Positions 1-64,000 of a stretch of 64,000 bases of DNA are shown piece by piece. The number at the start of each line of letters is the position of its first letter. Positions within the stretch are counted from its first letter, which is position 1. This DNA comes from Nitrospira sp. (GTDB lineage: Bacteria > Nitrospirota > Nitrospiria > Nitrospirales > Nitrospiraceae): assembly GCA_005116745.1 (NCBI GenBank), contig SWDS01000008.1, positions 182,912 through 246,911 of the forward strand, read 5' to 3'. The notes under the pieces are model-generated. The model was not told the origin of the DNA and did no database searches. It was given only the letters and a program-made list of their open reading frames with translations. The position numbers and the translations under genes are program-made.

Positions 1-51
1 AGTTCCATATGCGCAGTATCGCATAAACAGGGTCAGTAGTGTTAACAGGCC

Positions 52-468
52 CTAGAAAGACATGCATGTGTGCGATGTGATCCGGAGCACCGCTTCCTGC
101 TGGAAGCGTGTTTTGTAGGAGGCAATAATGTCCTGAACGGCCTTGTTCGGTACTGGATCATCCGGATGAACAAGGCTCAGGACATAAGATGGCTCGCGAA
201 TAATCTGACCTGAAGCTAAACGCCATTGGCCGGACGCCGGCCAGGTCGAGAGGCCTTCCGGGAAGCGCGGAGTCACCGTTTCGCTCAGGAATTGCGTCCA
301 CTCTTCCAGCGTCACGTGACCGGATGGCGTATCTGTCCCGAAGTACAGTAACTCCTGCATCGCCGTCCGGCCGTCGTCGCCGCACTGACTCGCATGCATC
401 GCCCCACAGCCCACAAGCGACACGAGAAGAAATAGAGCCACCACCAAAGTTCGATACCGGTTTTGCAT
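52..468 (-). CDS. DUF3574-family lipoprotein
   Basis: The 138-residue product begins with a lipoprotein signal, a basic MQNRYR start, a hydrophobic core and a lipobox LVGC. The mature part matches what I know of DUF3574: YFGTD, then EEW..FL, then TPRFPEG, then GQWR and an RE pair. The family has no assigned reaction; proteins like this are exported and probably tethered to a membrane. The frame is open up to 558, but I chose the ATG at 468 because the signal peptide starts there and the upstream residues are charged and unlike a leader. It points away from the broken gene upstream. Confidence 0.75.
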   Translation of the reverse strand: MQNRYRTLVVALFLLVSLVGCGAMHASQCGDDGRTAMQELLYFGTDTPSGHVTLEEWTQFLSETVTPRFPEGLSTWPASGQWRLASGQIIREPSYVLSLVHPDDPVPNKAVQDIIASYKTRFQQEAVLRITSHTCMSF

Positions 469-554
469 GTTTATCGCAGTTCTGCGATCGCCGTTCTCCG
501 AACAGATGAATAATAAGATCTCATCGTCGGCAGATGCGCTGACTCCGTCAAGCA

Positions 555-1334
555 TCACCCCACTCTTGCCACCTTATGTGCTGGTTCAGACCCTCGTTGG
601 ATTTGGCTGTCGGAAAAGATTGTTCGTAGCGCTTCCCGACGGCGTTGCCAATAGTTCTGAGCCGCCGACTCCATTCTCCCATCGACTCGCTTGGACCATC
701 CCCATACCAATAACCCGACACAGGCATAGATGGCGCCAATGATGAGATTGGGATACGAACACCATTGAGCAAGAGCCTCGGTAACCTGTGGAAACGGTGG
801 CAACGCATGCCACCAACCGACGGCTGGTATCGAGGCCGCGACGAAGGTATAGTACGACATCTTCCCACTTCTGACTGTTCCAGCCATGCCCTCAAGTAAC
901 GATTCGTTTTTCGGCGGACCAGCGACTGAATGTGCACCGTGCGGCACCTGTCTTTCAATCGCCCACAGAGTCTGATCCGACGGCCATGACCGCTCATCGT
1001 TCGTCCGGACCACCTCATAGTGATGAGGAAGGTTGATCGGCGCATACCTTCCGGTTCCGTTGGCGATACGCTCGAATACGCTGATGTGGACCTTCGGGCA
1101 AGCGATGTTGTGGGCGTCACAGAGTTTGACGAGGTCGCGCGGTTCCCACCGATAATACACACCTAATCCAGCGCGGGCATCATAGAGCTCGTCGTGGACA
1201 TCCTGATGTGTGTGCACGTACTCGCGATCCGCCTGAATAAAGCGTAGCCCGCACCGTTCAGCCTCAGCCATCATCCAATCCAAGGCCACGAGAGACATGC
1301 CGTGCTTCACATAGCCCCCGCCCACATTCGATTA
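555..1334 (-). pseudogene. 5'-truncated DUF2235 (Tle1-like phospholipase) gene
   Basis: The remaining 256 or so codons match the C-terminal half of the DUF2235/Tle1-like alpha/beta-hydrolase family: the conserved (H)SNVGGGY block, then ALDWMMAEAERCGL, then DARAGLGVYYRWEPRD. The upstream half with the GxSxG nucleophile elbow is absent. The reading frame is closed by TAA directly before the SNVGGGY codons, at the place where the family has His. The break therefore lies at about 1334. The only possible start is the GTG of VGGGY, which would give a protein lacking the nucleophile. Two hydrophobic segments near the C-terminus (around SYPNLIIGAIYACVGLLVW) could be membrane-spanning. I read it as a gene remnant; a small membrane protein expressed from the GTG cannot be excluded. 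Confidence 0.65.
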
Positions 1335-1367
1335 CGCGGGGCAGACCTACGGCATGGACCGCGATAG

Positions 1368-2330
1368 TTACGCCCAACCTTCAAGACGCCACCCACGCGA
1401 AACAAATAGCGGCACGAAGGTCGACGGAATGAACAGCCGGTCTTCCGCATGAGGAATACGGAAATAGTGCTGCGGCTGTAGCATGACATCACCATTCCGG
1501 CTCAAATCGATGACTGCACGATTGGGTGCTTCACGTCGCCCGAGGTAGCGCACCTCAAACGCCTCGAAGCGAAGGGGATTGGATGGATTGAAGACGCCGA
1601 TTTCTTTCGCACGAGCTTGTCGAACCAACTCACGCGCACGGTGCAGCCCCGAGGTTGTCTCAGCAACCTGACTCGCAGTACCGGGCGCGATGACCGCATC
1701 AAGAATCGAGGGGGATTCGCGGAACGGATCGATATTCGGCCACACAAAGAACGGCATGGCTGCCCCCTGTTCGAGCATTCGTTCGTTGTAGGTCGGGGGA
1801 CGTGGCCCAGGACTGTTTCCATTTGGCTGATTCCGATTGATAAATGCCAAGAACCGTCCAAAAGAATCGAAGACCTCAAAGGAGAAGGATAGAAAGTACC
1901 CGAATGTACTGGAGGTCTGCCCCAGTGCATCCATGTCAGCTTGAATCAGCCCGATCAGGGCTCGTTCGGCAAAGTCGCCGTGGGCGCGATGGTTGATCCC
2001 GGCACCGACTCCAATACGAGTGCGAAGATGGTTCGCAAGATCAGTATCGAGATCAAAAGGTCCGAACTGCGGCAGGAATGGATCGGTCAGATAGGCCTCC
2101 CATTCTGCCGAATCGAGGCGGCGCTGTGCAGAGGAACCGGCGAGTGGGAAATTCTTCTCGGGCGTATCCACCCCAAGAAAACGAACCGAGCCACTCCCCT
2201 CGATATGAATCCCGGCTGTATCTCCGTCCGAGATCGAAGCCTCCAGCGATTGCGGTTGGCCGTTCGCCCCACGACGGATGGAACCGATCACCCGCACATT
2301 GCCATTGATGGTGAAAAATGCATCGGCCAT
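1368..2330 (-). CDS. SNase-like (thermonuclease-fold) protein
   Basis: The 320-residue product has no obvious signal peptide. Two staphylococcal-nuclease signatures are visible: VRFLGVDTPEK, equivalent to the Arg35/Asp40/Glu43 segment, and SFGRFLAFI, equivalent to the Arg87 segment. All catalytic positions therefore look present, but they are separated by an insert of about 110 residues, far longer than in the 150-residue family type. The C-terminal third has no match I recognise. The ATG at 2330 was preferred over the frame's first ATG (2393) because a strong AGGAGGGG ribosome site lies seven bases ahead of it. Calcium-dependent nucleic-acid cleavage is the inferred activity; the substrate is unknown. 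Confidence 0.6.
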   Translation of the reverse strand: MADAFFTINGNVRVIGSIRRGANGQPQSLEASISDGDTAGIHIEGSGSVRFLGVDTPEKNFPLAGSSAQRRLDSAEWEAYLTDPFLPQFGPFDLDTDLANHLRTRIGVGAGINHRAHGDFAERALIGLIQADMDALGQTSSTFGYFLSFSFEVFDSFGRFLAFINRNQPNGNSPGPRPPTYNERMLEQGAAMPFFVWPNIDPFRESPSILDAVIAPGTASQVAETTSGLHRARELVRQARAKEIGVFNPSNPLRFEAFEVRYLGRREAPNRAVIDLSRNGDVMLQPQHYFRIPHAEDRLFIPSTFVPLFVSRGWRLEGWA

Positions 2331-2613
2331 GATCACACCCCTCCTGACAGTTGGGGATCGGTCACAGGCATAGCTGATACTTCCTGCATTCACGCAAGGC
2401 CTGTACCTCAGTTACTTAAAATATGTCTTCTCTTATTTTCCAGCTATCTACGCAATAGCGGGACGATAGACACTAGAGGATGGCAAGAACACGCGGTATC
2501 GGACAATTCGACCGTCGTATCGAAAGAGATCCGGGGTTGCTCTTGCCGTTGACTCGCGGCGCAGAAGAATTCTCAAGCGTGCCTGCCCCGTTCAACCATC
2601 ACGCCTCCTGAAG

Positions 2614-2889
2614 TCAGAGAGGCGTCTTCACAGAGATGACTTGCTCGGCTTGCGCAATCGCATCCCGCAAGGCCTTCAGCCCTGTATCGACTTTCCTCGC
2701 TTTCGGGAGACTGTTCACAAAGCGAGACGCTGCCTTCGTCAAAGTTTGCAACGTGTCTCGCATATCGCCCACTTCGCTCAATTCCCCAGATGCCGCCGCG
2801 CGAGCCATTGCCAGCCGTCTTCGGGGGCCGATATACGGTTGAGGAGCAATCGGATTATCTTTTTCAAGTTCTGGTCGTCTGAATATCAT
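2614..2889 (-). CDS. small hypothetical protein
   Basis: The 91-residue product begins MIFRRPELEKDNP and has no signal peptide, membrane segment or Cys motif. The C-terminal half is a likely helix rich in Lys and Ala. I do not recognise the family. The start at 2889 follows a clear GGGAGGAG ribosome site; the frame's upstream ATG does not. Coding is supported by the ribosome site and the spacing from neighbours only. Confidence 0.55.
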   Translation of the reverse strand: MIFRRPELEKDNPIAPQPYIGPRRRLAMARAAASGELSEVGDMRDTLQTLTKAASRFVNSLPKARKVDTGLKALRDAIAQAEQVISVKTPL

Positions 2890-2998
2890 GAGGTCTCCTC
2901 CCAGGTGCAATCAGAAGAAACAGGAAACGCACGTTGTCTCATACGGTACGCCTCCGAGCCACGCAAGAACTAAGCTGGAGGACGGATTCAATGACCTA

Positions 2999-3538
2999 CT
3001 AGAATTTGCAGGCGTCCTCCTTGATCTCTGGGCCAGGAATCGGATGTTGGCGAACCTGCTGCACATAGTTGCGGCAGTCCATCTCGGCCCCTTCCTTCGA
3101 TGCCTTGCCTTCGTGAACTACCCGTCGCCATTGGATAATCCGATCAGCGAATGGGTCGTATCGGCAATCATCCTTGCCGGAAGACTGCCCAGCCAGTTGC
3201 TGACACTTGGTTACCCAGAGATCCGGGGTCAACGCGCCGCTCTCCACGGATCTGGTGAGTTCATAAAGTTTATCGGCCAACGATCCAAATTCGCAGACGG
3301 CAGGATCTACAGGCGGTGGCGCCGCATGATTCCGATCAGCCGTATTCAGCATCTGCCGGCAACTCGTTTCACCGGCGTCTTTGGAAATCAGTCCCTTTTC
3401 GATCTGCTGCTTGGTTTCCGTCCGTCGTTCATCGAACTCGGATTTGGATAGGAGTGCCGGGGCTCCAACCACTATAGCCGTCGTCGTTGGGCATCCAGCC
3501 AAAACCAAGGGTAAGAGGCCAAGGAGCAGTCGTCGCAT
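2999..3538 (-). CDS. Cys-containing lipoprotein, unknown function
   Basis: The 179-residue product has a lipoprotein signal (MRRLLLGLLPLVLAGC; lipidated Cys at residue 16). The mature protein contains two or three imperfect repeats of a segment that ends in Cys: the patterns ...TSCRQ, VTKCQQ and EMDCRN each sit about 45 residues apart and each is followed by a second Cys (VCEF, DDCRY, DACKF). This suggests a small disulfide-rich repeat fold in the periplasm. The ATG at 3538 was chosen because GAGGG lies just before it and the signal starts there. It faces the same way as the Sel1 gene upstream and may be cotranscribed. Confidence 0.65.
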   Translation of the reverse strand: MRRLLLGLLPLVLAGCPTTTAIVVGAPALLSKSEFDERRTETKQQIEKGLISKDAGETSCRQMLNTADRNHAAPPPVDPAVCEFGSLADKLYELTRSVESGALTPDLWVTKCQQLAGQSSGKDDCRYDPFADRIIQWRRVVHEGKASKEGAEMDCRNYVQQVRQHPIPGPEIKEDACKF

Positions 3539-3627
3539 TGTCACCCTCACTTTCAATACACACCAGGCCACAACCATGAATGATGCCTGCGATCATGTGG
3601 ACCGCCGCCTACCACGTCCACGCCATC

Positions 3628-4662
3628 TCACCGTCTCCCTGTCTTCAACTTTGCGTAATGCGTGCAGCCTTTGGGCTCTCTGAGATCGCAGGCTTTCCCA
3701 TAATACTTGAGCGCTTCGGCATCGTCCGGTTTGACGCCTCTCCCGACTTGATAGACCATGCCGAGATTGATACAACCCTTTGCATCCCCAGTATCACAGG
3801 CCTTCCTGTAGAGAGTGGCGGCGCGAATATCGTCCTGCTTGATCCCGGTTCCTTGGGCATACATCACTCCGAGATTGGAGCAGCCCCTCAGGCTCCCCCC
3901 GTCACAGGCTTTCCGATAGAGGTCAGCAGCTTGAAAGGTATCCCCTTGAACCCCGGTCCCCTCGGCATACATAACACCAAGGTTGTAACAACCCCTCGCA
4001 TTCCCCCCTTCGCAGGCCTTCCGGTAGAAACCGGCGGCTTGCACATCGTCCTGTGGGATTCCGACTCCCTCGGCATACATCACAGCAAGGTTGTAGCAGC
4101 CCTTCATACTTCCACCGTCACAGGCTTTCCGAGAGAAACTAGCGGCTTGTACGTCATCCTGGGAGACTCCGATTCCTTCGGCATACATCACGCCAAGGTT
4201 GTAGCAGCCCTTCGCATTCCCTCCGTCACAGGCTTGTCTGTAGAAGTCGGCGGCCTGAACGTCGTCCTGTGGAGCCCCGGTTCCCTCGGCATACATCACG
4301 CCAAGGTTGTAGCAGCCTTTCATACTTCCACCGTCACACCCTATCCTCGAGAAGGCAGCAGCTTGAGCGTCGTCCTGTAAGACCCCGATTCCCTCGGCAT
4401 ACATCACGCCAAGATTGGAGCAGCCACCCACATCGCCGCCATCACAGGCTTTTTTGAAAAGAGCACCAGCTCGAATGTCGTCTTGCTTCACCCCCTCACC
4501 TTTCATATGCAACAATCCGAGAGCGTTGCATGCTGTCGCCGTGCCTTTCTCGCACATGGCTTTCATATGCTGCGGCTGATCGGCTGCCTCCGAAGATCTC
4601 ATCTCTGCTGAGAGCAATACTCCAAAGACCATGAACGCGTGAAGTAGCCGGCGAACCGTCAT
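3628..4662 (-). CDS. Sel1-repeat, Cys-rich exported protein (Hcp-like)
   Basis: The 344-residue product starts with a signal peptide ending near SSEAA. The rest is eight or so 36-residue Sel1-like repeats of the form NLGVMYAEGxGVxQDD...A..F.RKACDGG...GC. Each repeat has two cysteines seven or eight residues apart, as in the Helicobacter cysteine-rich proteins, where they staple neighbouring helices. The predicted form is a disulfide-braced solenoid in the periplasm that binds other proteins. The start at 4662 is supported by GGAGGT upstream. Repeats are very alike at the DNA level, so copy number may vary between strains. Confidence 0.85.
   Translation of the reverse strand: MTVRRLLHAFMVFGVLLSAEMRSSEAADQPQHMKAMCEKGTATACNALGLLHMKGEGVKQDDIRAGALFKKACDGGDVGGCSNLGVMYAEGIGVLQDDAQAAAFSRIGCDGGSMKGCYNLGVMYAEGTGAPQDDVQAADFYRQACDGGNAKGCYNLGVMYAEGIGVSQDDVQAASFSRKACDGGSMKGCYNLAVMYAEGVGIPQDDVQAAGFYRKACEGGNARGCYNLGVMYAEGTGVQGDTFQAADLYRKACDGGSLRGCSNLGVMYAQGTGIKQDDIRAATLYRKACDTGDAKGCINLGMVYQVGRGVKPDDAEALKYYGKACDLREPKGCTHYAKLKTGRR
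3658..4560 (-). repeat. about eight tandem 108-bp Sel1 repeats
   Basis: In-gene tandem repeats with a 108-bp period (36 codons). On the plus strand the block 'ccctcggcatacatcac' recurs once per period, with small changes, which shows recent internal amplification or gene conversion. Confidence 0.85.
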
Positions 4663-5279
4663 TGAGGAACCTCCAAAAATGCGGGAAGACGTGAGCGGGA
4701 CGAAGTCTAGCGAGACGAGCGATGAGATTCAAGACGGTGAGCCCAGGCCTATCTGTGACATCACGTGTCACCGGAATTCGGTCTCAATATCGTGGACCCG
4801 TCCATGAACAAGTGGTCAATTACCCTGAGAAAACACAGCGATGCCATTATGATAAGCACTGTTGACACTATACTGTTGCCACTATTCGGATTCCAGACCG
4901 TCAATATCAAGAGAGATTCCCTATTCCTTACTTGTCGACAGCACAGCATTCGGCTGTTCGTCGTGCCCCCGTGCACCGTAGTTCATGTCCATGACTCGCA
5001 GCGTGGCGATGTCGATCTCCCGTCGCCGTCGAGCTACTCAACATGTATCATGACCCTACATACCCCGTTGCAAAGCGAATTACGAAGGCGATAGGATCGC
5101 CTTCCACTTTTTCTTTATCTTTCATGAAGCGCGAAACGCGCCGACCTCGGTGCTGTCAATTGAGGTGCTTCCATTTATGCCTCGCGAGCGGACTTCATGG
5201 ATAGATGAGTGTCGGGCATGCCGTTGGTGGAGCGCGAATTCATTCTGAATCCTGCACCTTCTCTATTGGTGAGTGAGAC
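4663..5279. other. gene-poor intergenic region
   Basis: Between two divergent genes. Open frames here (for example 4765-5094 plus) have no ribosome site and poor codon use, so I do not call them. It should hold the promoters of both flanking genes; I see no clear operator. A weak GCGCG-AAA-CGCGC hairpin lies near 5131. Confidence 0.4.
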
Positions 5280-6968
5280 ATGATCATCAAGTTATCCGCC
5301 GCTGCCTTTGTATCCATCGTCATGTTCTGCGGAACCGCCTCGGTTGCGATGGCCGCAGAAGAGTCAGACCGGCAGTCCTCTCAGGACGAATTGAGCATGA
5401 CGAAGGCCCAGCTTCAGCAGGCCACACAAAAAATCGAGGAGCTCGAGCGACAGCTCAAGCAACGAATCGGTGAGCTCGTGCTCCAGCTCCATGCCAAGGA
5501 AACTGAGCTCGCAACCCAGATCACGAACGCTCATACGAATTCCAAGCAGCTTCGAGAAGATCTTGTGGCACGCACTGAGGAGCTCAACCAGGCCAAACGC
5601 CGGATCCCTGAACTCGAACAACAGATGGCCACGTCGGGGAAAGGGCAGGAGCTAGCACAAGCCAAACGCCGCGTCACGGAAGTCGAACAACAACTGGCTA
5701 GGAAAGAGCAAGAACTCGTGCAGGCCAAGCGCCGTGTCATCGAAGTTGAACAACAGTTGGCCGCGATGGGAAAAGAACAGGACCCAGCACAGCCTAGGCG
5801 CCGCGTCACGGAAGTCGAATTACAGATGGCGGGAAAAGAACAGGAGCTGGCCCAAGCTAAGCGCCGCACAGCCGAGGCAGACCAGCAGATGGCAGGGAAA
5901 GAGCAAGAATTGGCTCAGGCCAAGCGCCGTGTCACTGAAGTCGAACAACAGTTGGTGGGAAAAGAACAGGAACTGACCCAGGCGAAGCGCCGTGCCGGTG
6001 ACGTCGAACAGCAGATGGCGGGGAAAGAACAAGAACTGGCTCAGGCAAGGCGTCGCGCCGGTGAAGTCGAACAACAGTTGGCCGGGAAAGAACAGGAACT
6101 GGCCCAGACCAAGCGCCGAGCCAGTGATGTGGAACAACAGACAACGAAGAAAGAACAAGAACTGACGCAGGTCAAGGAGGAGCTCAAACAAGTCACACAA
6201 AAGCTGGCCGATCTTAACCCTCAACTCCTGGCGAAAGACGCGGAACTCCTGCGCGCTAAGCAATTGCTGGTGGAGTTTGAACTCAATTCGTCCAAACCAG
6301 CCGCGCCGACAGCCGCTCAGGAAGAGAGCCCTCCCTCCCTTTCTCTGCTATCTGTCGATCGCAATCTATCCTTCAGCGCCCTGCTCGGATCCGACCCTGA
6401 AGGCGCGGATGAGGGCGAAGCCTTCTCATCAAATAGCGACCTCGGCAAAATCAGCGAAAGCCTGGCGAATCTCTTACAGCCTGAACTCAAGAAAGGCAGT
6501 GCGACTTTGAAGCAGCGAGGGAATAAATTAACCCTCGCCTTGGCCACCAGTGAGTTATTCTCCACCGGTGACGCGACGGTCACCCTCGGAGGGGCCTCAT
6601 TGCTTGAGCGGATCGGCGTCGTCTTGCAGGGATTCCGTTACCAGAGCATCGAGGTTGCTGGGCATACCGACAACACGCCGCTCCGGACCGATCCTCGGAA
6701 GGGCTTTCGGGACAACCTCGAACTCTCCCGGACCAGGGCCGAACATGCCAGCCAGGTCCTCATCAACGGAGGACTTGAAGCCGACCGAGTCAAATCCGCG
6801 GGGTATGCTGATGGCAAGCCAATCGCGACGAATGAGACGGACAAAGGCCGGAATAAGAACCGACGCATGGAAATCGTGATGACCCAGGGATCAGAATCAG
6901 CGAGCACTGTGGGCGACGGAAAAACACACAGCGGTAAGAGCTCCAAGGATGCGCTCATCAAGCGGTAA
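5280..6968 (+). CDS. exported coiled-coil protein with C-terminal OmpA domain
   Basis: The 562-residue product has a signal peptide (cleavage near VAMAAEE). Residues 30-340 are a continuous heptad-type coiled coil, including nine tandem 21-residue units of the form KEQELAQAKRRVTEVEQQLAG from about residue 99 to 295. Residues 420-530 form an OmpA/MotB peptidoglycan-binding domain (AGHTDNTPLRTD, LELSRTRAEHASQVL, NKNRRMEIVM). The layout suggests a long periplasmic rod anchored to peptidoglycan, similar in plan to tail-fibre-like or motility spacer proteins. ATG at 5280 sits after GTGAGTGAG. It stands alone; downstream genes face the other way. Confidence 0.85.
   Translation: MIIKLSAAAFVSIVMFCGTASVAMAAEESDRQSSQDELSMTKAQLQQATQKIEELERQLKQRIGELVLQLHAKETELATQITNAHTNSKQLREDLVARTEELNQAKRRIPELEQQMATSGKGQELAQAKRRVTEVEQQLARKEQELVQAKRRVIEVEQQLAAMGKEQDPAQPRRRVTEVELQMAGKEQELAQAKRRTAEADQQMAGKEQELAQAKRRVTEVEQQLVGKEQELTQAKRRAGDVEQQMAGKEQELAQARRRAGEVEQQLAGKEQELAQTKRRASDVEQQTTKKEQELTQVKEELKQVTQKLADLNPQLLAKDAELLRAKQLLVEFELNSSKPAAPTAAQEESPPSLSLLSVDRNLSFSALLGSDPEGADEGEAFSSNSDLGKISESLANLLQPELKKGSATLKQRGNKLTLALATSELFSTGDATVTLGGASLLERIGVVLQGFRYQSIEVAGHTDNTPLRTDPRKGFRDNLELSRTRAEHASQVLINGGLEADRVKSAGYADGKPIATNETDKGRNKNRRMEIVMTQGSESASTVGDGKTHSGKSSKDALIKR
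5574..6164 (+). repeat. nine tandem 63-bp coiled-coil repeats
   Basis: The codons for the 21-residue unit recur about nine times; one unit carries two extra residues (AAMGKE). DNA similarity between units is high, so slippage or recombination could change rod length. Confidence 0.85.
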
Positions 6969-7078
6969 CCCCTTGGTGAAAGCACGAAACTGATGAGGAT
7001 AAAGACGGAAGGATCTGCCTCCCTCAACTCCTCACTGAAACCCCATCGTGGCTCGTCGCTGCGTGTACGATGCCTTCG

Positions 7079-7342
7079 TTATAGTCGGCTTCGGAGCCGC
7101 TCATAGCCCTTCTTTAGCTCGTCGATCGCCAGGCCCAACGCCGCGCCAACGGATTCTGCCGTCTTCCCGGCTTCCTCCCGTGCCGCTTCCAGCTTAGGCT
7201 TCGTTTCCTCCCACTGCTTCTCCAGACGAGCCCATTCGTCCTTCGCGTCCGCTTTCGCCAAGTGAAGCTGGACTTGAAGCTCATCGCGCTGCTGCTTGAA
7301 ATGCTCCAATGCGTTCGTGATCTGCTCTTTGACGTCTGCCAT
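7079..7342 (-). CDS. small helical hypothetical protein
   Basis: The 87-residue, highly charged product (MADVKEQITNALEHFKQQRD...) is almost all Lys, Glu, Ala, Leu and Arg with heptad spacing, so a helical hairpin or coiled coil is likely. It has no signal peptide and no Cys. AAGGAG lies eight bases before the ATG. Function not recognised. Confidence 0.7.
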   Translation of the reverse strand: MADVKEQITNALEHFKQQRDELQVQLHLAKADAKDEWARLEKQWEETKPKLEAAREEAGKTAESVGAALGLAIDELKKGYERLRSRL

Positions 7343-8221
<879 letters not shown>

Positions 8222-8267
8222 CCCTATCCACTTTGGGATTCCGTGCCATGTGAACATGCTGAGAACG

Positions 8268-8293
8268 CGCCGGCACAGTCATCTGTGCCGGCG
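8268..8293 (+). terminator. hairpin after the ferredoxin gene
   Basis: Eleven-base-pair perfect stem (8268-8278 with 8283-8293) closed by a TCAT loop. No T-run follows, so it may be a terminator without a U tract or a 3'-end stabiliser. It lies 46 bases past the ferredoxin stop and 21 bases before the next ATG. Confidence 0.5.
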
Positions 8294-8314
8294 GCCTAAC
8301 CGAAACGATGGGTC

Positions 8315-8617
8315 ATGGCTGAGAAGGGTCCACGATTCCTGACGAATGCCACGGTCATCAAGGTGTTAGCCAAGGTCTTTGCGTTCCAAGCCATCGAGAT
8401 CAACCTCTTGCGTGCCCACGCGGGAATATCCGATGCTGAGTGGAAAGTCCTCAAGACAAAAGCCTTTAAGAAAACCTACGCGAAGCAACGGGCGTTTTAT
8501 GAAGATCGTTTGACGGGTGCGTTCGCGCTGGAGCACATTTCCCAGTCTGAACGGGAGACACGACTACTCGAACTCTGGCTCAAACAGAGCGAGGAATCTC
8601 CCAAAGACGACCTATAG
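8315..8617 (+). CDS. small hypothetical protein
   Basis: The 100-residue, Lys-rich, soluble product (MAEKGPRFLTNATVIKVLAKV...) is predicted mostly helical, with no signal or metal motif. It sits downstream of the ferredoxin gene in the same direction, separated by the hairpin. The ATG at 8315 has only a weak GATGGG upstream. Family not recognised. Confidence 0.55.
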   Translation: MAEKGPRFLTNATVIKVLAKVFAFQAIEINLLRAHAGISDAEWKVLKTKAFKKTYAKQRAFYEDRLTGAFALEHISQSERETRLLELWLKQSEESPKDDL

Positions 8618-8737
8618 GCCAAACTTCGCGGAACACACCCCGATCACGGAGTTCCCGTTGCCCAGAACCCCAGGAGCACATAAGCGAACACTTGTGCTCG
8701 TCTCGCATGTTGGAGGTCTCACCACTGGAGAACAGCC

Positions 8738-9154
8738 ATGAGCACGAATCGCTTTCTATGGGTGCAGGTCAGGCGGGGGCTTCTTGTTGGAGCTGCGTTT
8801 TGCGCACTAGTGGTCCTGCCAGGGGAATCTGTACGGGCTCATGGTGACGACCTATCCGAGACGAGCCCCTCGCACTCGAGCCCGTCCACCCCATCGAATC
8901 TATCCAGCCCTGAGGCAGCCGGACGGCAAGCAGCTTGCTGGGCGCTCACCATTCCCTATGGCGCCGCGAAAATGGTCTATTCGATCGGCGGGGGTATTGT
9001 GGGCGGCTTCGCTTGGGCGGTGACGGGAGGAAACCTGGCGGTGGCAAAGTCCATCTGGGTTCCTTCGATGACAGGCGACTATATCGTCCAGCCGCAACAT
9101 CTCACCGGAGAGAAGCACCTCTACTTCGTGGGCGTGTCATCAGAGCCCAGGTAA
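8738..9154 (+). CDS. exported small membrane-associated protein
   Basis: The 138-residue product has a signal peptide ending near SVRAHG, a Ser/Pro linker, then a conserved-looking core: AACWALTIPYGAAKMVYSIGG, a Gly/Ala-rich hydrophobic segment (GGIVGGFAWAVTGG) and a C-terminal YIVQPQHLTGEKHLYFVG. The glycine-rich segment could be membrane-embedded. GGAGAACAGCC precedes the ATG. I have no function for it. Confidence 0.65.
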   Translation: MSTNRFLWVQVRRGLLVGAAFCALVVLPGESVRAHGDDLSETSPSHSSPSTPSNLSSPEAAGRQAACWALTIPYGAAKMVYSIGGGIVGGFAWAVTGGNLAVAKSIWVPSMTGDYIVQPQHLTGEKHLYFVGVSSEPR

Positions 9155-9222
9155 CCCTGATTCAGCGGTACCCGCATGCCGACCGGTCTGAAGAAATGGG
9201 GCCTGCCCCTCAAGTCATGGCT

Positions 9223-9251
9223 TACTGGCATGCACAGAACAAGACGCGACC
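9223..9251 (+). repeat. short dispersed motif, copy 1
   Basis: The word ATGCACAGAACAAGACGCGA occurs here and again at 15795, and in a decayed form at about 12300 (catacacagaacaacacg). All three copies are intergenic and in the same orientation. It looks like the remnant of a REP- or IS-end-like repeat. Confidence 0.55.
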
Positions 9252-9315
9252 TAACGGCACTAGATCGTCAGTCCAAGCGGTATCGACTGATCTCGCCCCC
9301 CTATGAGGCCGTGTC

Positions 9316-9723
9316 ATGCGACTCGCAATGGCTTTACTCATCACCCTGCTCGCTGGATGTGCCGGATCCAAGCTCGATCATGGGATGGACCCCGAGTCCA
9401 GAACTGACAACACTTTCGACCAAACGGGTAGTGTGTGGACCGAGGAACGCAAGGCACTGTATCACCAAGCCCGCGAAGGGCTACGACAGTCTCGTGAACG
9501 GTATATCGCGACCACCCGCCCAGTCCTCGAGCGCAAGTTTCGACACGAGTACCCAGATTTGTCCGATACGGACATCGAGACGCTGGTCAATGAGGCGCTG
9601 GCGAAAGGCTACCGCCACGAGGCGGAACCACGACCGGATGGTCCGGTCAGACTCCCCCCGCAACGTCCCATGAACTGTATGCCTCCCCCAGGGGGTTGGC
9701 CGTCCTCCCCGAATTGCTATTAG
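9316..9723 (+). CDS. small lipoprotein
   Basis: The 135-residue product has a compact lipoprotein signal (MRLAMALLITLLAGC; Cys15). The mature part has one helical, charged region (residues 40-95) and a Pro-rich tail ending MPPPGGWPSSPNCY. A second Cys near the C-terminus could form a disulfide. A short GCGAGT/ACTCGC hairpin right after the stop may end transcription. Function unknown. Confidence 0.6.
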   Translation: MRLAMALLITLLAGCAGSKLDHGMDPESRTDNTFDQTGSVWTEERKALYHQAREGLRQSRERYIATTRPVLERKFRHEYPDLSDTDIETLVNEALAKGYRHEAEPRPDGPVRLPPQRPMNCMPPPGGWPSSPNCY

Positions 9724-9909
9724 CGAGTACTGCACTCGCAAGATTGTAGAGCTTCAATTTGCCTCAGGTGTCCCTGCCGGTCTGGCGAAGTTCACACTCC
9801 CATCCAAACGAGAGCAGAAGATGGTATAGTATTGCGCCACGATTAACCGTGACAGAGTACCTCCTTGAAGGTTTCAGATTCAGTCAGCCCTGATGATGGG
9901 GATTGAACG

Positions 9910-10470
9910 ATGAGCCTGCTGACCTTTCGCTTCCGCCAATCCCCAGCCGTGGACTTTTATTGGAACCTTGAGCTGGCCAAGCGAGGATCTCTCCGCGAAT
10001 TCAAGGTACATCCCAACATCACCATTTATGAGTCGGCGTTCGACCTCTTCAACCCGATTCACGTAGGACACGCCTTGTCCCTGGCCAAAGCCTTGGTGCT
10101 CGATAAGCGAGCCGAGGTCCTCTCGGGAAACACGTCGTTGACCATGACAACCGTCCGTGATGTCTTGGAGTGCTATCAGCAATCGATGCAGGTCGAGGAC
10201 TATCATGCGCATTGTTGGTTCAAGATCCGGCTCACATTTGATCTGGCCGTGACACGAATTGAAGTGGAGTCCGACGACTCGGGGAAGTCGTTTGTGTTTC
10301 CCTGTCGATGCGCGGCCACACACGCGTATGGCATTCACTATGAGCACCCCGGAACGATCTATGCCCAACTGGACTCGGCCTTGTGGCGTGCCGGTACACG
10401 TTGGTGCCCGCGGCTCGAAGATCTCTCAGAAATAAAACTCGTGAACGTGGAGTTGCAGACTAAACGATGA
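9910..10470 (+). CDS. hypothetical protein
   Basis: The 186-residue product (MSLLTFRFRQSPAVDFYW...) has no signal peptide or membrane segment. It shows mixed alpha/beta composition with three Cys, two in CRCAATHAYG. GGGG lies nine bases before the ATG. No family recognised. The gene is isolated between unrelated genes. Confidence 0.6.
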   Translation: MSLLTFRFRQSPAVDFYWNLELAKRGSLREFKVHPNITIYESAFDLFNPIHVGHALSLAKALVLDKRAEVLSGNTSLTMTTVRDVLECYQQSMQVEDYHAHCWFKIRLTFDLAVTRIEVESDDSGKSFVFPCRCAATHAYGIHYEHPGTIYAQLDSALWRAGTRWCPRLEDLSEIKLVNVELQTKR

Positions 10471-10627
10471 AGCGCCACAGATGCCCATGGATCGGAATGG
10501 CTCGCAACGCCTCGCATGAAAGCGCGACGAATTGCTTTCCTCAGCACGGGGGTTAAATCTGGGGTCTGATCGCAACACTTCTAACGCAGGCTGGATGGGA
10601 AACGGCAGACATCATCGCGAGGAGACA

Positions 10628-11113
10628 CTACTTCGTTCGGCGCTTGATCACCTCTTGAAGTAACTTTACCACTGAGGCTTCGGTCGAAGTCTTCCCTGAA
10701 ATCCCCACCACAATCGCCACATCCTGAACGAGCGCTCCCGCTGACCAGCCATCGTCCGGCGCCACCCAGCCCTTGTTCCCAACATCGGGCAAGCGTTTGA
10801 ACCCCTTCACCAGCTTGGGCTCTGGGAAGTAGTTCGGAGGGACAACCGTTACTGTTGCAGACGCTTCGTAGTCTGTGTCGTGCCAGCTGCACCCCGCACC
10901 GCCCGCAGCGTTCTCGCCAGGACCAACCGGTACGCCAACATAGACGGCAATCTCGGCCTGTGTGAAAAGTTTGCACTGCGGATTGCTCGCAGCTGACCCT
11001 TTGGCGTCTCCGGTCAGCTGGTCTTTGAGCTTATGAGGATCCATCTGCTGCGCGTGCGCGGATACCGCGATCAGCAGAACAAGGGCGACTGCGGTAGCAC
11101 GAGAGTAGCGCAT
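10628..11113 (-). CDS. exported hypothetical protein
   Basis: The 161-residue product has a signal peptide MRYSRATAVALVLLIAVSAHA. The mature protein has two Cys (NPQCKLFT and GAGCSWHD) flanking a TQAEIAVYVG segment, an arrangement seen in periplasmic DUF3558-like proteins where they form a disulfide. The ATG at 11113 was chosen over 11128 because AAGGAG lies seven bases ahead. Function unknown. Confidence 0.65.
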   Translation of the reverse strand: MRYSRATAVALVLLIAVSAHAQQMDPHKLKDQLTGDAKGSAASNPQCKLFTQAEIAVYVGVPVGPGENAAGGAGCSWHDTDYEASATVTVVPPNYFPEPKLVKGFKRLPDVGNKGWVAPDDGWSAGALVQDVAIVVGISGKTSTEASVVKLLQEVIKRRTK

Positions 11114-11369
11114 GACGTGCTCCTTCATTCAACGAACAACTCTGAATGGCAGGAAATTGTTCCTACCTCCTTGATCGAGGGACGCTGGGAGTGGCAAGAG
11201 TACGGGCGGCAGATGCCTTCATGACGCCAAACCATCTGAAGCCTGATTCGCATTGGAGTCAGATTCCTCGAATTCTGTTCGCATCACACGCCACGAGAGG
11301 GTTTGAACCGTACACTGTGACCGCAGCCGTTTCAATGGGCTGTGATGGTGAAGCTAGGAACCACGGGTC

Positions 11370-11591
11370 CTAGAGCGCCGCAGACGGGGCCCGCCCCTTA
11401 TACTCTCTCTTCGATAATTTCCAACCAATCTCGTACGCGTGCTGAAGCGCGAAGATCCGCGTGACGTCAGAGTTCAGGCAACCGCGATGCAGATTCTTGA
11501 ATGACACTGATTCTCCCATACCCATTTCTGTGTTGCATGTATAGCAACCCCAGCTGTGCCCCTGAATATCCTGACACCACCCGCTGAACAT
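11370..11591 (-). CDS. possible small Cys-containing protein
   Basis: About 73 residues from the ATG at 11591 (MFSGWCQDIQGHSW...). It has Cys in WGCYTC and HRGC and a Lys/Arg-rich end. Support for coding is indirect: a decayed paralog lies at about 13060-13215, and similarity is visible at the protein level. The ribosome site (GGGAAA) is weak. It is divergent from the LEA14-like gene, with starts only 36 bases apart. Confidence 0.4.
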   Translation of the reverse strand: MFSGWCQDIQGHSWGCYTCNTEMGMGESVSFKNLHRGCLNSDVTRIFALQHAYEIGWKLSKREYKGRAPSAAL

Positions 11592-11627
11592 CGATTTCCC
11601 GTAAATATTCTTGCTATGATGTCGCCT

Positions 11628-12119
11628 ATGCGACTTCATCGAGCCTTCTTGTTCCTATTCGCCGCAGTCTTACTGTTTCCCGGCTGCGCCTCCTGGTTCA
11701 TAAAAGGTGAGTCTCCAGAGGTGCTCGTTACCAATGTTACGCCCCTGGACGCGACGCTGTTCGAACAGCGTCTCCGTGTCGACCTCCGGGTCCGCAACCC
11801 GAACGACTTCGACTATCACCTGACGGGCATCGATTTCACATTGAATCTGAACGGGAAACGTCTGGCCCGTGGCCTGGGGAGCAAGGAAGTGACGATTCCT
11901 CGGTTAGGTGATACCGTGATGACGATCGACACCACCACCTCGACACTCGACATCATGCGCCAACTGCTCAACCTCTCTCAGAAACAGGAATTGGCCTACG
12001 ACATCAAAGGCGTGCTCCATAGCGCGGAGGGGCGATTGCCGTTCACCAATGTAGGCACACTCGTCGAGCCAGGCACGTTCTCCGGCTCACCGACTGGCTC
12101 TCACGCAACTCCGCAATAA
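11628..12119 (+). CDS. LEA14-like (WHy domain) lipoprotein
   Basis: The 163-residue product (from MRLHRAFLFLF) has a lipobox LLFPGC. The rest matches the LEA type 2/WHy domain: PLDATLFEQRLRVDLRVRNPNDFDYHLTGIDF, then LNLNGKRLARGLGSKEVTIPRLGD, ending in LAYDIKGVLHSAEGRLPF. The domain is a seven-stranded sandwich linked to desiccation and stress tolerance and, in bacteria, usually found as a lipoprotein. ATGs at 11616 and 11619 are equally possible starts; none has a good ribosome site. Confidence 0.85.
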   Translation: MRLHRAFLFLFAAVLLFPGCASWFIKGESPEVLVTNVTPLDATLFEQRLRVDLRVRNPNDFDYHLTGIDFTLNLNGKRLARGLGSKEVTIPRLGDTVMTIDTTTSTLDIMRQLLNLSQKQELAYDIKGVLHSAEGRLPFTNVGTLVEPGTFSGSPTGSHATPQ

Positions 12120-12143
12120 GGCCGAAGCCAAGTCAACGAGTAC

Positions 12144-12234
12144 GATCTTGTTTCGTGCGTCGACCAATTCCCCTGAGGGTACGGTGCAATTGATAGTCGA
12201 AGTGTGCAAACCCATGGCCTAACCCAGTTCGCAG
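12144..12234 (+). repeat. 92-bp dispersed repeat, copy 1
   Basis: About 80% identical by eye to 13987-14078, in the same orientation. Shared blocks include 'gtttcgtgc', 'ctgagggtacg'/'atgagggtacg' and a final 'ttcgcag'. Neither copy is coding. Confidence 0.65.
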
Positions 12235-12444
12235 AAGTTGAGACAAGGAACACAGCGGATACGATACGCAGTCTGATCCATCCTGTCATCGGCACTGGCA
12301 TACACAGAACAACACGTGCCCCCAATCCTCCTCTCTTCGGAGACAAACTCTTCCCGCTTCTCAGCGTGCTCGTCAGAATTAAGTCACATGTTACCGAGAA
12401 ATGTGATACCCTACTATGGAGAGCGGATGAGGAGGAGACTTTCC

Positions 12445-12666
12445 ATGTCTACTGAGACGAACCTGACTCCGAAAGAGAAGCAAGACCGCTATCGCAGACG
12501 CTTGCGCCGCAAGGGGTTGCGGCCGGTTCAAATTTGGGTACCTGATACTCGCACCGAGGGATTCGCGGGCGAATGTCGACGACAGGCGCGGCTCGCCGCT
12601 CGCTCGGCCCAGGAAAAGCCCACTCTTGACTTCATCTCGGAGATCGCCGATTGGGACAGCGCGTAA
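12445..12666 (+). CDS. mazE: MazE-family antitoxin (DUF3018)
   Basis: The 73-residue product matches the DUF3018 group of MazE-like antitoxins: YRRRLRRKGLRPVQIWVPDTRTEGF, then ECRRQARLAA, with an acidic DFISEIADWD tail. In this family the N-terminus binds operator DNA and the acidic tail occupies the toxin's RNA site. GAGGAGG lies eight bases before the chosen ATG; the frame's earlier ATG (12316) has none. It overlaps the toxin gene by 16 bases, so the pair is translated together and probably represses its own promoter. Confidence 0.88.
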   Translation: MSTETNLTPKEKQDRYRRRLRRKGLRPVQIWVPDTRTEGFAGECRRQARLAARSAQEKPTLDFISEIADWDSA

Positions 12667-12989
12667 AACGTGGCGATGTCGTGACCGTCGCGGCCAAAGG
12701 TCACTATAGCGGCAAACCACGCCCTGCCCTCGTTCTACAATCCGATCTCTTCTCCGCCCTCGGCAGCGTGACGATTTGCCTGTTGACCACCGAAATTCTG
12801 GACGCTCCCCTATTCCGACTGACCGTTGAGCCCTCCTCCTCCAATGGCCTTCAGCATATTTCACAGATCATGATCGACAAGATCGTCACCATCCCGCAAG
12901 AGACCCTCGGCTCCCGCATTGGAGCGTTGGACCACGAACTCATGGTGCGGGTCGATCGCTCACTAGCCGTCTTTCTTGGCATCGTCTGA
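12651..12989 (+). CDS. mazF: MazF/PemK-family endoribonuclease toxin
   Basis: The 112-residue product has the MazF fold landmarks: VKRGDVVTVAAKGHYSGKPRPALVLQSD at the start, a central SVTICLLTT, and the C-terminal VDRSLAVFLGIV. MazF enzymes cut mRNA at short sequence motifs when the antitoxin is lost. The only start that keeps the full domain is TTG at 12651, inside the antitoxin gene, which would keep toxin translation low and coupled. The pair sits in an accessory stretch beside repeats. Confidence 0.88.
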   Translation: MGQRVKRGDVVTVAAKGHYSGKPRPALVLQSDLFSALGSVTICLLTTEILDAPLFRLTVEPSSSNGLQHISQIMIDKIVTIPQETLGSRIGALDHELMVRVDRSLAVFLGIV

Positions 12990-13532
12990 TAGTGAAAAAA
13001 CGGCGTCTGCGCTCCTTCAATTTACCTTGGAGAGCTGCGTCCATAGTGGTCAGAGACATTGCCGAAGGATGGGGATCGCGTGCGAGTAACCGAGAGCGTG
13101 CACGTGCGGAAGAGTGAGGCTCCTCGTGACGTCAGAGTTCGAGCCGAACAGACTCAGATCCTCGACTCATACTGATTTCCCTATGCCCATTCCATGTCGC
13201 ATGCACAATACAAGATCCGACCTCAGTCTTTTTCCTTCCATCGAACTCGCTTCTATGCTCCATTGCTTCCTCCTATGGGTTTCTTTCAGTCAAATACTGC
13301 ACCGGCTAAATCTAAATAATCCAATGATTTCTGGTGGTTGAGTACGACTACACAACTAGGATTAGTGCGAATTCAATTAAGGGAATCACTCCAGTAGCCG
13401 CCCTGAGTTTGTAGAATCGAGGAAACGAGACGGCAAGACAAATTCAGAAGATGTGATAGATTTTCCTAGGAGACTTCGCCAAGCTGAGAGATTCTTCAAG
13501 GTTTAGGAAGTCTTGTAGATGAGGGGAGACCA
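12990..13532. other. intergenic region with a decayed gene
   Basis: No intact gene. It contains the pseudogene described at 13060-13215 and otherwise AT-richer, featureless sequence. A GGGGAG ribosome site at its right edge belongs to the next gene. Confidence 0.4.
13060..13215 (-). pseudogene. decayed paralog of the 11370-11591 gene
   Basis: Read on the minus strand, this gives RHGMGIGKSV, a stop (TGA), then NSDVTRS, which aligns with TEMGMGESV...NSDVTRI of the gene at 11370. DNA blocks such as 'cgtgacgtcagagttc' are identical. The in-frame stop means this copy is dead. Confidence 0.5.
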
Positions 13533-13859
13533 ATGAGGAGATTATTCAGTCTCTTGCTTCTCGTCGTCATGGGATACGGAGTCATCCCAGGCTTTGTCGA
13601 TGCCGCACAACAGCGCGTTGTGATTCAGTTGAGTGGGAGATACTGCCTATTTCATAGCTATGAACTGGGGGAAGCCTTGAAACGAGTGTCGGGGGTCCTC
13701 GGGGTCGACTTTGAAGCAATGCAAAGCCATGTCGTCGTTATTATGGATGCGGGGAAAGTAAATCCGGATCACCTGTTGGCTGCGATTCATGGGATCAAGG
13801 GCGAAGGGTATCACTGTAAGGGCCAATTTAATGGTGAACCAGGAAAGGTAGAATACTGA
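13533..13859 (+). CDS. exported HMA-like small protein
   Basis: The 108-residue product has a signal peptide ending at VDAAQQ. The remaining 80 residues run strand-helix-strand-strand-helix-strand (VVIQLSGRYC, ELGEALKRVSGVLGVDF, HVVVIMD, NPDHLLAAIHG), the order of a heavy-metal-associated domain. The metal-binding CxxC is missing: the loop reads SGRYCLFH. It may bind metal differently or be a structural relative. GGGGAG precedes the ATG. Confidence 0.6.
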   Translation: MRRLFSLLLLVVMGYGVIPGFVDAAQQRVVIQLSGRYCLFHSYELGEALKRVSGVLGVDFEAMQSHVVVIMDAGKVNPDHLLAAIHGIKGEGYHCKGQFNGEPGKVEY

Positions 13860-13986
13860 CTCTCGCCTAATCCGTCGAATGTCACACCTTCGATCGTCCA
13901 ATCCATCCAAGACTTGCTAGTGTAGCTTTGCCCCTCACATCACACCAAGCGAAGCACAGAAATCTGGAGTCAGCAATCTGCGGGCA

Positions 13987-14078
13987 GATCTAGTTTCGTG
14001 CATCAACCAATTATCATGAGGGTACGATGCACCTGATGGTCGAATGGTGCGCACCCATGCGCCTACCCAATTTCGCAG
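13987..14078 (+). repeat. 92-bp dispersed repeat, copy 2
   Basis: Partner of 12144-12234. It lies about 110 bases from the IS1380 insertion, in the otherwise empty stretch 13860-14190. Confidence 0.65.
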
Positions 14079-14190
14079 CAACAACAAAGGTCTGACTTAC
14101 TTTCCATTGCTTTTAATACACCCGAGCATAGAACTTAGAGCTGATCTCTCCTTTCTTTAGTAGCGTAACGTGAGGCCGAGGCTCACTAAG

Positions 14191-15753
14191 CCCGGATTCC
14201 GCAGTAGAGAGGTGCTTACGGGGAGGCTCTTGGCGTGTGGGGTGACGGGTAACTTGTCGGCACCGGGACATTCGCGACGTGCACAGCGGTCTGATTCGGC
14301 TCATTCGCGTCGGCGAGCTCCCACTCCAACTGCGCCGCAATCGGGAGCCCCTCGGCGAGCGCACGAAGGCGCTGGAGAAATTCGGGCCGTTCCTCCGGAG
14401 GCACCGCGAAGCGGACGCGCAGCCGTCGCGCATCGGGAATCAGATCCGCCCCGACGAGAAAGACCCGATCCCGGACGGCCCGCAGCCGCCGTTCAAACCA
14501 GCACGACGGAAGCACGGTTTCCCGAAACCCCATCAATAGATTGTAGAGGACGCAGCCCGTGCGGAAGGCGGCATCCGTGGCGTCGAAGGACTGGAGACAG
14601 AAGGTGTCCAGGCTCAGGTCTTCCTTGAGTTCCTTGATGCGGTTCTCACAGTCGGCCCGGCCCGCATACATGCGGGTGACCAATTCGGCGGCAAAGGGCA
14701 CGGTGGTGACGAAGACGCGGTACGTGTAGCCGGGACACTCGATCAGCCGCCGCCCACTGGCCGTGGGCCGCTCCGTCAGGGTCTGACGCAGACAGACAAA
14801 CCGGCGAGTCTGGCCCCGCCAGGCCGAGAGCGTCGCCATCACGTCCGCGACCGCAATGCCGCGCGTGACGGGCTGCCAGTCCGCTTCGGGAATGCGGTGG
14901 ATGACCAGCTTCCGCACCAGCGGAGTCAGCCGGGCCACAATGATATAGGGCAAGTCGCGGGCTTCCAATGCGGTCAGGAACGCGGTCACAAAAAAGCCGG
15001 CATCGGCCCGCACCAGTCCGATTCGATGCCCCGCCGGCAACATGGTCAGCGCTTGCGCGAGAAACTCTCGCACGCCGTTGGCCGTCCCCGCATGCCCGGC
15101 CCGCAAGGTGGCCCATAAGAGTCGTCGACGTTCGCTCAACCAGGCCACCAGTGGATGATGGGAAGGACGGCCGTGTTTGAGCGGATTGTGCCCCTTCAGG
15201 CTCCCAGCTTGTGCGCCATATCGACAGAAGACCGTGGAATCCAGATCCAGCGTATGGCCCAGCAGCGTCGGCCGCAGGCTCTGCAACGACAGCCGCATCA
15301 GGGCCTCCGACACTTCGGTGGTCCGTCGATACGTGAACCGCCTGAAGAACCGCTGGACCGTATCGGGTGAGGGAAACCGCGGTAGCCCCAGCAGCCGAGG
15401 CAGCAGCGGATCGCGTCGATAGCGAGTCAGATGTTCAAACCGCTCAGCACCCAGGGCCAGCCCATACCACCAGGCCAGCAGCACGTCGACCGCGGCAATC
15501 TGATTGTTGGACGTCTTGGTGAAGGAGACGAGGAGGGGCATCAGTGCCGCGCGCAACCCGATCAGTTCAAAGTACAGTCGCAGCAGGATAGCTCCGGCCC
15601 AGACGGTGATCGGATGGTCGGTGAACGCAAAGCGGAGCTTGGGATAGAGCGGTGAGGCCGGAGCTGGACGAGTGCGCATGCCAACCTCCTGGGTTGCCAA
15701 GAGAATCTGGCCGCCGATTCTACCTCAATTCCAAATCAACTGCGGAATCCGGG
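14191..15753 (-). mobile_element. IS1380-family insertion sequence
   Basis: The element is 1563 bp long. Its ends are 15-bp perfect inverted repeats, CCCGGATTCCGCAGT at 14191-14205 and its complement at 15739-15753. It is flanked by a 5-bp direct repeat CTAAG (14186-14190 and 15754-15758), the target duplication. It carries one intact transposase gene. Perfect ends, target duplication and an intact gene point to a recent insertion. The target was non-coding. Confidence 0.92.
14216..15679 (-). CDS. IS1380-family transposase
   Basis: The 487-residue DDE transposase shows the family pattern: LDLDSTVFCRYG around the first Asp, VRADAGFF around the second, and the RADCENRIKELKEDLSLD block with the Glu near the C-terminal third. 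The ATG at 15679 follows AGGAGG at the right distance; the frame extends to 15700. Full length, no frameshift. Confidence 0.93.
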   Translation of the reverse strand: MRTRPAPASPLYPKLRFAFTDHPITVWAGAILLRLYFELIGLRAALMPLLVSFTKTSNNQIAAVDVLLAWWYGLALGAERFEHLTRYRRDPLLPRLLGLPRFPSPDTVQRFFRRFTYRRTTEVSEALMRLSLQSLRPTLLGHTLDLDSTVFCRYGAQAGSLKGHNPLKHGRPSHHPLVAWLSERRRLLWATLRAGHAGTANGVREFLAQALTMLPAGHRIGLVRADAGFFVTAFLTALEARDLPYIIVARLTPLVRKLVIHRIPEADWQPVTRGIAVADVMATLSAWRGQTRRFVCLRQTLTERPTASGRRLIECPGYTYRVFVTTVPFAAELVTRMYAGRADCENRIKELKEDLSLDTFCLQSFDATDAAFRTGCVLYNLLMGFRETVLPSCWFERRLRAVRDRVFLVGADLIPDARRLRVRFAVPPEERPEFLQRLRALAEGLPIAAQLEWELADANEPNQTAVHVANVPVPTSYPSPHTPRASP

Positions 15754-15794
15754 CTAAGCGTACAAGTGCCGACCTCCAAAGCCTGCTCACTATC

Positions 15795-15816
15795 ATGCAC
15801 AGAACAAGACGCGACC
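15795..15816 (+). repeat. short dispersed motif, copy 2
   Basis: Identical to the word at 9230-9251 over about 22 bases. It lies 37 bases outside the IS1380 right target repeat, so it belongs to the older sequence. Confidence 0.55.
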
Positions 15817-15856
15817 CCAGACTTTTATTTTGCATTGAGACGCTTCAATTGGACTG

Positions 15857-16393
15857 TCATTGAGTTAGGGGTGCCCAGTCCTCATGAGATTCAATTACAT
15901 GAAATCCACTGTTGCGCAACAGATTGAAAAACCCTCGAAAATGATTAGCGCCACAAATGAATAAAAGTGGCCATTGATCGTATTGAATTATTTTCTCAAG
16001 CCAAACTTGTTCTCTCATACCATGTGACTCCTTAGTCCTTCTGTCATATTCACTCCATACTTTCTCCGGAAGATTCTCTTCACTCGGCAAATCTGGCCAC
16101 ATTCCAATTCCTGGATACCGATTCCGATATTCTTGAATAATGTCATAACTACAATCGGATTGAATACCTCGTTTGGCTCTTTCTTGAAGATCGGGATCAG
16201 CGAACAAGTGTTCTACATGGAGGGTTTTCGCCAGCATGTATGCGACAGTAGGCTTATCATTGTCTATCTCTTCTGCTATAGCCTTGATATTGTATTTTTC
16301 ACATTCGCCCCTGAGTACAGCTCCAAACACGGTCGGTGCGTTTTCCCCGCGCTGTATGGAATGCGCTGTCCCAAGCAACACCACAGTATTCAT
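15857..16393 (-). CDS. AT-rich hypothetical protein, TraB/ChaN-like start
   Basis: The 178-residue product begins NTVVLLGTAHSIQRGEN, resembling the opening of TraB/PrgY- or ChaN-type proteins (strand, then GTAH). It later has IAEEIDND and a C-terminal LFICGANHFRGFFNLL, which could supply a second His. No signal peptide. Base composition is clearly more AT-rich than the neighbours and codon use differs, so recent transfer is likely. It lies next to the IS element. Function not assigned. Confidence 0.6.
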   Translation of the reverse strand: MNTVVLLGTAHSIQRGENAPTVFGAVLRGECEKYNIKAIAEEIDNDKPTVAYMLAKTLHVEHLFADPDLQERAKRGIQSDCSYDIIQEYRNRYPGIGMWPDLPSEENLPEKVWSEYDRRTKESHGMREQVWLEKIIQYDQWPLLFICGANHFRGFFNLLRNSGFHVIESHEDWAPLTQ

Positions 16394-17048
16394 GGTGAAT
16401 GTTTCACTCCAAAAGAGGCAATCGGGTCATTGGGGGTGGCCTGGATTTGACAGACACCTTTCACCGGGGACAGGATTCCCCGCGGAGCTGTCCGGGGTAC
16501 CTATCCAGCCTAATCGGTGGCACGAGTCTACCGCAAAGTCCCTACGGTCACCAGTACCGCTATCTGCTGAATGCCAGGACGTTCAAACAGATCACCCCGC
16601 AAGACCACAGCATCTAAACAGCTCCTCCCAAGCTTGCTCGTCGCTCCCCTCCTCTGGAATGGCACCCGTGCTGGTTCCACTGCGCCCGTCGAGCGAGCAC
16701 CGCCCGCAATGTGATCATTAGATAGACCTCGTGTGCGCGCTCGGGGAGCAAGGAACTAGTGGGGGTGTCGTTCCGCCTCCCTCTTGCGGGGCCATCCCCG
16801 CATGGCGGGATGGGCATCGCGTCCCCGCATCGCTCTGATGCTTAGCCTAATCGCTTAACCCCTGAACTTTCCTTACAACTTTCCAATTGTTCCTCTTCGG
16901 CATCGCCGTTGCTCAAGCATTAGACCAACAGGCCACGGGCACCTAGACTGAAAAGGAGGTGAATTTAAAAGACCGGAGCCAAGTGCTGAGGACTGAGTGT
17001 CAAATCGTGAGTTCAATGTGTGCGTTTAACCACAAGGAGGATTTCATC
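16394..17048. other. intergenic region, no convincing gene
   Basis: Several overlapping frames, none with a ribosome site. The stretch around 16440-16465 (ggatttgacagacacctttc) resembles an IS end, but no partner repeat is visible. The last 90 bases are an untranslated lead into the OmpA gene with AAGGAGG at its end. Confidence 0.35.
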
Positions 17049-17849
17049 ATGCAACCGAGCGCATCACAGGTAACGTCAGGAAATATTGCCCCCACGATCA
17101 AGGGGCCAGAGAGAGACACAAAAGAAGTCATTGTCCTGGCCGGAGTCGTCCTCTCCCTTGGAGGATTGCTTGCCGCCGCGTGGCTCTATAGCCAAACCGG
17201 CGACCAGGTGACGGCTTCTCCCACCACGGAGAAGGTCGAGCATGCCAGCGTCCCTGGCTTGCTCATGAAATCCTCAGTTCTACACCAGACCGGGGCATCA
17301 TCTACCCATTCCGCCCAGATCACGGCTCCGGTCCTAACCACCCCGGAGATTATTCATGCCGATGTCTACTTCGAAGTCGGACGGAAGGGATTGACCGACG
17401 AAGGGAAGGCTCACCTCGCCGCCCAAGCCGACATGTTGAAGCAGCATGAGAACTATGGCGTGCTGATCCAGGGCTATACGGACCAGCAGGGATCGGCGAG
17501 CTACAATATGCAGCTTGGCATGAAACGGGCTGAGACGGCCAAGGCAGAATTGCTGAATGCGGGAATTGCCGAACACCGGATCAAAACGGTGAGCTTGGGC
17601 GAAGAGGCTGTCCTCTGTGTCGACACCAGCGACGTCTGCCGGCACATGAATCGTCGCGTGCATCTCGAAGTCCGCAAGATCGGCCAAGAACATATGGTAC
17701 TTCCATTCACCCCGACCACTCCGTCCGATTCGCCCGAGACCACTATCGATTCGTCATCTACCATAGGTGAAGATGGCACGACAGGAGAAAGCCTTCCTCC
17801 CTCATGGTCTGAGCCAGCCCTCATTCCTAAGCCCACAAAGGGCAGGTAG
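17049..17849 (+). CDS. OmpA-family protein with N-terminal membrane anchor
   Basis: The 266-residue product has a single membrane segment (VIVLAGVVLSLGGLLAAAWLY, residues 32-52) not followed by a cleavage site, so it is probably an anchored periplasmic protein. Residues 100-210 are an OmpA/Pal domain (HADVYFEVGRKGL, IQGYTDQQGSASYN, HMNRRVHLEV) that binds peptidoglycan. The tail is Ser/Thr/Pro-rich. The ATG at 17049 follows AAGGAGG. A strong terminator follows. It directly precedes the sortase gene. Confidence 0.82.
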   Translation: MQPSASQVTSGNIAPTIKGPERDTKEVIVLAGVVLSLGGLLAAAWLYSQTGDQVTASPTTEKVEHASVPGLLMKSSVLHQTGASSTHSAQITAPVLTTPEIIHADVYFEVGRKGLTDEGKAHLAAQADMLKQHENYGVLIQGYTDQQGSASYNMQLGMKRAETAKAELLNAGIAEHRIKTVSLGEEAVLCVDTSDVCRHMNRRVHLEVRKIGQEHMVLPFTPTTPSDSPETTIDSSSTIGEDGTTGESLPPSWSEPALIPKPTKGR

Positions 17850-17858
17850 TTAATCGGT

Positions 17859-17894
17859 GAGGCTTGGGGACAACGGAGATCGTCCCCAAGCCTC
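17859..17894 (+). terminator. strong hairpin after the OmpA gene
   Basis: Thirteen-base-pair perfect stem (17859-17871 with 17882-17894), ten-base loop; a CTTTTT tract follows about 15 bases later. Confidence 0.75.
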
Positions 17895-18028
17895 TGCTGC
17901 TGGACTCAACCTTTTTAGCCTAACCAGACGAGGACATCCTGCTCAATGAATCTCTCCTGGCAGGAAACTGCCGTGCTCTCCAGCCCGTCGCGCGCTTAAC
18001 CGTCCCTTCCAAGAACATCGATCTGATC

Positions 18029-18523
18029 GTGTTGAACGGCGCGTATGGGCGCACGCTCGCCTTCGGCCCTGGCTATGCTGAATCGAGTGCGTTGCCTGGT
18101 TCGGTCGGCACAACGATCCTCACCGGCCACCGTGATACACACTTCAGCTTTCTCAAAAAACTGCATCGGCAGGATGAAATCGTGATTCAAACCGCAACGG
18201 GGAAGAGGCTGCACTACGTTGTTTCAGAGCGTCGCATGGCGGATTCACGATCCGGCACGATCGCACTCGATCATCAGCAGGCCAGACTCGTCCTCATCAC
18301 CTGCTATCCATTTGATGCCATACTGCCCGATGGTCCGTTGAGATATGTGGTGGTGGCAGAAGTGAGAGGGCAGCACAAGGCTCAGGCCAGTAGAGCATCC
18401 CGACCGTTCGTGTCAGAATCGGTTCGCTCTGTGTCTGTCGAAGAGCCTGTGCCTCCAAACAAGCCGTTCAGGCTTCACCACGCTCACCACACCCGTAGTT
18501 CAAACCGCCCTACGAACACTTAG
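18029..18523 (+). CDS. class GN sortase, N-terminally shortened
   Basis: The product matches class GN (marine proteobacterial type) sortases: NGAYGRTLAFGPGYAESSALPG, TGHRDTHFSFLKKL with the catalytic His, LVLITCYPFDA with the catalytic Cys, and GPLRYVVVAE with the Arg. The frame is open back to 17924 and that stretch still encodes recognisable sortase sequence (QPVARLTVPSKNIDLIVL), but it has no ATG, GTG or TTG and no membrane anchor. So the gene is either 5'-truncated or frameshifted and begins, if at all, at GTG 18029. The C-terminus carries about 50 extra residues, His/Ser/Pro-rich. No sorting-signal protein is visible nearby. Confidence 0.6.
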   Translation: MLNGAYGRTLAFGPGYAESSALPGSVGTTILTGHRDTHFSFLKKLHRQDEIVIQTATGKRLHYVVSERRMADSRSGTIALDHQQARLVLITCYPFDAILPDGPLRYVVVAEVRGQHKAQASRASRPFVSESVRSVSVEEPVPPNKPFRLHHAHHTRSSNRPTNT

Positions 18524-19076
18524 TCTCACTATAGGTTTTCGAAAAAATTTATTCCTTGTATGCCAGACACGAGGTGTTCCATCAGAAGCTAGCGGGCCGA
18601 CTCCTTGACCGATGGAATAGGGACTCTAACAAACCGTTTCCTCTCAGAAAAGGATACGATTGTGCCTGCGACCAGCCATTTGGCTCTGGCCTTGGGAAAT
18701 TGGTCTCTAGATCTTTTCCCCATCTCAATGGAGCCGTCTTTTCTTCCTCAGCCCCTTGACAGAAAAGAAACCTCGCTCCTGTTGCTGAGAGCCGTCATCC
18801 CCAGAAATCTGTCAATCCTGTGGATAACCATGGGATTAGTGGCATGTGCGCCATCATCAGCGTAGATATCCTAGATCATGTCAAGAAATATTCCTAGGAA
18901 TATGCAAGAAATGAAATAAATTATCCTGATACCACTACTACTTGTGGCACAATCATATTGAAGCGGATGCCTGCAAAATAGGCACTTTGCTGAATACACA
19001 CGCCATTTGCACTGTCTTTTGCAGAATAATGAGACTTGTTCACATGGTTGTCCACAGAAGATGTGGAATAAGAATT
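18524..19076. other. intergenic, AT-rich, with a palindrome
   Basis: No convincing gene; frames at 18556-18865 lack ribosome sites. It contains the 16-base palindrome listed separately. Confidence 0.35.
18888..18903. promoter_or_regulatory. 16-base perfect palindrome
   Basis: ATATTCCTAGGAATAT is a perfect inverted repeat without spacer, the form of a dimeric repressor site. No promoter or gene start is adjacent on either side that I can identify, so the role is a guess. Confidence 0.3.
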
Positions 19077-19568
19077 CTACTTGTGGTGAGCAGGCCTCGT
19101 GGACTTCCACTTCCACGGTGGGATGGGATTTGACTCGGACCACAGACCTGTCCCCGCGGCTCTGGCCAGCTCTTCCATATCCTTCATGGCTTGATCGCCT
19201 GACCCGCCCGGTGGCACCCAAGCGAGCCCTTCTTTGACTAGTTCATGGGTGATCTGTCGTCCATCCGGCAGTAGGATGTCAACGGTCATCCGACCCTGTC
19301 GATCTCGCTTCAAGTTTCGCACGACCACTTCACGGTTGGCGATATAGGCAGCCGTGACACGTTTCGCCTGTTTCCCATAGGACTGTTTCAGCTCGGGACA
19401 ATCCACCCCGCGAAGATACACCATGTCCCTTCGGCCTTGATGGTAGATGGTGAGGCGATCTCCTTCGTGGACGATCAAGACCCGCGCGACGAAGTCGGCC
19501 TGGGCAAACGCAGGAGCGACGATGGCCGATACCAGCACCAGGACTGTTACGATACGACGGCTCATCAT
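19077..19568 (-). CDS. exported SNase-like protein
   Basis: The 163-residue product has a signal peptide ending in PAFAQA. The nuclease-fold core is VLIVHEGDRLTIYHQG, VYLRGVDCPELKQSYGKQA, QGRMTVDILLPDGRQITHELVKEGLAWV, the usual order for secreted thermonuclease-like proteins. The second Arg (QGR) is present, but the position equal to Arg35 is Tyr in VYLRGVDCPE, with an Arg two residues later, so catalysis is uncertain. Start could be the ATG at 19568 or 19565; neither has a good ribosome site. Confidence 0.8.
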   Translation of the reverse strand: MMSRRIVTVLVLVSAIVAPAFAQADFVARVLIVHEGDRLTIYHQGRRDMVYLRGVDCPELKQSYGKQAKRVTAAYIANREVVVRNLKRDRQGRMTVDILLPDGRQITHELVKEGLAWVPPGGSGDQAMKDMEELARAAGTGLWSESNPIPPWKWKSTRPAHHK

Positions 19569-19592
19569 GATTTTGTATGCTACTGCCAGCAA

Positions 19593-19955
19593 CCCATTCA
19601 GCCAATCATTTCTGAGTTTGCGACAGAGATGCTTTCCGTTTGGAGTACAGGAACGCGATGGTCTTGCGGGGAATGCGTCAACCCCTCACGCCCCTCCTGG
19701 CGGATAACAGTCCTGACCTCCCCGAGTACTCAGGGTAGCTATTCCTGTATACACCTGTTAAGATGTCGATGTTTCATAGCGGAGGGCCTCGCATGAAACA
19801 CGAATTTCAACGGCCTGTCACCGATGTTGTTCCTGCCGAGAATCTGATCGGAAGCCTGACCTGAGCCGTTCATCAACTACGTCTTCGGCCCTCTCCTTCC
19901 CCTCTGAAGTCCTTCTCGTGTATTGAACAATATCATTTTGGAAGGAGGAACCCCC
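19593..19955. other. intergenic, leader of the RRM gene
   Basis: Divergent promoter region. No gene seen. GGAAGGAGG lies just before the RRM start. Confidence 0.35.
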
Positions 19956-20288
19956 ATGGGTTCAAAATTGTATGTCGGCGGATTGCCCTACTCGGCAACC
20001 GAATCTCAACTCACCAGCCTGTTTGCAGAGCACGGCACGGTCGAATCGGCCCGCGTGATCGCGGACAAGTTCACGGGTCAGTCACGTGGATTCGGCTTCG
20101 TAGAGATGTCGACCGCCGAAGAAGCGAAGGCAGCCATCACTGCCCTGAACGGGTCACAGATGGACGGACGGTCATTGACCGTGAATGAAGCGAAGCCAAT
20201 GGAGCCACGTTCCGGCGGTGGTGCGGGTGGAGGCGGCTCACGATTCGGTGGTGGTGGTGGTGGCGGACGCGACCGCAACCGCTATTAA
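19956..20288 (+). CDS. RRM-type RNA-binding protein with glycine-rich tail
   Basis: The 110-residue product is a single RNA-recognition motif: RNP2 is LYVGGL (residues 5-10) and RNP1 is RGFGFVEM (about 45-52), with both aromatic positions kept. The tail (GGGAGGGGSRFGGGGGGG) is the flexible type seen in cyanobacterial Rbp and related bacterial proteins, which respond to cold. ATG at 19956 follows a strong GGAGG; the frame's earlier start does not. A 12-bp terminator follows. Confidence 0.95.
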   Translation: MGSKLYVGGLPYSATESQLTSLFAEHGTVESARVIADKFTGQSRGFGFVEMSTAEEAKAAITALNGSQMDGRSLTVNEAKPMEPRSGGGAGGGGSRFGGGGGGGRDRNRY

Positions 20289-20316
20289 TCCCGATACACA
20301 TTCTGCCTGAATACGA

Positions 20317-20344
20317 AAGGGGCGCTTCACTCGAAGCGCCCCTT
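20317..20344 (+). terminator. intrinsic terminator of the RRM gene
   Basis: Twelve-base-pair perfect stem AAGGGGCGCTTC with a four-base loop, followed by a second small hairpin (ATCCC/GGGAT) and CTCTTTTC. Confidence 0.8.
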
Positions 20345-20388
20345 CAATCCCTTCGGGATGCTCTTTTCATTAAATCTAACTTCTACAC

Positions 20389-20733
20389 TTATCCCCACGT
20401 ACGGTGAACTTCGCTCACCTGTTCACCACCCTCAGTCTTGGCAATCACCCAGTTCACATCGTCAGGGATGGATACTATTTTGAGCTTCGCCGCATGTCCA
20501 TCGGCTGCTTCCAGAAGTTCTTCCACTACACGAACCAGGTTCTCATCATCCCGTGGGATGAGCTTCCCATACTGATTCAGGCTCGGTTCCCGTGGCCCAG
20601 CTGCCTGAGGCCAATAGGACCCGCGATCCGTCTCCGCCAGCGCCTGAGGTTGGCCTAGTTCACGCAACCTGCTCAGTGCCTTATGGCTGATGCAGAATTC
20701 ATCATAGCTCCGGTTGATCACGATTCGCTTCAT
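20389..20733 (-). CDS. conserved-looking hypothetical protein
   Basis: The 114-residue product starts KRIVINRSYDEFCISHKALSRLRELG and ends DDVNWVIAKTEGGEQVSEVHRTWG. Small proteins with this start (strand, then a short 'S..A...L.E.G' helix) and a W...E.HR.W end are widespread, but no function is known to me. GAGGGAG lies upstream of the ATG at 20733. Confidence 0.65.
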   Translation of the reverse strand: MKRIVINRSYDEFCISHKALSRLRELGQPQALAETDRGSYWPQAAGPREPSLNQYGKLIPRDDENLVRVVEELLEAADGHAAKLKIVSIPDDVNWVIAKTEGGEQVSEVHRTWG

Positions 20734-20786
20734 GTTCGCTCCCTCAGTAAATACGGCCATTGTTCTGCCGCCGAATAACTGCTCGC

Positions 20787-21029
20787 CTACACCGCTGGGG
20801 CTGCATCTTTATATCCGATATAGTTCCCCGTCCAATGGGAGTAGCGCCGGTTCGCCCATGTTGCCACCTCACCTTTCTGGAGCTCCCCATACCGCTTCTG
20901 GAGGACTGTCTCGAACCTGCCAAGATCTCCTTGAATTTCGATGAGGTCCGCCTCCGTGATGTTCACCCACTTAGTCCTGAGTGGCGTTTTGAGTTGCTCC
21001 CAGAATTGCCCGAATTGTTCCTTATTCAT
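20787..21029 (-). CDS. CsbD-like stress protein
   Basis: The 80-residue product resembles the CsbD family in size and pattern: MNKEQFGQFWEQLKTPLRTKWVNITEADL, then GDLGRFETVLQKRYG. CsbD proteins are small, helical and induced by general stress; their activity is unknown. AAGGAG precedes the ATG at 21029. It may be transcribed with the hypothetical gene downstream. Confidence 0.75.
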   Translation of the reverse strand: MNKEQFGQFWEQLKTPLRTKWVNITEADLIEIQGDLGRFETVLQKRYGELQKGEVATWANRRYSHWTGNYIGYKDAAPAV

Positions 21030-21359
21030 ATGGACTCCTTGGTGAGAAGATGAGGTCTCCACTCCTCTCGACGGCAAGACGCCTCCGGCGTGCTGGGCAG
21101 AGAGACGACCGTGGAAACTCAGGCGCAGAAGCGGCGACGACCGGGGAATCAGACGCGCACGAACGGCATGGGAAGGAATCGCGCGAGGGATAAGATAGTC
21201 AGCGATGGCTTAGTACGTCATTTTAATAGCCTACAAGACAGACTCAGACTCTGTCAACGGAGACAAAGACGGGAAACACGTGGCCTTGACCAGGCTCTCA
21301 TCAGGGCGTAGGGTGAGTGCTGTACTCCTCGACCGCCTTCGTTTCGGAGGTGGTACGTT

Positions 21360-21677
21360 ATGATCTTCCGTCGACGTGAAATCCGATTAATATGCAGAGG
21401 CACGGATGTCCTCTTCTTGAGTTCGTCCCTCGCCACTCGCCTCACGAGCCTCTTCTCACGCACTGTCATCGGGCTTGTGAGCCTCACGACCCTATTTCTT
21501 TCCGATGTGACATCGCATGCCTGCGAGTATCTGCTATGGCAAGGACGTCGTTATGTCCTACCGTTACAACACCATCGCTATCATTGTGGGTCACGTGAAG
21601 TACTTGTGGGACAAACTGCGAGTCAACTCGGAAACGAGGCGGCAAACCATGAAGTAGTAGCGAGGTCAATCCTATGA
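21360..21677 (+). CDS. doubtful ORF ahead of the response regulator
   Basis: This 105-codon frame overlaps the regulator start by four bases (ATGA). It has one hydrophobic stretch (LATRLTSLFSRTVIGLVSLTTLF) and two Cys. Composition is not convincing. The rest of 21030-21673 holds no gene I can support. Confidence 0.22.
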   Translation: MIFRRREIRLICRGTDVLFLSSSLATRLTSLFSRTVIGLVSLTTLFLSDVTSHACEYLLWQGRRYVLPLQHHRYHCGSREVLVGQTASQLGNEAANHEVVARSIL

Positions 21678-22393
21678 CCGGCGAAATGAAGGCGCTTCTT
21701 CGCCGCCAAAGAAACACCAGACCTCGTATCGATCGTGGAGTACACCCGAGGTCCATCCGACTGCTCATTGCTGAAACTCAACGACTGATCAGACAAAGCC
21801 TGCGGCTCCTTCTGGAGCGAGAGCAAGATGTCGCCAGTGTGATTGAGGCGACGGATGGGCATGAGGCGTATCGCTTAGCACTGGAGCATAAACCCGATAT
21901 TGCCCTCCTTGACGTCGACATGCCAGATCTCGACGTGGAGTCGGTGGCAAAACGCATCTATCACCACTTGCCAAATACCAGAATCCTGCTATTAGCCCGA
22001 TACGATGAAGACTCCCGGATAGTGGGAGCTATGCAAGCGGGAGCGTTTGGCTACATCCTCAAGGATACCGACTGGACGGACTTCCTCTGCATTATTAGGG
22101 CTGCCGCTCACGGAGAGCAGGCCGTATCGCCCATGATGCCTGACCGTGTCGTGCGAGCCGTTCCCGGTGCCGTCAAACATCCCTATGCTGAACGCGGCAT
22201 CTTGATCTCCAGCCTAACTGAGCGAGAACAAGAGATACTGGCATGCGCCGCAGCCGGCCGAAGCAATAAGGAAATGGCCGACCAACTCTGTGTCTCAGTC
22301 GAGACTATCAAAACACACTTGCACCATATCTATCAAAAGCTCTCCGTCAGTGGCCGTGTCGAAGCCATTCTCACCTACCTCCGGGCTCAGTAA
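21674..22393 (+). CDS. NarL/FixJ-family response regulator
   Basis: The 239-residue product has a receiver domain (residues 27-145; phosphoacceptor Asp80 in LLDVDMP; Lys in YILKDTD) and a LuxR-type helix-turn-helix (LTEREQEILACAAAGRSNKEMADQLCVSVETIKTHLHHIYQKL). No histidine kinase gene lies next to it, so it is an orphan here. GAGG lies eight bases before the ATG. Targets unknown. Confidence 0.93.
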   Translation: MTGEMKALLRRQRNTRPRIDRGVHPRSIRLLIAETQRLIRQSLRLLLEREQDVASVIEATDGHEAYRLALEHKPDIALLDVDMPDLDVESVAKRIYHHLPNTRILLLARYDEDSRIVGAMQAGAFGYILKDTDWTDFLCIIRAAAHGEQAVSPMMPDRVVRAVPGAVKHPYAERGILISSLTEREQEILACAAAGRSNKEMADQLCVSVETIKTHLHHIYQKLSVSGRVEAILTYLRAQ

Positions 22394-22792
22394 CCATCCC
22401 GTTTTTAGGCGGCTTCGCTCTCACCCAATCGGTGTACGCCATGAATCCATCCGCTGAATTTCCTTCTCTCAGACATTTCCCTTCCGCTTCATACCACTGG
22501 TCTATCGCTCTCGATGTGCGCCCTATGCGTTCCGCATTCGCTATCATGGTTCTTATTATGCTACTATTGATATGTATCTCATTCTTCGCGCCTCCCTTGC
22601 TCAGACTGCATTCGCGCGATCGATACCCTGGCGTAGGAATACTGTTACCTAATCCGCTAGCTGGTTAGCGGTAACCGTTTTTGTCGTATCCTTACGACCG
22701 GCTGCACGTTTGCGGTCATTCCTAACTGACGCAGGTCCGTACTCCCACATCCCAGTACTCCCTGCCCTTGCAGTGAACCGGAAGGAGTCCCG
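22394..22792. other. intergenic region
   Basis: A frame at 22432-22668 would encode one membrane segment (SAFAIMVLIMLLLICISFFAPPLL) but lacks a ribosome site, so I leave it out. AAGGAG at the right edge belongs to the next gene. Confidence 0.3.
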
Positions 22793-23089
22793 ATGAGCCG
22801 TCTGAATCTACAACCCCTGATGACATTTTCTGATGGGTCATATTTGGCAATCAGCACGGAATGTTCAAAGGAAGGTCACTTCTCGTGCTCAGTCTATACC
22901 GTCCTAGAGGAGGGGGATCGCACAGCCTTCCAGAACATTGCCAGCCACTTTCTCTCGGCACCGACCTGTTTGACGGCCCAAGAACAGGCCTATAGTTACA
23001 CCCTCCGGCTCTACCCTCGTGCAGCCGAGTCCATGAAGAAGCCGCCGTACTTAATCTGGCATGGACCGCAATCATCAGAGCGCTCGTGA
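22793..23089 (+). CDS. small hypothetical protein
   Basis: The 98-residue product (MSRLNLQPLMTFSDGSYLAIS...) has two Cys in ECSKEGHFSCSVYTV, no signal peptide and no membrane part. GGAAGGAG precedes the ATG. Not recognised. Confidence 0.5.
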   Translation: MSRLNLQPLMTFSDGSYLAISTECSKEGHFSCSVYTVLEEGDRTAFQNIASHFLSAPTCLTAQEQAYSYTLRLYPRAAESMKKPPYLIWHGPQSSERS

Positions 23090-23661
23090 CCTATCCTCTT
23101 CATTAAGCATGAGAGAACGCATCCACAGGAGCCATCTGGCAGGGACACAAGTCAGGCATTCGTGAACAACAGCGCCCCACGCTGGGCAGACTCTTGCCGG
23201 CGAGCTTGGTCCACACCAACGGCTTGGAGTGCTCATTGATCGTGCGCCAATGTGGACCTTGATGGCAACCGCGTCCCGATTTAGTCCTCAGTCAGCAAAG
23301 CGAACCAGCATCCGACAAGGTTCAGCGACGAAGCACGGAGCGGGGTGATAGGATTCGCAATCTAGATCGACATATGGTAGAGTACGGCCATAGGAGTCCT
23401 GAACTTCGCGCTCCTCCCTCCCTGTTTCGTTTCTGCGCGATTGTATTGATCAATCTATGGCGAGCTTGTCGGACAACGACCTTTGTGTTCAAGTCATGAA
23501 TGGACGCGACGGAGGCTCCGACATCGGTGTCGTCACGACCCTCCACCGTCATATGAAGCACTGGAAATCGGTGCAGGCTAGACAGGCCCTACTTGAGCAA
23601 CCTTGTGCCCTCGCATCTAGGAGAAGACACAGATGAATACCCATAATCAGAGTGACCGTCC
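23090..23661. other. intergenic region, nothing found
   Basis: No frame with a ribosome site or plausible composition on either strand, and no repeat with the rest of the window that I could see. Confidence 0.35.
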
Positions 23662-24048
23662 ATGAGTACCACTAAAACGAATCAACAGCCATCCATTGAG
23701 CGCTGGGTCCGCATCCCCGACGGTACGAAAGTACGTCATCGCTCGGAGGCCTATGATGGGGTCATTGACGGCTTAACGGAGATCGTCTCTGGATCAGAAC
23801 GTAACCCGGACGGGAAAACGCAATATCGCGTGAATGTGGGAGACAGTACACGACTGCTCGTCTCGGAGAATCACCTCAATATTCTGGTTGACAACAAAAA
23901 TATGGTTCTCCTCGCTCGTGAATCCGAACTGTATCGCCGATCGGTCACCGACCGGCTCCGAGCGGTTTTCCCGGATGATCGGTTCGTGACGACTGGAGGC
24001 AAAGTGCCTGCGTCTAAAGTACCTGCGTCTATCGAGAAGTCGCAGTGA
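23662..24048 (+). CDS. hypothetical protein
   Basis: The 128-residue soluble product begins with a beta-rich, SH3-like segment (RWVRIPDGTKVRHRSEAYDGVIDGLTEIV...KTQYRVNVGD), followed by a helical end with a short duplicated phrase (KVPASKVPAS). The first part looks like a small nucleic-acid- or protein-binding barrel; that is inference. No family is recognised. Confidence 0.55.
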   Translation: MSTTKTNQQPSIERWVRIPDGTKVRHRSEAYDGVIDGLTEIVSGSERNPDGKTQYRVNVGDSTRLLVSENHLNILVDNKNMVLLARESELYRRSVTDRLRAVFPDDRFVTTGGKVPASKVPASIEKSQ

Positions 24049-24109
24049 GTGAACGATGAATTTCCTACTACATATTTCATAGGTTTCAATCTTAGACGAT
24101 GGAGAAGCA

Positions 24110-24379
24110 ATGAATACATCATGGGGGACCAAAGCCCCACACCGGCGGAAGCGAGCTATTCTTCGAACCAAGGTCCGTTGGGAGATGCTGGGACTTCAAG
24201 ATCCGACCCAGTCGTCATTGGCACCGTCGATTGAGGATATTCGTCGCCAGATCACTTCAGCCGCAAGTCAGGGATTGAGCCCTGATACACTCTCTCGCTC
24301 TCGCGAGAAAGAGGGACGCCAAAAGCCTGGGTCCAAGGCGTCAGCGGCTCCCCGCAAGCGCGGTAGCACCTCGCAATAG
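24110..24379 (+). CDS. small basic hypothetical protein
   Basis: The 89-residue product is rich in Arg, Lys and Ser (HRRKRAILRTKVRWEMLG; C-terminal KEGRQKPGSKASAAPRKRG). It is probably nucleic-acid-binding by composition. GGAGAAG precedes the ATG. It is followed closely by two further very small genes in the same direction. Confidence 0.45.
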   Translation: MNTSWGTKAPHRRKRAILRTKVRWEMLGLQDPTQSSLAPSIEDIRRQITSAASQGLSPDTLSRSREKEGRQKPGSKASAAPRKRGSTSQ

Positions 24380-24416
24380 CTTGATCTAGGCGAGTCGTGC
24401 CTGAAAGGAGGGCATC

Positions 24417-24602
24417 ATCGGAGGAACAGGCAAAACCACACCCGCTAAGCGGGACCGTGAGAAAGCGCGTCTGCAGAAGCAACGGGACAAGGAAGAGCGC
24501 CGTGTGCAACGGAAGGCCGCCAAAGTCGACCGTCCAGAGCAAGAGGGTGAAGACCCTGACCTCGCGGGCTTACAATGGGGGCCTCAAGATCCGCTCTATT
24601 AA
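24417..24602 (+). CDS. 61-residue basic protein with apparent ATC start
   Basis: The frame reads (I)GGTGKTTPAKRDREKARLQ..., then KQRDKEERRVQRKAAK, ending EGEDPDLAGLQWGPQDPLY. It is closed upstream by TGA at 24402 and contains no ATG, GTG or TTG before the coding part. An excellent AAGGAGG (24405-24411) sits five bases before ATC at 24417, exactly where a start codon belongs. The product, a basic coiled segment with an acidic and aromatic tail, looks real. Either ATC is used, or the start was lost by mutation. Confidence 0.5.
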   Translation: MGGTGKTTPAKRDREKARLQKQRDKEERRVQRKAAKVDRPEQEGEDPDLAGLQWGPQDPLY

Positions 24603-24728
24603 TGGACAGTCTGCACGTGGCATGATGTCCTTGTGATGCCTGCCGACCATAGTTCACTGAATCGAGGCCGCATGTTCTGAACTAGTACCTGACTCAGCAC
24701 GGACTGGTTGCTCCAATAAGGAGTCAGC

Positions 24729-24806
24729 ATGTCAATTAAGATAACTATCTCACTAAATAATAAGGAGAAATCATGGACATCAATACCATCATATTTTTTG
24801 CTGTAA
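24729..24806 (+). CDS. possible 25-codon leader ORF
   Basis: ATG preceded by AAGGAG at five bases; reads MSIKITISLNNKEKSW and ends inside the membrane peptide gene in another frame. It might couple translation to that gene. Weak evidence. Confidence 0.25.
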   Translation: MSIKITISLNNKEKSWTSIPSYFLL

Positions 24807-24856
24807 TTATTGGGCTCGGGATCGGCGGTGTGATCGTATATCTGAAGGGCAGGTAG
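24773..24856 (+). CDS. 27-residue single-span membrane peptide
   Basis: MDINTIIFFAVIIGLGIG continues into GVIVYLKGR: a short polar start, one hydrophobic span of about 20 residues and a positively charged end, the form of KdpF-like or regulatory membrane micropeptides. AAGGAG lies seven bases ahead. No kdp or other partner gene is adjacent. It is flanked by an AT-rich leader with its own small frame. Confidence 0.55.
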   Translation: MDINTIIFFAVIIGLGIGGVIVYLKGR

Positions 24857-25219
24857 CTTCACTCGTGCGATCCGTTCATTGCTGACGATCTATTCTCTGA
24901 TCAGTGGCATCAGACGAGCGATGATCTCACGATGATCGGCTCGCACTCCACGGATAGGCCTCCACAACCCTAGAGGGGTTGCTCCTTCGTTTTATTGGGC
25001 CTTACTCGCCAAAGCAGATCCTTCTTCTCCAAGGATGTGGAGGCCACTCGCTCCACATTCCTCCCTAGCTTCACCATTTCGGCTTGCCACGGATCCGAAT
25101 ACCCTACCAACAGCACCAGCAAGTTATTTCAGCTAGAAATGCGAATCATGGGAGACGTTTATCCACAGACGTCGACGATACGACGAAGACGAATCAGCGG
25201 GATGGCACGAGATATGGTG
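24857..25219. other. intergenic region before tRNA-Thr
   Basis: No gene seen. A frame at 24995-25378 runs through the tRNA and is rejected. Confidence 0.4.
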
Positions 25220-25295
25220 TGGAGCCGGCGACCCGGATTGAACGGGCGACCTGCTGTTTACGAAACAGCTGCTCTACCAACTGAGCTACGCCGGC
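25220..25295 (-). tRNA. tRNA-Thr (anticodon CGT)
   Basis: A 76-base cloverleaf: acceptor GCCGGCG/CGCCGGC, D arm GCTC/GAGC, anticodon stem GCTGT/ACAGC with loop TTCGTAA, T arm with TTCAATC, and encoded CCA. The anticodon reads ACG codons. Confidence 0.95.
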
Positions 25296-25393
25296 ACCTT
25301 GGTGAGACAGACGGGGAGACTGAATCTCAGTCCGGCATGATAACGGCCACCGGCGAGCCTGTCAATAAAGCAGATTGAGCTCAATCAATATTT

Positions 25394-27436
25394 CTATGGC
25401 CCAATATGAATCGGATTGGGGCCTGCGACTGATGAATCAGCAGGAAGGTGGGGGGGCTTCTGTATCGGACTAGGTTTTGGGTTATGACCTCTCGCCAGCG
25501 GATGGATTCGCACCATTCCTCCTCGGCCAGTCCCGGGTAGACAGAGCGCATCTTGTTTGTTCCCGAATTGTTCACGAGCCACCAGAGCCGCCTGTCCACG
25601 AGCATAGGTACAGAGTTCACCGGCGATGACCGTTCCATCTCGATCCACATCAGCGAGACCTTGCAAACCCCTTAACAGATGATAGGTAAACAACCCGTGC
25701 TTGCCTTCGTCATACGGATCGGCTTCTTGCAAGCTTCGATTACCCACCATCCACATCTCCACATCTTTCCTGGCCTCGCTGACAGGGGATTCCCAGGCAG
25801 GCAAAGGGATGTCGGCAAGACCGGCGCCAGGGGACGGATCCATCGAGACATCAAACATCAGAATCGCCCGCCGGATTGGCAATCGAGAGAGCGCTTCCTG
25901 AAGCCGGACAAGTGGGTATAACTGCTGCTTCGCCTCGGAGAGCGTCCCATCATATGGCACAAGCGAGATCGCACCGGTCCCGCCATCTACAAGTGCTCGC
26001 CCAGCAAAGAATATATACACAACGGTCTCTTGGTCCGCCCGCTTTCGAAGCCATCGCTCAAACGTGTCTTCCAGGTCCCGTTCGAGGGCCTGGCGGTCAA
26101 GCAATATGCGGATGCGCTCACCTGGAACACCGCCGATGATACGCAGATATTCAGCCATGACTTCCGCATCGTGGCGCGCATACTTAACCGCCGGCATCTG
26201 TTCGTCTCTAAACGTGCCGATGCCGATCGAAATGATGATGGCCTTCGGCTGATGGAATGCCGCCAGAGAGTTCGGCAGGTTGTCGACATTCGGAACCAGA
26301 GCCGGGTTGATGCCTCTGGGTTTGATCCCAAAACTAAAGACCTTGGGTGGCGGAACGGACGTCACCGGACTAGTCGTCCGCAAGTTCAGCGTTAATTCTC
26401 CCTGGAGGGACTCTTGAGAGGCAGTCACCCGTTGTGTCATCGAGGTCCGTTTAATCTCTCCCGATTGGAGCATGCCGAGGTGGACTTCAGAGGGGAACAA
26501 GGCCGATAAGTCGGTTTTTCCTTCAACTAACACCATCACATCTTTTGCCTCCCCCAGGCCCTCGTTTTTGACTTCAATTTGAATCGTGATGGATTCGTCA
26601 GGCTGGAGGAATTGGTCTCCGTTTTCATCTCGGATAATGGCACGAAAACTCAGTTGCGCTGGCCTACCTGTCGTACTCGAAGCCACCTGCTGTGAATTAT
26701 CCGTTGCCTCCATCACCGCGGGGAGCGATGCGACAAGGCCCGCTGTCGACGGCTCCACGGAAGAGCGTGGACGTGACCCCAGTGGAACCCGTGTGTCTCT
26801 TTGGACAGCGTACTCCCGGATCTGCGCGGATTGCCCGATCTGTTGAGCCAATCCATTGGTCGCCGAATCAATGGCCTCTTGAACTATCGACGTCATCCCC
26901 TCGACCTGACAGGGCTCTTGGCCAACTGTTACCGTACCCTGGCCAGTACCTTCGAACTTCTTATTGAAGAGTAACGTTCCCTCGCGCGCCAAAAACATCA
27001 TTTCAATTCCCACCGTGACCATTGCGGGATAGGTTCCAGGCGTTCGTTTTGGAACGGCGAGCTCGATCCGCCTCACACCCACTCCAACTTCAACCACTCC
27101 ATCTGACGCAATGGGTTCATCTGCGTGGCTCTGGGCCGCGACACCAGTAAAGACTCCCGTCAACTTCGTCGGAACGGAGGTGACAAGCGCATCCGTTAGG
27201 GACATGGATCTCACCTCGCCACAACCATCGTGATATGGCAGCTCAGCCGTGGTCACACTGGGGGAAAACCAGATCACTGGCGTCAGTGGAATCGGTTGAG
27301 TACTGACCGGCTCCTTCCCTCGCTTGAGCAGCGAACAGCTGACACCTGACAGGACGAGGATCAGTGCCACACAAGAGGCAATAATGTGACGGTAGGACTG
27401 GCAATAGACAGTCAGTATAGGTTGTAGCTTATTCAC
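25394..27436 (-). CDS. caspase-fold lipoprotein with lost catalytic residues
   Basis: The 680-residue product has a lipoprotein-type signal (LVLSGVSC; Cys34). Residues 60-200 are a periplasmic beta region; 262-370 resemble a CARDB-like adhesion domain (LSFRAIIRDENGD..., ITIQIEVKNEGLGEAKDV). Residues 398-625 have the peptidase C14 fold: IIISIGIGTF, ARHDAEVMAEYL, TVVYIFFAGRA, RRAILMFDVSMD. In active members the third and fourth read FAGHG and DACxSG, so both His and Cys are missing here (R480 and S/M near 531). Two EF-hand-like loops (270-281 and 596-607) may bind calcium. A pseudo-protease scaffold is the likely role. No partner gene is evident. Confidence 0.8.
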   Translation of the reverse strand: MNKLQPILTVYCQSYRHIIASCVALILVLSGVSCSLLKRGKEPVSTQPIPLTPVIWFSPSVTTAELPYHDGCGEVRSMSLTDALVTSVPTKLTGVFTGVAAQSHADEPIASDGVVEVGVGVRRIELAVPKRTPGTYPAMVTVGIEMMFLAREGTLLFNKKFEGTGQGTVTVGQEPCQVEGMTSIVQEAIDSATNGLAQQIGQSAQIREYAVQRDTRVPLGSRPRSSVEPSTAGLVASLPAVMEATDNSQQVASSTTGRPAQLSFRAIIRDENGDQFLQPDESITIQIEVKNEGLGEAKDVMVLVEGKTDLSALFPSEVHLGMLQSGEIKRTSMTQRVTASQESLQGELTLNLRTTSPVTSVPPPKVFSFGIKPRGINPALVPNVDNLPNSLAAFHQPKAIIISIGIGTFRDEQMPAVKYARHDAEVMAEYLRIIGGVPGERIRILLDRQALERDLEDTFERWLRKRADQETVVYIFFAGRALVDGGTGAISLVPYDGTLSEAKQQLYPLVRLQEALSRLPIRRAILMFDVSMDPSPGAGLADIPLPAWESPVSEARKDVEMWMVGNRSLQEADPYDEGKHGLFTYHLLRGLQGLADVDRDGTVIAGELCTYARGQAALVAREQFGNKQDALCLPGTGRGGMVRIHPLARGHNPKPSPIQKPPHLPADSSVAGPNPIHIGP

Positions 27437-27521
27437 GTTGTGGTTATACCGAATTCACGCTGGCGTCACAACCGGGGGAAGCCGCATTGACAGCCCATTT
27501 CACCTAGGCTAAGGTCGCGGC

Positions 27522-28412
27522 ATGTCCGATCCGGTCGTGTCTTCATCTACTTCTTCTGGAATTTCTTGGTCTGCACTTGCCCGATTGATCCGGCTGCCAA
27601 ACCAGACCGGTACCTATCTCTTACTCCTGCCCACCCTCTGGAGCCTCGTGCTGGCTACTCGAGGGATTCCTCCGCCTCACCTCTTAGTTATTTTCATCGG
27701 CGGATCGTTCCTCATGAGAAGCGCTGGCGTCATTATGAACGATTTAGCCGATGAAACATTTGACCGGCAAGTCGCACGGACCAAGACGCGTCCGTTGGCT
27801 TCTGGCGAATTGTCACGCCGCCATGCACTGATTCTACTCAGCCTGCTGCTTGTCGTAGCGGCAAGCCTCCTCTTCTTCCTTCTGCCGATCGTAACCTGGC
27901 TCGCCCCGGTTGCGGTATTTCTGGCCGCCCTCTACCCATACTCCAAACGATGGATTCATATCCCGCAAGCCATGCTTGGCATCGCGTTCGGCTGGGGAAC
28001 GATCATGGCTTGGGCTGCAGTGCGAGGACAATTGGAGAGCTCAGCGTGGTGTCTCTTTGGAGCAACCGCCGCCTGGGCCATAGCCTATGACACGATCTAC
28101 GCGATCCAAGACCAGGAGGATGATCGACGCGTTGGGGTTAAGTCAGCCGCGCTGTACTTCGGGGATTCGGTTCACCACGGCGTGGGATTGGCGTTCAGTA
28201 TCATGCTGGTGTGCTTAATCGCCGCAGGGTGGTTTGCTCAGCTCGGGTGGCCATATTATGCAGCGCTCTTGGGCGTGTCGGTATTCTTCATACTCCAGGT
28301 CATGCGCCTGCAAAGACCGATGACACCGACCCACGCGTTCGCCATGTTTCGCGCACACGTTTGGGCAGGCGCTGCCATCCTTCTCGGATTACTCGTCGGG
28401 TTAGTGGGTTAA
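27522..28412 (+). CDS. UbiA-family prenyltransferase
   Basis: The 296-residue inner-membrane enzyme has eight or nine spans and both UbiA Asp motifs: NDLADETFD (residues 73-81) and YDTIYAIQDQEDD (189-201), which hold the magnesium-diphosphate of the prenyl donor. SKRWIHIPQ between them is also typical of 4-hydroxybenzoate polyprenyltransferases. The acceptor cannot be fixed by sequence: Nitrospira uses menaquinone, so a futalosine-route enzyme (MqnP) is as likely as UbiA. It ends tail-to-tail with the diheme cytochrome, overlapping four bases. Confidence 0.88.
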   Translation: MSDPVVSSSTSSGISWSALARLIRLPNQTGTYLLLLPTLWSLVLATRGIPPPHLLVIFIGGSFLMRSAGVIMNDLADETFDRQVARTKTRPLASGELSRRHALILLSLLLVVAASLLFFLLPIVTWLAPVAVFLAALYPYSKRWIHIPQAMLGIAFGWGTIMAWAAVRGQLESSAWCLFGATAAWAIAYDTIYAIQDQEDDRRVGVKSAALYFGDSVHHGVGLAFSIMLVCLIAAGWFAQLGWPYYAALLGVSVFFILQVMRLQRPMTPTHAFAMFRAHVWAGAAILLGLLVGLVG

Positions 28413-29434
28413 GGCTTTTCGACCGGCTTCTCGGCTACAGGTTCAGACTTTGTCGCCCGTAAGGTGGCCACATACATCGTCACAGCTTTGGCATCTGCAT
28501 CATTCAAACCCAAGGCGGGCATCCGTGTGTGCGCATCCATCGCCTGTGGATTCTTGAGCCAACGATACACCCACGTGGCATTCAACCGAAATCCGGCTCG
28601 ATCCAACGCGGGACCGATCTTCCCGCCTTCACCGCCGACATTGTGGCACCCGTTGCAACCATACTTATTTTCATAGAGTTGTTTGCCACGATCGACCAAT
28701 TTTGCAACGTCTGCAGGCTTGACCGTCAGATCTGGCCTAGGAATACTGAGTCCCTTTCCCGCTCTCGTAGAGAAATTGTTGAGGGCAACCTGGGCCACAT
28801 CCATCTCTTTCTTGGCTTGCCCCATTGTTGCTTGTTCAGCCGCATAAGCGGATTCATCCACATCGACATCTTTCTTCAACTGCTCGCTCTTCCGATCGGC
28901 TTCATCGCTGGCTTTCTTTTCGGCGGCTTCATAGGCCTGCTTGGCCTGTTCAAACTTGGCCTGAGCGGTCTTCAATCCTTCTTCCAAGGAAGCCTTGCGT
29001 GCCGCGACGTTAAACTCCATCTTCGTTCCGTGCAACGTGCGCACATATCCAACAATCGACCAGAGTTCATCCTCAGAGAGCGTATATTTAAAGGTCGGCA
29101 TCGTGGGCACGGCAAAGTCGTCATCTCCGATCGTATCTCCACCTTCCTCACTGGTGTCCAGCATGTCCCGCGAGATAGTCGCAAAGAGCTCCTCATCCTT
29201 GAATGTGCTCATTTCTGACTTATTCGACAAATCCTTAGGCTTTGGATCGGGCATAGCCGACCAATTAAACCCTTCGTTTTGCTTCCCGCTCTCGCCGTGA
29301 CAATCGCTGCAATAGTGGGTATAGAGTTCATGCCCACGCTTTTCCTGTTCGTTGGCGCAGCCACCAGTGATGAAAGCCAAGCCTCCGATCACGCCCACTG
29401 CCAATCCTATGATACCTAGCCTTGGCGCCTTCAT
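28409..29434 (-). CDS. diheme cytochrome c lipoprotein with coiled-coil linker
   Basis: The 341-residue product (from MKAPRLG) has a lipobox FITGGC (Cys26). It has two class I cytochrome c domains: CSDCH (42-46) and CNGCH (260-264). Each has a likely Met ligand downstream (VPTMPTFK and TRMPALG). Between them is a coiled coil of about 75 residues (LEEGLKTAQAKFEQAKQAYEAAEKK). The two hemes are thus held far apart on a lipid-anchored rod, suited to carrying electrons between partners. It starts two bases after the upstream gene's stop (TGAGCATG), so the two are coupled. Last gene of the respiratory block. Confidence 0.92.
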   Translation of the reverse strand: MKAPRLGIIGLAVGVIGGLAFITGGCANEQEKRGHELYTHYCSDCHGESGKQNEGFNWSAMPDPKPKDLSNKSEMSTFKDEELFATISRDMLDTSEEGGDTIGDDDFAVPTMPTFKYTLSEDELWSIVGYVRTLHGTKMEFNVAARKASLEEGLKTAQAKFEQAKQAYEAAEKKASDEADRKSEQLKKDVDVDESAYAAEQATMGQAKKEMDVAQVALNNFSTRAGKGLSIPRPDLTVKPADVAKLVDRGKQLYENKYGCNGCHNVGGEGGKIGPALDRAGFRLNATWVYRWLKNPQAMDAHTRMPALGLNDADAKAVTMYVATLRATKSEPVAEKPVEKP

Positions 29435-29436
29435 GC

Positions 29437-30264
29437 TCACTGCCCTTTCTTGAGTTTTCGGATCAGGACAAACTGAAACCCCAAGCCCAATACAGCAGCG
29501 ATCGCCGCGTACATATAGCCGGAATAATCAGGCGGGGCATCGGCTCGGAAATACCACCAAGACGAGACCGCTTTTTGAGACCCCTTTTCAACCAATTCGC
29601 CGACGGCATCTTTTCGTCCGTCCCATACAGCAAAGGAGATACTCATGAATTGTCCCGCCGTAATTTGCACATCCTCATCAGCATGCCCGGTCAACAATTT
29701 CCTCGCAAATACGACTTTCCATGTCCCGTTGGAATAGACGCCCTTGGCTGTCACATCCTGATGCTCTTGTGGCTTTAATGTCCCAAAACCTTTCGCACTC
29801 ATGTCGAGGGCCTTGCCGGTCTTATTTTTCCAGAACCAAATATTGACCGGTCCGCCTTCAACCTGGAGCATGGGCTGGCCATGGGCGAAATGTGCCTTCT
29901 TATCACCCACCATAAACTCCAGTGCTGCTGCGTCATCAGGATCCTGAGTAGGATCGGTATATTCAACCAGCACCGCCACTTGCGTACCATCATGCAAGGC
30001 ACGCACGATGACATCCTTAACGGTCACTTCCTGAATACGATTCTGCCAATGGACTTGCGGTGACATTGGAAATGTAGCAGGCGGCGCACTGCTCCAAACT
30101 GCCGCGCCTGGATCATCTACGGGTACGCCCCCAGTCAGAAGGGTTGCTCGAACTGAGACATTCTCCTGTGCATAGCCAAGCGATGCTCCACCAATAATCA
30201 TTGCTGCGATTGCTGCCGTTCCATCCCGCAAAACCCGTTTCATGATGCGATTCGCCGGTTTCAT
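29437..30264 (-). CDS. ethylbenzene-dehydrogenase-type heme b protein (NxrC-like)
   Basis: The 275-residue product has a signal peptide (ending SLGYAQ). Its main domain is the fold shared by gamma subunits of type II DMSO-reductase enzymes: VHWQNRIQEVTVKDVIVRALHDGTQVAVLVEYTD, MLQVEGGPVNIWFWK, GTWKVVFARKLLTG, ISFAVWDGRKDAVGE. These subunits bind one heme b through Met and Lys or His. A C-terminal span (SGYMYAAIAAVLGLGFQFVLI) fixes it in the membrane, which soluble gamma subunits lack. No molybdopterin subunit is adjacent; it is bracketed by cytochromes c. It might be a candidate nitrite oxidoreductase gamma subunit or a dedicated carrier. Confidence 0.8.
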   Translation of the reverse strand: MKPANRIMKRVLRDGTAAIAAMIIGGASLGYAQENVSVRATLLTGGVPVDDPGAAVWSSAPPATFPMSPQVHWQNRIQEVTVKDVIVRALHDGTQVAVLVEYTDPTQDPDDAAALEFMVGDKKAHFAHGQPMLQVEGGPVNIWFWKNKTGKALDMSAKGFGTLKPQEHQDVTAKGVYSNGTWKVVFARKLLTGHADEDVQITAGQFMSISFAVWDGRKDAVGELVEKGSQKAVSSWWYFRADAPPDYSGYMYAAIAAVLGLGFQFVLIRKLKKGQ

Positions 30265-30316
30265 GCTGTCCTCGTGCTCCCTCCACAACTAGATCGATCT
30301 ACGCTGTTCTTTCCCG

Positions 30317-31033
30317 CTACTCCCAGGTTCGTGGGGATTGATGCGCGCCGTCGTACTCACCTAAGATGATCTTCCAAATCCATTCATCGGGCAACTCGAC
30401 TTCCCAACGAGGCATAGCGGACTTCCACGGTGCACCTTCAATGGGAAGGCCGACGCCACCCTTTTTGATGCGCCAGAATAGATAGCTTTCTTGCAACATG
30501 GCAATCGTCGTGGGGTCGGCAAAATTGGCAGGTGCCGGAATAAATCCACGAGCCGCCGGTCCCTTCCCGTCAAAGTTTCCACCATGACAGGGTGAGCAAT
30601 AGGCGGCGTAAAAGCCCTTCCCCTGCATAATATTTTCAGGAGTTTTAGGAACAGGATTTGACAGGCCCGTGTATTCCCCTGGTGGGGCCGGATGAATCGT
30701 TCGGCTTTCCGTCGGAGGGAGGTCGCTCACCGCCGTACTTCCGTATGTTTGCCAGCCCACCAGCAACGGAAACAGAATGAACACGCCATAGCGAAGTGCT
30801 TGCAGACCGCCGATGTTCTCTCCGGTCAGAAATCGTTGAATCGGATTCCATAAGGCATCCTTCGATTCACCGCTCACTGTTTCAAACATGAAAATGCCGC
30901 CTGCAGTTAGCAAGAGATACAGAAATATGAGGCTGGAGGGAAGGGGGGCAGAGCCAGGTATGTTAGGCAACACAAACTTCAGAAACGCATACATGGCGAC
31001 CATGAGAATGATTGGCTTCCCTAACGCTCCCAT
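30317..31033 (-). CDS. membrane-bound monoheme cytochrome c
   Basis: The 238-residue product has three N-terminal spans (residues 5-22, 33-50, 82-98), then a periplasmic class I cytochrome c domain: CSPCHGG at 146-150, MPRWE as possible Met ligand, and a C-terminal helix DEWIWKIILGEYD. GGAGGAAGG precedes the ATG. Same orientation as both neighbours; likely carries electrons to or from the adjacent oxidase-like protein. Confidence 0.9.
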   Translation of the reverse strand: MGALGKPIILMVAMYAFLKFVLPNIPGSAPLPSSLIFLYLLLTAGGIFMFETVSGESKDALWNPIQRFLTGENIGGLQALRYGVFILFPLLVGWQTYGSTAVSDLPPTESRTIHPAPPGEYTGLSNPVPKTPENIMQGKGFYAAYCSPCHGGNFDGKGPAARGFIPAPANFADPTTIAMLQESYLFWRIKKGGVGLPIEGAPWKSAMPRWEVELPDEWIWKIILGEYDGAHQSPRTWE

Positions 31034-31048
31034 AACAATCCTTCCTCC

Positions 31049-31672
31049 CTAATTCGTGTGTGCGTCGGCAACAAGCGCAGCTTGCGCGGCCTTCACCGGC
31101 GCAGACGGGGCCTTCCCAGGGATATCAAGCTCCGACGTGCTGACAGAGATCGGCTCCCCGCTCATTTGCTGCAGAAACGCGATAATGGCCAATATTTCAT
31201 TCTTCGAGAGTCCGATCGGATCCTTATTGATAGCTGGCATCGTGGCTGGATAGTCTTTTGGCACGCCACCATGGCGGTAATCCTTATACACGAACGCCTG
31301 GGGATCCGTTAGGCTTTCAAAGAGGAAATCCTTGCTTAACTTAGCGCCGATTCCCTTCAGATCCGGACAACGGGCGGATTCACTTGGCCCGATGGAATGA
31401 CACAGTGCACATTGGCCTTTACTGAAGAAGACCGTCTGGCCGATGGCAGCAATATCAGTCGGTGTCTTAATATTGGCAATATCGATCTTTTCCTCGGCAG
31501 GAGGTAGAGAGGCCAGCTGAGGTACGGCAAGCGACATCAGTGCAAACAACCCCAGCACGATGGCAACGAATCCCGTCACCCTCACAAACACGGCCTTGAT
31601 GAACAACAGGATCAGAATGCCGATCCCAATGATGGACAGTGCGATTAGTTGTAGTTGTGCGACTTCACTCAT
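31049..31672 (-). CDS. membrane-bound monoheme cytochrome c
   Basis: The 207-residue product has two N-terminal spans (residues 8-26 and 31-50), then a cytochrome c domain with CALCHSIG (88-92) and TMPAINK as possible Met ligand. It has an Ala/Pro-rich C-terminus. It lies directly downstream of bd-like protein A, a position that suggests a subunit of the same complex. Confidence 0.9.
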   Translation of the reverse strand: MSEVAQLQLIALSIIGIGILILLFIKAVFVRVTGFVAIVLGLFALMSLAVPQLASLPPAEEKIDIANIKTPTDIAAIGQTVFFSKGQCALCHSIGPSESARCPDLKGIGAKLSKDFLFESLTDPQAFVYKDYRHGGVPKDYPATMPAINKDPIGLSKNEILAIIAFLQQMSGEPISVSTSELDIPGKAPSAPVKAAQAALVADAHTN

Positions 31673-31751
31673 GGGCCCTCGAATGTTAAGTGCTGAGTTC
31701 TTAGTTTTTCGTTCCGGACGTAAAACTCACAATCAAAACTCAAAATTCTCT

Positions 31752-33584
31752 TTATCGCTGAGACTGCTCTTCTGGAGCCCCTCCGGCCATCGCCGGAATG
31801 CCGTGCGGTAGCTCTCCCTTCCCCGGTCCTGGAGCCGCTTTGGACTTATCGCCCATTGTCGCGACCCAAAAGATAAACGCCACGATAAGGCAGAAGGAAA
31901 ACGTACAGAAGGCCATAATAAACGACGCGCTACCCAGCGCCGGCGAATAGGCATAGGGCGAGGTATCGCGCATGACTCCGTACACATGCCAGTGGACACG
32001 TGACGAGGACCGCGCATAGCCCATCAAGGTCATGAGGAGAATGACCATGATGGCATTGAGAACCAAGGAATACCCAGCGCGTGGCGGCATGCTCCCCCAT
32101 ACCATCTCTGTCGTCGTTTTTGCGCTCTTGAGCAACAGCGCCGTCAACGGCGTGATCGTCAGAATGACAAAGATGACGATCAGCACCTGAGACGTAGAGA
32201 AATAATTGATGCGGACAATCGCCGGCACGAAATACCCCCAGACGCCGAGGACGATGACCGCAAGGCTGGCCAACACCAATACGGCACCCATGACCGCTTT
32301 CGCCAGCTTCGCCCACCCTGCTGTATCCTGTTTCCCTGCCCGCCAATACATCACGAAACTCATGAATGTAATAAGAATCATGAGGTTCGATACCGTCATT
32401 TTTGCCGACATGACTCCCAAGACTCCTAGTAATGGGTGGTGGGCTCCTCCCATTTTCTGGGCCTCTTCAATGCTGGCCACAAGGGAGTGCGGGGTCATCC
32501 ACACGGCAAGACACAGCAACAGACTAACTAACATCATCAACATGGCCCGCCGATATTTACTTTCTGACCCGGGAATTCGATAGGTAATCCCCAGCCAAAA
32601 ATAATAGTTCGAGCCGAGGAACAGAACCCCGATCAACATGGCCTGGAGGATGAAGAGCCAGGACAGAAATCCTCCCATCAGGGTAATGCCCATCTGCTGG
32701 TTGTACTGGTAGATTTCCCGCATGAGCCAATAGCCGGCAAATGGTAGGGCCAGCAGACCGAACACACCGATAAAGTTGCCGACATACCCCATCCAATCGT
32801 AATGTTCTCGCTCTTCAGGACTCTTCACCGATAAGTACCGGACACCGGCATAGGCCCCGCAGATATAACCTCCAAGGACGACGTTCGCGATGAGGCGATG
32901 GATGTTGATCGGCCACCAGGTTGGATTCCACGTTGCCGCCCAGGCCCTCTCAAAGGCGGTCCCGTCTGCAAGCACAACCGGGCTGGACTGGAACGTAGCC
33001 CAGGCATTGGGGATAATCATAATGAATAAGGCAAAGAAGTTCAGGAGAAACCCGAGAAACACATGCAAGGTCTTCTTCCTGCCATCCTGCATAGCATCCC
33101 ACCCATACCAATACAGATACAGCGTCGCCGTTTCTAATAAGAACAGGAGGCAATAGAGCAAGAAGGAGGGGAAAAAGACGTCTGTCAAATAATTCATCAG
33201 TTTGGGGTAGAACGCCACCAATAGAAACAACAGAATGCCACCGAACAACGCGGTGGTCGAATAGGCGGACGTCAGGAGTTTGGTAAACTCCTTGGCGAGC
33301 TTGTCATAACGCTTCTCGCCTCCCCTCCAGGCAATGACTTCGCACAGCCAGGCAAACATTGGCACACCTAAAACGAACCCGGCCAATAAGAGATGCAACT
33401 GGGCAACGATCCAAACAAGATTCCGACTGCCGACGTAAGGAATATCGCGATACTCTGTAGGACCCGCTGTTGTTCCCTCGGCTGCAATCCCGACTGAAGG
33501 AAGGGCTAGCCATCCCGCCATCAACAAGAGACCTGCGAGCCATTCGCCGTGACTCCCGACGGCCCGGAGAGCTCGTTGAACCAT
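31752..33584 (-). CDS. cytochrome bd-like oxidase protein A
   Basis: The roughly 610-residue, about 14-span membrane protein resembles the subunit I (CydA) fold in its first half. Two His in the right places, QLHLLLAGFVLG (residue 64) and INIHRLIANVVLGGYICGAY (229), match the heme b595 and b558 ligands of CydA. The quinol-binding Q loop is not recognisable and no CydB gene is present. Proteins of this type were noted in Nitrospira as putative novel bd-like terminal oxidases; the activity is not proved by sequence. Many further His and Met residues lie in the second half. The ATG at 33584 follows AAGGGG; the frame's earlier start would overlap the upstream gene. Confidence 0.88.
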   Translation of the reverse strand: MVQRALRAVGSHGEWLAGLLLMAGWLALPSVGIAAEGTTAGPTEYRDIPYVGSRNLVWIVAQLHLLLAGFVLGVPMFAWLCEVIAWRGGEKRYDKLAKEFTKLLTSAYSTTALFGGILLFLLVAFYPKLMNYLTDVFFPSFLLYCLLFLLETATLYLYWYGWDAMQDGRKKTLHVFLGFLLNFFALFIMIIPNAWATFQSSPVVLADGTAFERAWAATWNPTWWPINIHRLIANVVLGGYICGAYAGVRYLSVKSPEEREHYDWMGYVGNFIGVFGLLALPFAGYWLMREIYQYNQQMGITLMGGFLSWLFILQAMLIGVLFLGSNYYFWLGITYRIPGSESKYRRAMLMMLVSLLLCLAVWMTPHSLVASIEEAQKMGGAHHPLLGVLGVMSAKMTVSNLMILITFMSFVMYWRAGKQDTAGWAKLAKAVMGAVLVLASLAVIVLGVWGYFVPAIVRINYFSTSQVLIVIFVILTITPLTALLLKSAKTTTEMVWGSMPPRAGYSLVLNAIMVILLMTLMGYARSSSRVHWHVYGVMRDTSPYAYSPALGSASFIMAFCTFSFCLIVAFIFWVATMGDKSKAAPGPGKGELPHGIPAMAGGAPEEQSQR

Positions 33585-33627
33585 ACTAACCCCTTGCTGT
33601 ATGACCCTCACCTCATCACCTCGTAAG

Positions 33628-34632
33628 TTACGGTTTCGTCTTGGCAGAGGAGTCCTTAGCCTTTTCACCTTCGGCCTTCCCCTTGCCCTTTTCTTTTTGA
33701 TCTATTGTGGCGACCTTTTGTTGCTCCATGGCCCCAATTTGTGCCGCAAGCGTCGCTATACGCTGAGCACTGCTGCTCAACGACTCGACCGGTTTGAAGA
33801 CCGGCTCGACCCGCACGTCAGGCTTTTTACAGCATTCATGTGGATGGGGAGTCGTTACGGGAAGTATCGACCAAAACATCAGTGAGAACACGACGCCCAC
33901 GCCCGCCAATGACATCAACATCAGCCCTTGATCGGTCGGCACCCGCATCAAATCCCAACGGGTAATGATCCCTTGATAACTTTCAGACACCGGACGGGCA
34001 ATTTCCGCCATGCGCCGAATGCTCTGCCCAAGAATGGAAATCCCGATGACCGCCAAAACGATCAAGACTGCAGACGAAATAGATCCCCAAATCGTGAGCT
34101 CAAGACCGATTCGTTCCGCGATAGGAAGACCCGTGTCGAAGAGATGTCTCATACTTTCCATTTCAGCCATCGAGTGCGACGCCGTAATAGCAATTTCCGT
34201 GACCCGGCTGACAATACACCAGAGGAGCGGAAAAAAGAAAGTCCCAATGAGCGCCGCCCTCCACCAGATCGCAAAACCAAGTCCATCATGGGGTGGCTCT
34301 TTCCGAAGTCGTTCTAAGAAGAACGTTCTCCCAACGAGTCCCAGCGCCCAAATGTCGACGGGAATCGACATCCCTAAAATAATCGGTAGACCGATCCCTT
34401 CACCAAGCTGCGCCTCAAACATGGCGATGATGATGGGAACGGCGAAGACGGTCATGGGACTGGCAAACACGATCAAGAAGGCAAGGCCGAATCTTCCTTC
34501 AAAATGCACCAAACCCATCGTCATGGCAAGCACCGCAAAGACCGCCTTAATCGGAATCCCAGTCCAGCAGGCGGCCCAAAGGATGCTGAACCCAATCTTC
34601 GTCGGAGACATCGCTTCGCGATCTTCAGCCAT
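33628..34632 (-). CDS. membrane protein of the respiratory block
   Basis: The 334-residue product has about six membrane spans in the first 230 residues, then one more (GLMLMSLAGVGVVFSLMFWSILPV), a His/Cys pair (PHPHECCKKPD) and a Lys-rich tail (EKGKGKAEGEKAKD). No known family. The HPHECC motif on the outer face could bind a metal or heme. Its place between cytochrome b and bd-like protein A, with short gaps, suggests it belongs to the same complex. Confidence 0.75.
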   Translation of the reverse strand: MAEDREAMSPTKIGFSILWAACWTGIPIKAVFAVLAMTMGLVHFEGRFGLAFLIVFASPMTVFAVPIIIAMFEAQLGEGIGLPIILGMSIPVDIWALGLVGRTFFLERLRKEPPHDGLGFAIWWRAALIGTFFFPLLWCIVSRVTEIAITASHSMAEMESMRHLFDTGLPIAERIGLELTIWGSISSAVLIVLAVIGISILGQSIRRMAEIARPVSESYQGIITRWDLMRVPTDQGLMLMSLAGVGVVFSLMFWSILPVTTPHPHECCKKPDVRVEPVFKPVESLSSSAQRIATLAAQIGAMEQQKVATIDQKEKGKGKAEGEKAKDSSAKTKP

Positions 34633-34650
34633 GGCTAATCTGTCCTAGGA

Positions 34651-35778
34651 CTAATCCAGGAACTCTCGGTTAATCACCGATGCAACCGTGAACAAGAGAA
34701 TAAACACCATGATCACAATCCAGCTGATGAGAGCAATCGGTCGCTTGAAAATATTCCGCTCGGGATCCTTGTCGATGAACGGGAGCGCGACAAGCAACAC
34801 CATGAAGGCAACCGGCAACGCCACAGCCCCCATAAATTGACCGAACTCACCCGCAAACAGTTTCAACCGGAGCAGCTGGAAGTAAAATAGAAAGTACCAT
34901 TCAGGTTCAGGATGATAGTCCCCAGGGTCTGGCGCTGCCTCGTCCAATAGGACGACTGGTTCCCAAAGAGCCAAGGCGCAGATACTGACAAAGACGAACG
35001 CCATCCCAACCATATCTTTCCAAATCTGACGGGGAAAGAAGTAGTCGGTCTTCGCCTTGAGCTCTTCCACTGTACCGGTAAAGGGTCCAGCGGGAGCGGC
35101 CACGCGAAACAGAAAGAGATGGAGTCCGGCGAGGGCCATAAGTGCAGCCGGGAGAACCATCACATGCAGGACGAAGAATCGGCTCAATGTCATCTGCCCA
35201 GGAGTCGGGCCCCCTTTGAGAAATCGAGCAATAAAATCGCCGATAACGGGGGTCTTATCCAAAATTTCGACACCAACCGTCGTCGCCCAGAACGCCCGCT
35301 GGTCCCAAGGCAAGAGATAGCCTGTAAATCCGAAGGTGATCACCACACCGAAGAGGGCCAGCCCGACGATCCAGAGTAACTCTCGCGGCTTTTTATACGC
35401 GCCCCAGAGAAATACCTGCGACATGTGGGCAATCACACAGACCACCATCGCACTGGACCCCCAAAAATGGTAGCCCAGGAGGAACCAGCCATAATCAACG
35501 TCGTGAATAATATATTGCGTACTGGCCCAGGCGTGGTCTGCCGTCGGCACATAATAGAACATCAGCAACGTGCCCGTCAGTGCCTGCATCGCAAAGATGA
35601 ACAACAGGATAGAGCCGAACACGTAGGCCCAACGAGACCCACCAGGAAGCGGCTCATTGAGCATCTTGGCCTGCATTTCCTTGAGACCAACACGTTCGTC
35701 TAGGAAAGCGACAAGCTTTTCGATCGTGCTGGGCTGATGATCGGAAATCGTTGCAGGGGATGAATGCTTACTATCCAT
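34651..35778 (-). CDS. cytochrome b of a bc complex
   Basis: The 375-residue product is a fused cytochrome b (b6 plus subunit IV): paired heme His in GYHFWGSS and IAHMSQ with LHVMVLP and GLHLFLF, WDQRAFWATTVG, then the quinol-site motif PEPEWYF. Eight spans. The frame can also start at a TTG (35793) that overlaps the Rieske stop, so translation is probably coupled. Together with the Rieske fusion and membrane cytochrome c it forms complex III, oxidising menaquinol, or running in reverse to reduce quinone for carbon fixation. Confidence 0.95.
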   Translation of the reverse strand: MDSKHSSPATISDHQPSTIEKLVAFLDERVGLKEMQAKMLNEPLPGGSRWAYVFGSILLFIFAMQALTGTLLMFYYVPTADHAWASTQYIIHDVDYGWFLLGYHFWGSSAMVVCVIAHMSQVFLWGAYKKPRELLWIVGLALFGVVITFGFTGYLLPWDQRAFWATTVGVEILDKTPVIGDFIARFLKGGPTPGQMTLSRFFVLHVMVLPAALMALAGLHLFLFRVAAPAGPFTGTVEELKAKTDYFFPRQIWKDMVGMAFVFVSICALALWEPVVLLDEAAPDPGDYHPEPEWYFLFYFQLLRLKLFAGEFGQFMGAVALPVAFMVLLVALPFIDKDPERNIFKRPIALISWIVIMVFILLFTVASVINREFLD

Positions 35779-35789
35779 ATCGCCAGCTT

Positions 35790-36725
35790 TCAAATGATCC
35801 GAATTTGCAACTTCGTACCGGCCTTGAACTCCATGTCGATGACCTCAACCTCTCCCCCTGCAGAAACCCTCACAGGCAAGGCGTCAAGAGCGCGCGGGGC
35901 CGGGCCATCGAGCACTTTTCCCGAGGCATCATAAATACTGAGATGGCACGGACAGAGAAAGACTTGTCCAAGTACTTTATGCTGTCGCCACTTGAACGCA
36001 CACCCTAAATGCGGGCACTTGCCGGAGAACGCGAGGTAGGGAACATCTTGCTTATTGGTCCAGATGGTCTTTCCTTTGGCATCACGGAATTCGGCGTCCT
36101 TGCCTTGATAGACTTTTCCTAGAAGCTCTGGAGTGGCCTGTAACACCCAGACATTTTTATCGACTTCAGCCTCTGGCATATAGGCTTCTTTGACCTTTTT
36201 CTTATACTTAAACTGCACACCAACATCTGCTTGCTTGATCTTGCTGACATTCCCCACTTTCAGCCATTCATTGTCGAAATCCGCATACATTGGCTTCATG
36301 AGAAAGCGGAGAATCGGATAGGCAATCGGAAGACCGATCAAAAACCCAATGACATTGGTAAAATTCATGAAAAACGTGCGGCGTTTAACGCTTTTCTCAA
36401 GATCCGGCAGAGGAACCAGCACCTCACCCGGGGTCACATGGATATGGTCTTCGAGATGTGAGATCTCCACTTCATGCGTGGTGACATAGTCATCTCGCTT
36501 AAAGGGAGGTAACGCCAAGATCTCCGTTGACGGCGCACACAACTGCACAAGATCGTCCGTCACAACCTGGACATGGCCCATGGCAACTTGTCGCTCACCG
36601 CTCCCATTCACCGATACCACGATGTGGCTGATCTCATGGGAAAGCGGATCAAGCACGACTTTTGTGACTTCACCGATATTGAGGTCGGTGCACTGAACCT
36701 TGGATTTCAGCTTCGGTTGCAGCAT
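35790..36725 (-). CDS. Rieske iron-sulfur protein with N-terminal PRC-barrel
   Basis: The 311-residue product. Residues 5-75 look like a PRC-barrel (QCTDLNIGEVTKVVLDPLSHEISHIVVSVN). One span at 118-140 is followed by a periplasmic Rieske domain with CPHLGC (Cys237, His239) and CPCH (Cys258, His261) binding the 2Fe-2S cluster. Standard bc Rieske proteins are about 180-200 residues with a short N-terminus; here the extra cytoplasmic barrel adds about 110. Its start shares one base with the upstream stop (TAATG). Confidence 0.93.
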   Translation of the reverse strand: MLQPKLKSKVQCTDLNIGEVTKVVLDPLSHEISHIVVSVNGSGERQVAMGHVQVVTDDLVQLCAPSTEILALPPFKRDDYVTTHEVEISHLEDHIHVTPGEVLVPLPDLEKSVKRRTFFMNFTNVIGFLIGLPIAYPILRFLMKPMYADFDNEWLKVGNVSKIKQADVGVQFKYKKKVKEAYMPEAEVDKNVWVLQATPELLGKVYQGKDAEFRDAKGKTIWTNKQDVPYLAFSGKCPHLGCAFKWRQHKVLGQVFLCPCHLSIYDASGKVLDGPAPRALDALPVRVSAGGEVEVIDMEFKAGTKLQIRII

Positions 36726-37525
36726 TAGTTTTTCTTGATCGGCTTGGGGGTATTCACCGAGGTATTCTTGAACGTCCCTAACCAGGCAGCAAGAGCCTGC
36801 ATCTCTTTGGGGTCCATCAGATCTTTAAACTTGTTGGGCATGATGCCCTTCTGCCATTCCTTCTCGTACCCCTCGGCCATAAAACTCTTGGGGTTCGAAA
36901 TTTTCTCTTGAATCTCATCGACAGTTAATAACGTGCCGATATTATCCAATTCTGGACCTCGCTTCTTTCCACCCTCACCCCGAAGCTTGTGACAGTTGTA
37001 ACACTCTTGCAGTTGCCACTGCTCCTCGCCCACCTTCATAAAATCACCCGCGCTTGCACTCGCTACGGCAGGGGGTTTCTCCCCAGCTGGAGGCGTCGAC
37101 GCAGCCTGAATTCCACCTAGACCCTTCAGACGATCCTCAAGCGATTTGACTTGCGCATCGAGAGCCTTCACCCGAGCAATCAGTTCATCCGCCTTCCCCT
37201 GTCCTGACTGCTTTCGCTCCTTCTCAAGAAGTTTGCCGATTTTTGCCTTTTCGTCTTCTGGATTAAACTGCGGTAACAACGAAGGCCCGGCTACGCCAGC
37301 GGTAATCAGGAGAACCCAAAACGCCACGACGGCAACAAGGGACTTCCCACCACTCATGGTTCCGATCGGCTGTGCGTCAAGCAGCACGAAGATGATCGCC
37401 CCGATCAGCGCGACGACAAAGAACAGCACTTGAAAGTCAGCCGGCACTGCCTGCGATCGCGCGATACCAACTAACACTCCACCGACCGCCAATCCAATAC
37501 CTAGTTTTTTGAATATATTCCCCAT
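36725..37525 (-). CDS. membrane cytochrome c with coiled-coil spacer
   Basis: The 266-residue product has two or three N-terminal spans (residues 8-80), a coiled coil (about 93-135, KIGKLLEKERKQ, ADELIARVKALDAQVKSLEDRL), an Ala/Pro linker, then a class I cytochrome c domain with CYNCHK (175-179) and GIMPNKF as Met ligand. It precedes the Rieske and cytochrome b genes, so it probably replaces cytochrome c1. The long spacer would let the heme reach a distant partner. Confidence 0.92.
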   Translation of the reverse strand: MGNIFKKLGIGLAVGGVLVGIARSQAVPADFQVLFFVVALIGAIIFVLLDAQPIGTMSGGKSLVAVVAFWVLLITAGVAGPSLLPQFNPEDEKAKIGKLLEKERKQSGQGKADELIARVKALDAQVKSLEDRLKGLGGIQAASTPPAGEKPPAVASASAGDFMKVGEEQWQLQECYNCHKLRGEGGKKRGPELDNIGTLLTVDEIQEKISNPKSFMAEGYEKEWQKGIMPNKFKDLMDPKEMQALAAWLGTFKNTSVNTPKPIKKN

Positions 37526-37564
37526 GCGAATTCCCGTTGCCTCAGTAAGTGTCTTGCACTGTGA

Positions 37565-39277
37565 TTACTTGGCTGCGACGGGGACTGGACTCCCCTCAGG
37601 CTCTCGGGCCCTCAAAACAGAAGGCCGAAGAGCGATCAGCACAGCGAGACTGACGATGGCAATAAAGAACACGGTGATCACTGTAATCCAGCCAGCCGAA
37701 TAGGAGAGCGTCGGCGTAAATGACTCCGCCGACAAGTCCGACACCAAGCTATAGGCATGGAAATACTTCTTCAGCAACGACCGCACGGCTCCCATCAAGC
37801 CCATAATCCACGTTGAGGTAAACGCCAAGAAAATCAGAACGAACTGCGAGACAAAATCGATTTTCCCCCAGAGAATCGTGCCCTGTTTGATGGTTCGGTT
37901 ATACAAGACAAAATTGACGACCGTCACGAATACCAGCGTCAAGATTGCAGACAGCTTTGCTGGCATCGACGACAAAAAATCCCACCCTTCAGGCAGTTTC
38001 AGCTCATCGGGCATATCGGATCCCGTCGCCACAAATCCGGCAGGAGTCAGCCACACGGCGTCGCTCGCGAGCATGACGATAAAACCGATCTTGATGACAG
38101 TCCGCGCAGAGACCGTCATGGGAATGAACCGACCGAACAGAAATGGCGACAGTGCCAGAGGGAGCAGGAACGCCAACGACATTGGATCGGGAATCCAATA
38201 TTTATTCATCACCCACATGGTAGCGGGAAGGAGAACCACAAGAACGATCGGAGCCAGAATGGTGATCCGCACATTTTCGGCACCTTCGATTCGTTTGACA
38301 CTGAGCCAACTGTAATAGTTGATTCCCAAGAACAGAAGCCCGATCATCACCCCTTGCATTTCAAAAAACATGGACAGCTGGTCGGCCATCATGTACGGGC
38401 AAAATGAAAAATCGTAATCGCACATTTCGTAGGCCAGCAAAAGCCCGGTGAACGGCTGCAACAGTGTGCCACCCACTGCAATCCAGATAGCAGCGAAACC
38501 CATCCAATCATAGTAGGCTCTCTCCTCCTGCGTCTTCGCCGCCATGTACATATAGGCAGCGATCAGCCCGGCAATGAACCCGCCGAACGCCACATTCCCA
38601 TCGATTCGGTGAAGACTCAGAGGGAACCAACTTTGGTTCGCAATCTTATCCCACAAAGTAGCCGCGGCGATAAAATCCTGGGGCGAAACCCCCTCGGCTT
38701 TCGGCGGGGTATTCATGAACGATGTGGGGCCGTTGATCACGAACAAGATCAGCAAACACACGAGATTCAAGACCACGCCCAGTGCGATATGACGCCCCTT
38801 CTTTTCACCTTTCCACACATCCCACGTATAGAGATAGGCATACATGAGGATGGTTTCGGCGATAAACAACGCCGGATATAAAATCGCAAAAACCACATAA
38901 AATTGATTAATGAACGATGTGGTGAACTGCGGATAGGCCGCAAGGAGGACGAAAACAAAGAAGCCGCCGGTCACCGCCGTCATACTGAAGAGAATGACCG
39001 TGACCTTGGTGATCTCTTTCGCCAAACGGTCATACCGTGGGTCCTGCTTGCGATATCCCAACCATTCCGAAATGACGACAAAGATTGGCGCACCGAGGAT
39101 GAACGCAGCAAACAAGATATGGAGCTGAGCGACGATCCATACAGCCGTTCGATTACCGGTGTACGGAAACTCCACCGAAGACGCCCCAACCTCCTGAGCG
39201 TAGACATTGGTGGCAGCTGCTACACACAGCGCGAACAACACCATGAGAGCCAGGAGACCGCTCGACAGTTTTTTCAC
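37565..39277 (-). CDS. cytochrome bd-like oxidase protein B
   Basis: The 570-residue paralog of protein A has a signal-like first span ending NVYAQE, then the same plan: WIVAQLHILFAAFILG (His53), SLHRIDGNVAFGGFIAG (His223), YYDWMGF, and EMQGVMIGLLFLGINYYSWL. About 14 spans. It also has two Cys absent from A (YEMCDYDFSFCPYMM). The start is GTG at 39277 after GCGAGG; no ATG fits. First gene of the complex III run, 39 bases from the cytochrome c gene. Confidence 0.88.
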   Translation of the reverse strand: MKKLSSGLLALMVLFALCVAAATNVYAQEVGASSVEFPYTGNRTAVWIVAQLHILFAAFILGAPIFVVISEWLGYRKQDPRYDRLAKEITKVTVILFSMTAVTGGFFVFVLLAAYPQFTTSFINQFYVVFAILYPALFIAETILMYAYLYTWDVWKGEKKGRHIALGVVLNLVCLLILFVINGPTSFMNTPPKAEGVSPQDFIAAATLWDKIANQSWFPLSLHRIDGNVAFGGFIAGLIAAYMYMAAKTQEERAYYDWMGFAAIWIAVGGTLLQPFTGLLLAYEMCDYDFSFCPYMMADQLSMFFEMQGVMIGLLFLGINYYSWLSVKRIEGAENVRITILAPIVLVVLLPATMWVMNKYWIPDPMSLAFLLPLALSPFLFGRFIPMTVSARTVIKIGFIVMLASDAVWLTPAGFVATGSDMPDELKLPEGWDFLSSMPAKLSAILTLVFVTVVNFVLYNRTIKQGTILWGKIDFVSQFVLIFLAFTSTWIMGLMGAVRSLLKKYFHAYSLVSDLSAESFTPTLSYSAGWITVITVFFIAIVSLAVLIALRPSVLRAREPEGSPVPVAAK

Positions 39278-39637
39278 GATGCCTCGCCCCCTACTTTAAG
39301 AACATACTCAAGAATATTAGCCTCACTCTGACTATACATAAATATACCCAACGAGAGCTTCACGTAACAATCTGAGCCTCAGTGACTATACCGACAAGGT
39401 CCCTAGTACTCTAGGGAACTATTGGGGGCCAGGCCTCACACAAATTGTCAACAGATATGAACTTACTAGCCAGCCGAGCATCGCAAATTTCCCAGCCGTT
39501 ATCTAGGAAATTCCAGAACAAGACACGAAAAATGCGAAGCCTGATTCATAGACTTAGATGCGCTAGCAAGAAATAGACTTCCGGATGCCGACGGCGTGAA
39601 TACATTCCATCATCAGCAACCCAAGCGATCCTGCCAC
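39278..39637. other. AT-rich promoter region
   Basis: No gene. It is AT-rich with TATACATAAATATA at about 39335-39348, fitting a promoter for the minus-strand operon that starts at 39277. I could not pair it with a certain -35 box. Confidence 0.35.
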
Positions 39638-40126
39638 TCACTTCGCACCAACCTCACCCCACTGCTTCTTCTCTTCATTCCAGGCTTTTCCAGACAGTGC
39701 AAAATTCCGTTCATAGAGCACGAGCTTCCATCGATCTTCCTCTGAGAGCTTGCTCTTCCAACCCTTCATCTTGGTATTGGCTACACCCTCGGAGATGCGC
39801 CAGAACCAAACGGAGTCTGAATAGAGTTTCATGCGTTCAGGATTTCGGAAATCCGTGGCACCTGCCTTTACAGGCTTTCCGTCCTTCCCATGACAGCTGG
39901 CACAGTTCACATCAGGGTTTGTCTCGCCGATGAAGAGTTTGTGGCCCTCTTCCAGCTTCTGAGCATCGCCCCACCAACCTGCCGGCATACGCTTATCAGC
40001 ATATTCTGCAGGAGCTGGAGGTGGCGGTACAATCGGGCCTTCTCCGCCTTGCTCTCCACCACAACTCGATAATAGTCCGAGACCCATAACCAACAGAACG
40101 TGAATCAATCTTATCCTCATATTCAT
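39638..40126 (-). CDS. monoheme cytochrome c lipoprotein
   Basis: The 162-residue product has a lipobox LLSSC (Cys22), a Pro-rich linker (PIVPPPPAPAEY), then a cytochrome c domain with CASCHG (75-79) and NTKMKGWKSKL as possible Met ligand; C-terminal helix DRWKLVLYERNFAL. A lipid-anchored periplasmic electron shuttle. Same direction as the complex III genes but 360 bases upstream of them, so probably separate. Confidence 0.9.
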   Translation of the reverse strand: MNMRIRLIHVLLVMGLGLLSSCGGEQGGEGPIVPPPPAPAEYADKRMPAGWWGDAQKLEEGHKLFIGETNPDVNCASCHGKDGKPVKAGATDFRNPERMKLYSDSVWFWRISEGVANTKMKGWKSKLSEEDRWKLVLYERNFALSGKAWNEEKKQWGEVGAK

Positions 40127-40339
40127 GACAAACTCTCACTCTGGCATTAGGAAAGATTCTCGCCAAGACGACGCGGTTGAAAAAATGGCAGACAAACAAA
40201 AAAACGCTTCCGCCGAGGCATCTCACCTCTAACAAAAGCGTTCTGGTTACAATTTCGTCGACAGCTCTGCACTAAGGCCCCGCCACACATAAACCGATTC
40301 GGCGAGACACTCTGTAGCCTCCAAGGCCGTGATCGGCGA

Positions 40340-40978
40340 TTATGATTTTCGCTTTCCCTGCGATTTCACCTTACCCCGCGCTCGCTTCCGCTGAGAACGA
40401 GCCAGCTTCATCCCAATAACACCGCTAGCTACTGCAACCACCGCCCCGCCCCCCCACCAAATCCAGAGAGGAGGCCCACTCACCTCACAACCAGTTCCAA
40501 AATTAACGCGGATCTTCCGATCACTCTCTAAATCTTTTTGGTCGAACTCAACCTTAAGGTGTTGCTGCTCCCCTCTCGCCTCTACCAAAAGGGGATCACC
40601 GAAATTGTCATTGTGCAGATGAAACATCGCTTTATAGTAGCCATCTCCATCCGTCCGCACAACCTGACCGTATGAAATCTTAGTGTCCTTAACAAGAACG
40701 TCTGCACTCGACACCCCCTTCCCATCCGGCCCGCACACATACCCCTCGACCATGAAACGATGGTCCGCTTCATGCGTGGCTAGAGCCACCGGTGGAAACA
40801 TGACGCTCATGACGAGACAGCAACTCAGGACGGACAATGCCGCTAGACTTTGACTAGCAAGCTTCGAACTTGACTGCTGACTCGTCGCTCGCTCTTTTGA
40901 AGAAATACTCACTCGCTGTATAACGAGCACACTAGGTTTCGGGCAGGCGTTTCTAACACAGCATTCCATCTTTGTCAA
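40340..40978 (-). CDS. exported protein with carboxypeptidase-regulatory-like domain
   Basis: The 212-residue product has a hydrophobic segment at about residues 45-68, then a small beta-sandwich (FMVEGYVCGPDGKGVSSADVLVKD...RTDGDGYYKAMFHLH) of the carboxypeptidase-regulatory type, one Cys (GTGCEVSG), then a C-terminal span and a very basic tail (RSQRKRARGKVKSQGKRKS). The tail suggests an inner-membrane anchor with the sandwich outside. The start is uncertain (ATG 40978 or 40969). Confidence 0.65.
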   Translation of the reverse strand: MTKMECCVRNACPKPSVLVIQRVSISSKERATSQQSSSKLASQSLAALSVLSCCLVMSVMFPPVALATHEADHRFMVEGYVCGPDGKGVSSADVLVKDTKISYGQVVRTDGDGYYKAMFHLHNDNFGDPLLVEARGEQQHLKVEFDQKDLESDRKIRVNFGTGCEVSGPPLWIWWGGGAVVAVASGVIGMKLARSQRKRARGKVKSQGKRKS

Positions 40979-41059
40979 CGAAATGGGTGGTGATTTCGCT
41001 GATACACAAAGGTCTTTTGAAATTTCTATTTTTCAGAATCAGTGGAAATGGCAGGAGCT

Positions 41060-41452
41060 TCAGAGATAGCCCTTCGTACGCGTGACCGCCTCGATTTTCT
41101 CGGCCTCCGTTCGACGCTCAGACTCTTTCTTGGACACCCAGGTCTCCCACGATTTTCCGTTTGCGGTGTCTTCCCCGGTGAAGGCGATCGTGGCAATATC
41201 TCCATACGGAATGCGTTGAGCATCCGGACGGTCAGCGGAAAATAGCTCAAGATAAGGATCAGCAGTTCCGGTATGTCGATTATAAATATATCCGGTGACT
41301 GAGTCGCCAGAACGGAGCGTTAACGTCACATCACCACGATAGTCGAACGCAAGTTCAACAGCTTCCGTTATTTCCACAGTAGAATTCGGCGTGAAAAGGC
41401 GCCCTTCGAGAGAATCGGTCATGCTCGCTATATGATTTTTTGTGTCAGTCAT
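41060..41452 (-). CDS. hypothetical protein downstream of hpnH
   Basis: The 130-residue soluble product. The middle (VELAFDYRGDVTLTLRSGDSVTGYIYNR...ELFSADRPDAQRIPYGDIATIAFTG) looks like a small beta barrel of the Sm/Hfq-like type (RGDVTLxLxSGxxxxGxI). The C-terminus is helical (GKSWETWVSKKESERRTEAEK). It follows hpnH by about 110 bases in the same direction. Function unknown. Confidence 0.65.
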   Translation of the reverse strand: MTDTKNHIASMTDSLEGRLFTPNSTVEITEAVELAFDYRGDVTLTLRSGDSVTGYIYNRHTGTADPYLELFSADRPDAQRIPYGDIATIAFTGEDTANGKSWETWVSKKESERRTEAEKIEAVTRTKGYL

Positions 41453-41560
41453 GGTGAGGTTCTCGTTCGTCACGTCTATTCTGTGAAGCGCTGTCCACTC
41501 TGACACACCAAGGATGACGCTCGCATCACTGAACAGTCGAAGCGGGCATCATGAGCACTG

Positions 41561-42577
41561 CTATCGCGATGTAGGCGATAATGTCAGTTTGGCAGTCCGA
41601 ACAAATCCAGAGGCCGTACTAAACGTATCTTCAACTGCGGAGGCCTCATAGCCACAATGGACCATGCAATCGGCGCACTTTTCATTCCGACCAGTTCCGT
41701 ACTTCTCCCACTCCGTCAACTCCATCAACTCCCGGAAGGTCGTGGTATAGCCCTCTTGGAGCAAATAGCAGGGCTTCTGCCATCCAAACACGTTATACGT
41801 TGGATTCCCCCAGGGCGTACATTCGTACTGACGTCGCCCCATAAGGAAATCTAAAAACAACGGCGATTGGTTGAACTGCCAACCTGGCTTGGGGTGAGCA
41901 AGGATCTTGGAGAAAAGCTCTTGCGTCCGCTCCCGCTTCAAGAAGTGTTGCTGATCTGGAGCTTTTTGATAACTATACCCTGGGGAGATGGTCATCCCCT
42001 CGACGCCAAGGGCCATCATTTCATCAAAAAATGTTCTGACCCGCTCTGGATTCGCATCATCGAACAAGGTGGTGTTGGTCGTCACGCGATGACCGCGCTT
42101 GAGTGCCGCTTTGATCGCCTTGACTGCCACCTCATACACCCCATCGCGACAGACAGCCAAATCGTGTTCATCCTTGAGTCCATCCATGTGGATACTGAAG
42201 GTCAAGTATTTCGAAGGCTGATATTCGTCCAACTTCCGCTCTAAGAGGATGGCGTTCGTGCAAAGATAAATATACTTCTTCCGATCTACCAAACCCTTTA
42301 CGATTGTTGCGATTTCAGGATGAATGAGTGGTTCCCCCCCAGGAATACTCACCATGGGCGCTCCGCATTCCTCCGCCGCCGCCCAGCATTGTTCAGGGGT
42401 TAACCGCTTGTCGAGGACATGCTCAGGGTACTGAATCTTCCCACAGCCTGCGCAGGCTAGGTTACATCGAAAGAGCGGTTCAAGCATCAACACCAAGGGA
42501 TATCGCTTCACTCCCTTCAACTTCTGGGAGAGCACATACGTCGCCACTGTATACATTTGGGAAATCGGAACAGCCAT
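41561..42577 (-). CDS. hpnH: adenosyl-hopene transferase, radical SAM
   Basis: The 338-residue radical SAM enzyme. CNLACAGC (Cys38, 42, 45) binds the 4Fe-4S cluster; PGGEP is the SAM-contact motif; a C-terminal CADCMVHC is typical of HpnH. HpnH joins the adenosyl radical to diploptene, the first step in C35 hopanoids. AAGGAG precedes the ATG at 42577; the frame extends 15 bases further. It sits apart from shc but in the same hopanoid neighbourhood. Confidence 0.95.
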   Translation of the reverse strand: MAVPISQMYTVATYVLSQKLKGVKRYPLVLMLEPLFRCNLACAGCGKIQYPEHVLDKRLTPEQCWAAAEECGAPMVSIPGGEPLIHPEIATIVKGLVDRKKYIYLCTNAILLERKLDEYQPSKYLTFSIHMDGLKDEHDLAVCRDGVYEVAVKAIKAALKRGHRVTTNTTLFDDANPERVRTFFDEMMALGVEGMTISPGYSYQKAPDQQHFLKRERTQELFSKILAHPKPGWQFNQSPLFLDFLMGRRQYECTPWGNPTYNVFGWQKPCYLLQEGYTTTFRELMELTEWEKYGTGRNEKCADCMVHCGYEASAVEDTFSTASGFVRTAKLTLSPTSR

Positions 42578-43022
42578 TCCGCTCTCCTTCACTCGCTCGC
42601 GTTATTGTTAATGTAACCCTGTATATATGAGCAGCTACGAGCCGTAGCCGCACTTTGGAAGCACATGAATGGTCGTGATTGTAACATCTCACCTAAGACG
42701 CGTCAATTTCTGTAGATAGCCCTGCCTAGGTCTTCCATGCACCACACAGTCGACGGGAACCATGCCATCACTTCACATGCAGGTCAGGTCTGAACGTAAG
42801 AGCTATCTTGGTGAATCATTCGAAACTGCATCCCATCACGAGGAGAAGTACCTTCGATGCAATATGGATCCTTGTGCCCACAAGTTGAAAAATGCCTCCA
42901 TTTGCAGTTTCCCTTAATCGAGAATGTAAATGGTACGCCTAGGAAAACACTGGAGACGCTTTTTCACCAGCAATAATGACAATAAAGCGATAAAGAGTCA
43001 GTAGTTTAGGAGGAGGTTGGTA
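42578..43022. other. intergenic between hpnH and tRNA-Cys
   Basis: No gene found. It should hold the hpnH promoter near 42620-42680. Nothing else stands out. Confidence 0.4.
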
Positions 43023-43097
43023 TGGAGGCGCCGAGCGGGTTCGAACCGCTGCATCGCAGTTTTGCAGACTGCTCCCTTACCACTTGGGTACGGCGCC
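43023..43097 (-). tRNA. tRNA-Cys (anticodon GCA)
   Basis: A 75-base cloverleaf: acceptor GGCGCCG/CGGCGCC, anticodon stem GCAGT/ACTGC with loop CTGCAAA, T arm AGCGG-TTCGAAC-CCGCT, CCA encoded. Confidence 0.95.
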
Positions 43098-43221
43098 TCA
43101 GAGGTCGGCATTATAGTCGCTTCGTTTTCTAGAACACAACACGCGCGAACCTGATATTTCACCTACCGGCAACTTCTCCGAGAATCGAGACGAGCGTCTT
43201 GGACATTCCCGGGCGTCTGGG

Positions 43222-44568
43222 CTATGCCTCGCGGACCATACGAGACGAGCTTGATTGCACTTTTTCATGATGCAATCCTTGATCGCTCAAACCGCCCCTA
43301 CTGCTGAGAAGCAATCCGTACAAGATCAACATCGCGATACCAAGATGATGGTAGCTCTTCAGTGCCTCCCATCTTACTGAACCCACGACTTCATAATTCA
43401 GCACCATGGTCAATACCACATACACGGCCAGCATGATGTATCCCAAACGACTCAACCCGCCGCTCACCTGAGCTGCTGCCGCGACAACGACACAGGCCGC
43501 TGGGATCAGCCATACCAGGTGCTGATCCCAGGTGATAGGAGAGAACAATAAGGCCAAAACCAAGGTCCCAGCGCAATCCCGTGCCCATGTAGGATCTCCT
43601 GGCCCTTGAAACGCACGGCAACTTGACCACGCAAATAATCCAAGCAGGCTGATCGCGGCAACCCCAACAATCCCGTTCGCAACCAGAGACGGCAGATCTA
43701 ACACCGGTTGATAGCCTGGATCCACCTGCCGAAGCCGATGGGTTGGTGGGTATGTGACCAGGTAGCGCAGCATGGTATGGCGGAGCGAGAGGTTCGCCTT
43801 CTGAAGTTCATTTTCCTGCCGACCCTCTGCCTGCCGATCAAGCACGGATAACACAGTATTCCTGGTCCATTCAGTATGATGCTCCCACCAACTTGTGGGT
43901 CCCATATATAAGAGGGGTAACAGAACCCACAAAACCGTGGCAAGTACCGTGTACGAGGCGACTCGCCATTGCCGCTTCCAAAAAAACAGAAGCACGAAGA
44001 GTGCTGGAGTGAGCTTGAGCACGATGCCAAGTCCAATTAAAGCTGCTCCCAGCCGTTCTTTCCCAACCCATATTGCGTAACTGCCGCCGGCCAGAATACC
44101 CAGCAGGATGAGATGCGGACCTCCGTCGTCGAGATCGTTCAGGATAAATTGTAGCGTCAACAACCCTGCACCGATACCGACCAAGAGCCGACTCCACACA
44201 TTCGCGTCTGACCTGCCACACAACATGCGGTGGAACAACATGGTGGTGATGACTAAGCATCCGACAGCGACGGCATAGCGCAAGGCTAAGCTCGGATTTC
44301 TGTCCAGAGCGAGCAAGGGGGCGAAATAGATGCCGGTAGTCGGTAAATACATGTAGCAGTAGTCATTGGCGTAGAGATAGTCCCCCGTGAGAAAGCGTCG
44401 TCCGATCTCGCGATGGATATCGATGTCACGGAAGTGAAATGAGCGCCCGAAGGAGATGATGTAGCCATGCACCATCGCCGCAATCGCGAGGCCGACCTTT
44501 ACCAGCCTCAGAAAGAGAACGGATCTGACAAAGTCATTGACCCAGTGAATGATCGGCTTTGATTCCAT
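43222..44568 (-). CDS. GT87-like (DUF2029) membrane glycosyltransferase
   Basis: The 448-residue integral membrane protein has about ten spans. Its first periplasmic loop carries FHFRDIDIHREIGRRFLTGDYLYA, where the Asp residues occupy the place of the catalytic acid in GT-C enzymes, and there is a conserved LKLTPALFVLLFFWKRQWR. Such enzymes use polyprenyl-phosphate sugars. The acceptor is unknown; given the hopanoid and isoprenoid neighbours, a lipid is possible. The ATG at 44568 was chosen for its GGTGG; two earlier ATGs exist. Confidence 0.75.
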   Translation of the reverse strand: MESKPIIHWVNDFVRSVLFLRLVKVGLAIAAMVHGYIISFGRSFHFRDIDIHREIGRRFLTGDYLYANDYCYMYLPTTGIYFAPLLALDRNPSLALRYAVAVGCLVITTMLFHRMLCGRSDANVWSRLLVGIGAGLLTLQFILNDLDDGGPHLILLGILAGGSYAIWVGKERLGAALIGLGIVLKLTPALFVLLFFWKRQWRVASYTVLATVLWVLLPLLYMGPTSWWEHHTEWTRNTVLSVLDRQAEGRQENELQKANLSLRHTMLRYLVTYPPTHRLRQVDPGYQPVLDLPSLVANGIVGVAAISLLGLFAWSSCRAFQGPGDPTWARDCAGTLVLALLFSPITWDQHLVWLIPAACVVVAAAAQVSGGLSRLGYIMLAVYVVLTMVLNYEVVGSVRWEALKSYHHLGIAMLILYGLLLSSRGGLSDQGLHHEKVQSSSSRMVREA

Positions 44569-44677
44569 AGTCCACCGGCACACATACATGACCCTTGGAG
44601 AACACGTCAATCGCTACTTTTCCAGAAGAAGCCTGGAGTTAGATTTCGTAGGTGAGAAGAGGCCTTAACAGCGGCTG

Positions 44678-45862
44678 TTACCTGCGAGGCAAGACCGGTA
44701 TTTCTTTTCCAAGCGTTGAGAGATGATCCGACTGAGGAATAAGGGGTTCCCAACCGTTTTCCGTCGAAGACGCGGTAGGTGCACCGTTCCCTTCCGCCTC
44801 TTTTTCCTTAGCAAGCTGCTCCACTTCCTCAATGAGGGTATCCATTAATTCTTCCATGGGAACCTTGCGAACAAGCTTACCCTTCTTAAACAAAATACCT
44901 TTGCCCTCACCGCCGGCGATCCCGATGTCGGCTTCTTTACCCTCTCCAATGCCATTCACAACACAGCCGAGCACCGACACGTTCAACGGGGTCTTAATGT
45001 GGCCAAGTTTCTTTTCCAGCTCGTTCGCCATGCGCACGACGTCAATCTCCACGCGTCCGCACGTCGGACAGGCGATCACATTGATCCCACGATGCCGAAG
45101 CTCCAAAGACTTCAGAATTTCGAAACCAACCTTGACTTCTTCCACCGGATCAGCAGCGAGCGAGACCCGAAGTGTATCGCCGATGCCTTGGGACAACAGG
45201 TAACCAAGCCCGATCGATGATTTCACAGCGCCAGTCATGGCCGTGCCGGCTTCTGTAATGCCGATGTGCAGAGGATAATCGGACTGCATCGCAAAGAGCC
45301 AGTAGGCATCGATAGCGTGCTTGACGTCGGAGGCCTTGAGCGACACCTTCATATTGGTAAAGCCGACGTCTTCCAGCGCATGCACCGCGTTGAGCGCCGA
45401 TTCGGAAAGCGCTTCAGGCGAAGGCCATCCGTATTTTTCCAACAACGACCGTTCGAGCGAGCCTCCGTTGACACCAACTCGAATCGGAATGCCATGATCA
45501 TTGACCGCTTTGATGACTTCTTCAACCTTCCACCAGGCGCCGATGTTGCCGGGATTGATGCGGACGCAATCAACGACTGCGGCAGCTTTCAAGGCAAGGC
45601 GGTGATCGAAGTGAATGTCCGCGATCAAGGGCACCGTCATCGCTGCTTTGATCTGAGGCAGGACCGCGGCAGCTTCCTCGTCCGGCACAGCCACACGGAT
45701 AATTTCACAGCCGGCGGCTTCAAGCCGGTGAATCTCTGCGACCGTTGCAGTCACATCGCGCGTGTCTGTCGAACACATGGATTGCACAGACACAGGAGCA
45801 TCGCCTCCGACCTTCACCGTGCCGACCGAAATCTGTCGAGTTTTTCGCCTGGCGATATGCAT
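44678..45862 (-). CDS. ispG: HMBPP synthase IspG
   Basis: The 394-residue 4Fe-4S enzyme turns methylerythritol cyclodiphosphate into HMBPP in the MEP pathway. The TIM-barrel part shows SVQSMCSTDTRDV, PLIADIHFDHRLAL, RINPGNIG. The cluster ligands are in ACPTCGR and VLGCVVNGIGE. It has a 45-residue acidic C-terminal extension beyond the usual end. AGAGGG precedes the ATG. Downstream of dxs by 47 bases, so likely one operon. Confidence 0.97.
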   Translation of the reverse strand: MHIARRKTRQISVGTVKVGGDAPVSVQSMCSTDTRDVTATVAEIHRLEAAGCEIIRVAVPDEEAAAVLPQIKAAMTVPLIADIHFDHRLALKAAAVVDCVRINPGNIGAWWKVEEVIKAVNDHGIPIRVGVNGGSLERSLLEKYGWPSPEALSESALNAVHALEDVGFTNMKVSLKASDVKHAIDAYWLFAMQSDYPLHIGITEAGTAMTGAVKSSIGLGYLLSQGIGDTLRVSLAADPVEEVKVGFEILKSLELRHRGINVIACPTCGRVEIDVVRMANELEKKLGHIKTPLNVSVLGCVVNGIGEGKEADIGIAGGEGKGILFKKGKLVRKVPMEELMDTLIEEVEQLAKEKEAEGNGAPTASSTENGWEPLIPQSDHLSTLGKEIPVLPRR

Positions 45863-45909
45863 CTGTCGTGACCCTCTTACCGCTTACTCTTTACCCCTCA
45901 CCGTCTTGA

Positions 45910-47853
45910 TCAGCTCCCCTGTTCATCTCCATGAGGATGGCCGACCAGCGCCGAACCTGTGAGTGATGATTTCACAGAGGGTGCTTTGCCGATCACTTCC
46001 TTCACACTTTGATAGATCCCTTCAGCTGTCAAACCATACCGTTCTCGCAATAAATCTTGTGGCCCCTGTTCAATATACCAATCGGGCAGGCCTAGAACCT
46101 TTGTCTTCACATCGCTAATCCCGGCCTCCGACAACGTTTCGAGCACCGCAGAACCGAATCCGCCCATCCTGCACCCCTCTTCGACGGTGACGACGTAGCG
46201 AACACGCTTTGCGACATCCGTGATGAGTTCGTGATCCAGCGGCTTGGCAAATCGAGCGTTCACCACGGCAGTAGACACGCCTTCCTTGCTGAGACGCTCG
46301 GCGGCTTGATGCGCCTGCCAGACCGACACACCGATTGCGATAATGGCTACGTCCGTCCCGTCCTTGATCAACTCCCCTTTGCCAATAGGCAACGCCTGGG
46401 CCGCCGCATCCATCGTGACCCCGAGACTGACGCCGCGCGGATAGCGCACAGAAATTGGGCCCTCATGCTGCACGCACGTCTTCATCATATGCTGCAATTC
46501 ATTTTCATCTTTTGGCGCCATGACGACCATGTTGGGAACGTGGCGCATATAGGCGTAGTCGAAGGCGCCATGATGCGTCGTCCCGTCTTCGGCGACGAGC
46601 CCGCCGCGATCGATGCAAAACACGACGGGAAGGTTCTGCGTCGCCACATCGTGCACCACCTGATCGTAGGCCCGCTGGAGAAAGGTCGCATACATGACAA
46701 CAACCGGCTTTAAGCCCTGCGTCGCAAGCCCCGCAGCAAACGTCACCGCATGCTGCTCGGCGATGCCGACGTCATAGAGACGATCTGGAAATTCCTTTTC
46801 AAATGCCGTCAGCCCCGTCCCTTCACACATCGCCGCCGTGATGGCCACAACGCGCTTGTCCTCACGGGCCAACTTGACCAAGGCGTCCATCGCAATCGCC
46901 GTGTATGAAGGACGTGCGGCTTTCTTAGCCGGTGCGCCAGTCGACCGAACGAACGGTGGACAGGCATGGAACCAGACCGGATTCTTCACGGCCGGTTCGT
47001 AGCCAAGCCCCTTCTTCGTAATGACATGAAGGAGGACCGGTCCCTTCATCTTCAGCACATTCTCGATCGTCGGAAGGAGATGCTCAAAGTTGTGGCCGTC
47101 GATGGGACCACTGTATTGGAACCCAAGTTCTTCAAAGAGCAATCCGGGAAGAATCACGCCTTTCGCGAGCTCTTCGGCTCGGCGGGCGAGCTTCTGCATG
47201 TCGGAGCCGATGTGAGGAATCTTCCCCAATAGCTGACCAGTCTCTTCACGCATCTTCCCATAGAACTCGCCGGTAATGGTTCGACTCAGATAGGCAGAAA
47301 TGGCTCCGACATTTTTCGAGATCGACATTTGATTGTCGTTCAAAATCACGAGAAAATCTTTTCCGAGCCCTCCGGCATGATGCAGCCCTTCAAGCGTCAT
47401 CCCCGCCGTCATAGCGCCGTCACCGACGACACAGACAACCTTGTTCCTTTGTTTTAACTGCTCTCTAGCTTCGACCATGCCAAAGGCAGCAGACACACCG
47501 GTCCCCGCATGCCCAGCGTTGAAGGTATCGTACTCACTCTCTTCCCGCTTACAAAATCCACTTAATCCACCGTACTGGCGAAGCGTATGAAACTGTTCAC
47601 GTCGACCAGTGAGGAGTTTGTGGGTGTATGACTGATTGCTGGTGTCCCAAACAATCTTGTCGGTCGGTGTATCGAGTAGGTATTGCAACGCAACTGTGAG
47701 TTCGACGACGCCTAAATTTGAGGCCAGGTGTCCGCCCACATTGGAGACCGCCCCGATAATCTGTTCACGAATCTCCTGGCATAACGCTGGAAACTTGTCC
47801 GGAGACAACCGCTTCAGATCAGCAGGACTATGGATCGTCTTCAGTAGGGACAT
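45910..47853 (-). CDS. dxs: 1-deoxy-D-xylulose-5-phosphate synthase
   Basis: The 647-residue TPP enzyme catalyses the first step of the MEP pathway (pyruvate plus glyceraldehyde 3-phosphate). The TPP motif GDGAMTAGMTLEGL, then DGHNFEHLLPTI and the transketolase-type DVGIAEQHAVTFAAGLA with the key Glu are all present. Full length. AAGGAG precedes the ATG. With ispG it supplies isoprenoid units beside the hopanoid genes. Confidence 0.97.
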   Translation of the reverse strand: MSLLKTIHSPADLKRLSPDKFPALCQEIREQIIGAVSNVGGHLASNLGVVELTVALQYLLDTPTDKIVWDTSNQSYTHKLLTGRREQFHTLRQYGGLSGFCKREESEYDTFNAGHAGTGVSAAFGMVEAREQLKQRNKVVCVVGDGAMTAGMTLEGLHHAGGLGKDFLVILNDNQMSISKNVGAISAYLSRTITGEFYGKMREETGQLLGKIPHIGSDMQKLARRAEELAKGVILPGLLFEELGFQYSGPIDGHNFEHLLPTIENVLKMKGPVLLHVITKKGLGYEPAVKNPVWFHACPPFVRSTGAPAKKAARPSYTAIAMDALVKLAREDKRVVAITAAMCEGTGLTAFEKEFPDRLYDVGIAEQHAVTFAAGLATQGLKPVVVMYATFLQRAYDQVVHDVATQNLPVVFCIDRGGLVAEDGTTHHGAFDYAYMRHVPNMVVMAPKDENELQHMMKTCVQHEGPISVRYPRGVSLGVTMDAAAQALPIGKGELIKDGTDVAIIAIGVSVWQAHQAAERLSKEGVSTAVVNARFAKPLDHELITDVAKRVRYVVTVEEGCRMGGFGSAVLETLSEAGISDVKTKVLGLPDWYIEQGPQDLLRERYGLTAEGIYQSVKEVIGKAPSVKSSLTGSALVGHPHGDEQGS

Positions 47854-48072
47854 AGATGGTCTCCTTCGTTCGCTGCCCCATCGGCAGCAGTCCTACGCAC
47901 AGGACCAATAGACACCTGTGTGTCCATGTGCTAAATTTGAGCGGATTTTCACACATGAACCTTATGAAGTCAAGCACTTATGAAATGTGCCTTGGCGAGC
48001 GTCCTCTCTTCTAGACCTTGATATACATGAACTGGACTGTCCTATGTTGGTACGGACACCGGATGGTGCCGG

Positions 48073-49281
48073 TTAGTACGGAAAGTCGAGCCCAGCAAAA
48101 ATAGCTCCCCCTTCTTTACTGAACCCATAATCGATCCGCCCCACAACATTGGGCCGGATGATTCCTCGAAATCCGATTCCTGGGGTAATGCGGTAGTCTT
48201 TGAAACTCACATTCTTAAATGAGTTAAAGACTTGTCCGGTATCGATGAACGGTGCGATCTCAAAATCCGCCATGACCCCGGCCAGACGCGTTCGTACGAT
48301 ATGAATCCGCTCTTCAATACTGAACGCAATCAGCTGCTTATCAATGTACCGATCAAAACCAAAACCGCGCAGATTATTCTGTCCGCCCAACGAGCTCTGC
48401 TCATAAAATGGAACATCCGTGCCAAGCGTGGCTTGCAGATCGCCGCGAATCACCAAAATCGCTCGTTTTGATTCACTCGCAAACATCTTTTTGATCTCGA
48501 GACCATACCGAGAATACAGAGGGTCGGCTCCATTTTTAAAGTTATAGTTCAGTTCGGCGTACGCCGTAATCGCCATCCCATCTGTGGGAGTCACTAAATT
48601 GTTCCGCGTGTCATAATGAAAACTGATCCGCTGGCCGAGAATCGTTGCCCCTCCCACACCTGGGGCATCGGGAAACAGATCTCCGGAAAAGGGAAGTTCC
48701 GTGGCGCCCTGTTGAATCGATTGCATGTGCCGCAACCGCTGACTGACCGCGATTTGCGTGACCTCGTTCGCATAGACACCGAATTTCCAGTTCAACCTCG
48801 TCTCAGAGGCCGTGTAGTTGGTCTCTTGCCCCTCTACCGTGGTTGGACCAAGCCCGAAAAAACGCACGGTGGCATTCTTGAAATGCATGGCACTGAACCC
48901 AATGCTATACCGACCATTACTGAAACCAGGGTCGACATAGCTCAGCAAGAATTTCCGCTCGATTATTTCCGTCCAGGACGCAATACCTCGAAGCTCCTTT
49001 CCACCCGGCTCATAACGGAACAGATTGACGGTTCCACGGGTGCCCACGATCGAATTGTAGACCACCATCGGCGCAACTAAATACTTGAGATCCCCGTCCG
49101 GTCCCGTGATCAGGGCCGGCACAATCATTCCGATGTCATTGCCGTCGTTTTTACTGGAACTGACGGCGGGGATCGGAAAATACTTTACTTCCGCCCCAGC
49201 GCGGTCGGAGAAAATAGGGAAGAGGCTCCACAACAGCAGAAAAACAATCCAAAAGACAAGGCTACGCATACACGTACTCAT
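48073..49281 (-). CDS. POTRA-less Omp85-type outer membrane barrel
   Basis: The 402-residue product (from MSTCMRSL) has a signal peptide ending DRAGAE. The whole mature chain is beta-barrel sequence of the BamA/TamA surface-antigen type, with the L4-6 signature LRGFGFDRY and a C-terminal strand ending in aromatics (IFAGLDFPY). No POTRA domains: there are only about 25 residues before the barrel. This matches the short Omp85 forms. It starts 16 bases after mlaC in the same run, so it may be the outer-membrane part of the lipid transport path. Confidence 0.82.
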   Translation of the reverse strand: MSTCMRSLVFWIVFLLLWSLFPIFSDRAGAEVKYFPIPAVSSSKNDGNDIGMIVPALITGPDGDLKYLVAPMVVYNSIVGTRGTVNLFRYEPGGKELRGIASWTEIIERKFLLSYVDPGFSNGRYSIGFSAMHFKNATVRFFGLGPTTVEGQETNYTASETRLNWKFGVYANEVTQIAVSQRLRHMQSIQQGATELPFSGDLFPDAPGVGGATILGQRISFHYDTRNNLVTPTDGMAITAYAELNYNFKNGADPLYSRYGLEIKKMFASESKRAILVIRGDLQATLGTDVPFYEQSSLGGQNNLRGFGFDRYIDKQLIAFSIEERIHIVRTRLAGVMADFEIAPFIDTGQVFNSFKNVSFKDYRITPGIGFRGIIRPNVVGRIDYGFSKEGGAIFAGLDFPY

Positions 49282-49297
49282 GATTCCGCAAACGACG

Positions 49298-49939
49298 TTA
49301 TGGCGCCTTGAGCTTGTCGGATTTTTTGCGGAGCTGATCGACGAGATCTGAATAAGAAGAGGCACGAAGAATCTTCGTAAACTGCCCGCGATAGTTGTTC
49401 ACCAGACTGACTCCGTCCACGACGACGTCATAGACCCGCCAATCATCTGCCTTATTGACCAAGCGATAGTCAAGCGGGATCTCCGTCTTTCCCGAAAGCA
49501 CTTTGGTCCTGACTTCCGCGTACTCTTTCTCCGTTCGTTCATTGAGATACTGCACGCCTTCGCCAGAATAGGTTTCGACCTTGTCCGCGTACGAATTAGT
49601 CAGCAGCGTCTGAAAGAGATCGACAAATTCCTGTTTTTGCTGATCAGTCAGCTGGTTCCAGGGAGCTCCAAGCGCCCGTCTGGACATTTCCGTATAGTCA
49701 AATCGAGCCGACACCACCTTCTCAAGTAGGTGTCGCCGTTCCTCTGACTTCGCCGGCTGCTTAAGTTCCTTTTCCTTTACAATACGAAGCACTTCATCGA
49801 TCGTCGATTTCATGGAATCGGTAGGAGGCCCAGCATACCCTGGTACCGCCACCACTCCGATGCAGATGACCATCATAAGCACCGTGAACCACGAGCTGCG
49901 GCCTCTCCACTTAGTCCACGTATTTCCGATCGCTATCAT
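49298..49939 (-). CDS. mlaC: MlaC-like lipid-binding shuttle
   Basis: The 213-residue product has a signal peptide (VVAVPGYAGP). The mature protein has the MlaC/Ttg2D pattern: RRHLLEKVVSARFDYTEMSRRALG, QEFVDLFQTLLTNSYADKVE, EIPLDYRLVNKADDWRVYDVVVDGVSLVNNYRGQF. It carries a lipid between the inner-membrane MCE complex and the outer membrane. The ATG at 49939 follows GAGAGAGGGG; the frame's first start (50029) would overlap mlaD. Followed by the barrel gene. Confidence 0.92.
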   Translation of the reverse strand: MIAIGNTWTKWRGRSSWFTVLMMVICIGVVAVPGYAGPPTDSMKSTIDEVLRIVKEKELKQPAKSEERRHLLEKVVSARFDYTEMSRRALGAPWNQLTDQQKQEFVDLFQTLLTNSYADKVETYSGEGVQYLNERTEKEYAEVRTKVLSGKTEIPLDYRLVNKADDWRVYDVVVDGVSLVNNYRGQFTKILRASSYSDLVDQLRKKSDKLKAP

Positions 49940-50012
49940 CGCGCCCCTCTCTCCGCCACCAATTATATATTTATGTTCGTCTTTCCCGCCACACCCAACA
50001 GACAGAGTCTGG

Positions 50013-50456
50013 TTAGTTGACCTTACCATGAACGTATTGACTCACCAACTCCTCCAAGTCGAGGCCTGATTCCGTATCACGAATGGCATCTCCCGGTTTC
50101 AGAGGGTCTCCCCCTCCTCCCGGCGAGAGCGCAAGGTATTTTTCACCGATGATCCCTCTAGTTTTAATCGAGGCAATAGTATCGGAATAGAGCTTCGTCC
50201 CATTTTGAACCGCCAGCCTCACCATCGCCCGGTCCTCTTTCAGTCTGATTGCCTTGACTCGGCCAACCTCAACGCCGGCAACCTCCACAGCCGCCCCGGA
50301 CTTCAGCCCTGTGGCTGAATTGAACAGCGCATCCACTTCGTAGACATCTCCCCCGATGAGTTCCAACTTGCCAAGTTTTATCGAGAGATAGCCCAGACAG
50401 ACAATCCCAACCAGCACAAACACACCGACAATCAGCTCCAATCTGCTTTTCTCCAT
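50013..50456 (-). CDS. mlaD: MlaD-like MCE protein
   Basis: The 147-residue product has one N-terminal span (ELIVGVFVLVGIVCLGYLSIKLG) and one MCE domain (YEVDALFNSATGLKSGAAVEVAGVEVGRVKAIRL...GIIGEKYLALSPGG). MCE rings form the lipid channel of the Mla complex. Usual length for the family. AGAGGAG precedes the ATG. Confidence 0.94.
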   Translation of the reverse strand: MEKSRLELIVGVFVLVGIVCLGYLSIKLGKLELIGGDVYEVDALFNSATGLKSGAAVEVAGVEVGRVKAIRLKEDRAMVRLAVQNGTKLYSDTIASIKTRGIIGEKYLALSPGGGGDPLKPGDAIRDTESGLDLEELVSQYVHGKVN

Positions 50457-50468
50457 TATGGCACTCCT

Positions 50469-51227
50469 CTAGCCCGCAGACACCACCTTGGTGAGCGGCA
50501 TCGTCCCGCCAACTGAAATGAATTCTCTGATTTCAGGATCAGACGTCCGTTGAAATTCTGCCGGCTCTGCCATCACGGCTATTTTCCCATGTTTCAACAT
50601 CGCAATATAATCTGAAATCCCAAATATCTCTGGAATCTCATGGCTCACCATCACGGCGGTAAACCCAAACTTCCGCTGCATGCTTGTAATCAGATCATGG
50701 ATTGACTTGGCCATGAGCGGATCGAGCCCCGTCGTCGGTTCGTCGAAGAGGATAATCTCCGGTTGCATCACCAACGCACGGGCTAGACCTGCACGTTTCC
50801 GCATCCCTCCGCTCAATTCCGCTGGAAACTTGTGTCCCATTCCAGCCAAACCTACCTGTTCCAGCTTTTCATCGACACGGCTGGCCACATCCGGCCCTTT
50901 CATTCGAAGTCGTTCTCGGAGTGGAAAGGCCACGTTTTCGAAAACCGTCAGTGAATCGAACAGCGCCGCGCCCTGAAACAACATCGCGAACCGTTTGCGC
51001 ACTTCATTGAGTGCATGGCCGCGGAGCCGAGAAATCTCGACTCCATCGACCCACACTTCTCCAGAGTCAGGCTGGAGCAAGCCGATCATGTGCTTGAGCA
51101 ACACGCTCTTGCCTTCCCCACTGCGTCCAATGATCGTCGTGAGTTTCCCTTCTGGTACGTCAAGGTCGATACCTCGCAGCACCGGTTGTCCTCCCAACAT
51201 CTTTGTCACACCGACGAGCTTCAGCAT
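50469..51227 (-). CDS. mlaF: MlaF-like ABC ATPase
   Basis: The 252-residue ATPase has Walker A GRSGEGKS, signature LSGGMRKRAGLARAL, Walker B IILFDEPTTGLDP and a switch His in VMVSHEIPE. It powers the MlaE permease. It starts two bases after the mlaE stop and ends 12 bases before mlaD. Confidence 0.95.
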   Translation of the reverse strand: MLKLVGVTKMLGGQPVLRGIDLDVPEGKLTTIIGRSGEGKSVLLKHMIGLLQPDSGEVWVDGVEISRLRGHALNEVRKRFAMLFQGAALFDSLTVFENVAFPLRERLRMKGPDVASRVDEKLEQVGLAGMGHKFPAELSGGMRKRAGLARALVMQPEIILFDEPTTGLDPLMAKSIHDLITSMQRKFGFTAVMVSHEIPEIFGISDYIAMLKHGKIAVMAEPAEFQRTSDPEIREFISVGGTMPLTKVVSAG

Positions 51228-51229
51228 GG

Positions 51230-51997
51230 TTACATAAACAATGATGTCAGGAAATAGTCCCAGATGAGAATCAAGACCGACGACAACACGACCGCCTCTG
51301 TCGTGGCGGTGCCGAGCCCCTCGGCACTCATCTTGGTGTAAAAGCCTTTATAGCAACAGACCCAGCTCACGATCAGACCAAAACTAACAGACTTGAGAAT
51401 GCCGCCATAGACGTCTTTCCATTCCACTGCGGACTCGATGGAGTTCCAATACGAACCCGCATTCACACCAAGCAGTTCCACCCCGACCAGATGGCCTCCA
51501 TAGATTCCCACCACGTCGAAGATGGCGACCAACAGAGGCACACCGATCAACCCGGCGACAAGTTTCGGCGTAATTAGGTATTGGAGCGGATTGATGGCCA
51601 TGGTGTCGAGCGCATCGATCTGCTCCGTGATCCGCATAATACCGATCTCCGCCGTGATCGCGGAACCAGCGCGCGCCGTCACCATGAGCGCAGCCAAGAC
51701 CGGCCCAAGCTCGCGAATCATACTGATCGCGACTGCGGAACCCAACAGTCCTTCAGACCCAAACTTTCGTAACGTATAGTAGCCTTGCAGCGCCAGAACC
51801 ATCCCTGTAAAGGCAGCCGTCAGCACGACAACAAACGTCGACTTGTAGCCGATGAAGTGGAGTTGCTTGATGATTTGCATGCCCCGTAGCGGTGGACGTG
51901 CCAACCAGGCGAAGGATGCCACCATGAAGATCAACATCCGGCCCATTTCCGCCACATAGGTAAGAGCCCATCGGCCCATGAGTGCGAGTAGCGTCAT
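51230..51997 (-). CDS. mlaE: MlaE-like permease
   Basis: The 255-residue permease (from MTLLALMGRW) has five or six spans and the family's AAFTGMVLALQGYYTLRKFG, ELGPVLAALMVTARAGSAITAEIG, MRITEQIDALDTMAINP and LVGVELLGVNAG. The frame extends to 52168 but that part is the shadow of hpnG; the ATG at 51997 lies two bases past the hpnG stop. Tight packing with hpnG is unusual: Mla permeases are normally beside mlaF alone. Confidence 0.93.
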   Translation of the reverse strand: MTLLALMGRWALTYVAEMGRMLIFMVASFAWLARPPLRGMQIIKQLHFIGYKSTFVVVLTAAFTGMVLALQGYYTLRKFGSEGLLGSAVAISMIRELGPVLAALMVTARAGSAITAEIGIMRITEQIDALDTMAINPLQYLITPKLVAGLIGVPLLVAIFDVVGIYGGHLVGVELLGVNAGSYWNSIESAVEWKDVYGGILKSVSFGLIVSWVCCYKGFYTKMSAEGLGTATTEAVVLSSVLILIWDYFLTSLFM

Positions 51998-51999
51998 GG

Positions 52000-52827
52000 T
52001 CAAGTCGGCGAGAGTGCCTTCTTTGGTCGCTCGGTCACCATCGCCGCCACATAGCTCCTGAAAAAGGCCGTTAAGGCTTCTGCTGCGACCAGACTCTGTC
52101 GACGGAGCCGGCCAAGACCCAAGAGGCATGAAGGGGCGGCCAAGATCGTCTCGATCCCTTTCAGCCACCCAGTGGGCCTGAGAAACAGATTGAAGTCAAG
52201 TGGAAGATCTTCGTCCAGACGATCCGAAACGGATCGGATGATCACAAAGGGAACCTGCGCCCGTTGTGCTTGGACAGCCAAAGCGAAGCTCTCCATGTCG
52301 AGGCCGATGGCCTGAGTGCTCAACGCAAACCGTTGCTTTTCTCGGGCACTGCCAATGATGTGATCGGTCGAGACAAACCGCCCAATGTGTTCGGACGGCA
52401 CCAGGGGCTCGACAGACGTCACGGCGAGGTCCCGTTCATCACCCGGCACATCGAGAACCGCTGACGGCTCGTCGCCATGATTTCTGCAATACACCACTTC
52501 ACGGCCTACCAAGAGTGCCCCGATATCCGCTGCGATGAGCGCACAGGCAAACCCCGTCGATACCACAAGGCTGAACGATTGGTTGTCAAGCACTTGGGCA
52601 GCGCTTCGACCCGCTTTTTCAAGACCGACGCCGGTTTGAACTAGCCAATACTCACTGTCGCCTACAGTGCACACGAAAACAGTACGACCGCCGACTCGAC
52701 GCTCAACGCCAGGAGGGAACGCCGACTGAACGGCGCTCATTTCCCAAGGGGTGGCGGAAAAAATGACGATTCGTTTTGATGGCACAGCACCAGATGCACG
52801 TGGAGAAAAGGAATCGGCGTGGGTCAA
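52000..52827 (-). CDS. hpnG: hopanoid-associated phosphorylase HpnG
   Basis: The 275-residue enzyme belongs to the nucleoside phosphorylase fold: RIVIFSATPWEMSAV, LVVSTGFACAL, IGLDMESFALAVQAQ, FVIIRSVSDRLDEDLPLDF. In the hopanoid pathway HpnG removes adenine from adenosylhopane to give ribosylhopane. It starts with a four-base overlap (ATGA) with shc and ends two bases before mlaE, so all three are coupled. Confidence 0.88.
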   Translation of the reverse strand: MTHADSFSPRASGAVPSKRIVIFSATPWEMSAVQSAFPPGVERRVGGRTVFVCTVGDSEYWLVQTGVGLEKAGRSAAQVLDNQSFSLVVSTGFACALIAADIGALLVGREVVYCRNHGDEPSAVLDVPGDERDLAVTSVEPLVPSEHIGRFVSTDHIIGSAREKQRFALSTQAIGLDMESFALAVQAQRAQVPFVIIRSVSDRLDEDLPLDFNLFLRPTGWLKGIETILAAPSCLLGLGRLRRQSLVAAEALTAFFRSYVAAMVTERPKKALSPT

Positions 52828-55007
52828 TGCTTGGACCGATACAAGTCAGTTCCTTGAATGTGATGACGCAGTTCGTCGGCCCGTATCTTCCCACGGGAAC
52901 GGAGATTACGGTACATCGCCAGAGCCCACAGGGGGAAGTACTGACAATACCAATGATACCGAAGATAAAACACGCGTGGAAACCCCGTGCCGGTATGACT
53001 AATTTCCTCCCACGATCCATCCTTCATCTGCCAGCGAAGGAGAAATTGCACCCCACGCGCAACACTGAAAGAATCAACCGCATCAGCCGACATTAGAGCC
53101 ATCAACGCCCATGCTGTTTGCGAGGCTGTGCTCTCCCCTTTTCCGTGAACCTCACTATCATCCCTATAGGAGAGACAGGACTCACCCCACCCACCGTCAG
53201 GATTCTGTTTTGATTCCAACCAGGTAACCGCTCGACGAATATACGGTGCCGAGAGATCTTCCCCGATAGCCCTGAGTCCTGCCAAGACAGACCACGTCCC
53301 GTAGATGTAATTGACGCCCCAGCGACCGTACCAACTACCATCTTCCTCCTGCTCTTTCTTGAGGAACGCTAGTGCAGGTCCGGCAGCTGGATGCGTCATG
53401 TCGTATCCCAATGCGCCGAGCATTTCCAGACAACGCCCGGCTAGATCGGAGGTACTCGGGTCCAAGAGCGCTTTATGATCGGCGAAGGGGATATAGTTGA
53501 AGACGACTCGGTTGTTGTCTTTATCATAGGCACCCCAGCCGCCGTCGGATCCCTGCATCGCCAAGACCCAGCGCATCCCGCGGCCAATAGACTCGTTCAG
53601 CTCGTCCTCATGACCGGGAATCTTCAATTTAGAGAGCGCCATGATGACCACAGCGGAATCGTCAACATCCGGATACGATTCATTCTCAAACTGAAAGTAC
53701 CATCCACCTGGCTCCGCGTTCGGTGAGGAGATGATCCAGTCACCGACAGCCTTGGTTTGCCGGGACATAAGATACCGGCCTGCTTTTTGGAGCGCAGGAT
53801 GATCCTGCGGCACTCCCGCTTCAACCAGCGCATTCATAAGCAACGCCGTATCCCAAACGGGAGAAAAACAGGGCTGGAGATGGAGCGTGGGAACGGACTC
53901 ACCATCGACCATCGTGGAATCGTAGACTTCCAACGCCTCGATCTCGCGAAGCGCCTTGACGACCAGGGGATCATTGGCATCGTACCCTAAGCATTGGAGT
54001 GCCATGATGGAGTTAGCCATCGCCGGATAGATGGCACCGAGTCCGCCGTCCCCTTTAAGGTGATCCACCATCCAGCAAGCAGCTTTGTGCAGGGCTTTTT
54101 CCCGTAACGCCCGCATGGGCATCCGATCATACAGCTTCAGCATCACATCTAATGCCACGAAAAAGTTATGCGGGGTGAACCAGGCCTGATCCTTGTTGAA
54201 CGGAGGGTATTTCCAATAGCGAACCTCCAGGCGCGGGATGGGGTACAACTCATCGATACCTTGTTCACATGGGATCCGGCAGACCGGGCGATGCGCAAAT
54301 ACAATGAGTAAGGGAATCAGCACGGCCCGGGACCAATAGGAGATCGCATAGATACTGAAGTAGAACTTTTTCGGCAACAACATCAGTTCGACGGGCATAT
54401 GGGGAACACCTTCCCAATCATACTGATCGAACAGAGCCAGCGTAATTTTGGTAAACACGTTGGCTTGCAGAACACCACCCATGGCCAGAATCCGTTCTTT
54501 TGCCCGCACCATGAACGGTTCGTCCGCCGACACCCCGCATAACTTAAGTGCAAAATATGCTTTGACCGATGCACTGATCTCCGCGGGGCCACCATAATAA
54601 ATCGGCCATCCACCGTCCTGCAGTTGTGTCGCCTGGAGATACCGGACAGCCTTCACCTCTCGGTCAGGATCGACCCGATCGAGAAACCGACGCAGCATGA
54701 CGTATTCAGAGGTCAGCGTGGTGTCCGCTTCCAGCTCGGCAACCCAATACCCTTCGGCATGTTGACGGTTGAAGAACCATGATTGACTCCGCCTGATTGC
54801 ATCATCCACCGCATCAGGTTGGCTCACGGCATGACCGATGGGTCGGCGAGCAGCCGAAGAATCTAATGAGGCCAGGATAACCGGTTTATCAGAAACCAAA
54901 CGAAGCGACGCGCCAGGAGTCAACTCCGTAGCAGGATCGAGTCGCCCTTGAACAGTCGAGAGCAGGCTGTCAGAGAGGCGGTTGAACAACGCCTTGATGA
55001 TATTCAT
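52824..55007 (-). CDS. shc: squalene-hopene cyclase
   Basis: The 727-residue cyclase folds squalene to hopene at the membrane. The catalytic acid motif is DVDD (447-450). Several QW repeats are visible: QDGGWP, QGSDGGWGAY, QEEDGSWYGRWG, QNPDGGWGES, QMKDGSWEE. About 60 extra residues precede the first helix, as in the longer Nitrospira/proteobacterial forms. The ribosome site is weak. First gene of the run shc-hpnG-mlaEFDC-barrel. Confidence 0.97.
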   Translation of the reverse strand: MNIIKALFNRLSDSLLSTVQGRLDPATELTPGASLRLVSDKPVILASLDSSAARRPIGHAVSQPDAVDDAIRRSQSWFFNRQHAEGYWVAELEADTTLTSEYVMLRRFLDRVDPDREVKAVRYLQATQLQDGGWPIYYGGPAEISASVKAYFALKLCGVSADEPFMVRAKERILAMGGVLQANVFTKITLALFDQYDWEGVPHMPVELMLLPKKFYFSIYAISYWSRAVLIPLLIVFAHRPVCRIPCEQGIDELYPIPRLEVRYWKYPPFNKDQAWFTPHNFFVALDVMLKLYDRMPMRALREKALHKAACWMVDHLKGDGGLGAIYPAMANSIMALQCLGYDANDPLVVKALREIEALEVYDSTMVDGESVPTLHLQPCFSPVWDTALLMNALVEAGVPQDHPALQKAGRYLMSRQTKAVGDWIISSPNAEPGGWYFQFENESYPDVDDSAVVIMALSKLKIPGHEDELNESIGRGMRWVLAMQGSDGGWGAYDKDNNRVVFNYIPFADHKALLDPSTSDLAGRCLEMLGALGYDMTHPAAGPALAFLKKEQEEDGSWYGRWGVNYIYGTWSVLAGLRAIGEDLSAPYIRRAVTWLESKQNPDGGWGESCLSYRDDSEVHGKGESTASQTAWALMALMSADAVDSFSVARGVQFLLRWQMKDGSWEEISHTGTGFPRVFYLRYHWYCQYFPLWALAMYRNLRSRGKIRADELRHHIQGTDLYRSKH

Positions 55008-55799
55008 GAATCTTTATGACTTGACCGACAGGACTGAGGAGGGTGAAAGACCGGCATCTTGCAATGGTCTCCCTTCGTAAACCTTTCCAATACTCCCTGT
55101 GGATGCTCCGAAGGCTTATAACAGACGATTTGAAACGAGTCAAGCGAGTGGTGGGAGAAGTGCCTGAAGTATCTATATATTTTATCGATGTAGGTGATTG
55201 AGAACACCGCTTCTACTGTATCCATAACTGAACGTCACGGCGTTACTAAAGCCCATTGATGACATATGAGAGGAACGTCACCACTCTACCGCCAAAGCTA
55301 CAGATGGTAAGTGGACAGCCCACCCTGCACGAAGCTGTCGTTGATCGATACCACGATCAGTGCTGATAGGCCCAGCAGTAACGATGCGGAAATTCAGGCT
55401 GTTCGAGGCAGTCCCCAACCGTCGCAGTCACTGGGCCAGTCGTGACTCTCGTTGAGATTTGCATTGTTATCGTCGTCGTGGCGAGAGTTAACGCCAAGAC
55501 ACGTTGAACCCTAGCTGGTGGTTCCGACATTGCCAGTGTTCACCTTACTCAGTGGTCAGTAACTTAGACAACACAAACAGCCCTGTAACCCGCATGGATG
55601 CTGGATGTACTGTTGTTCAAATTGCTGACTTCTGAGTAATCTTCTGGCTGAACCGGCTCATGGGTTTTTAGGGTAACAGATTCTGGTTCGACTGGTGACT
55701 TATGCTGCTATTCGCAACATGCCCTCACCAAAGACACGGTGGGTCTGGGCCTGAAAAAGATGTGCGCAGAAAAGTAAGTGCGACAAGACGGGAAAAGGG
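55008..55799. other. gene-poor region carrying a MITE-like element
   Basis: No gene seen apart from the 95-bp element at 55545-55639. The right end holds the start of a shadow frame only. Confidence 0.4.
55545..55639 (+). mobile_element. 95-bp MITE-like element, copy 1
   Basis: Same length and about 90% identical (86 of 95 by my count) to the reverse complement of 61590-61684. The ends are TTACTCAGTGGTCAGTAA and a nearly complementary TTGCTGACTTCTGAGTAA. In the other copy the 18-base terminal repeats are perfect. Too short to code for anything; probably moved by a transposase elsewhere. Confidence 0.75.
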
Positions 55800-56048
55800 T
55801 TACCGCGTCAAGAGGACAACGAGAGTAACGAAACTCCACAACGTGACTGACAGGCGTAGTCCATTGACAATGCCTCTGGCAGACGCCAAAGGATCATGCT
55901 CCAACTCTTCCTTCCGCTCGCCCCACGCCACCTGAAATGGCCCCTCCGCCGCTTTGCAGTTGGGCCTGAGCAGTGCTTCCAAGGTCACATGGGCAAGAGC
56001 AACCGACTGTGGGTGGAGCCCTCTATCCTGGATTTTTGAAAGCGCCAT
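55800..56048 (-). CDS. small protein with C-terminal membrane anchor
   Basis: The 82-residue product: a soluble N-terminal part (MALSKIQDRGLHPQSVALAH), then WGERKEELEHDPLASARGIVNGLRLSVTLW and a final span reaching LLTR. A perfect-looking GAGGAGGGATC lies before the ATG. Tail-anchored by appearance. Function unknown. Confidence 0.6.
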   Translation of the reverse strand: MALSKIQDRGLHPQSVALAHVTLEALLRPNCKAAEGPFQVAWGERKEELEHDPLASARGIVNGLRLSVTLWSFVTLVVLLTR

Positions 56049-56541
56049 GATCCCTCCTCGTTGATGCAGGCTGTGAAGCAGCTTTCACACTCTTGCTAAA
56101 GCAACAACGATACCGTGAGTCATTCGCCATTTCATAGCAAAACCACTTTTCTTGACTACACATCCACTATTGGCACATAAGAGCGGACACCCCCATAAGT
56201 ATTTGACAAATTAAGATTTAATTCAATAAATGCATCCACTTCTCAGTGCGTGATGGGAGCTCGCCTCACAACTCTGCAGCCCTTTCGGATGACCAGAGCA
56301 TTTCCCGGCATATGACCTGGACATTCCTGAACACTAAAATGTCAAACTACCTACGGGAATTGGCACTGCAGAGACAAAAGAGGCTATGGCGGTAAGCAGA
56401 AAACCGTGTCCGTCACCTGGAGACAGGTCACGGCTGACGGTAAGACCGTCCCGAAACGAGTCTAACCAGGACAGTGAAGAAAGGTGCGAGAACTCTTAAT
56501 CCTTACGTTGAGCAGAAGCTTGTGGCGCCAGACGGCCGCCC
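56049..56541. other. intergenic region, nothing found
   Basis: No frame with support on either strand, and no repeat or hairpin that stands out. Confidence 0.35.
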
Positions 56542-59500
56542 CTACACTGGTTGCAAATCGCCGAGTCTGACGGACACCAATTTGGACACCCCTGGCTCCT
56601 CCATGGTGACGCCGAAGAGAGAATCAGCGATGCTCATCGTCCGCTTATTGTGCGTAATGACGAGGAACTGCGCAGTCTGCGCCAACTCCTTCAAGACCCC
56701 TGTAAACCGTCCGATATTTTCCTCGTCTAGTGGGGCGTCGATTTCGTCCAACAGGCAGAACGGTGTCGGCCTGATCAGAAAACTCGCAAACAACAGTGCC
56801 ATCGCCGTAAGCGTCTTTTCTCCGCCTGACAGCATGGTGATGCTCTTCAGCCGTTTCCCAGGCGGTTGCGCCACAATTTCAATACCTGGCTCTTGATTAC
56901 CGGAAGGTTCTCCATTTTCAGCAGGAGGTTCATCGACCAACTGCAGCTCGGCCCTTCCTCCAGGGAAGAACTGACCGAAGACCTCGGTGAACTTCTGCTG
57001 CAACTCTTGGTACGTAGCTGAGAACATCTCTTTCGTCGTCTGGTGAATCCGCTGAATGATTTCCTTCAGTGAAGCGATCGAATTTGACAGATCCTGCTCT
57101 TGGGCAGACAAGAATGTATGGCGCTCTTCCAGCTCTTGGTGTTCGCTGATCGCAGCTAAGTTGATGGGTCCCATTCGATCCATCCGGTCACGGAGCTTCT
57201 GCAACTGCTCTTTCAACTCGGCATCAGAGCGCGGCGCGGGCTCCTCTACGGCCATGGCCTCAGCCTCGTTCATAGAGTCGCTCGACTGCGTAGGATCAAC
57301 GATCAATGTGAGGGGGTCAAGCTGATAGGTCCCCGACAATGTTCCTTCGACAGTTCCCAATTGGGTGCGGATTTCCGCTCGACGAACCTCAACGCTCATT
57401 CGAGCATCTCGCAGGACTGAAATCCCTCGTCGCAACTCTTCCAGACCGGACTCACGCGTTTGACTCGCCGCCATTTGTTGCGCCTGTCGCTCTTGAGCTG
57501 CGACCAATTCTCCCTTCACCCGCCCAGCGGTGACACTGAATTCTTGGCAGAGGCCCTCCTGACGAGTTTGTTCTGTCTGGCTCTGCTCAATGAGCCCCTT
57601 CAGACTGTTCAGGTGCTCACCCAATGCACGATGCCGATCTTCCGTCTCTTGGATCTGTTGTGTCACACGAGTGCGGTTCAGTTGCTCATGTTGCCGTTTG
57701 GCTCGCAAGCCCTCCGCAGTGAGCTTCGCCTCAGTCACATGCTCCTGGTGCGTTCTCATATTTTGATCGAGCAGCCCCAGTCGCTCGCGCACCTTCCCCA
57801 ACATCATTTCCTGTCCATTCTTCTCAGCCAACCATTGACCCAATTGAGTCTGGACCGAGTGCGATTCTTGTTCCAACCGCTGACCTTCGCTGACACCGTC
57901 CTGAATTTCCTTCTCCATTCCAGTAAGTCGATGGTCAAGGTCATTCAGCACATGCTGAAGCTTCTCTTCATCCTTGCGCAGCGACAGATTCTGCATCTCG
58001 GCATCACGAAGCGCATCTCCAAGTTGGCGGCCCTGCTGGGTGAGCATCTGGATCTGGGCAGACACCATCTCTCGCTGTTGCTTGCTCTGATTAAGCTCCT
58101 CCAGAAGCACATGGCGTTTGGTTTCAAGGTCGATCACCTCTCGCCGGCGTTCCAGCAAACCCGGCGTTCCTTGAACCTGACCGCCCGTCACGATACCCGA
58201 CGCATCCACCACTTCCCCATCCAGAGTTACTAAGATTGGACCGTTTGGAGCACTCCACACATGTTGCTCCCACAAGTGCATCGCCTGGTCCAATGATCGA
58301 ACAATGACGATACGATCGAACAACGAATCACGAGCCGCCGTTCGGGTGGCATCGGTTTGGATCAGATCCACGGCGAGCCCGACCACGCCTGGCTGCGTTG
58401 CAATCGACGTCCACCAAGCATGAGTCCGTCCGCCTTCCCATCGGGGGCACTGCGGAATAAAGCTGCCTCGCCCAAGCGATTCCTGTTGAAGAAATCGAAT
58501 CAACCTCTGCCCGACAGACGGTTCATCGACAAACCATCCTCTGACGCGCTCCCCCAACACCGCCTCAACCGCCCGTTCCATCCCCGACGGAACTACCAAC
58601 CATTCGGCCACCGCATCCCGTACCCCATCACAAGACTTCAGGGCGGGGCCTTGCTGGATCCCCTGTCGACCGTAACCCATCTCTTCACGAACCACACCCT
58701 GCAATGCTTCAAGCCGCGAGTCCACTCCAGCCAGCTCTTCCGAGCGTCGTAAAATCACCGGATCCAACGACTGGAGGGCGCCCGTCGCTTGAGCCGCCTC
58801 CTCTTGCACGGTGCGTTGTTCTGTTCGTAGTTGCGAGACAAGGCGATCGGCCTCTCCATATTCCTTGCGCAAGATCTCGTAACGTTCGATCGCCGATTCA
58901 CGTTGGTTGCGCAGCTCGTCTCGCTCCGACGACAAGCGAGTGCCGCGGCCCGCGAGATCTTCCATTCGCTTGGCCAATTGCGAGATACCTTGTTCAGTAT
59001 TCGCAACAAGCACAACCAATTGCAGCACATCTTTTCGCCCTCGCTCCTCCTCCGCAACAGCCGCAGCCCGTTGATTGAGCAAGCGCGTCAGCTCTTCATC
59101 GAGTTCCCCGAGAATCCGATCCCGAATTGCCATCTCCTCTTCGGCCGACGTCAATGACGACTCGATGACGTGAAGCCCGGCGGCCAGCTGCTCTTGTGAT
59201 CGAACTAGCTCCTCCAGCTCAGCTGATTCCTGTACCTGTTGTTGGCCGAATAACAACCCGCGGTTTCGTTCGACCTCCGCCGCCGTCAGCGCGTGGGCCT
59301 GCCGTTGTTCGACACCCGCCAGTTCCTCTCGAATCTTCCCGATAGAATCAGCAGTCGCAATCGCATCAAGACGCACTTGTTCGAGTTCTGTTGTCAGCCG
59401 AGCCAGGTCGACCGCTTTCTCAGAATCTTGTTGATCCAGGTTCAGGACATCAGTGTCCGCCTCCTGCAATGCCTGTCGTAAGACCCTGAATTCCCTCGTC

Positions 59501-60222
59501 AACAATATCACTTCGATTCCGCGCGCCTCACCCTGCAGTGTCTGAAAGGTCCGCGCCTGGCGAGCTTGGCGTTCCAAGGAATTGAGTTGCTTTTTGACCT
59601 CTGCCACAATATCTCGGACACGTAGAAGATTCTGCTGCGTCGCTTCCAACTTCCGTAGCGCCTCGGCTTTCTGTTTCTTATACCGGACAATGCCGGCGGT
59701 CTCCTCGATGAGCTCGCGCCTGTCTTGCGGCGACGCATTCAAAATCTGATCGATCTGACCTTGGGCAATGACCGTGTGTCCTTTGCTCCCCGCCCGCGTA
59801 TCAAGCAGCAAACTACGGATATCCTTCAACCTGCAGTGAATCTTGTTGATGAGATACTCGCTCTCGCCGTTGCGGTACAAACGGCGGGTAATCATCATCT
59901 CTTGCGCCTCAGTCAGCTCGTTCGGAAGTCCCGAACCACCGTCCAGCTTCATCATTGCCGGATCAAGTCCACCGATTACCAACGACACTTCCGCCATCCC
60001 CAAAGGCTTTCGCAGTTCGGTACCGTTAAAAATGACGTCTTCCATCTTTTCACTTCTGAGCGTTTTGGTGCTTTGCTCGCCCAACACCCATAGGATGGCG
60101 TCTACGACGTTGCTCTTTCCACTTCCATTCGGCCCGACGACCGCCGTAACCCCCTCAGGGAATTCAATCTTGGCTTCCGCGAACGACTTGAAGCCCATCA
60201 TGTTCATAGATTTCAGATGCAT
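56542..60222 (-). CDS. smc: chromosome segregation ATPase SMC
   Basis: The 1226-residue product (from MHLKSMNMMGFKSF). The N-terminal half-head has Walker A GPNGSGKSN near residue 30; long coiled-coil arms flank a hinge at about 500-650 (GRQGIQQGPALKSCDG..., GSFIPQCPRWEGG); the C-terminal half-head has signature LSGGEKTLTAMALLFA and Walker B FCLLDEIDAPLDE. It condenses and segregates chromosomes with ScpAB, which are not in the window. The start at 60222 follows GAGGGTGAG; the frame runs to 60294. Confidence 0.97.
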   Translation of the reverse strand: MHLKSMNMMGFKSFAEAKIEFPEGVTAVVGPNGSGKSNVVDAILWVLGEQSTKTLRSEKMEDVIFNGTELRKPLGMAEVSLVIGGLDPAMMKLDGGSGLPNELTEAQEMMITRRLYRNGESEYLINKIHCRLKDIRSLLLDTRAGSKGHTVIAQGQIDQILNASPQDRRELIEETAGIVRYKKQKAEALRKLEATQQNLLRVRDIVAEVKKQLNSLERQARQARTFQTLQGEARGIEVILLTREFRVLRQALQEADTDVLNLDQQDSEKAVDLARLTTELEQVRLDAIATADSIGKIREELAGVEQRQAHALTAAEVERNRGLLFGQQQVQESAELEELVRSQEQLAAGLHVIESSLTSAEEEMAIRDRILGELDEELTRLLNQRAAAVAEEERGRKDVLQLVVLVANTEQGISQLAKRMEDLAGRGTRLSSERDELRNQRESAIERYEILRKEYGEADRLVSQLRTEQRTVQEEAAQATGALQSLDPVILRRSEELAGVDSRLEALQGVVREEMGYGRQGIQQGPALKSCDGVRDAVAEWLVVPSGMERAVEAVLGERVRGWFVDEPSVGQRLIRFLQQESLGRGSFIPQCPRWEGGRTHAWWTSIATQPGVVGLAVDLIQTDATRTAARDSLFDRIVIVRSLDQAMHLWEQHVWSAPNGPILVTLDGEVVDASGIVTGGQVQGTPGLLERRREVIDLETKRHVLLEELNQSKQQREMVSAQIQMLTQQGRQLGDALRDAEMQNLSLRKDEEKLQHVLNDLDHRLTGMEKEIQDGVSEGQRLEQESHSVQTQLGQWLAEKNGQEMMLGKVRERLGLLDQNMRTHQEHVTEAKLTAEGLRAKRQHEQLNRTRVTQQIQETEDRHRALGEHLNSLKGLIEQSQTEQTRQEGLCQEFSVTAGRVKGELVAAQERQAQQMAASQTRESGLEELRRGISVLRDARMSVEVRRAEIRTQLGTVEGTLSGTYQLDPLTLIVDPTQSSDSMNEAEAMAVEEPAPRSDAELKEQLQKLRDRMDRMGPINLAAISEHQELEERHTFLSAQEQDLSNSIASLKEIIQRIHQTTKEMFSATYQELQQKFTEVFGQFFPGGRAELQLVDEPPAENGEPSGNQEPGIEIVAQPPGKRLKSITMLSGGEKTLTAMALLFASFLIRPTPFCLLDEIDAPLDEENIGRFTGVLKELAQTAQFLVITHNKRTMSIADSLFGVTMEEPGVSKLVSVRLGDLQPV

Positions 60223-60345
60223 CGGCTCACCCTCGATTACGCGCAGATTAAGACGCGTGCTTGGGAAACAAAAAGTTTCCGGTCCTTGTACCATAAGGGT
60301 CCTTGGAAATCAAAAACAAAACACATTGAGTAGTGGAATGTATGA

Positions 60346-60372
60346 CATGGCCCTACAATATATAGGGCCATG
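60346..60372 (-). terminator. hairpin between ispH and smc
   Basis: Ten-base-pair perfect stem CATGGCCCTA/TAGGGCCATG with a seven-base loop, 30 bases past the ispH stop on the minus strand; T-rich sequence follows further on. Confidence 0.5.
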
Positions 60373-60401
60373 TGGGGATATAAAAGGAATGGCACCGCCA
60401 G

Positions 60402-61364
60402 CTATCCGGCGATGCTGGCTACCGGCTTTTTCGAGGATTCTATCTGAACCAGTTCCTTCGGCAAGAGAAACTCGACGTCTTCCTCGATCACCGTGAGTTC
60501 TTCAACCTCCGACGGTTCCGACGCTCTCAGGAATGCAACGACTTCTGTGACCAGGATTTCCGGAGCTGACGCACCGGCTGCAATCCCGACTGCCTTGGCC
60601 CCTTGCAGCCACGCAGGATCAATGTCGGCGGCTGAATCAATCAGGTACGACGGAATGCCGCATTGTTCCCCCAGTTCACGCAGACGATTGGAATTGGAGC
60701 TGTTCGGTGACCCGATGACCAGAATGACATCCACCAGACGAGACAATTCCTTGACGGCATTCTGCCGGTTTTGCGTTGCGTAACAGATGTCTTCCTGATG
60801 TGGCCCCTTGATGTTTGAAAACCGCTTGTGCAGTGCGCCGACAATGTCCCGACATTCATCCACACTCAGCGTCGTCTGTGTGACATACGACAGATTGACG
60901 GTGTTATCCACCTGCAGCTTTTCCACATCTTCCACCGAAGACACTAAATGAAACTTGTCGGGAACCTGGCCTAGCGTCCCGATCACTTCCGGGTGACCGG
61001 CGTGACCAATCAGAATTAATTCATACCCCTGGGTATAATCGCGGTTGACTTCGTTATGAACCTTGATCACGAGCGGACAGGTTGCATCAATCGCGTGCAG
61101 ACGACGCTGATTCGCTTCTTCCCACACCGACTTCGCCACACCATGCGCACTGAAAATAACGACCGATCCCTCAGGCACTTCGTTCAACTCTTCCACAAAG
61201 ACCGCGCCCTTTTGCCGGAGTGAGTTCACCACATGGCGGCTATGGACGATCTCGTGACGAACATAAATTGGAGCGCCGTACTTCTTCAGCGACAGATCCA
61301 CGATATCGATCGCCCGATCGACACCGGCGCAAAACCCGCGGGGATTGGCAAGATAGATCATCAT
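60402..61364 (-). CDS. ispH: HMBPP reductase IspH
   Basis: The 320-residue 4Fe-4S enzyme makes IPP and DMAPP in the last MEP step. Cluster Cys are in [17 protein letters not shown] and [21 protein letters not shown] is the diphosphate-binding motif. About 30 acidic/hydrophobic residues extend the C-terminus. AAGGAG lies upstream of paired ATGs at 61364/61361. It precedes smc but a hairpin lies between. Confidence 0.97.
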
Positions 61365-61589
61365 GGTTGGCGTAGCTCCTTAGGCTCAGATCCAGCATCT
61401 AGTCATGATACCCGAATCGGTAAGCCACGATACGTCAGATCCACCGGCCTCGTCAACAGAATTGCCGTCGTCATTACCCTAGCCTTTACAAACTGCTTTG
61501 CCAACTCCAGGCCTCGCATGAGCCTCAACCAACTCTTTCAGTACCCCCTAAGCTCGATCTGTCGCTGCACCAGTGATCCTGCAACATAC

Positions 61590-61684
61590 TTACTCAGAAG
61601 TCAGTAATTTGAACGACAGCACATCCAGCATTCCTACGGGTTGCAGGGCTGTTTGTGTTGTCTAAGTTACTGACTTCTGAGTAA
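61590..61684 (-). mobile_element. 95-bp MITE-like element, copy 2
   Basis: Inverted copy of 55545-55639. Its 18-base ends are perfect inverted repeats (TTACTCAGAAGTCAGTAA). No certain target duplication is visible. Confidence 0.78.
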
Positions 61685-61861
61685 TAGCCACAGTCACCGC
61701 ACCTAACTCCCTTCCCTCCATTAGGGCATCCATAATGCTATCGATATGGATGCTATCTTGATGATCCCACCCGGACAGGTATCAGCCCAAAGCGCTCTTG
61801 GGAGTCATGCTCATGTCTTCGAATAACAGACCCACTTTAATGCCGCCATCACGCTGCTGAC

Positions 61862-61890
61862 TTGACTCCCTCTACCACCCCTCGTACGCT
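61862..61890 (+). promoter_or_regulatory. predicted promoter of the split gene
   Basis: TTGACT (61862-61867), 17 bases, TACGCT (61885-61890). The same two hexamers with the same spacing recur at 63502-63530. Confidence 0.55.
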
Positions 61891-61946
61891 CAATCTCTGT
61901 CAAAACTTCTGCTCGTTGTTTCTTCTTATGAAAGGAGACGCCTCGC

Positions 61947-62080
61947 ATGGCTCAACGACCTTTTCAAACGGGAGCTGTTGTCAATCTGGGTGATGGAGAA
62001 AGTGCCAAGGATGTCGTCGTCTGCACCGTTCCTGCGAGGAAACGATTCGATATCAAATTTCTTGGCATGGCGGTTTCAAG
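61947..62080 (+). pseudogene. 5' part of a gene split by IS30
   Basis: Starts after AAGGAG with MAQRPFQTGAVVNLGDGESA and reads to KFLGMAVS, where the IS enters. Joined to 63146-63410 after removing one TCAAG, it gives a continuous 132-residue frame. The product is rich in strands; no family recognised. Confidence 0.8.
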
Positions 62081-63089
62081 TTCCAAGTGCAACGGGTGAA
62101 TGATGGCGCAGGTGCGCATAGACTTCCAGCGGCGTGGCGAAGTTCAGACATTTTCTTGGGCGCGTATTCAGGCGATGGGCAATGGCGTTCAGCTCACGCT
62201 GGGTGTAGCCCGAGAGGTCCGTGCCTTTGGGCAAATACTGACGCAGTAGTCCATTCGTGTTTTCATTCGTGCCGCGTTGCCACGGGCTGTAGGGATCAGC
62301 AAAGAACACCTGAATCTTGAGTTGCTGCGCCAAGCGCTCATGCTCGGCCATCTCTTTGCCTCGATCATAGGTCAGGGTGTGGCGCAGCGCGACGGGCACG
62401 TGCCGGAGCTTCTTGGTGAAGCCGCGATAGGCGCTCTCCGCATCCGTGCCCTCCATTTTTGCCAACAGGACCAGGCGGGTCGTCCGCTCAACCAACGTGC
62501 CGACAGCCGACCCGTTGCGCGCCCCCTTGAGGAGGTCGCCTTCCCAGTGGCCCGGCACGGTGCGGGTGGCCACGTCGGCGGGGCGCTCGGCAATCGGCGT
62601 CATGTGGGGGATCTGGCCCCGTCGATCCGTCCCGCGCGCCCGAGGGCGACGCGCTTTGCGCGCCTGACGCAGGGCCGCCAGCAGTTCGCTCCGCAGGGTG
62701 CCACGGGGCAAGATATACAAGCCCGCATAGATGGTCTCGGTCGACAGCTGTTTCCTCATGTCGTCAGGATACGCGCGGCGAAGCCGCCCGGCAATCTGTT
62801 CGGGCGAGCAGCCCTGAGTCAGCTGTGTCTGGACGTACTGCCACAGCCAGGGGTCCACAAGTTTCCGCGGTCGCCGGGGCTGACAGGCTCGGGTGGCGGC
62901 CTGGGTTTGAGCGGTGCAAGCCCGGTAGGGTCGGCCCCTCGTCACGTTGCGGGCCACCTCGCGGCTCACGGTGCTGGGTGCGCGTCCCAACACCCTCGCC
63001 AGTGTCCGCACCGAATGGCCGTGGGCCAATCCCAGACTCAACGTTTCACGTTCGTCGGCACTCAGGTGGCGATAGGATCTTGTGTGCAT
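62076..63089 (-). CDS. IS30-family transposase
   Basis: The 337-residue product has an N-terminal helix-turn-helix (YRHLSADERETLSLGLAHGHSVRTLARVLGRAPSTVSREVARN), then the DDE domain: PGHWEGDLLKGARN (Asp1), LTYDRGKEMAEHE (Asp2), WQRGTNENTNGLLRQYLPKGTDLS (Glu). Full length. The stop codon TGA is provided by the duplicated target sequence, not by the IS itself. Confidence 0.95.
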   Translation of the reverse strand: MHTRSYRHLSADERETLSLGLAHGHSVRTLARVLGRAPSTVSREVARNVTRGRPYRACTAQTQAATRACQPRRPRKLVDPWLWQYVQTQLTQGCSPEQIAGRLRRAYPDDMRKQLSTETIYAGLYILPRGTLRSELLAALRQARKARRPRARGTDRRGQIPHMTPIAERPADVATRTVPGHWEGDLLKGARNGSAVGTLVERTTRLVLLAKMEGTDAESAYRGFTKKLRHVPVALRHTLTYDRGKEMAEHERLAQQLKIQVFFADPYSPWQRGTNENTNGLLRQYLPKGTDLSGYTQRELNAIAHRLNTRPRKCLNFATPLEVYAHLRHHSPVALGT

Positions 63090-63140
63090 GACAACACCTT
63101 AGCCCAGTTGGGCCGGTCGTGTTGCACTTGGAGTTAGAAC
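62081..63140 (-). mobile_element. IS30-family insertion sequence
   Basis: The 1060-bp element has 12-base inverted repeats TCCAAGTGCAAC at 62082-62093 and 63121-63132. The right end carries about seven more bases than the left. The target TCAAG is repeated on both sides (62076-62080, 63141-63145). Confidence 0.88.
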
Positions 63141-63410
63141 TCAAGCATCAATGGTTTTGGGCACCCGAATCAACCCCTCTTCTACGCAATTCACGTAACG
63201 ACACGATCAAGGGTCGGCATCTATCCCATTGCGCTCACCGGTGTGTCTGAGATAGACGAGCCAGAGTTTCCTGCGAGGTTTTATGGAAGCCAAGAAGCGA
63301 TTCTCTACGCGGATCCCAAGTCCAACCTCGTCTTTTCAGTCGCGCGCAAGGACACCACAGGTAACGTCAGAGTATTTATTGACATCTGCGGATTGCTCGT
63401 CGATGTCTGA
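63141..63410 (+). pseudogene. 3' part of the gene split by IS30
   Basis: Continues in frame: SSINGFGHPNQPLFYAIHV, then VGIYPIALTGVSEID, ending CGLLVDV and TGA. No start of its own. Confidence 0.8.
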
Positions 63411-63501
63411 GTTCGGGTGGGAGTAGTATCCGGCAGTAGAAACCTACCAGTGACATCACTATCACTGAGTAGTCTCGAGCCGAGGTCTTCCCCTCAGTTA
63501 C

Positions 63502-63530
63502 TTGACTCTCTCTCCCCTCCCCCGTACGCT
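63502..63530 (+). promoter_or_regulatory. predicted promoter of the PhoB-type regulator
   Basis: TTGACT (63502-63507), 17 bases, TACGCT (63525-63530). The ATG lies only 10 bases after the -10 box. Confidence 0.55.
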
Positions 63531-63540
63531 CACAGTTCTT

Positions 63541-64000
63541 ATGGGATTTTCCACGCACAAGAAAGTGCTCATCGTCGAAGATGAACAGGACATCCTGCAG
63601 CTCGTGAAACACTATTTAGAGAAAGAGGGGTTTCGACCGATCACCGCGATCAGTGGGCTCGACGCACTGAAGAAGGTCAAAGAGGAGAAGCCTGATCTGG
63701 TCGTCCTCGATCTGATGTTGCCCGAGATGGATGGGCTCGAAGTCTGCAAACGCCTCCGCTCCGTTCCCGATACCGCCATGCTCCCGATCCTCATGCTCAC
63801 GGCGAAAGCAGAAGAATCGGATACGATTGTCGGGCTGGAACTAGGGGCTGACGATTACGTCACCAAGCCGTTCAGCCCAAAAGCGCTAGTTGCACGTGTC
63901 AAAGCTCTGCTGCGTCGCATCGAGCGTGCCCCTGCTAATGGCTCAGATCTGCACCACTATGGTGCACTCACCATGAATCTGGCTCGGCATGAGGTCAGTC
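63541..64000 (+). CDS. PhoB/OmpR-type response regulator, partial
   Basis: Runs off the window. The receiver domain is complete: [15 protein letters not shown], phosphoacceptor Asp57 in [21 protein letters not shown], and the Lys in [10 protein letters not shown]. The start of the winged-helix part ([16 protein letters not shown]) is visible. No ribosome site precedes the ATG, and the predicted promoter lies so close that the transcript would be almost leaderless. Its kinase is probably downstream. Confidence 0.93.

Follow-up and report, generated by a model that had tools for sequence, protein, structure and literature searches.

A conserved small gene of Nitrospira very likely starts at AUC behind a strong Shine–Dalgarno sequence

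Starts at ATC are very rare in bacteria, and the initiator tRNA, with its CAU anticodon, mispairs with the third base of AUC. The locus described here, in a window of 64,000 nucleotides (the whole stretch of DNA analysed) from a 3.86 Mb, 99.96% complete Nitrospira genome, raises the question of whether a small gene is nevertheless initiated at such a codon, and what such a start might mean. A sequence-only reading had reported an AAGGAGG five bases before the ATC of a 61-codon frame, and the coordinates read as it had them, with GCATC (24412–24416) as the spacer and TAA (24600–24602) as the stop codon:

24417–24602, + strand: AUC-start gene, 61 codons, protein M/I-GGTGKTTPAKRDREKARLQKQRDKEERRVQRKAAKVDRPEQEGEDPDLAGLQWGPQDPLY, supported by its orthologs, a pN/pS of 0.17 and a conserved start column
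24417–24419, + strand: putative AUC start codon, supported by the codons of this column in 140 distinct relatives and by a small residue 2
24405–24411, + strand: Shine–Dalgarno sequence AAGGAGG, 5-nt spacer, near-invariant in orthologs with AUC, AUA or AUU (AUH) starts
24402–24404, + strand: in-frame TGA, which bars an N-terminal extension (stop-to-stop frame 24405–24602)

The TGA lies 15 nt 5′ of the ATC, with just AAG GAG GGC ATC between them, and the frame therefore has no upstream ATG, GTG or TTG. The initial claim that it lacks these three codons altogether thus stands for the upstream side but not for GTG, which occurs once, at codon 30 (24504). This GTG has no good Shine–Dalgarno sequence and its codon is not conserved, relatives having Ala, Glu, Leu or Val there, and on these two grounds it was ruled out as the start.

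The frame behaves as a protein-coding gene. Over codons 2–61 its pN/pS was 0.17, compared with 1.6–3.3 in the out-of-phase frames; an antisense frame that shares its codon phase gave 0.28. These values rule out a non-coding RNA or a pseudogene, and we conclude from comparative sequence evidence that this is a real small gene under protein constraint. The start boundary is kept in 114 distinct AUH-start sequences. In 32 Nitrospira sequences the third bases of codons 1–4 are invariant, whereas those of most other codons vary, as would be predicted where translation starts, and residue 2 was Gly, Ala, Ser or Pro in each of the 83 relatives that made up the first ortholog set, a choice that suits removal of the initiator Met. 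The codon preceding the ATC varies freely among relatives (ATC, ACC, ACT, CCC, CAC, CTT, TTT or CGT); as this codon and the spacer drift while the ATC is fixed, conservation begins at the ATC codon itself. Together, the sequence comparisons make initiation at AUC very likely.

The protein was present in 74 of the 98 relatives searched, a profile search of 395 genomes from the phylum found it in 130, and the DNA at the gene start was read for 140 distinct genes. The start column held ATC in 110, ATA in three, ATT in one, ATG in 23 and GTG in three, so that 114 of the 140 have an AUH start, in the same alignment column as the ATG of distant orthologs. Every main copy read in the genus Nitrospira has ATC, and the other genera of the family mostly do so too, the exceptions being g20, g22 and g27 (ATG) and g17 (GTG). 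Among related families, f2 has ATC and one ATT, f4 has ATA and f3 has ATG, and in f5, f9 and f13, other families of the class, the small gene starts with ATG. A search of named genomes with a single-sequence query, in which the nearest relatives were Nitrospira metagenome genomes, gave ATC in 36 of 37 loci, all from Nitrospira or Nitrospiraceae and including N. moscoviensis NSP M-1; the lone ATG belongs to Syntrophobacteraceae. Orthologs, which had been proposed as the check on the start, align to the ATC without gaps and none is shifted elsewhere, so the suggestion that the gene begins at this codon is borne out by distant orthologs, in f3 and other families of the class, with ATG at exactly this column. 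The companion idea, that this strain had lost an ATG, has to be given up, along with sequencing error: ATC occurs in the 36 named loci and in dozens of independently assembled genomes, across the genus and most of the family, while related families show ATA or ATT, and it is therefore an old, maintained state. A protein tree built with the start column left out required at least 10 changes among the five start-codon states, and at least seven between AUH and NTG, although the number and direction of these changes are uncertain because the 61-residue tree has many unresolved forks.

Some relatives carry further copies. A paralog with ATG at the ATC column occurs in the genus Nitrospira (G024, L038), a second copy, an ATG-start paralog (MSTTIKKRHREQ...; L076, L077, L079 and L086), was seen in several Nitrospira genomes that also hold the ATC-start copy, and in g17, g27 and f5 there is a subfamily that has diverged (PKVTAAKRQRERDKAEKRKEKELRR; L203–L205, L207 and L218) and starts at GTG or ATG.

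Within the same genomes, the neighbouring genes and the ATG-start paralogs use standard starts, and start choice is therefore not generally relaxed. Across the whole genome, 56 sites of the form AAGGAGG-N4-6-ATC were listed; besides the present one, the window contains three, which were read along with almost all of the remainder. Where such a site opens a frame of at least 25 codons, it falls within a longer gene, on the strand opposite one, or immediately ahead of an ATG or GTG; a general relaxation of starts was rejected, as no other convincing gene was found among the sites read.

Two genes precede the AUC-start gene on the same strand:

23662–24048, + strand: 128-aa gene, ATG start, with a homolog in 35 of the 37 named loci
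24110–24379, + strand: 89-aa gene, ATG start, ending 37 nt before the ATC, with a homolog upstream in 36 of the 37 named loci

Neither belongs to a Pfam or NCBIfam family. Homologs of the 128-aa gene are not constant in position or orientation within the locus. Those of the 89-aa gene stop 30–57 nt before the ATC in the named loci, a spacing from which the two genes are probably co-transcribed and might be translationally coupled. On the 3′ side, a tiny ORF (24773–24856, + strand) with the Shine–Dalgarno sequence AAGGAG encodes a likely membrane peptide of 27 aa, MDINTIIFFAVIIGLGIGGVIVYLKGR, and follows the ATC gene in 12 of the 37 named loci at 52–89% identity. Further on, at 25394–27436 (− strand), lies a 680-aa protein that looks caspase-like (peptidase C14) by eye and has a lipoprotein-like N-terminus.

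The strength of the ribosome-binding site goes with the start codon. GGAGG was present in 109 of the 114 AUH-start orthologs, compared with nine of the 23 with ATG, and the median pairing energy of the Shine–Dalgarno sequence was −11.7 kcal/mol in AUH relatives against −8.2 kcal/mol in ATG relatives (p = 6e-7, with sequences counted without correction for phylogeny); in the same comparison AUH relatives also exceeded GTG relatives. The gene thus has the strong, well-spaced Shine–Dalgarno sequence of infC-type genes. A consensus pairing of the RNA around the start was not found over 106 sequences, and a conserved hairpin hiding the start was rejected, as the one seen in the gene's own sequence is not common to its relatives.

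The AUU, AUC or AUA start of infC is autoregulated by IF3, and infC of the source genome itself starts at ATC (GAGGTGGCCT-ATC, with the Shine–Dalgarno sequence GAGGTGG):

L090, G000:C6:565520–565726, − strand: infC, ATC start (infC of relatives: L099–L128, L229–L248 and L286–L315, with ATC in all families of the class read except f3)

Among 81 infC starts read, 60 were ATC and 21 were ATG. All 21 ATG starts belong to family f3, where the infC N-terminus is four codons longer and the small gene, too, has ATG only. The converse fails: in g17, g20, g22, g27, f5, f9 and f13 infC starts with ATC, yet the small gene has ATG or GTG. The AUC-start gene shares with infC an AUH start and a strong Shine–Dalgarno sequence, but its product is not IF3: the single IF3 gene of the genome sits elsewhere, a Pfam search gave no match to the IF3 N-domain in the product, and the protein is instead a 61-aa charged helix with a conserved tail motif, GEDPDLxGLxWGPQxP.

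Other precedents bear on how such a start might work. In vitro, IF3 excludes weak third-base pairs (PMC10158994), and in vivo initiation at the GTC of Streptomyces sigR is repressed by this factor (PMC5472188). Like sigR, the present gene keeps a non-canonical start across species, together with an extended Shine–Dalgarno sequence and a small residue 2 suited to Met removal; the codon is AUC rather than GUC, the product is another, and an effect of IF3 is proposed here by analogy. The S. aureus genes cvfC1 (AUU, 61 aa) and ccpN (AUA) likewise pair a weak codon that is conserved with an extended Shine–Dalgarno sequence, and their output in poor medium was ~10% of that from AUG (PMC13009471). 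They resemble our gene in being small or regulatory and in having both a strong Shine–Dalgarno sequence and an AUH start that is conserved, although cvfC1 may be a zinc finger, whereas the protein here has no cysteine.

On this basis, we propose that the strong, well-spaced Shine–Dalgarno sequence and an A-rich early coding region would offset the mispairing at AUC and give weak translation, and that IF3, which normally rejects AUC, AUU and AUA, would hold output low and let it rise when free IF3 drops, as for infC. Such an arrangement would serve to keep a basic helical protein scarce or to tie it to the status of the initiation factors. That these lineages exchange ATC, ATA and ATT but rarely have AUG suggests that weakness of the start is selected, and hence that the start is held weak to limit or regulate the amount of protein; control by IF3 we infer with moderate confidence from the analogy with infC-type genes. 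We consider it probable that AUC, its weakness offset by the Shine–Dalgarno sequence, is the start of a genuine small protein that IF3 represses and that is expressed at a low, IF3-sensitive level.

A simpler arrangement would be an AUC start that sets a fixed low level, with no regulation, for a protein needed in tiny amounts, IF3 having no variable part. All the sequence evidence for AUC initiation fits this equally well, and the several lineages in which infC has an AUC start and the small gene begins with ATG or GTG speak for it; the strong, conserved Shine–Dalgarno sequence pulls the other way, since a weak one with ATG would achieve the same more simply, and we think this account rather unlikely. 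That conserved ribosome-binding site also points to independent ribosome binding, and so counts against coupling, by which ribosomes ending the 89-aa gene would re-initiate, less strictly, at the AUC and fix the ratio of the two proteins. The synteny of the upstream gene and the position of its stop codon agree with coupling, but the gap exceeds the typical case, in which stop and start overlap or lie a few bases apart, and a search for conserved pairing around the start gave none; we regard coupling as unlikely.

Translation could in principle begin elsewhere, through an N-terminal extension, at the ATC of 24414, at the GTG of 24504, or in another frame, where a 79-aa GTG ORF (24397–24636) overlaps the gene. 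The in-frame GTG and the overlapping ORF do exist, yet the upstream TGA bars an extension, codon 30 is not conserved, the codon at 24414 is ACC, ACT, CAC, CTT and others in relatives, and the other sense frames have pN/pS values above 2.5, all of which makes a different start very improbable. Less credible still is a special initiator tRNA with a GAU anticodon that would read AUC normally: the 99.96% complete genome contains no GGGNTGATAACCC anticodon arm, ATG is the start of the locus's other genes, and the site itself can also hold ATA or ATT.

The protein itself is small and highly charged, and searches of Pfam, NCBIfam and PDB gave no relative among profile matches above the cut-off. Its AlphaFold model consists of one helix (residues 9–35; mean pLDDT 77, pTM 0.41), a predicted fold too simple for a meaningful fold search. 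One guess is that this basic, charged helix could have RNA or the ribosome as its binding partner.

To our knowledge, few genes besides infC keep a start other than AUG, GUG or UUG. Judged by its sequence conservation, the AUC-start gene joins the known precedents (infC, sigR, cvfC1 and ccpN), and its conservation is unusually broad: that of sigR lies within one genus, whereas the AUC start here is kept in several genera and in related families. Standard gene-finding programs accept ATG, GTG and TTG starts only, and the gene has therefore probably been missed or mis-started in Nitrospira genomes.

With ATC, ATA and ATT replacing one another and ATG seldom regained, the site offers a natural test of selection on the weakness of the start itself. 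A further, tentative and rather unlikely possibility is that an IF3-controlled circuit extends beyond infC in Nitrospira and its kin, in which the amount of the small protein would report the status of IF3 or the ribosome, and the protein may act on the ribosome or RNA. If so, the joint loss of AUC in infC and the small gene of family f3 would be a trace of the dismantling of this circuit. The hosts in question, the nitrite-oxidizing Nitrospira, are a group central to nitrification.
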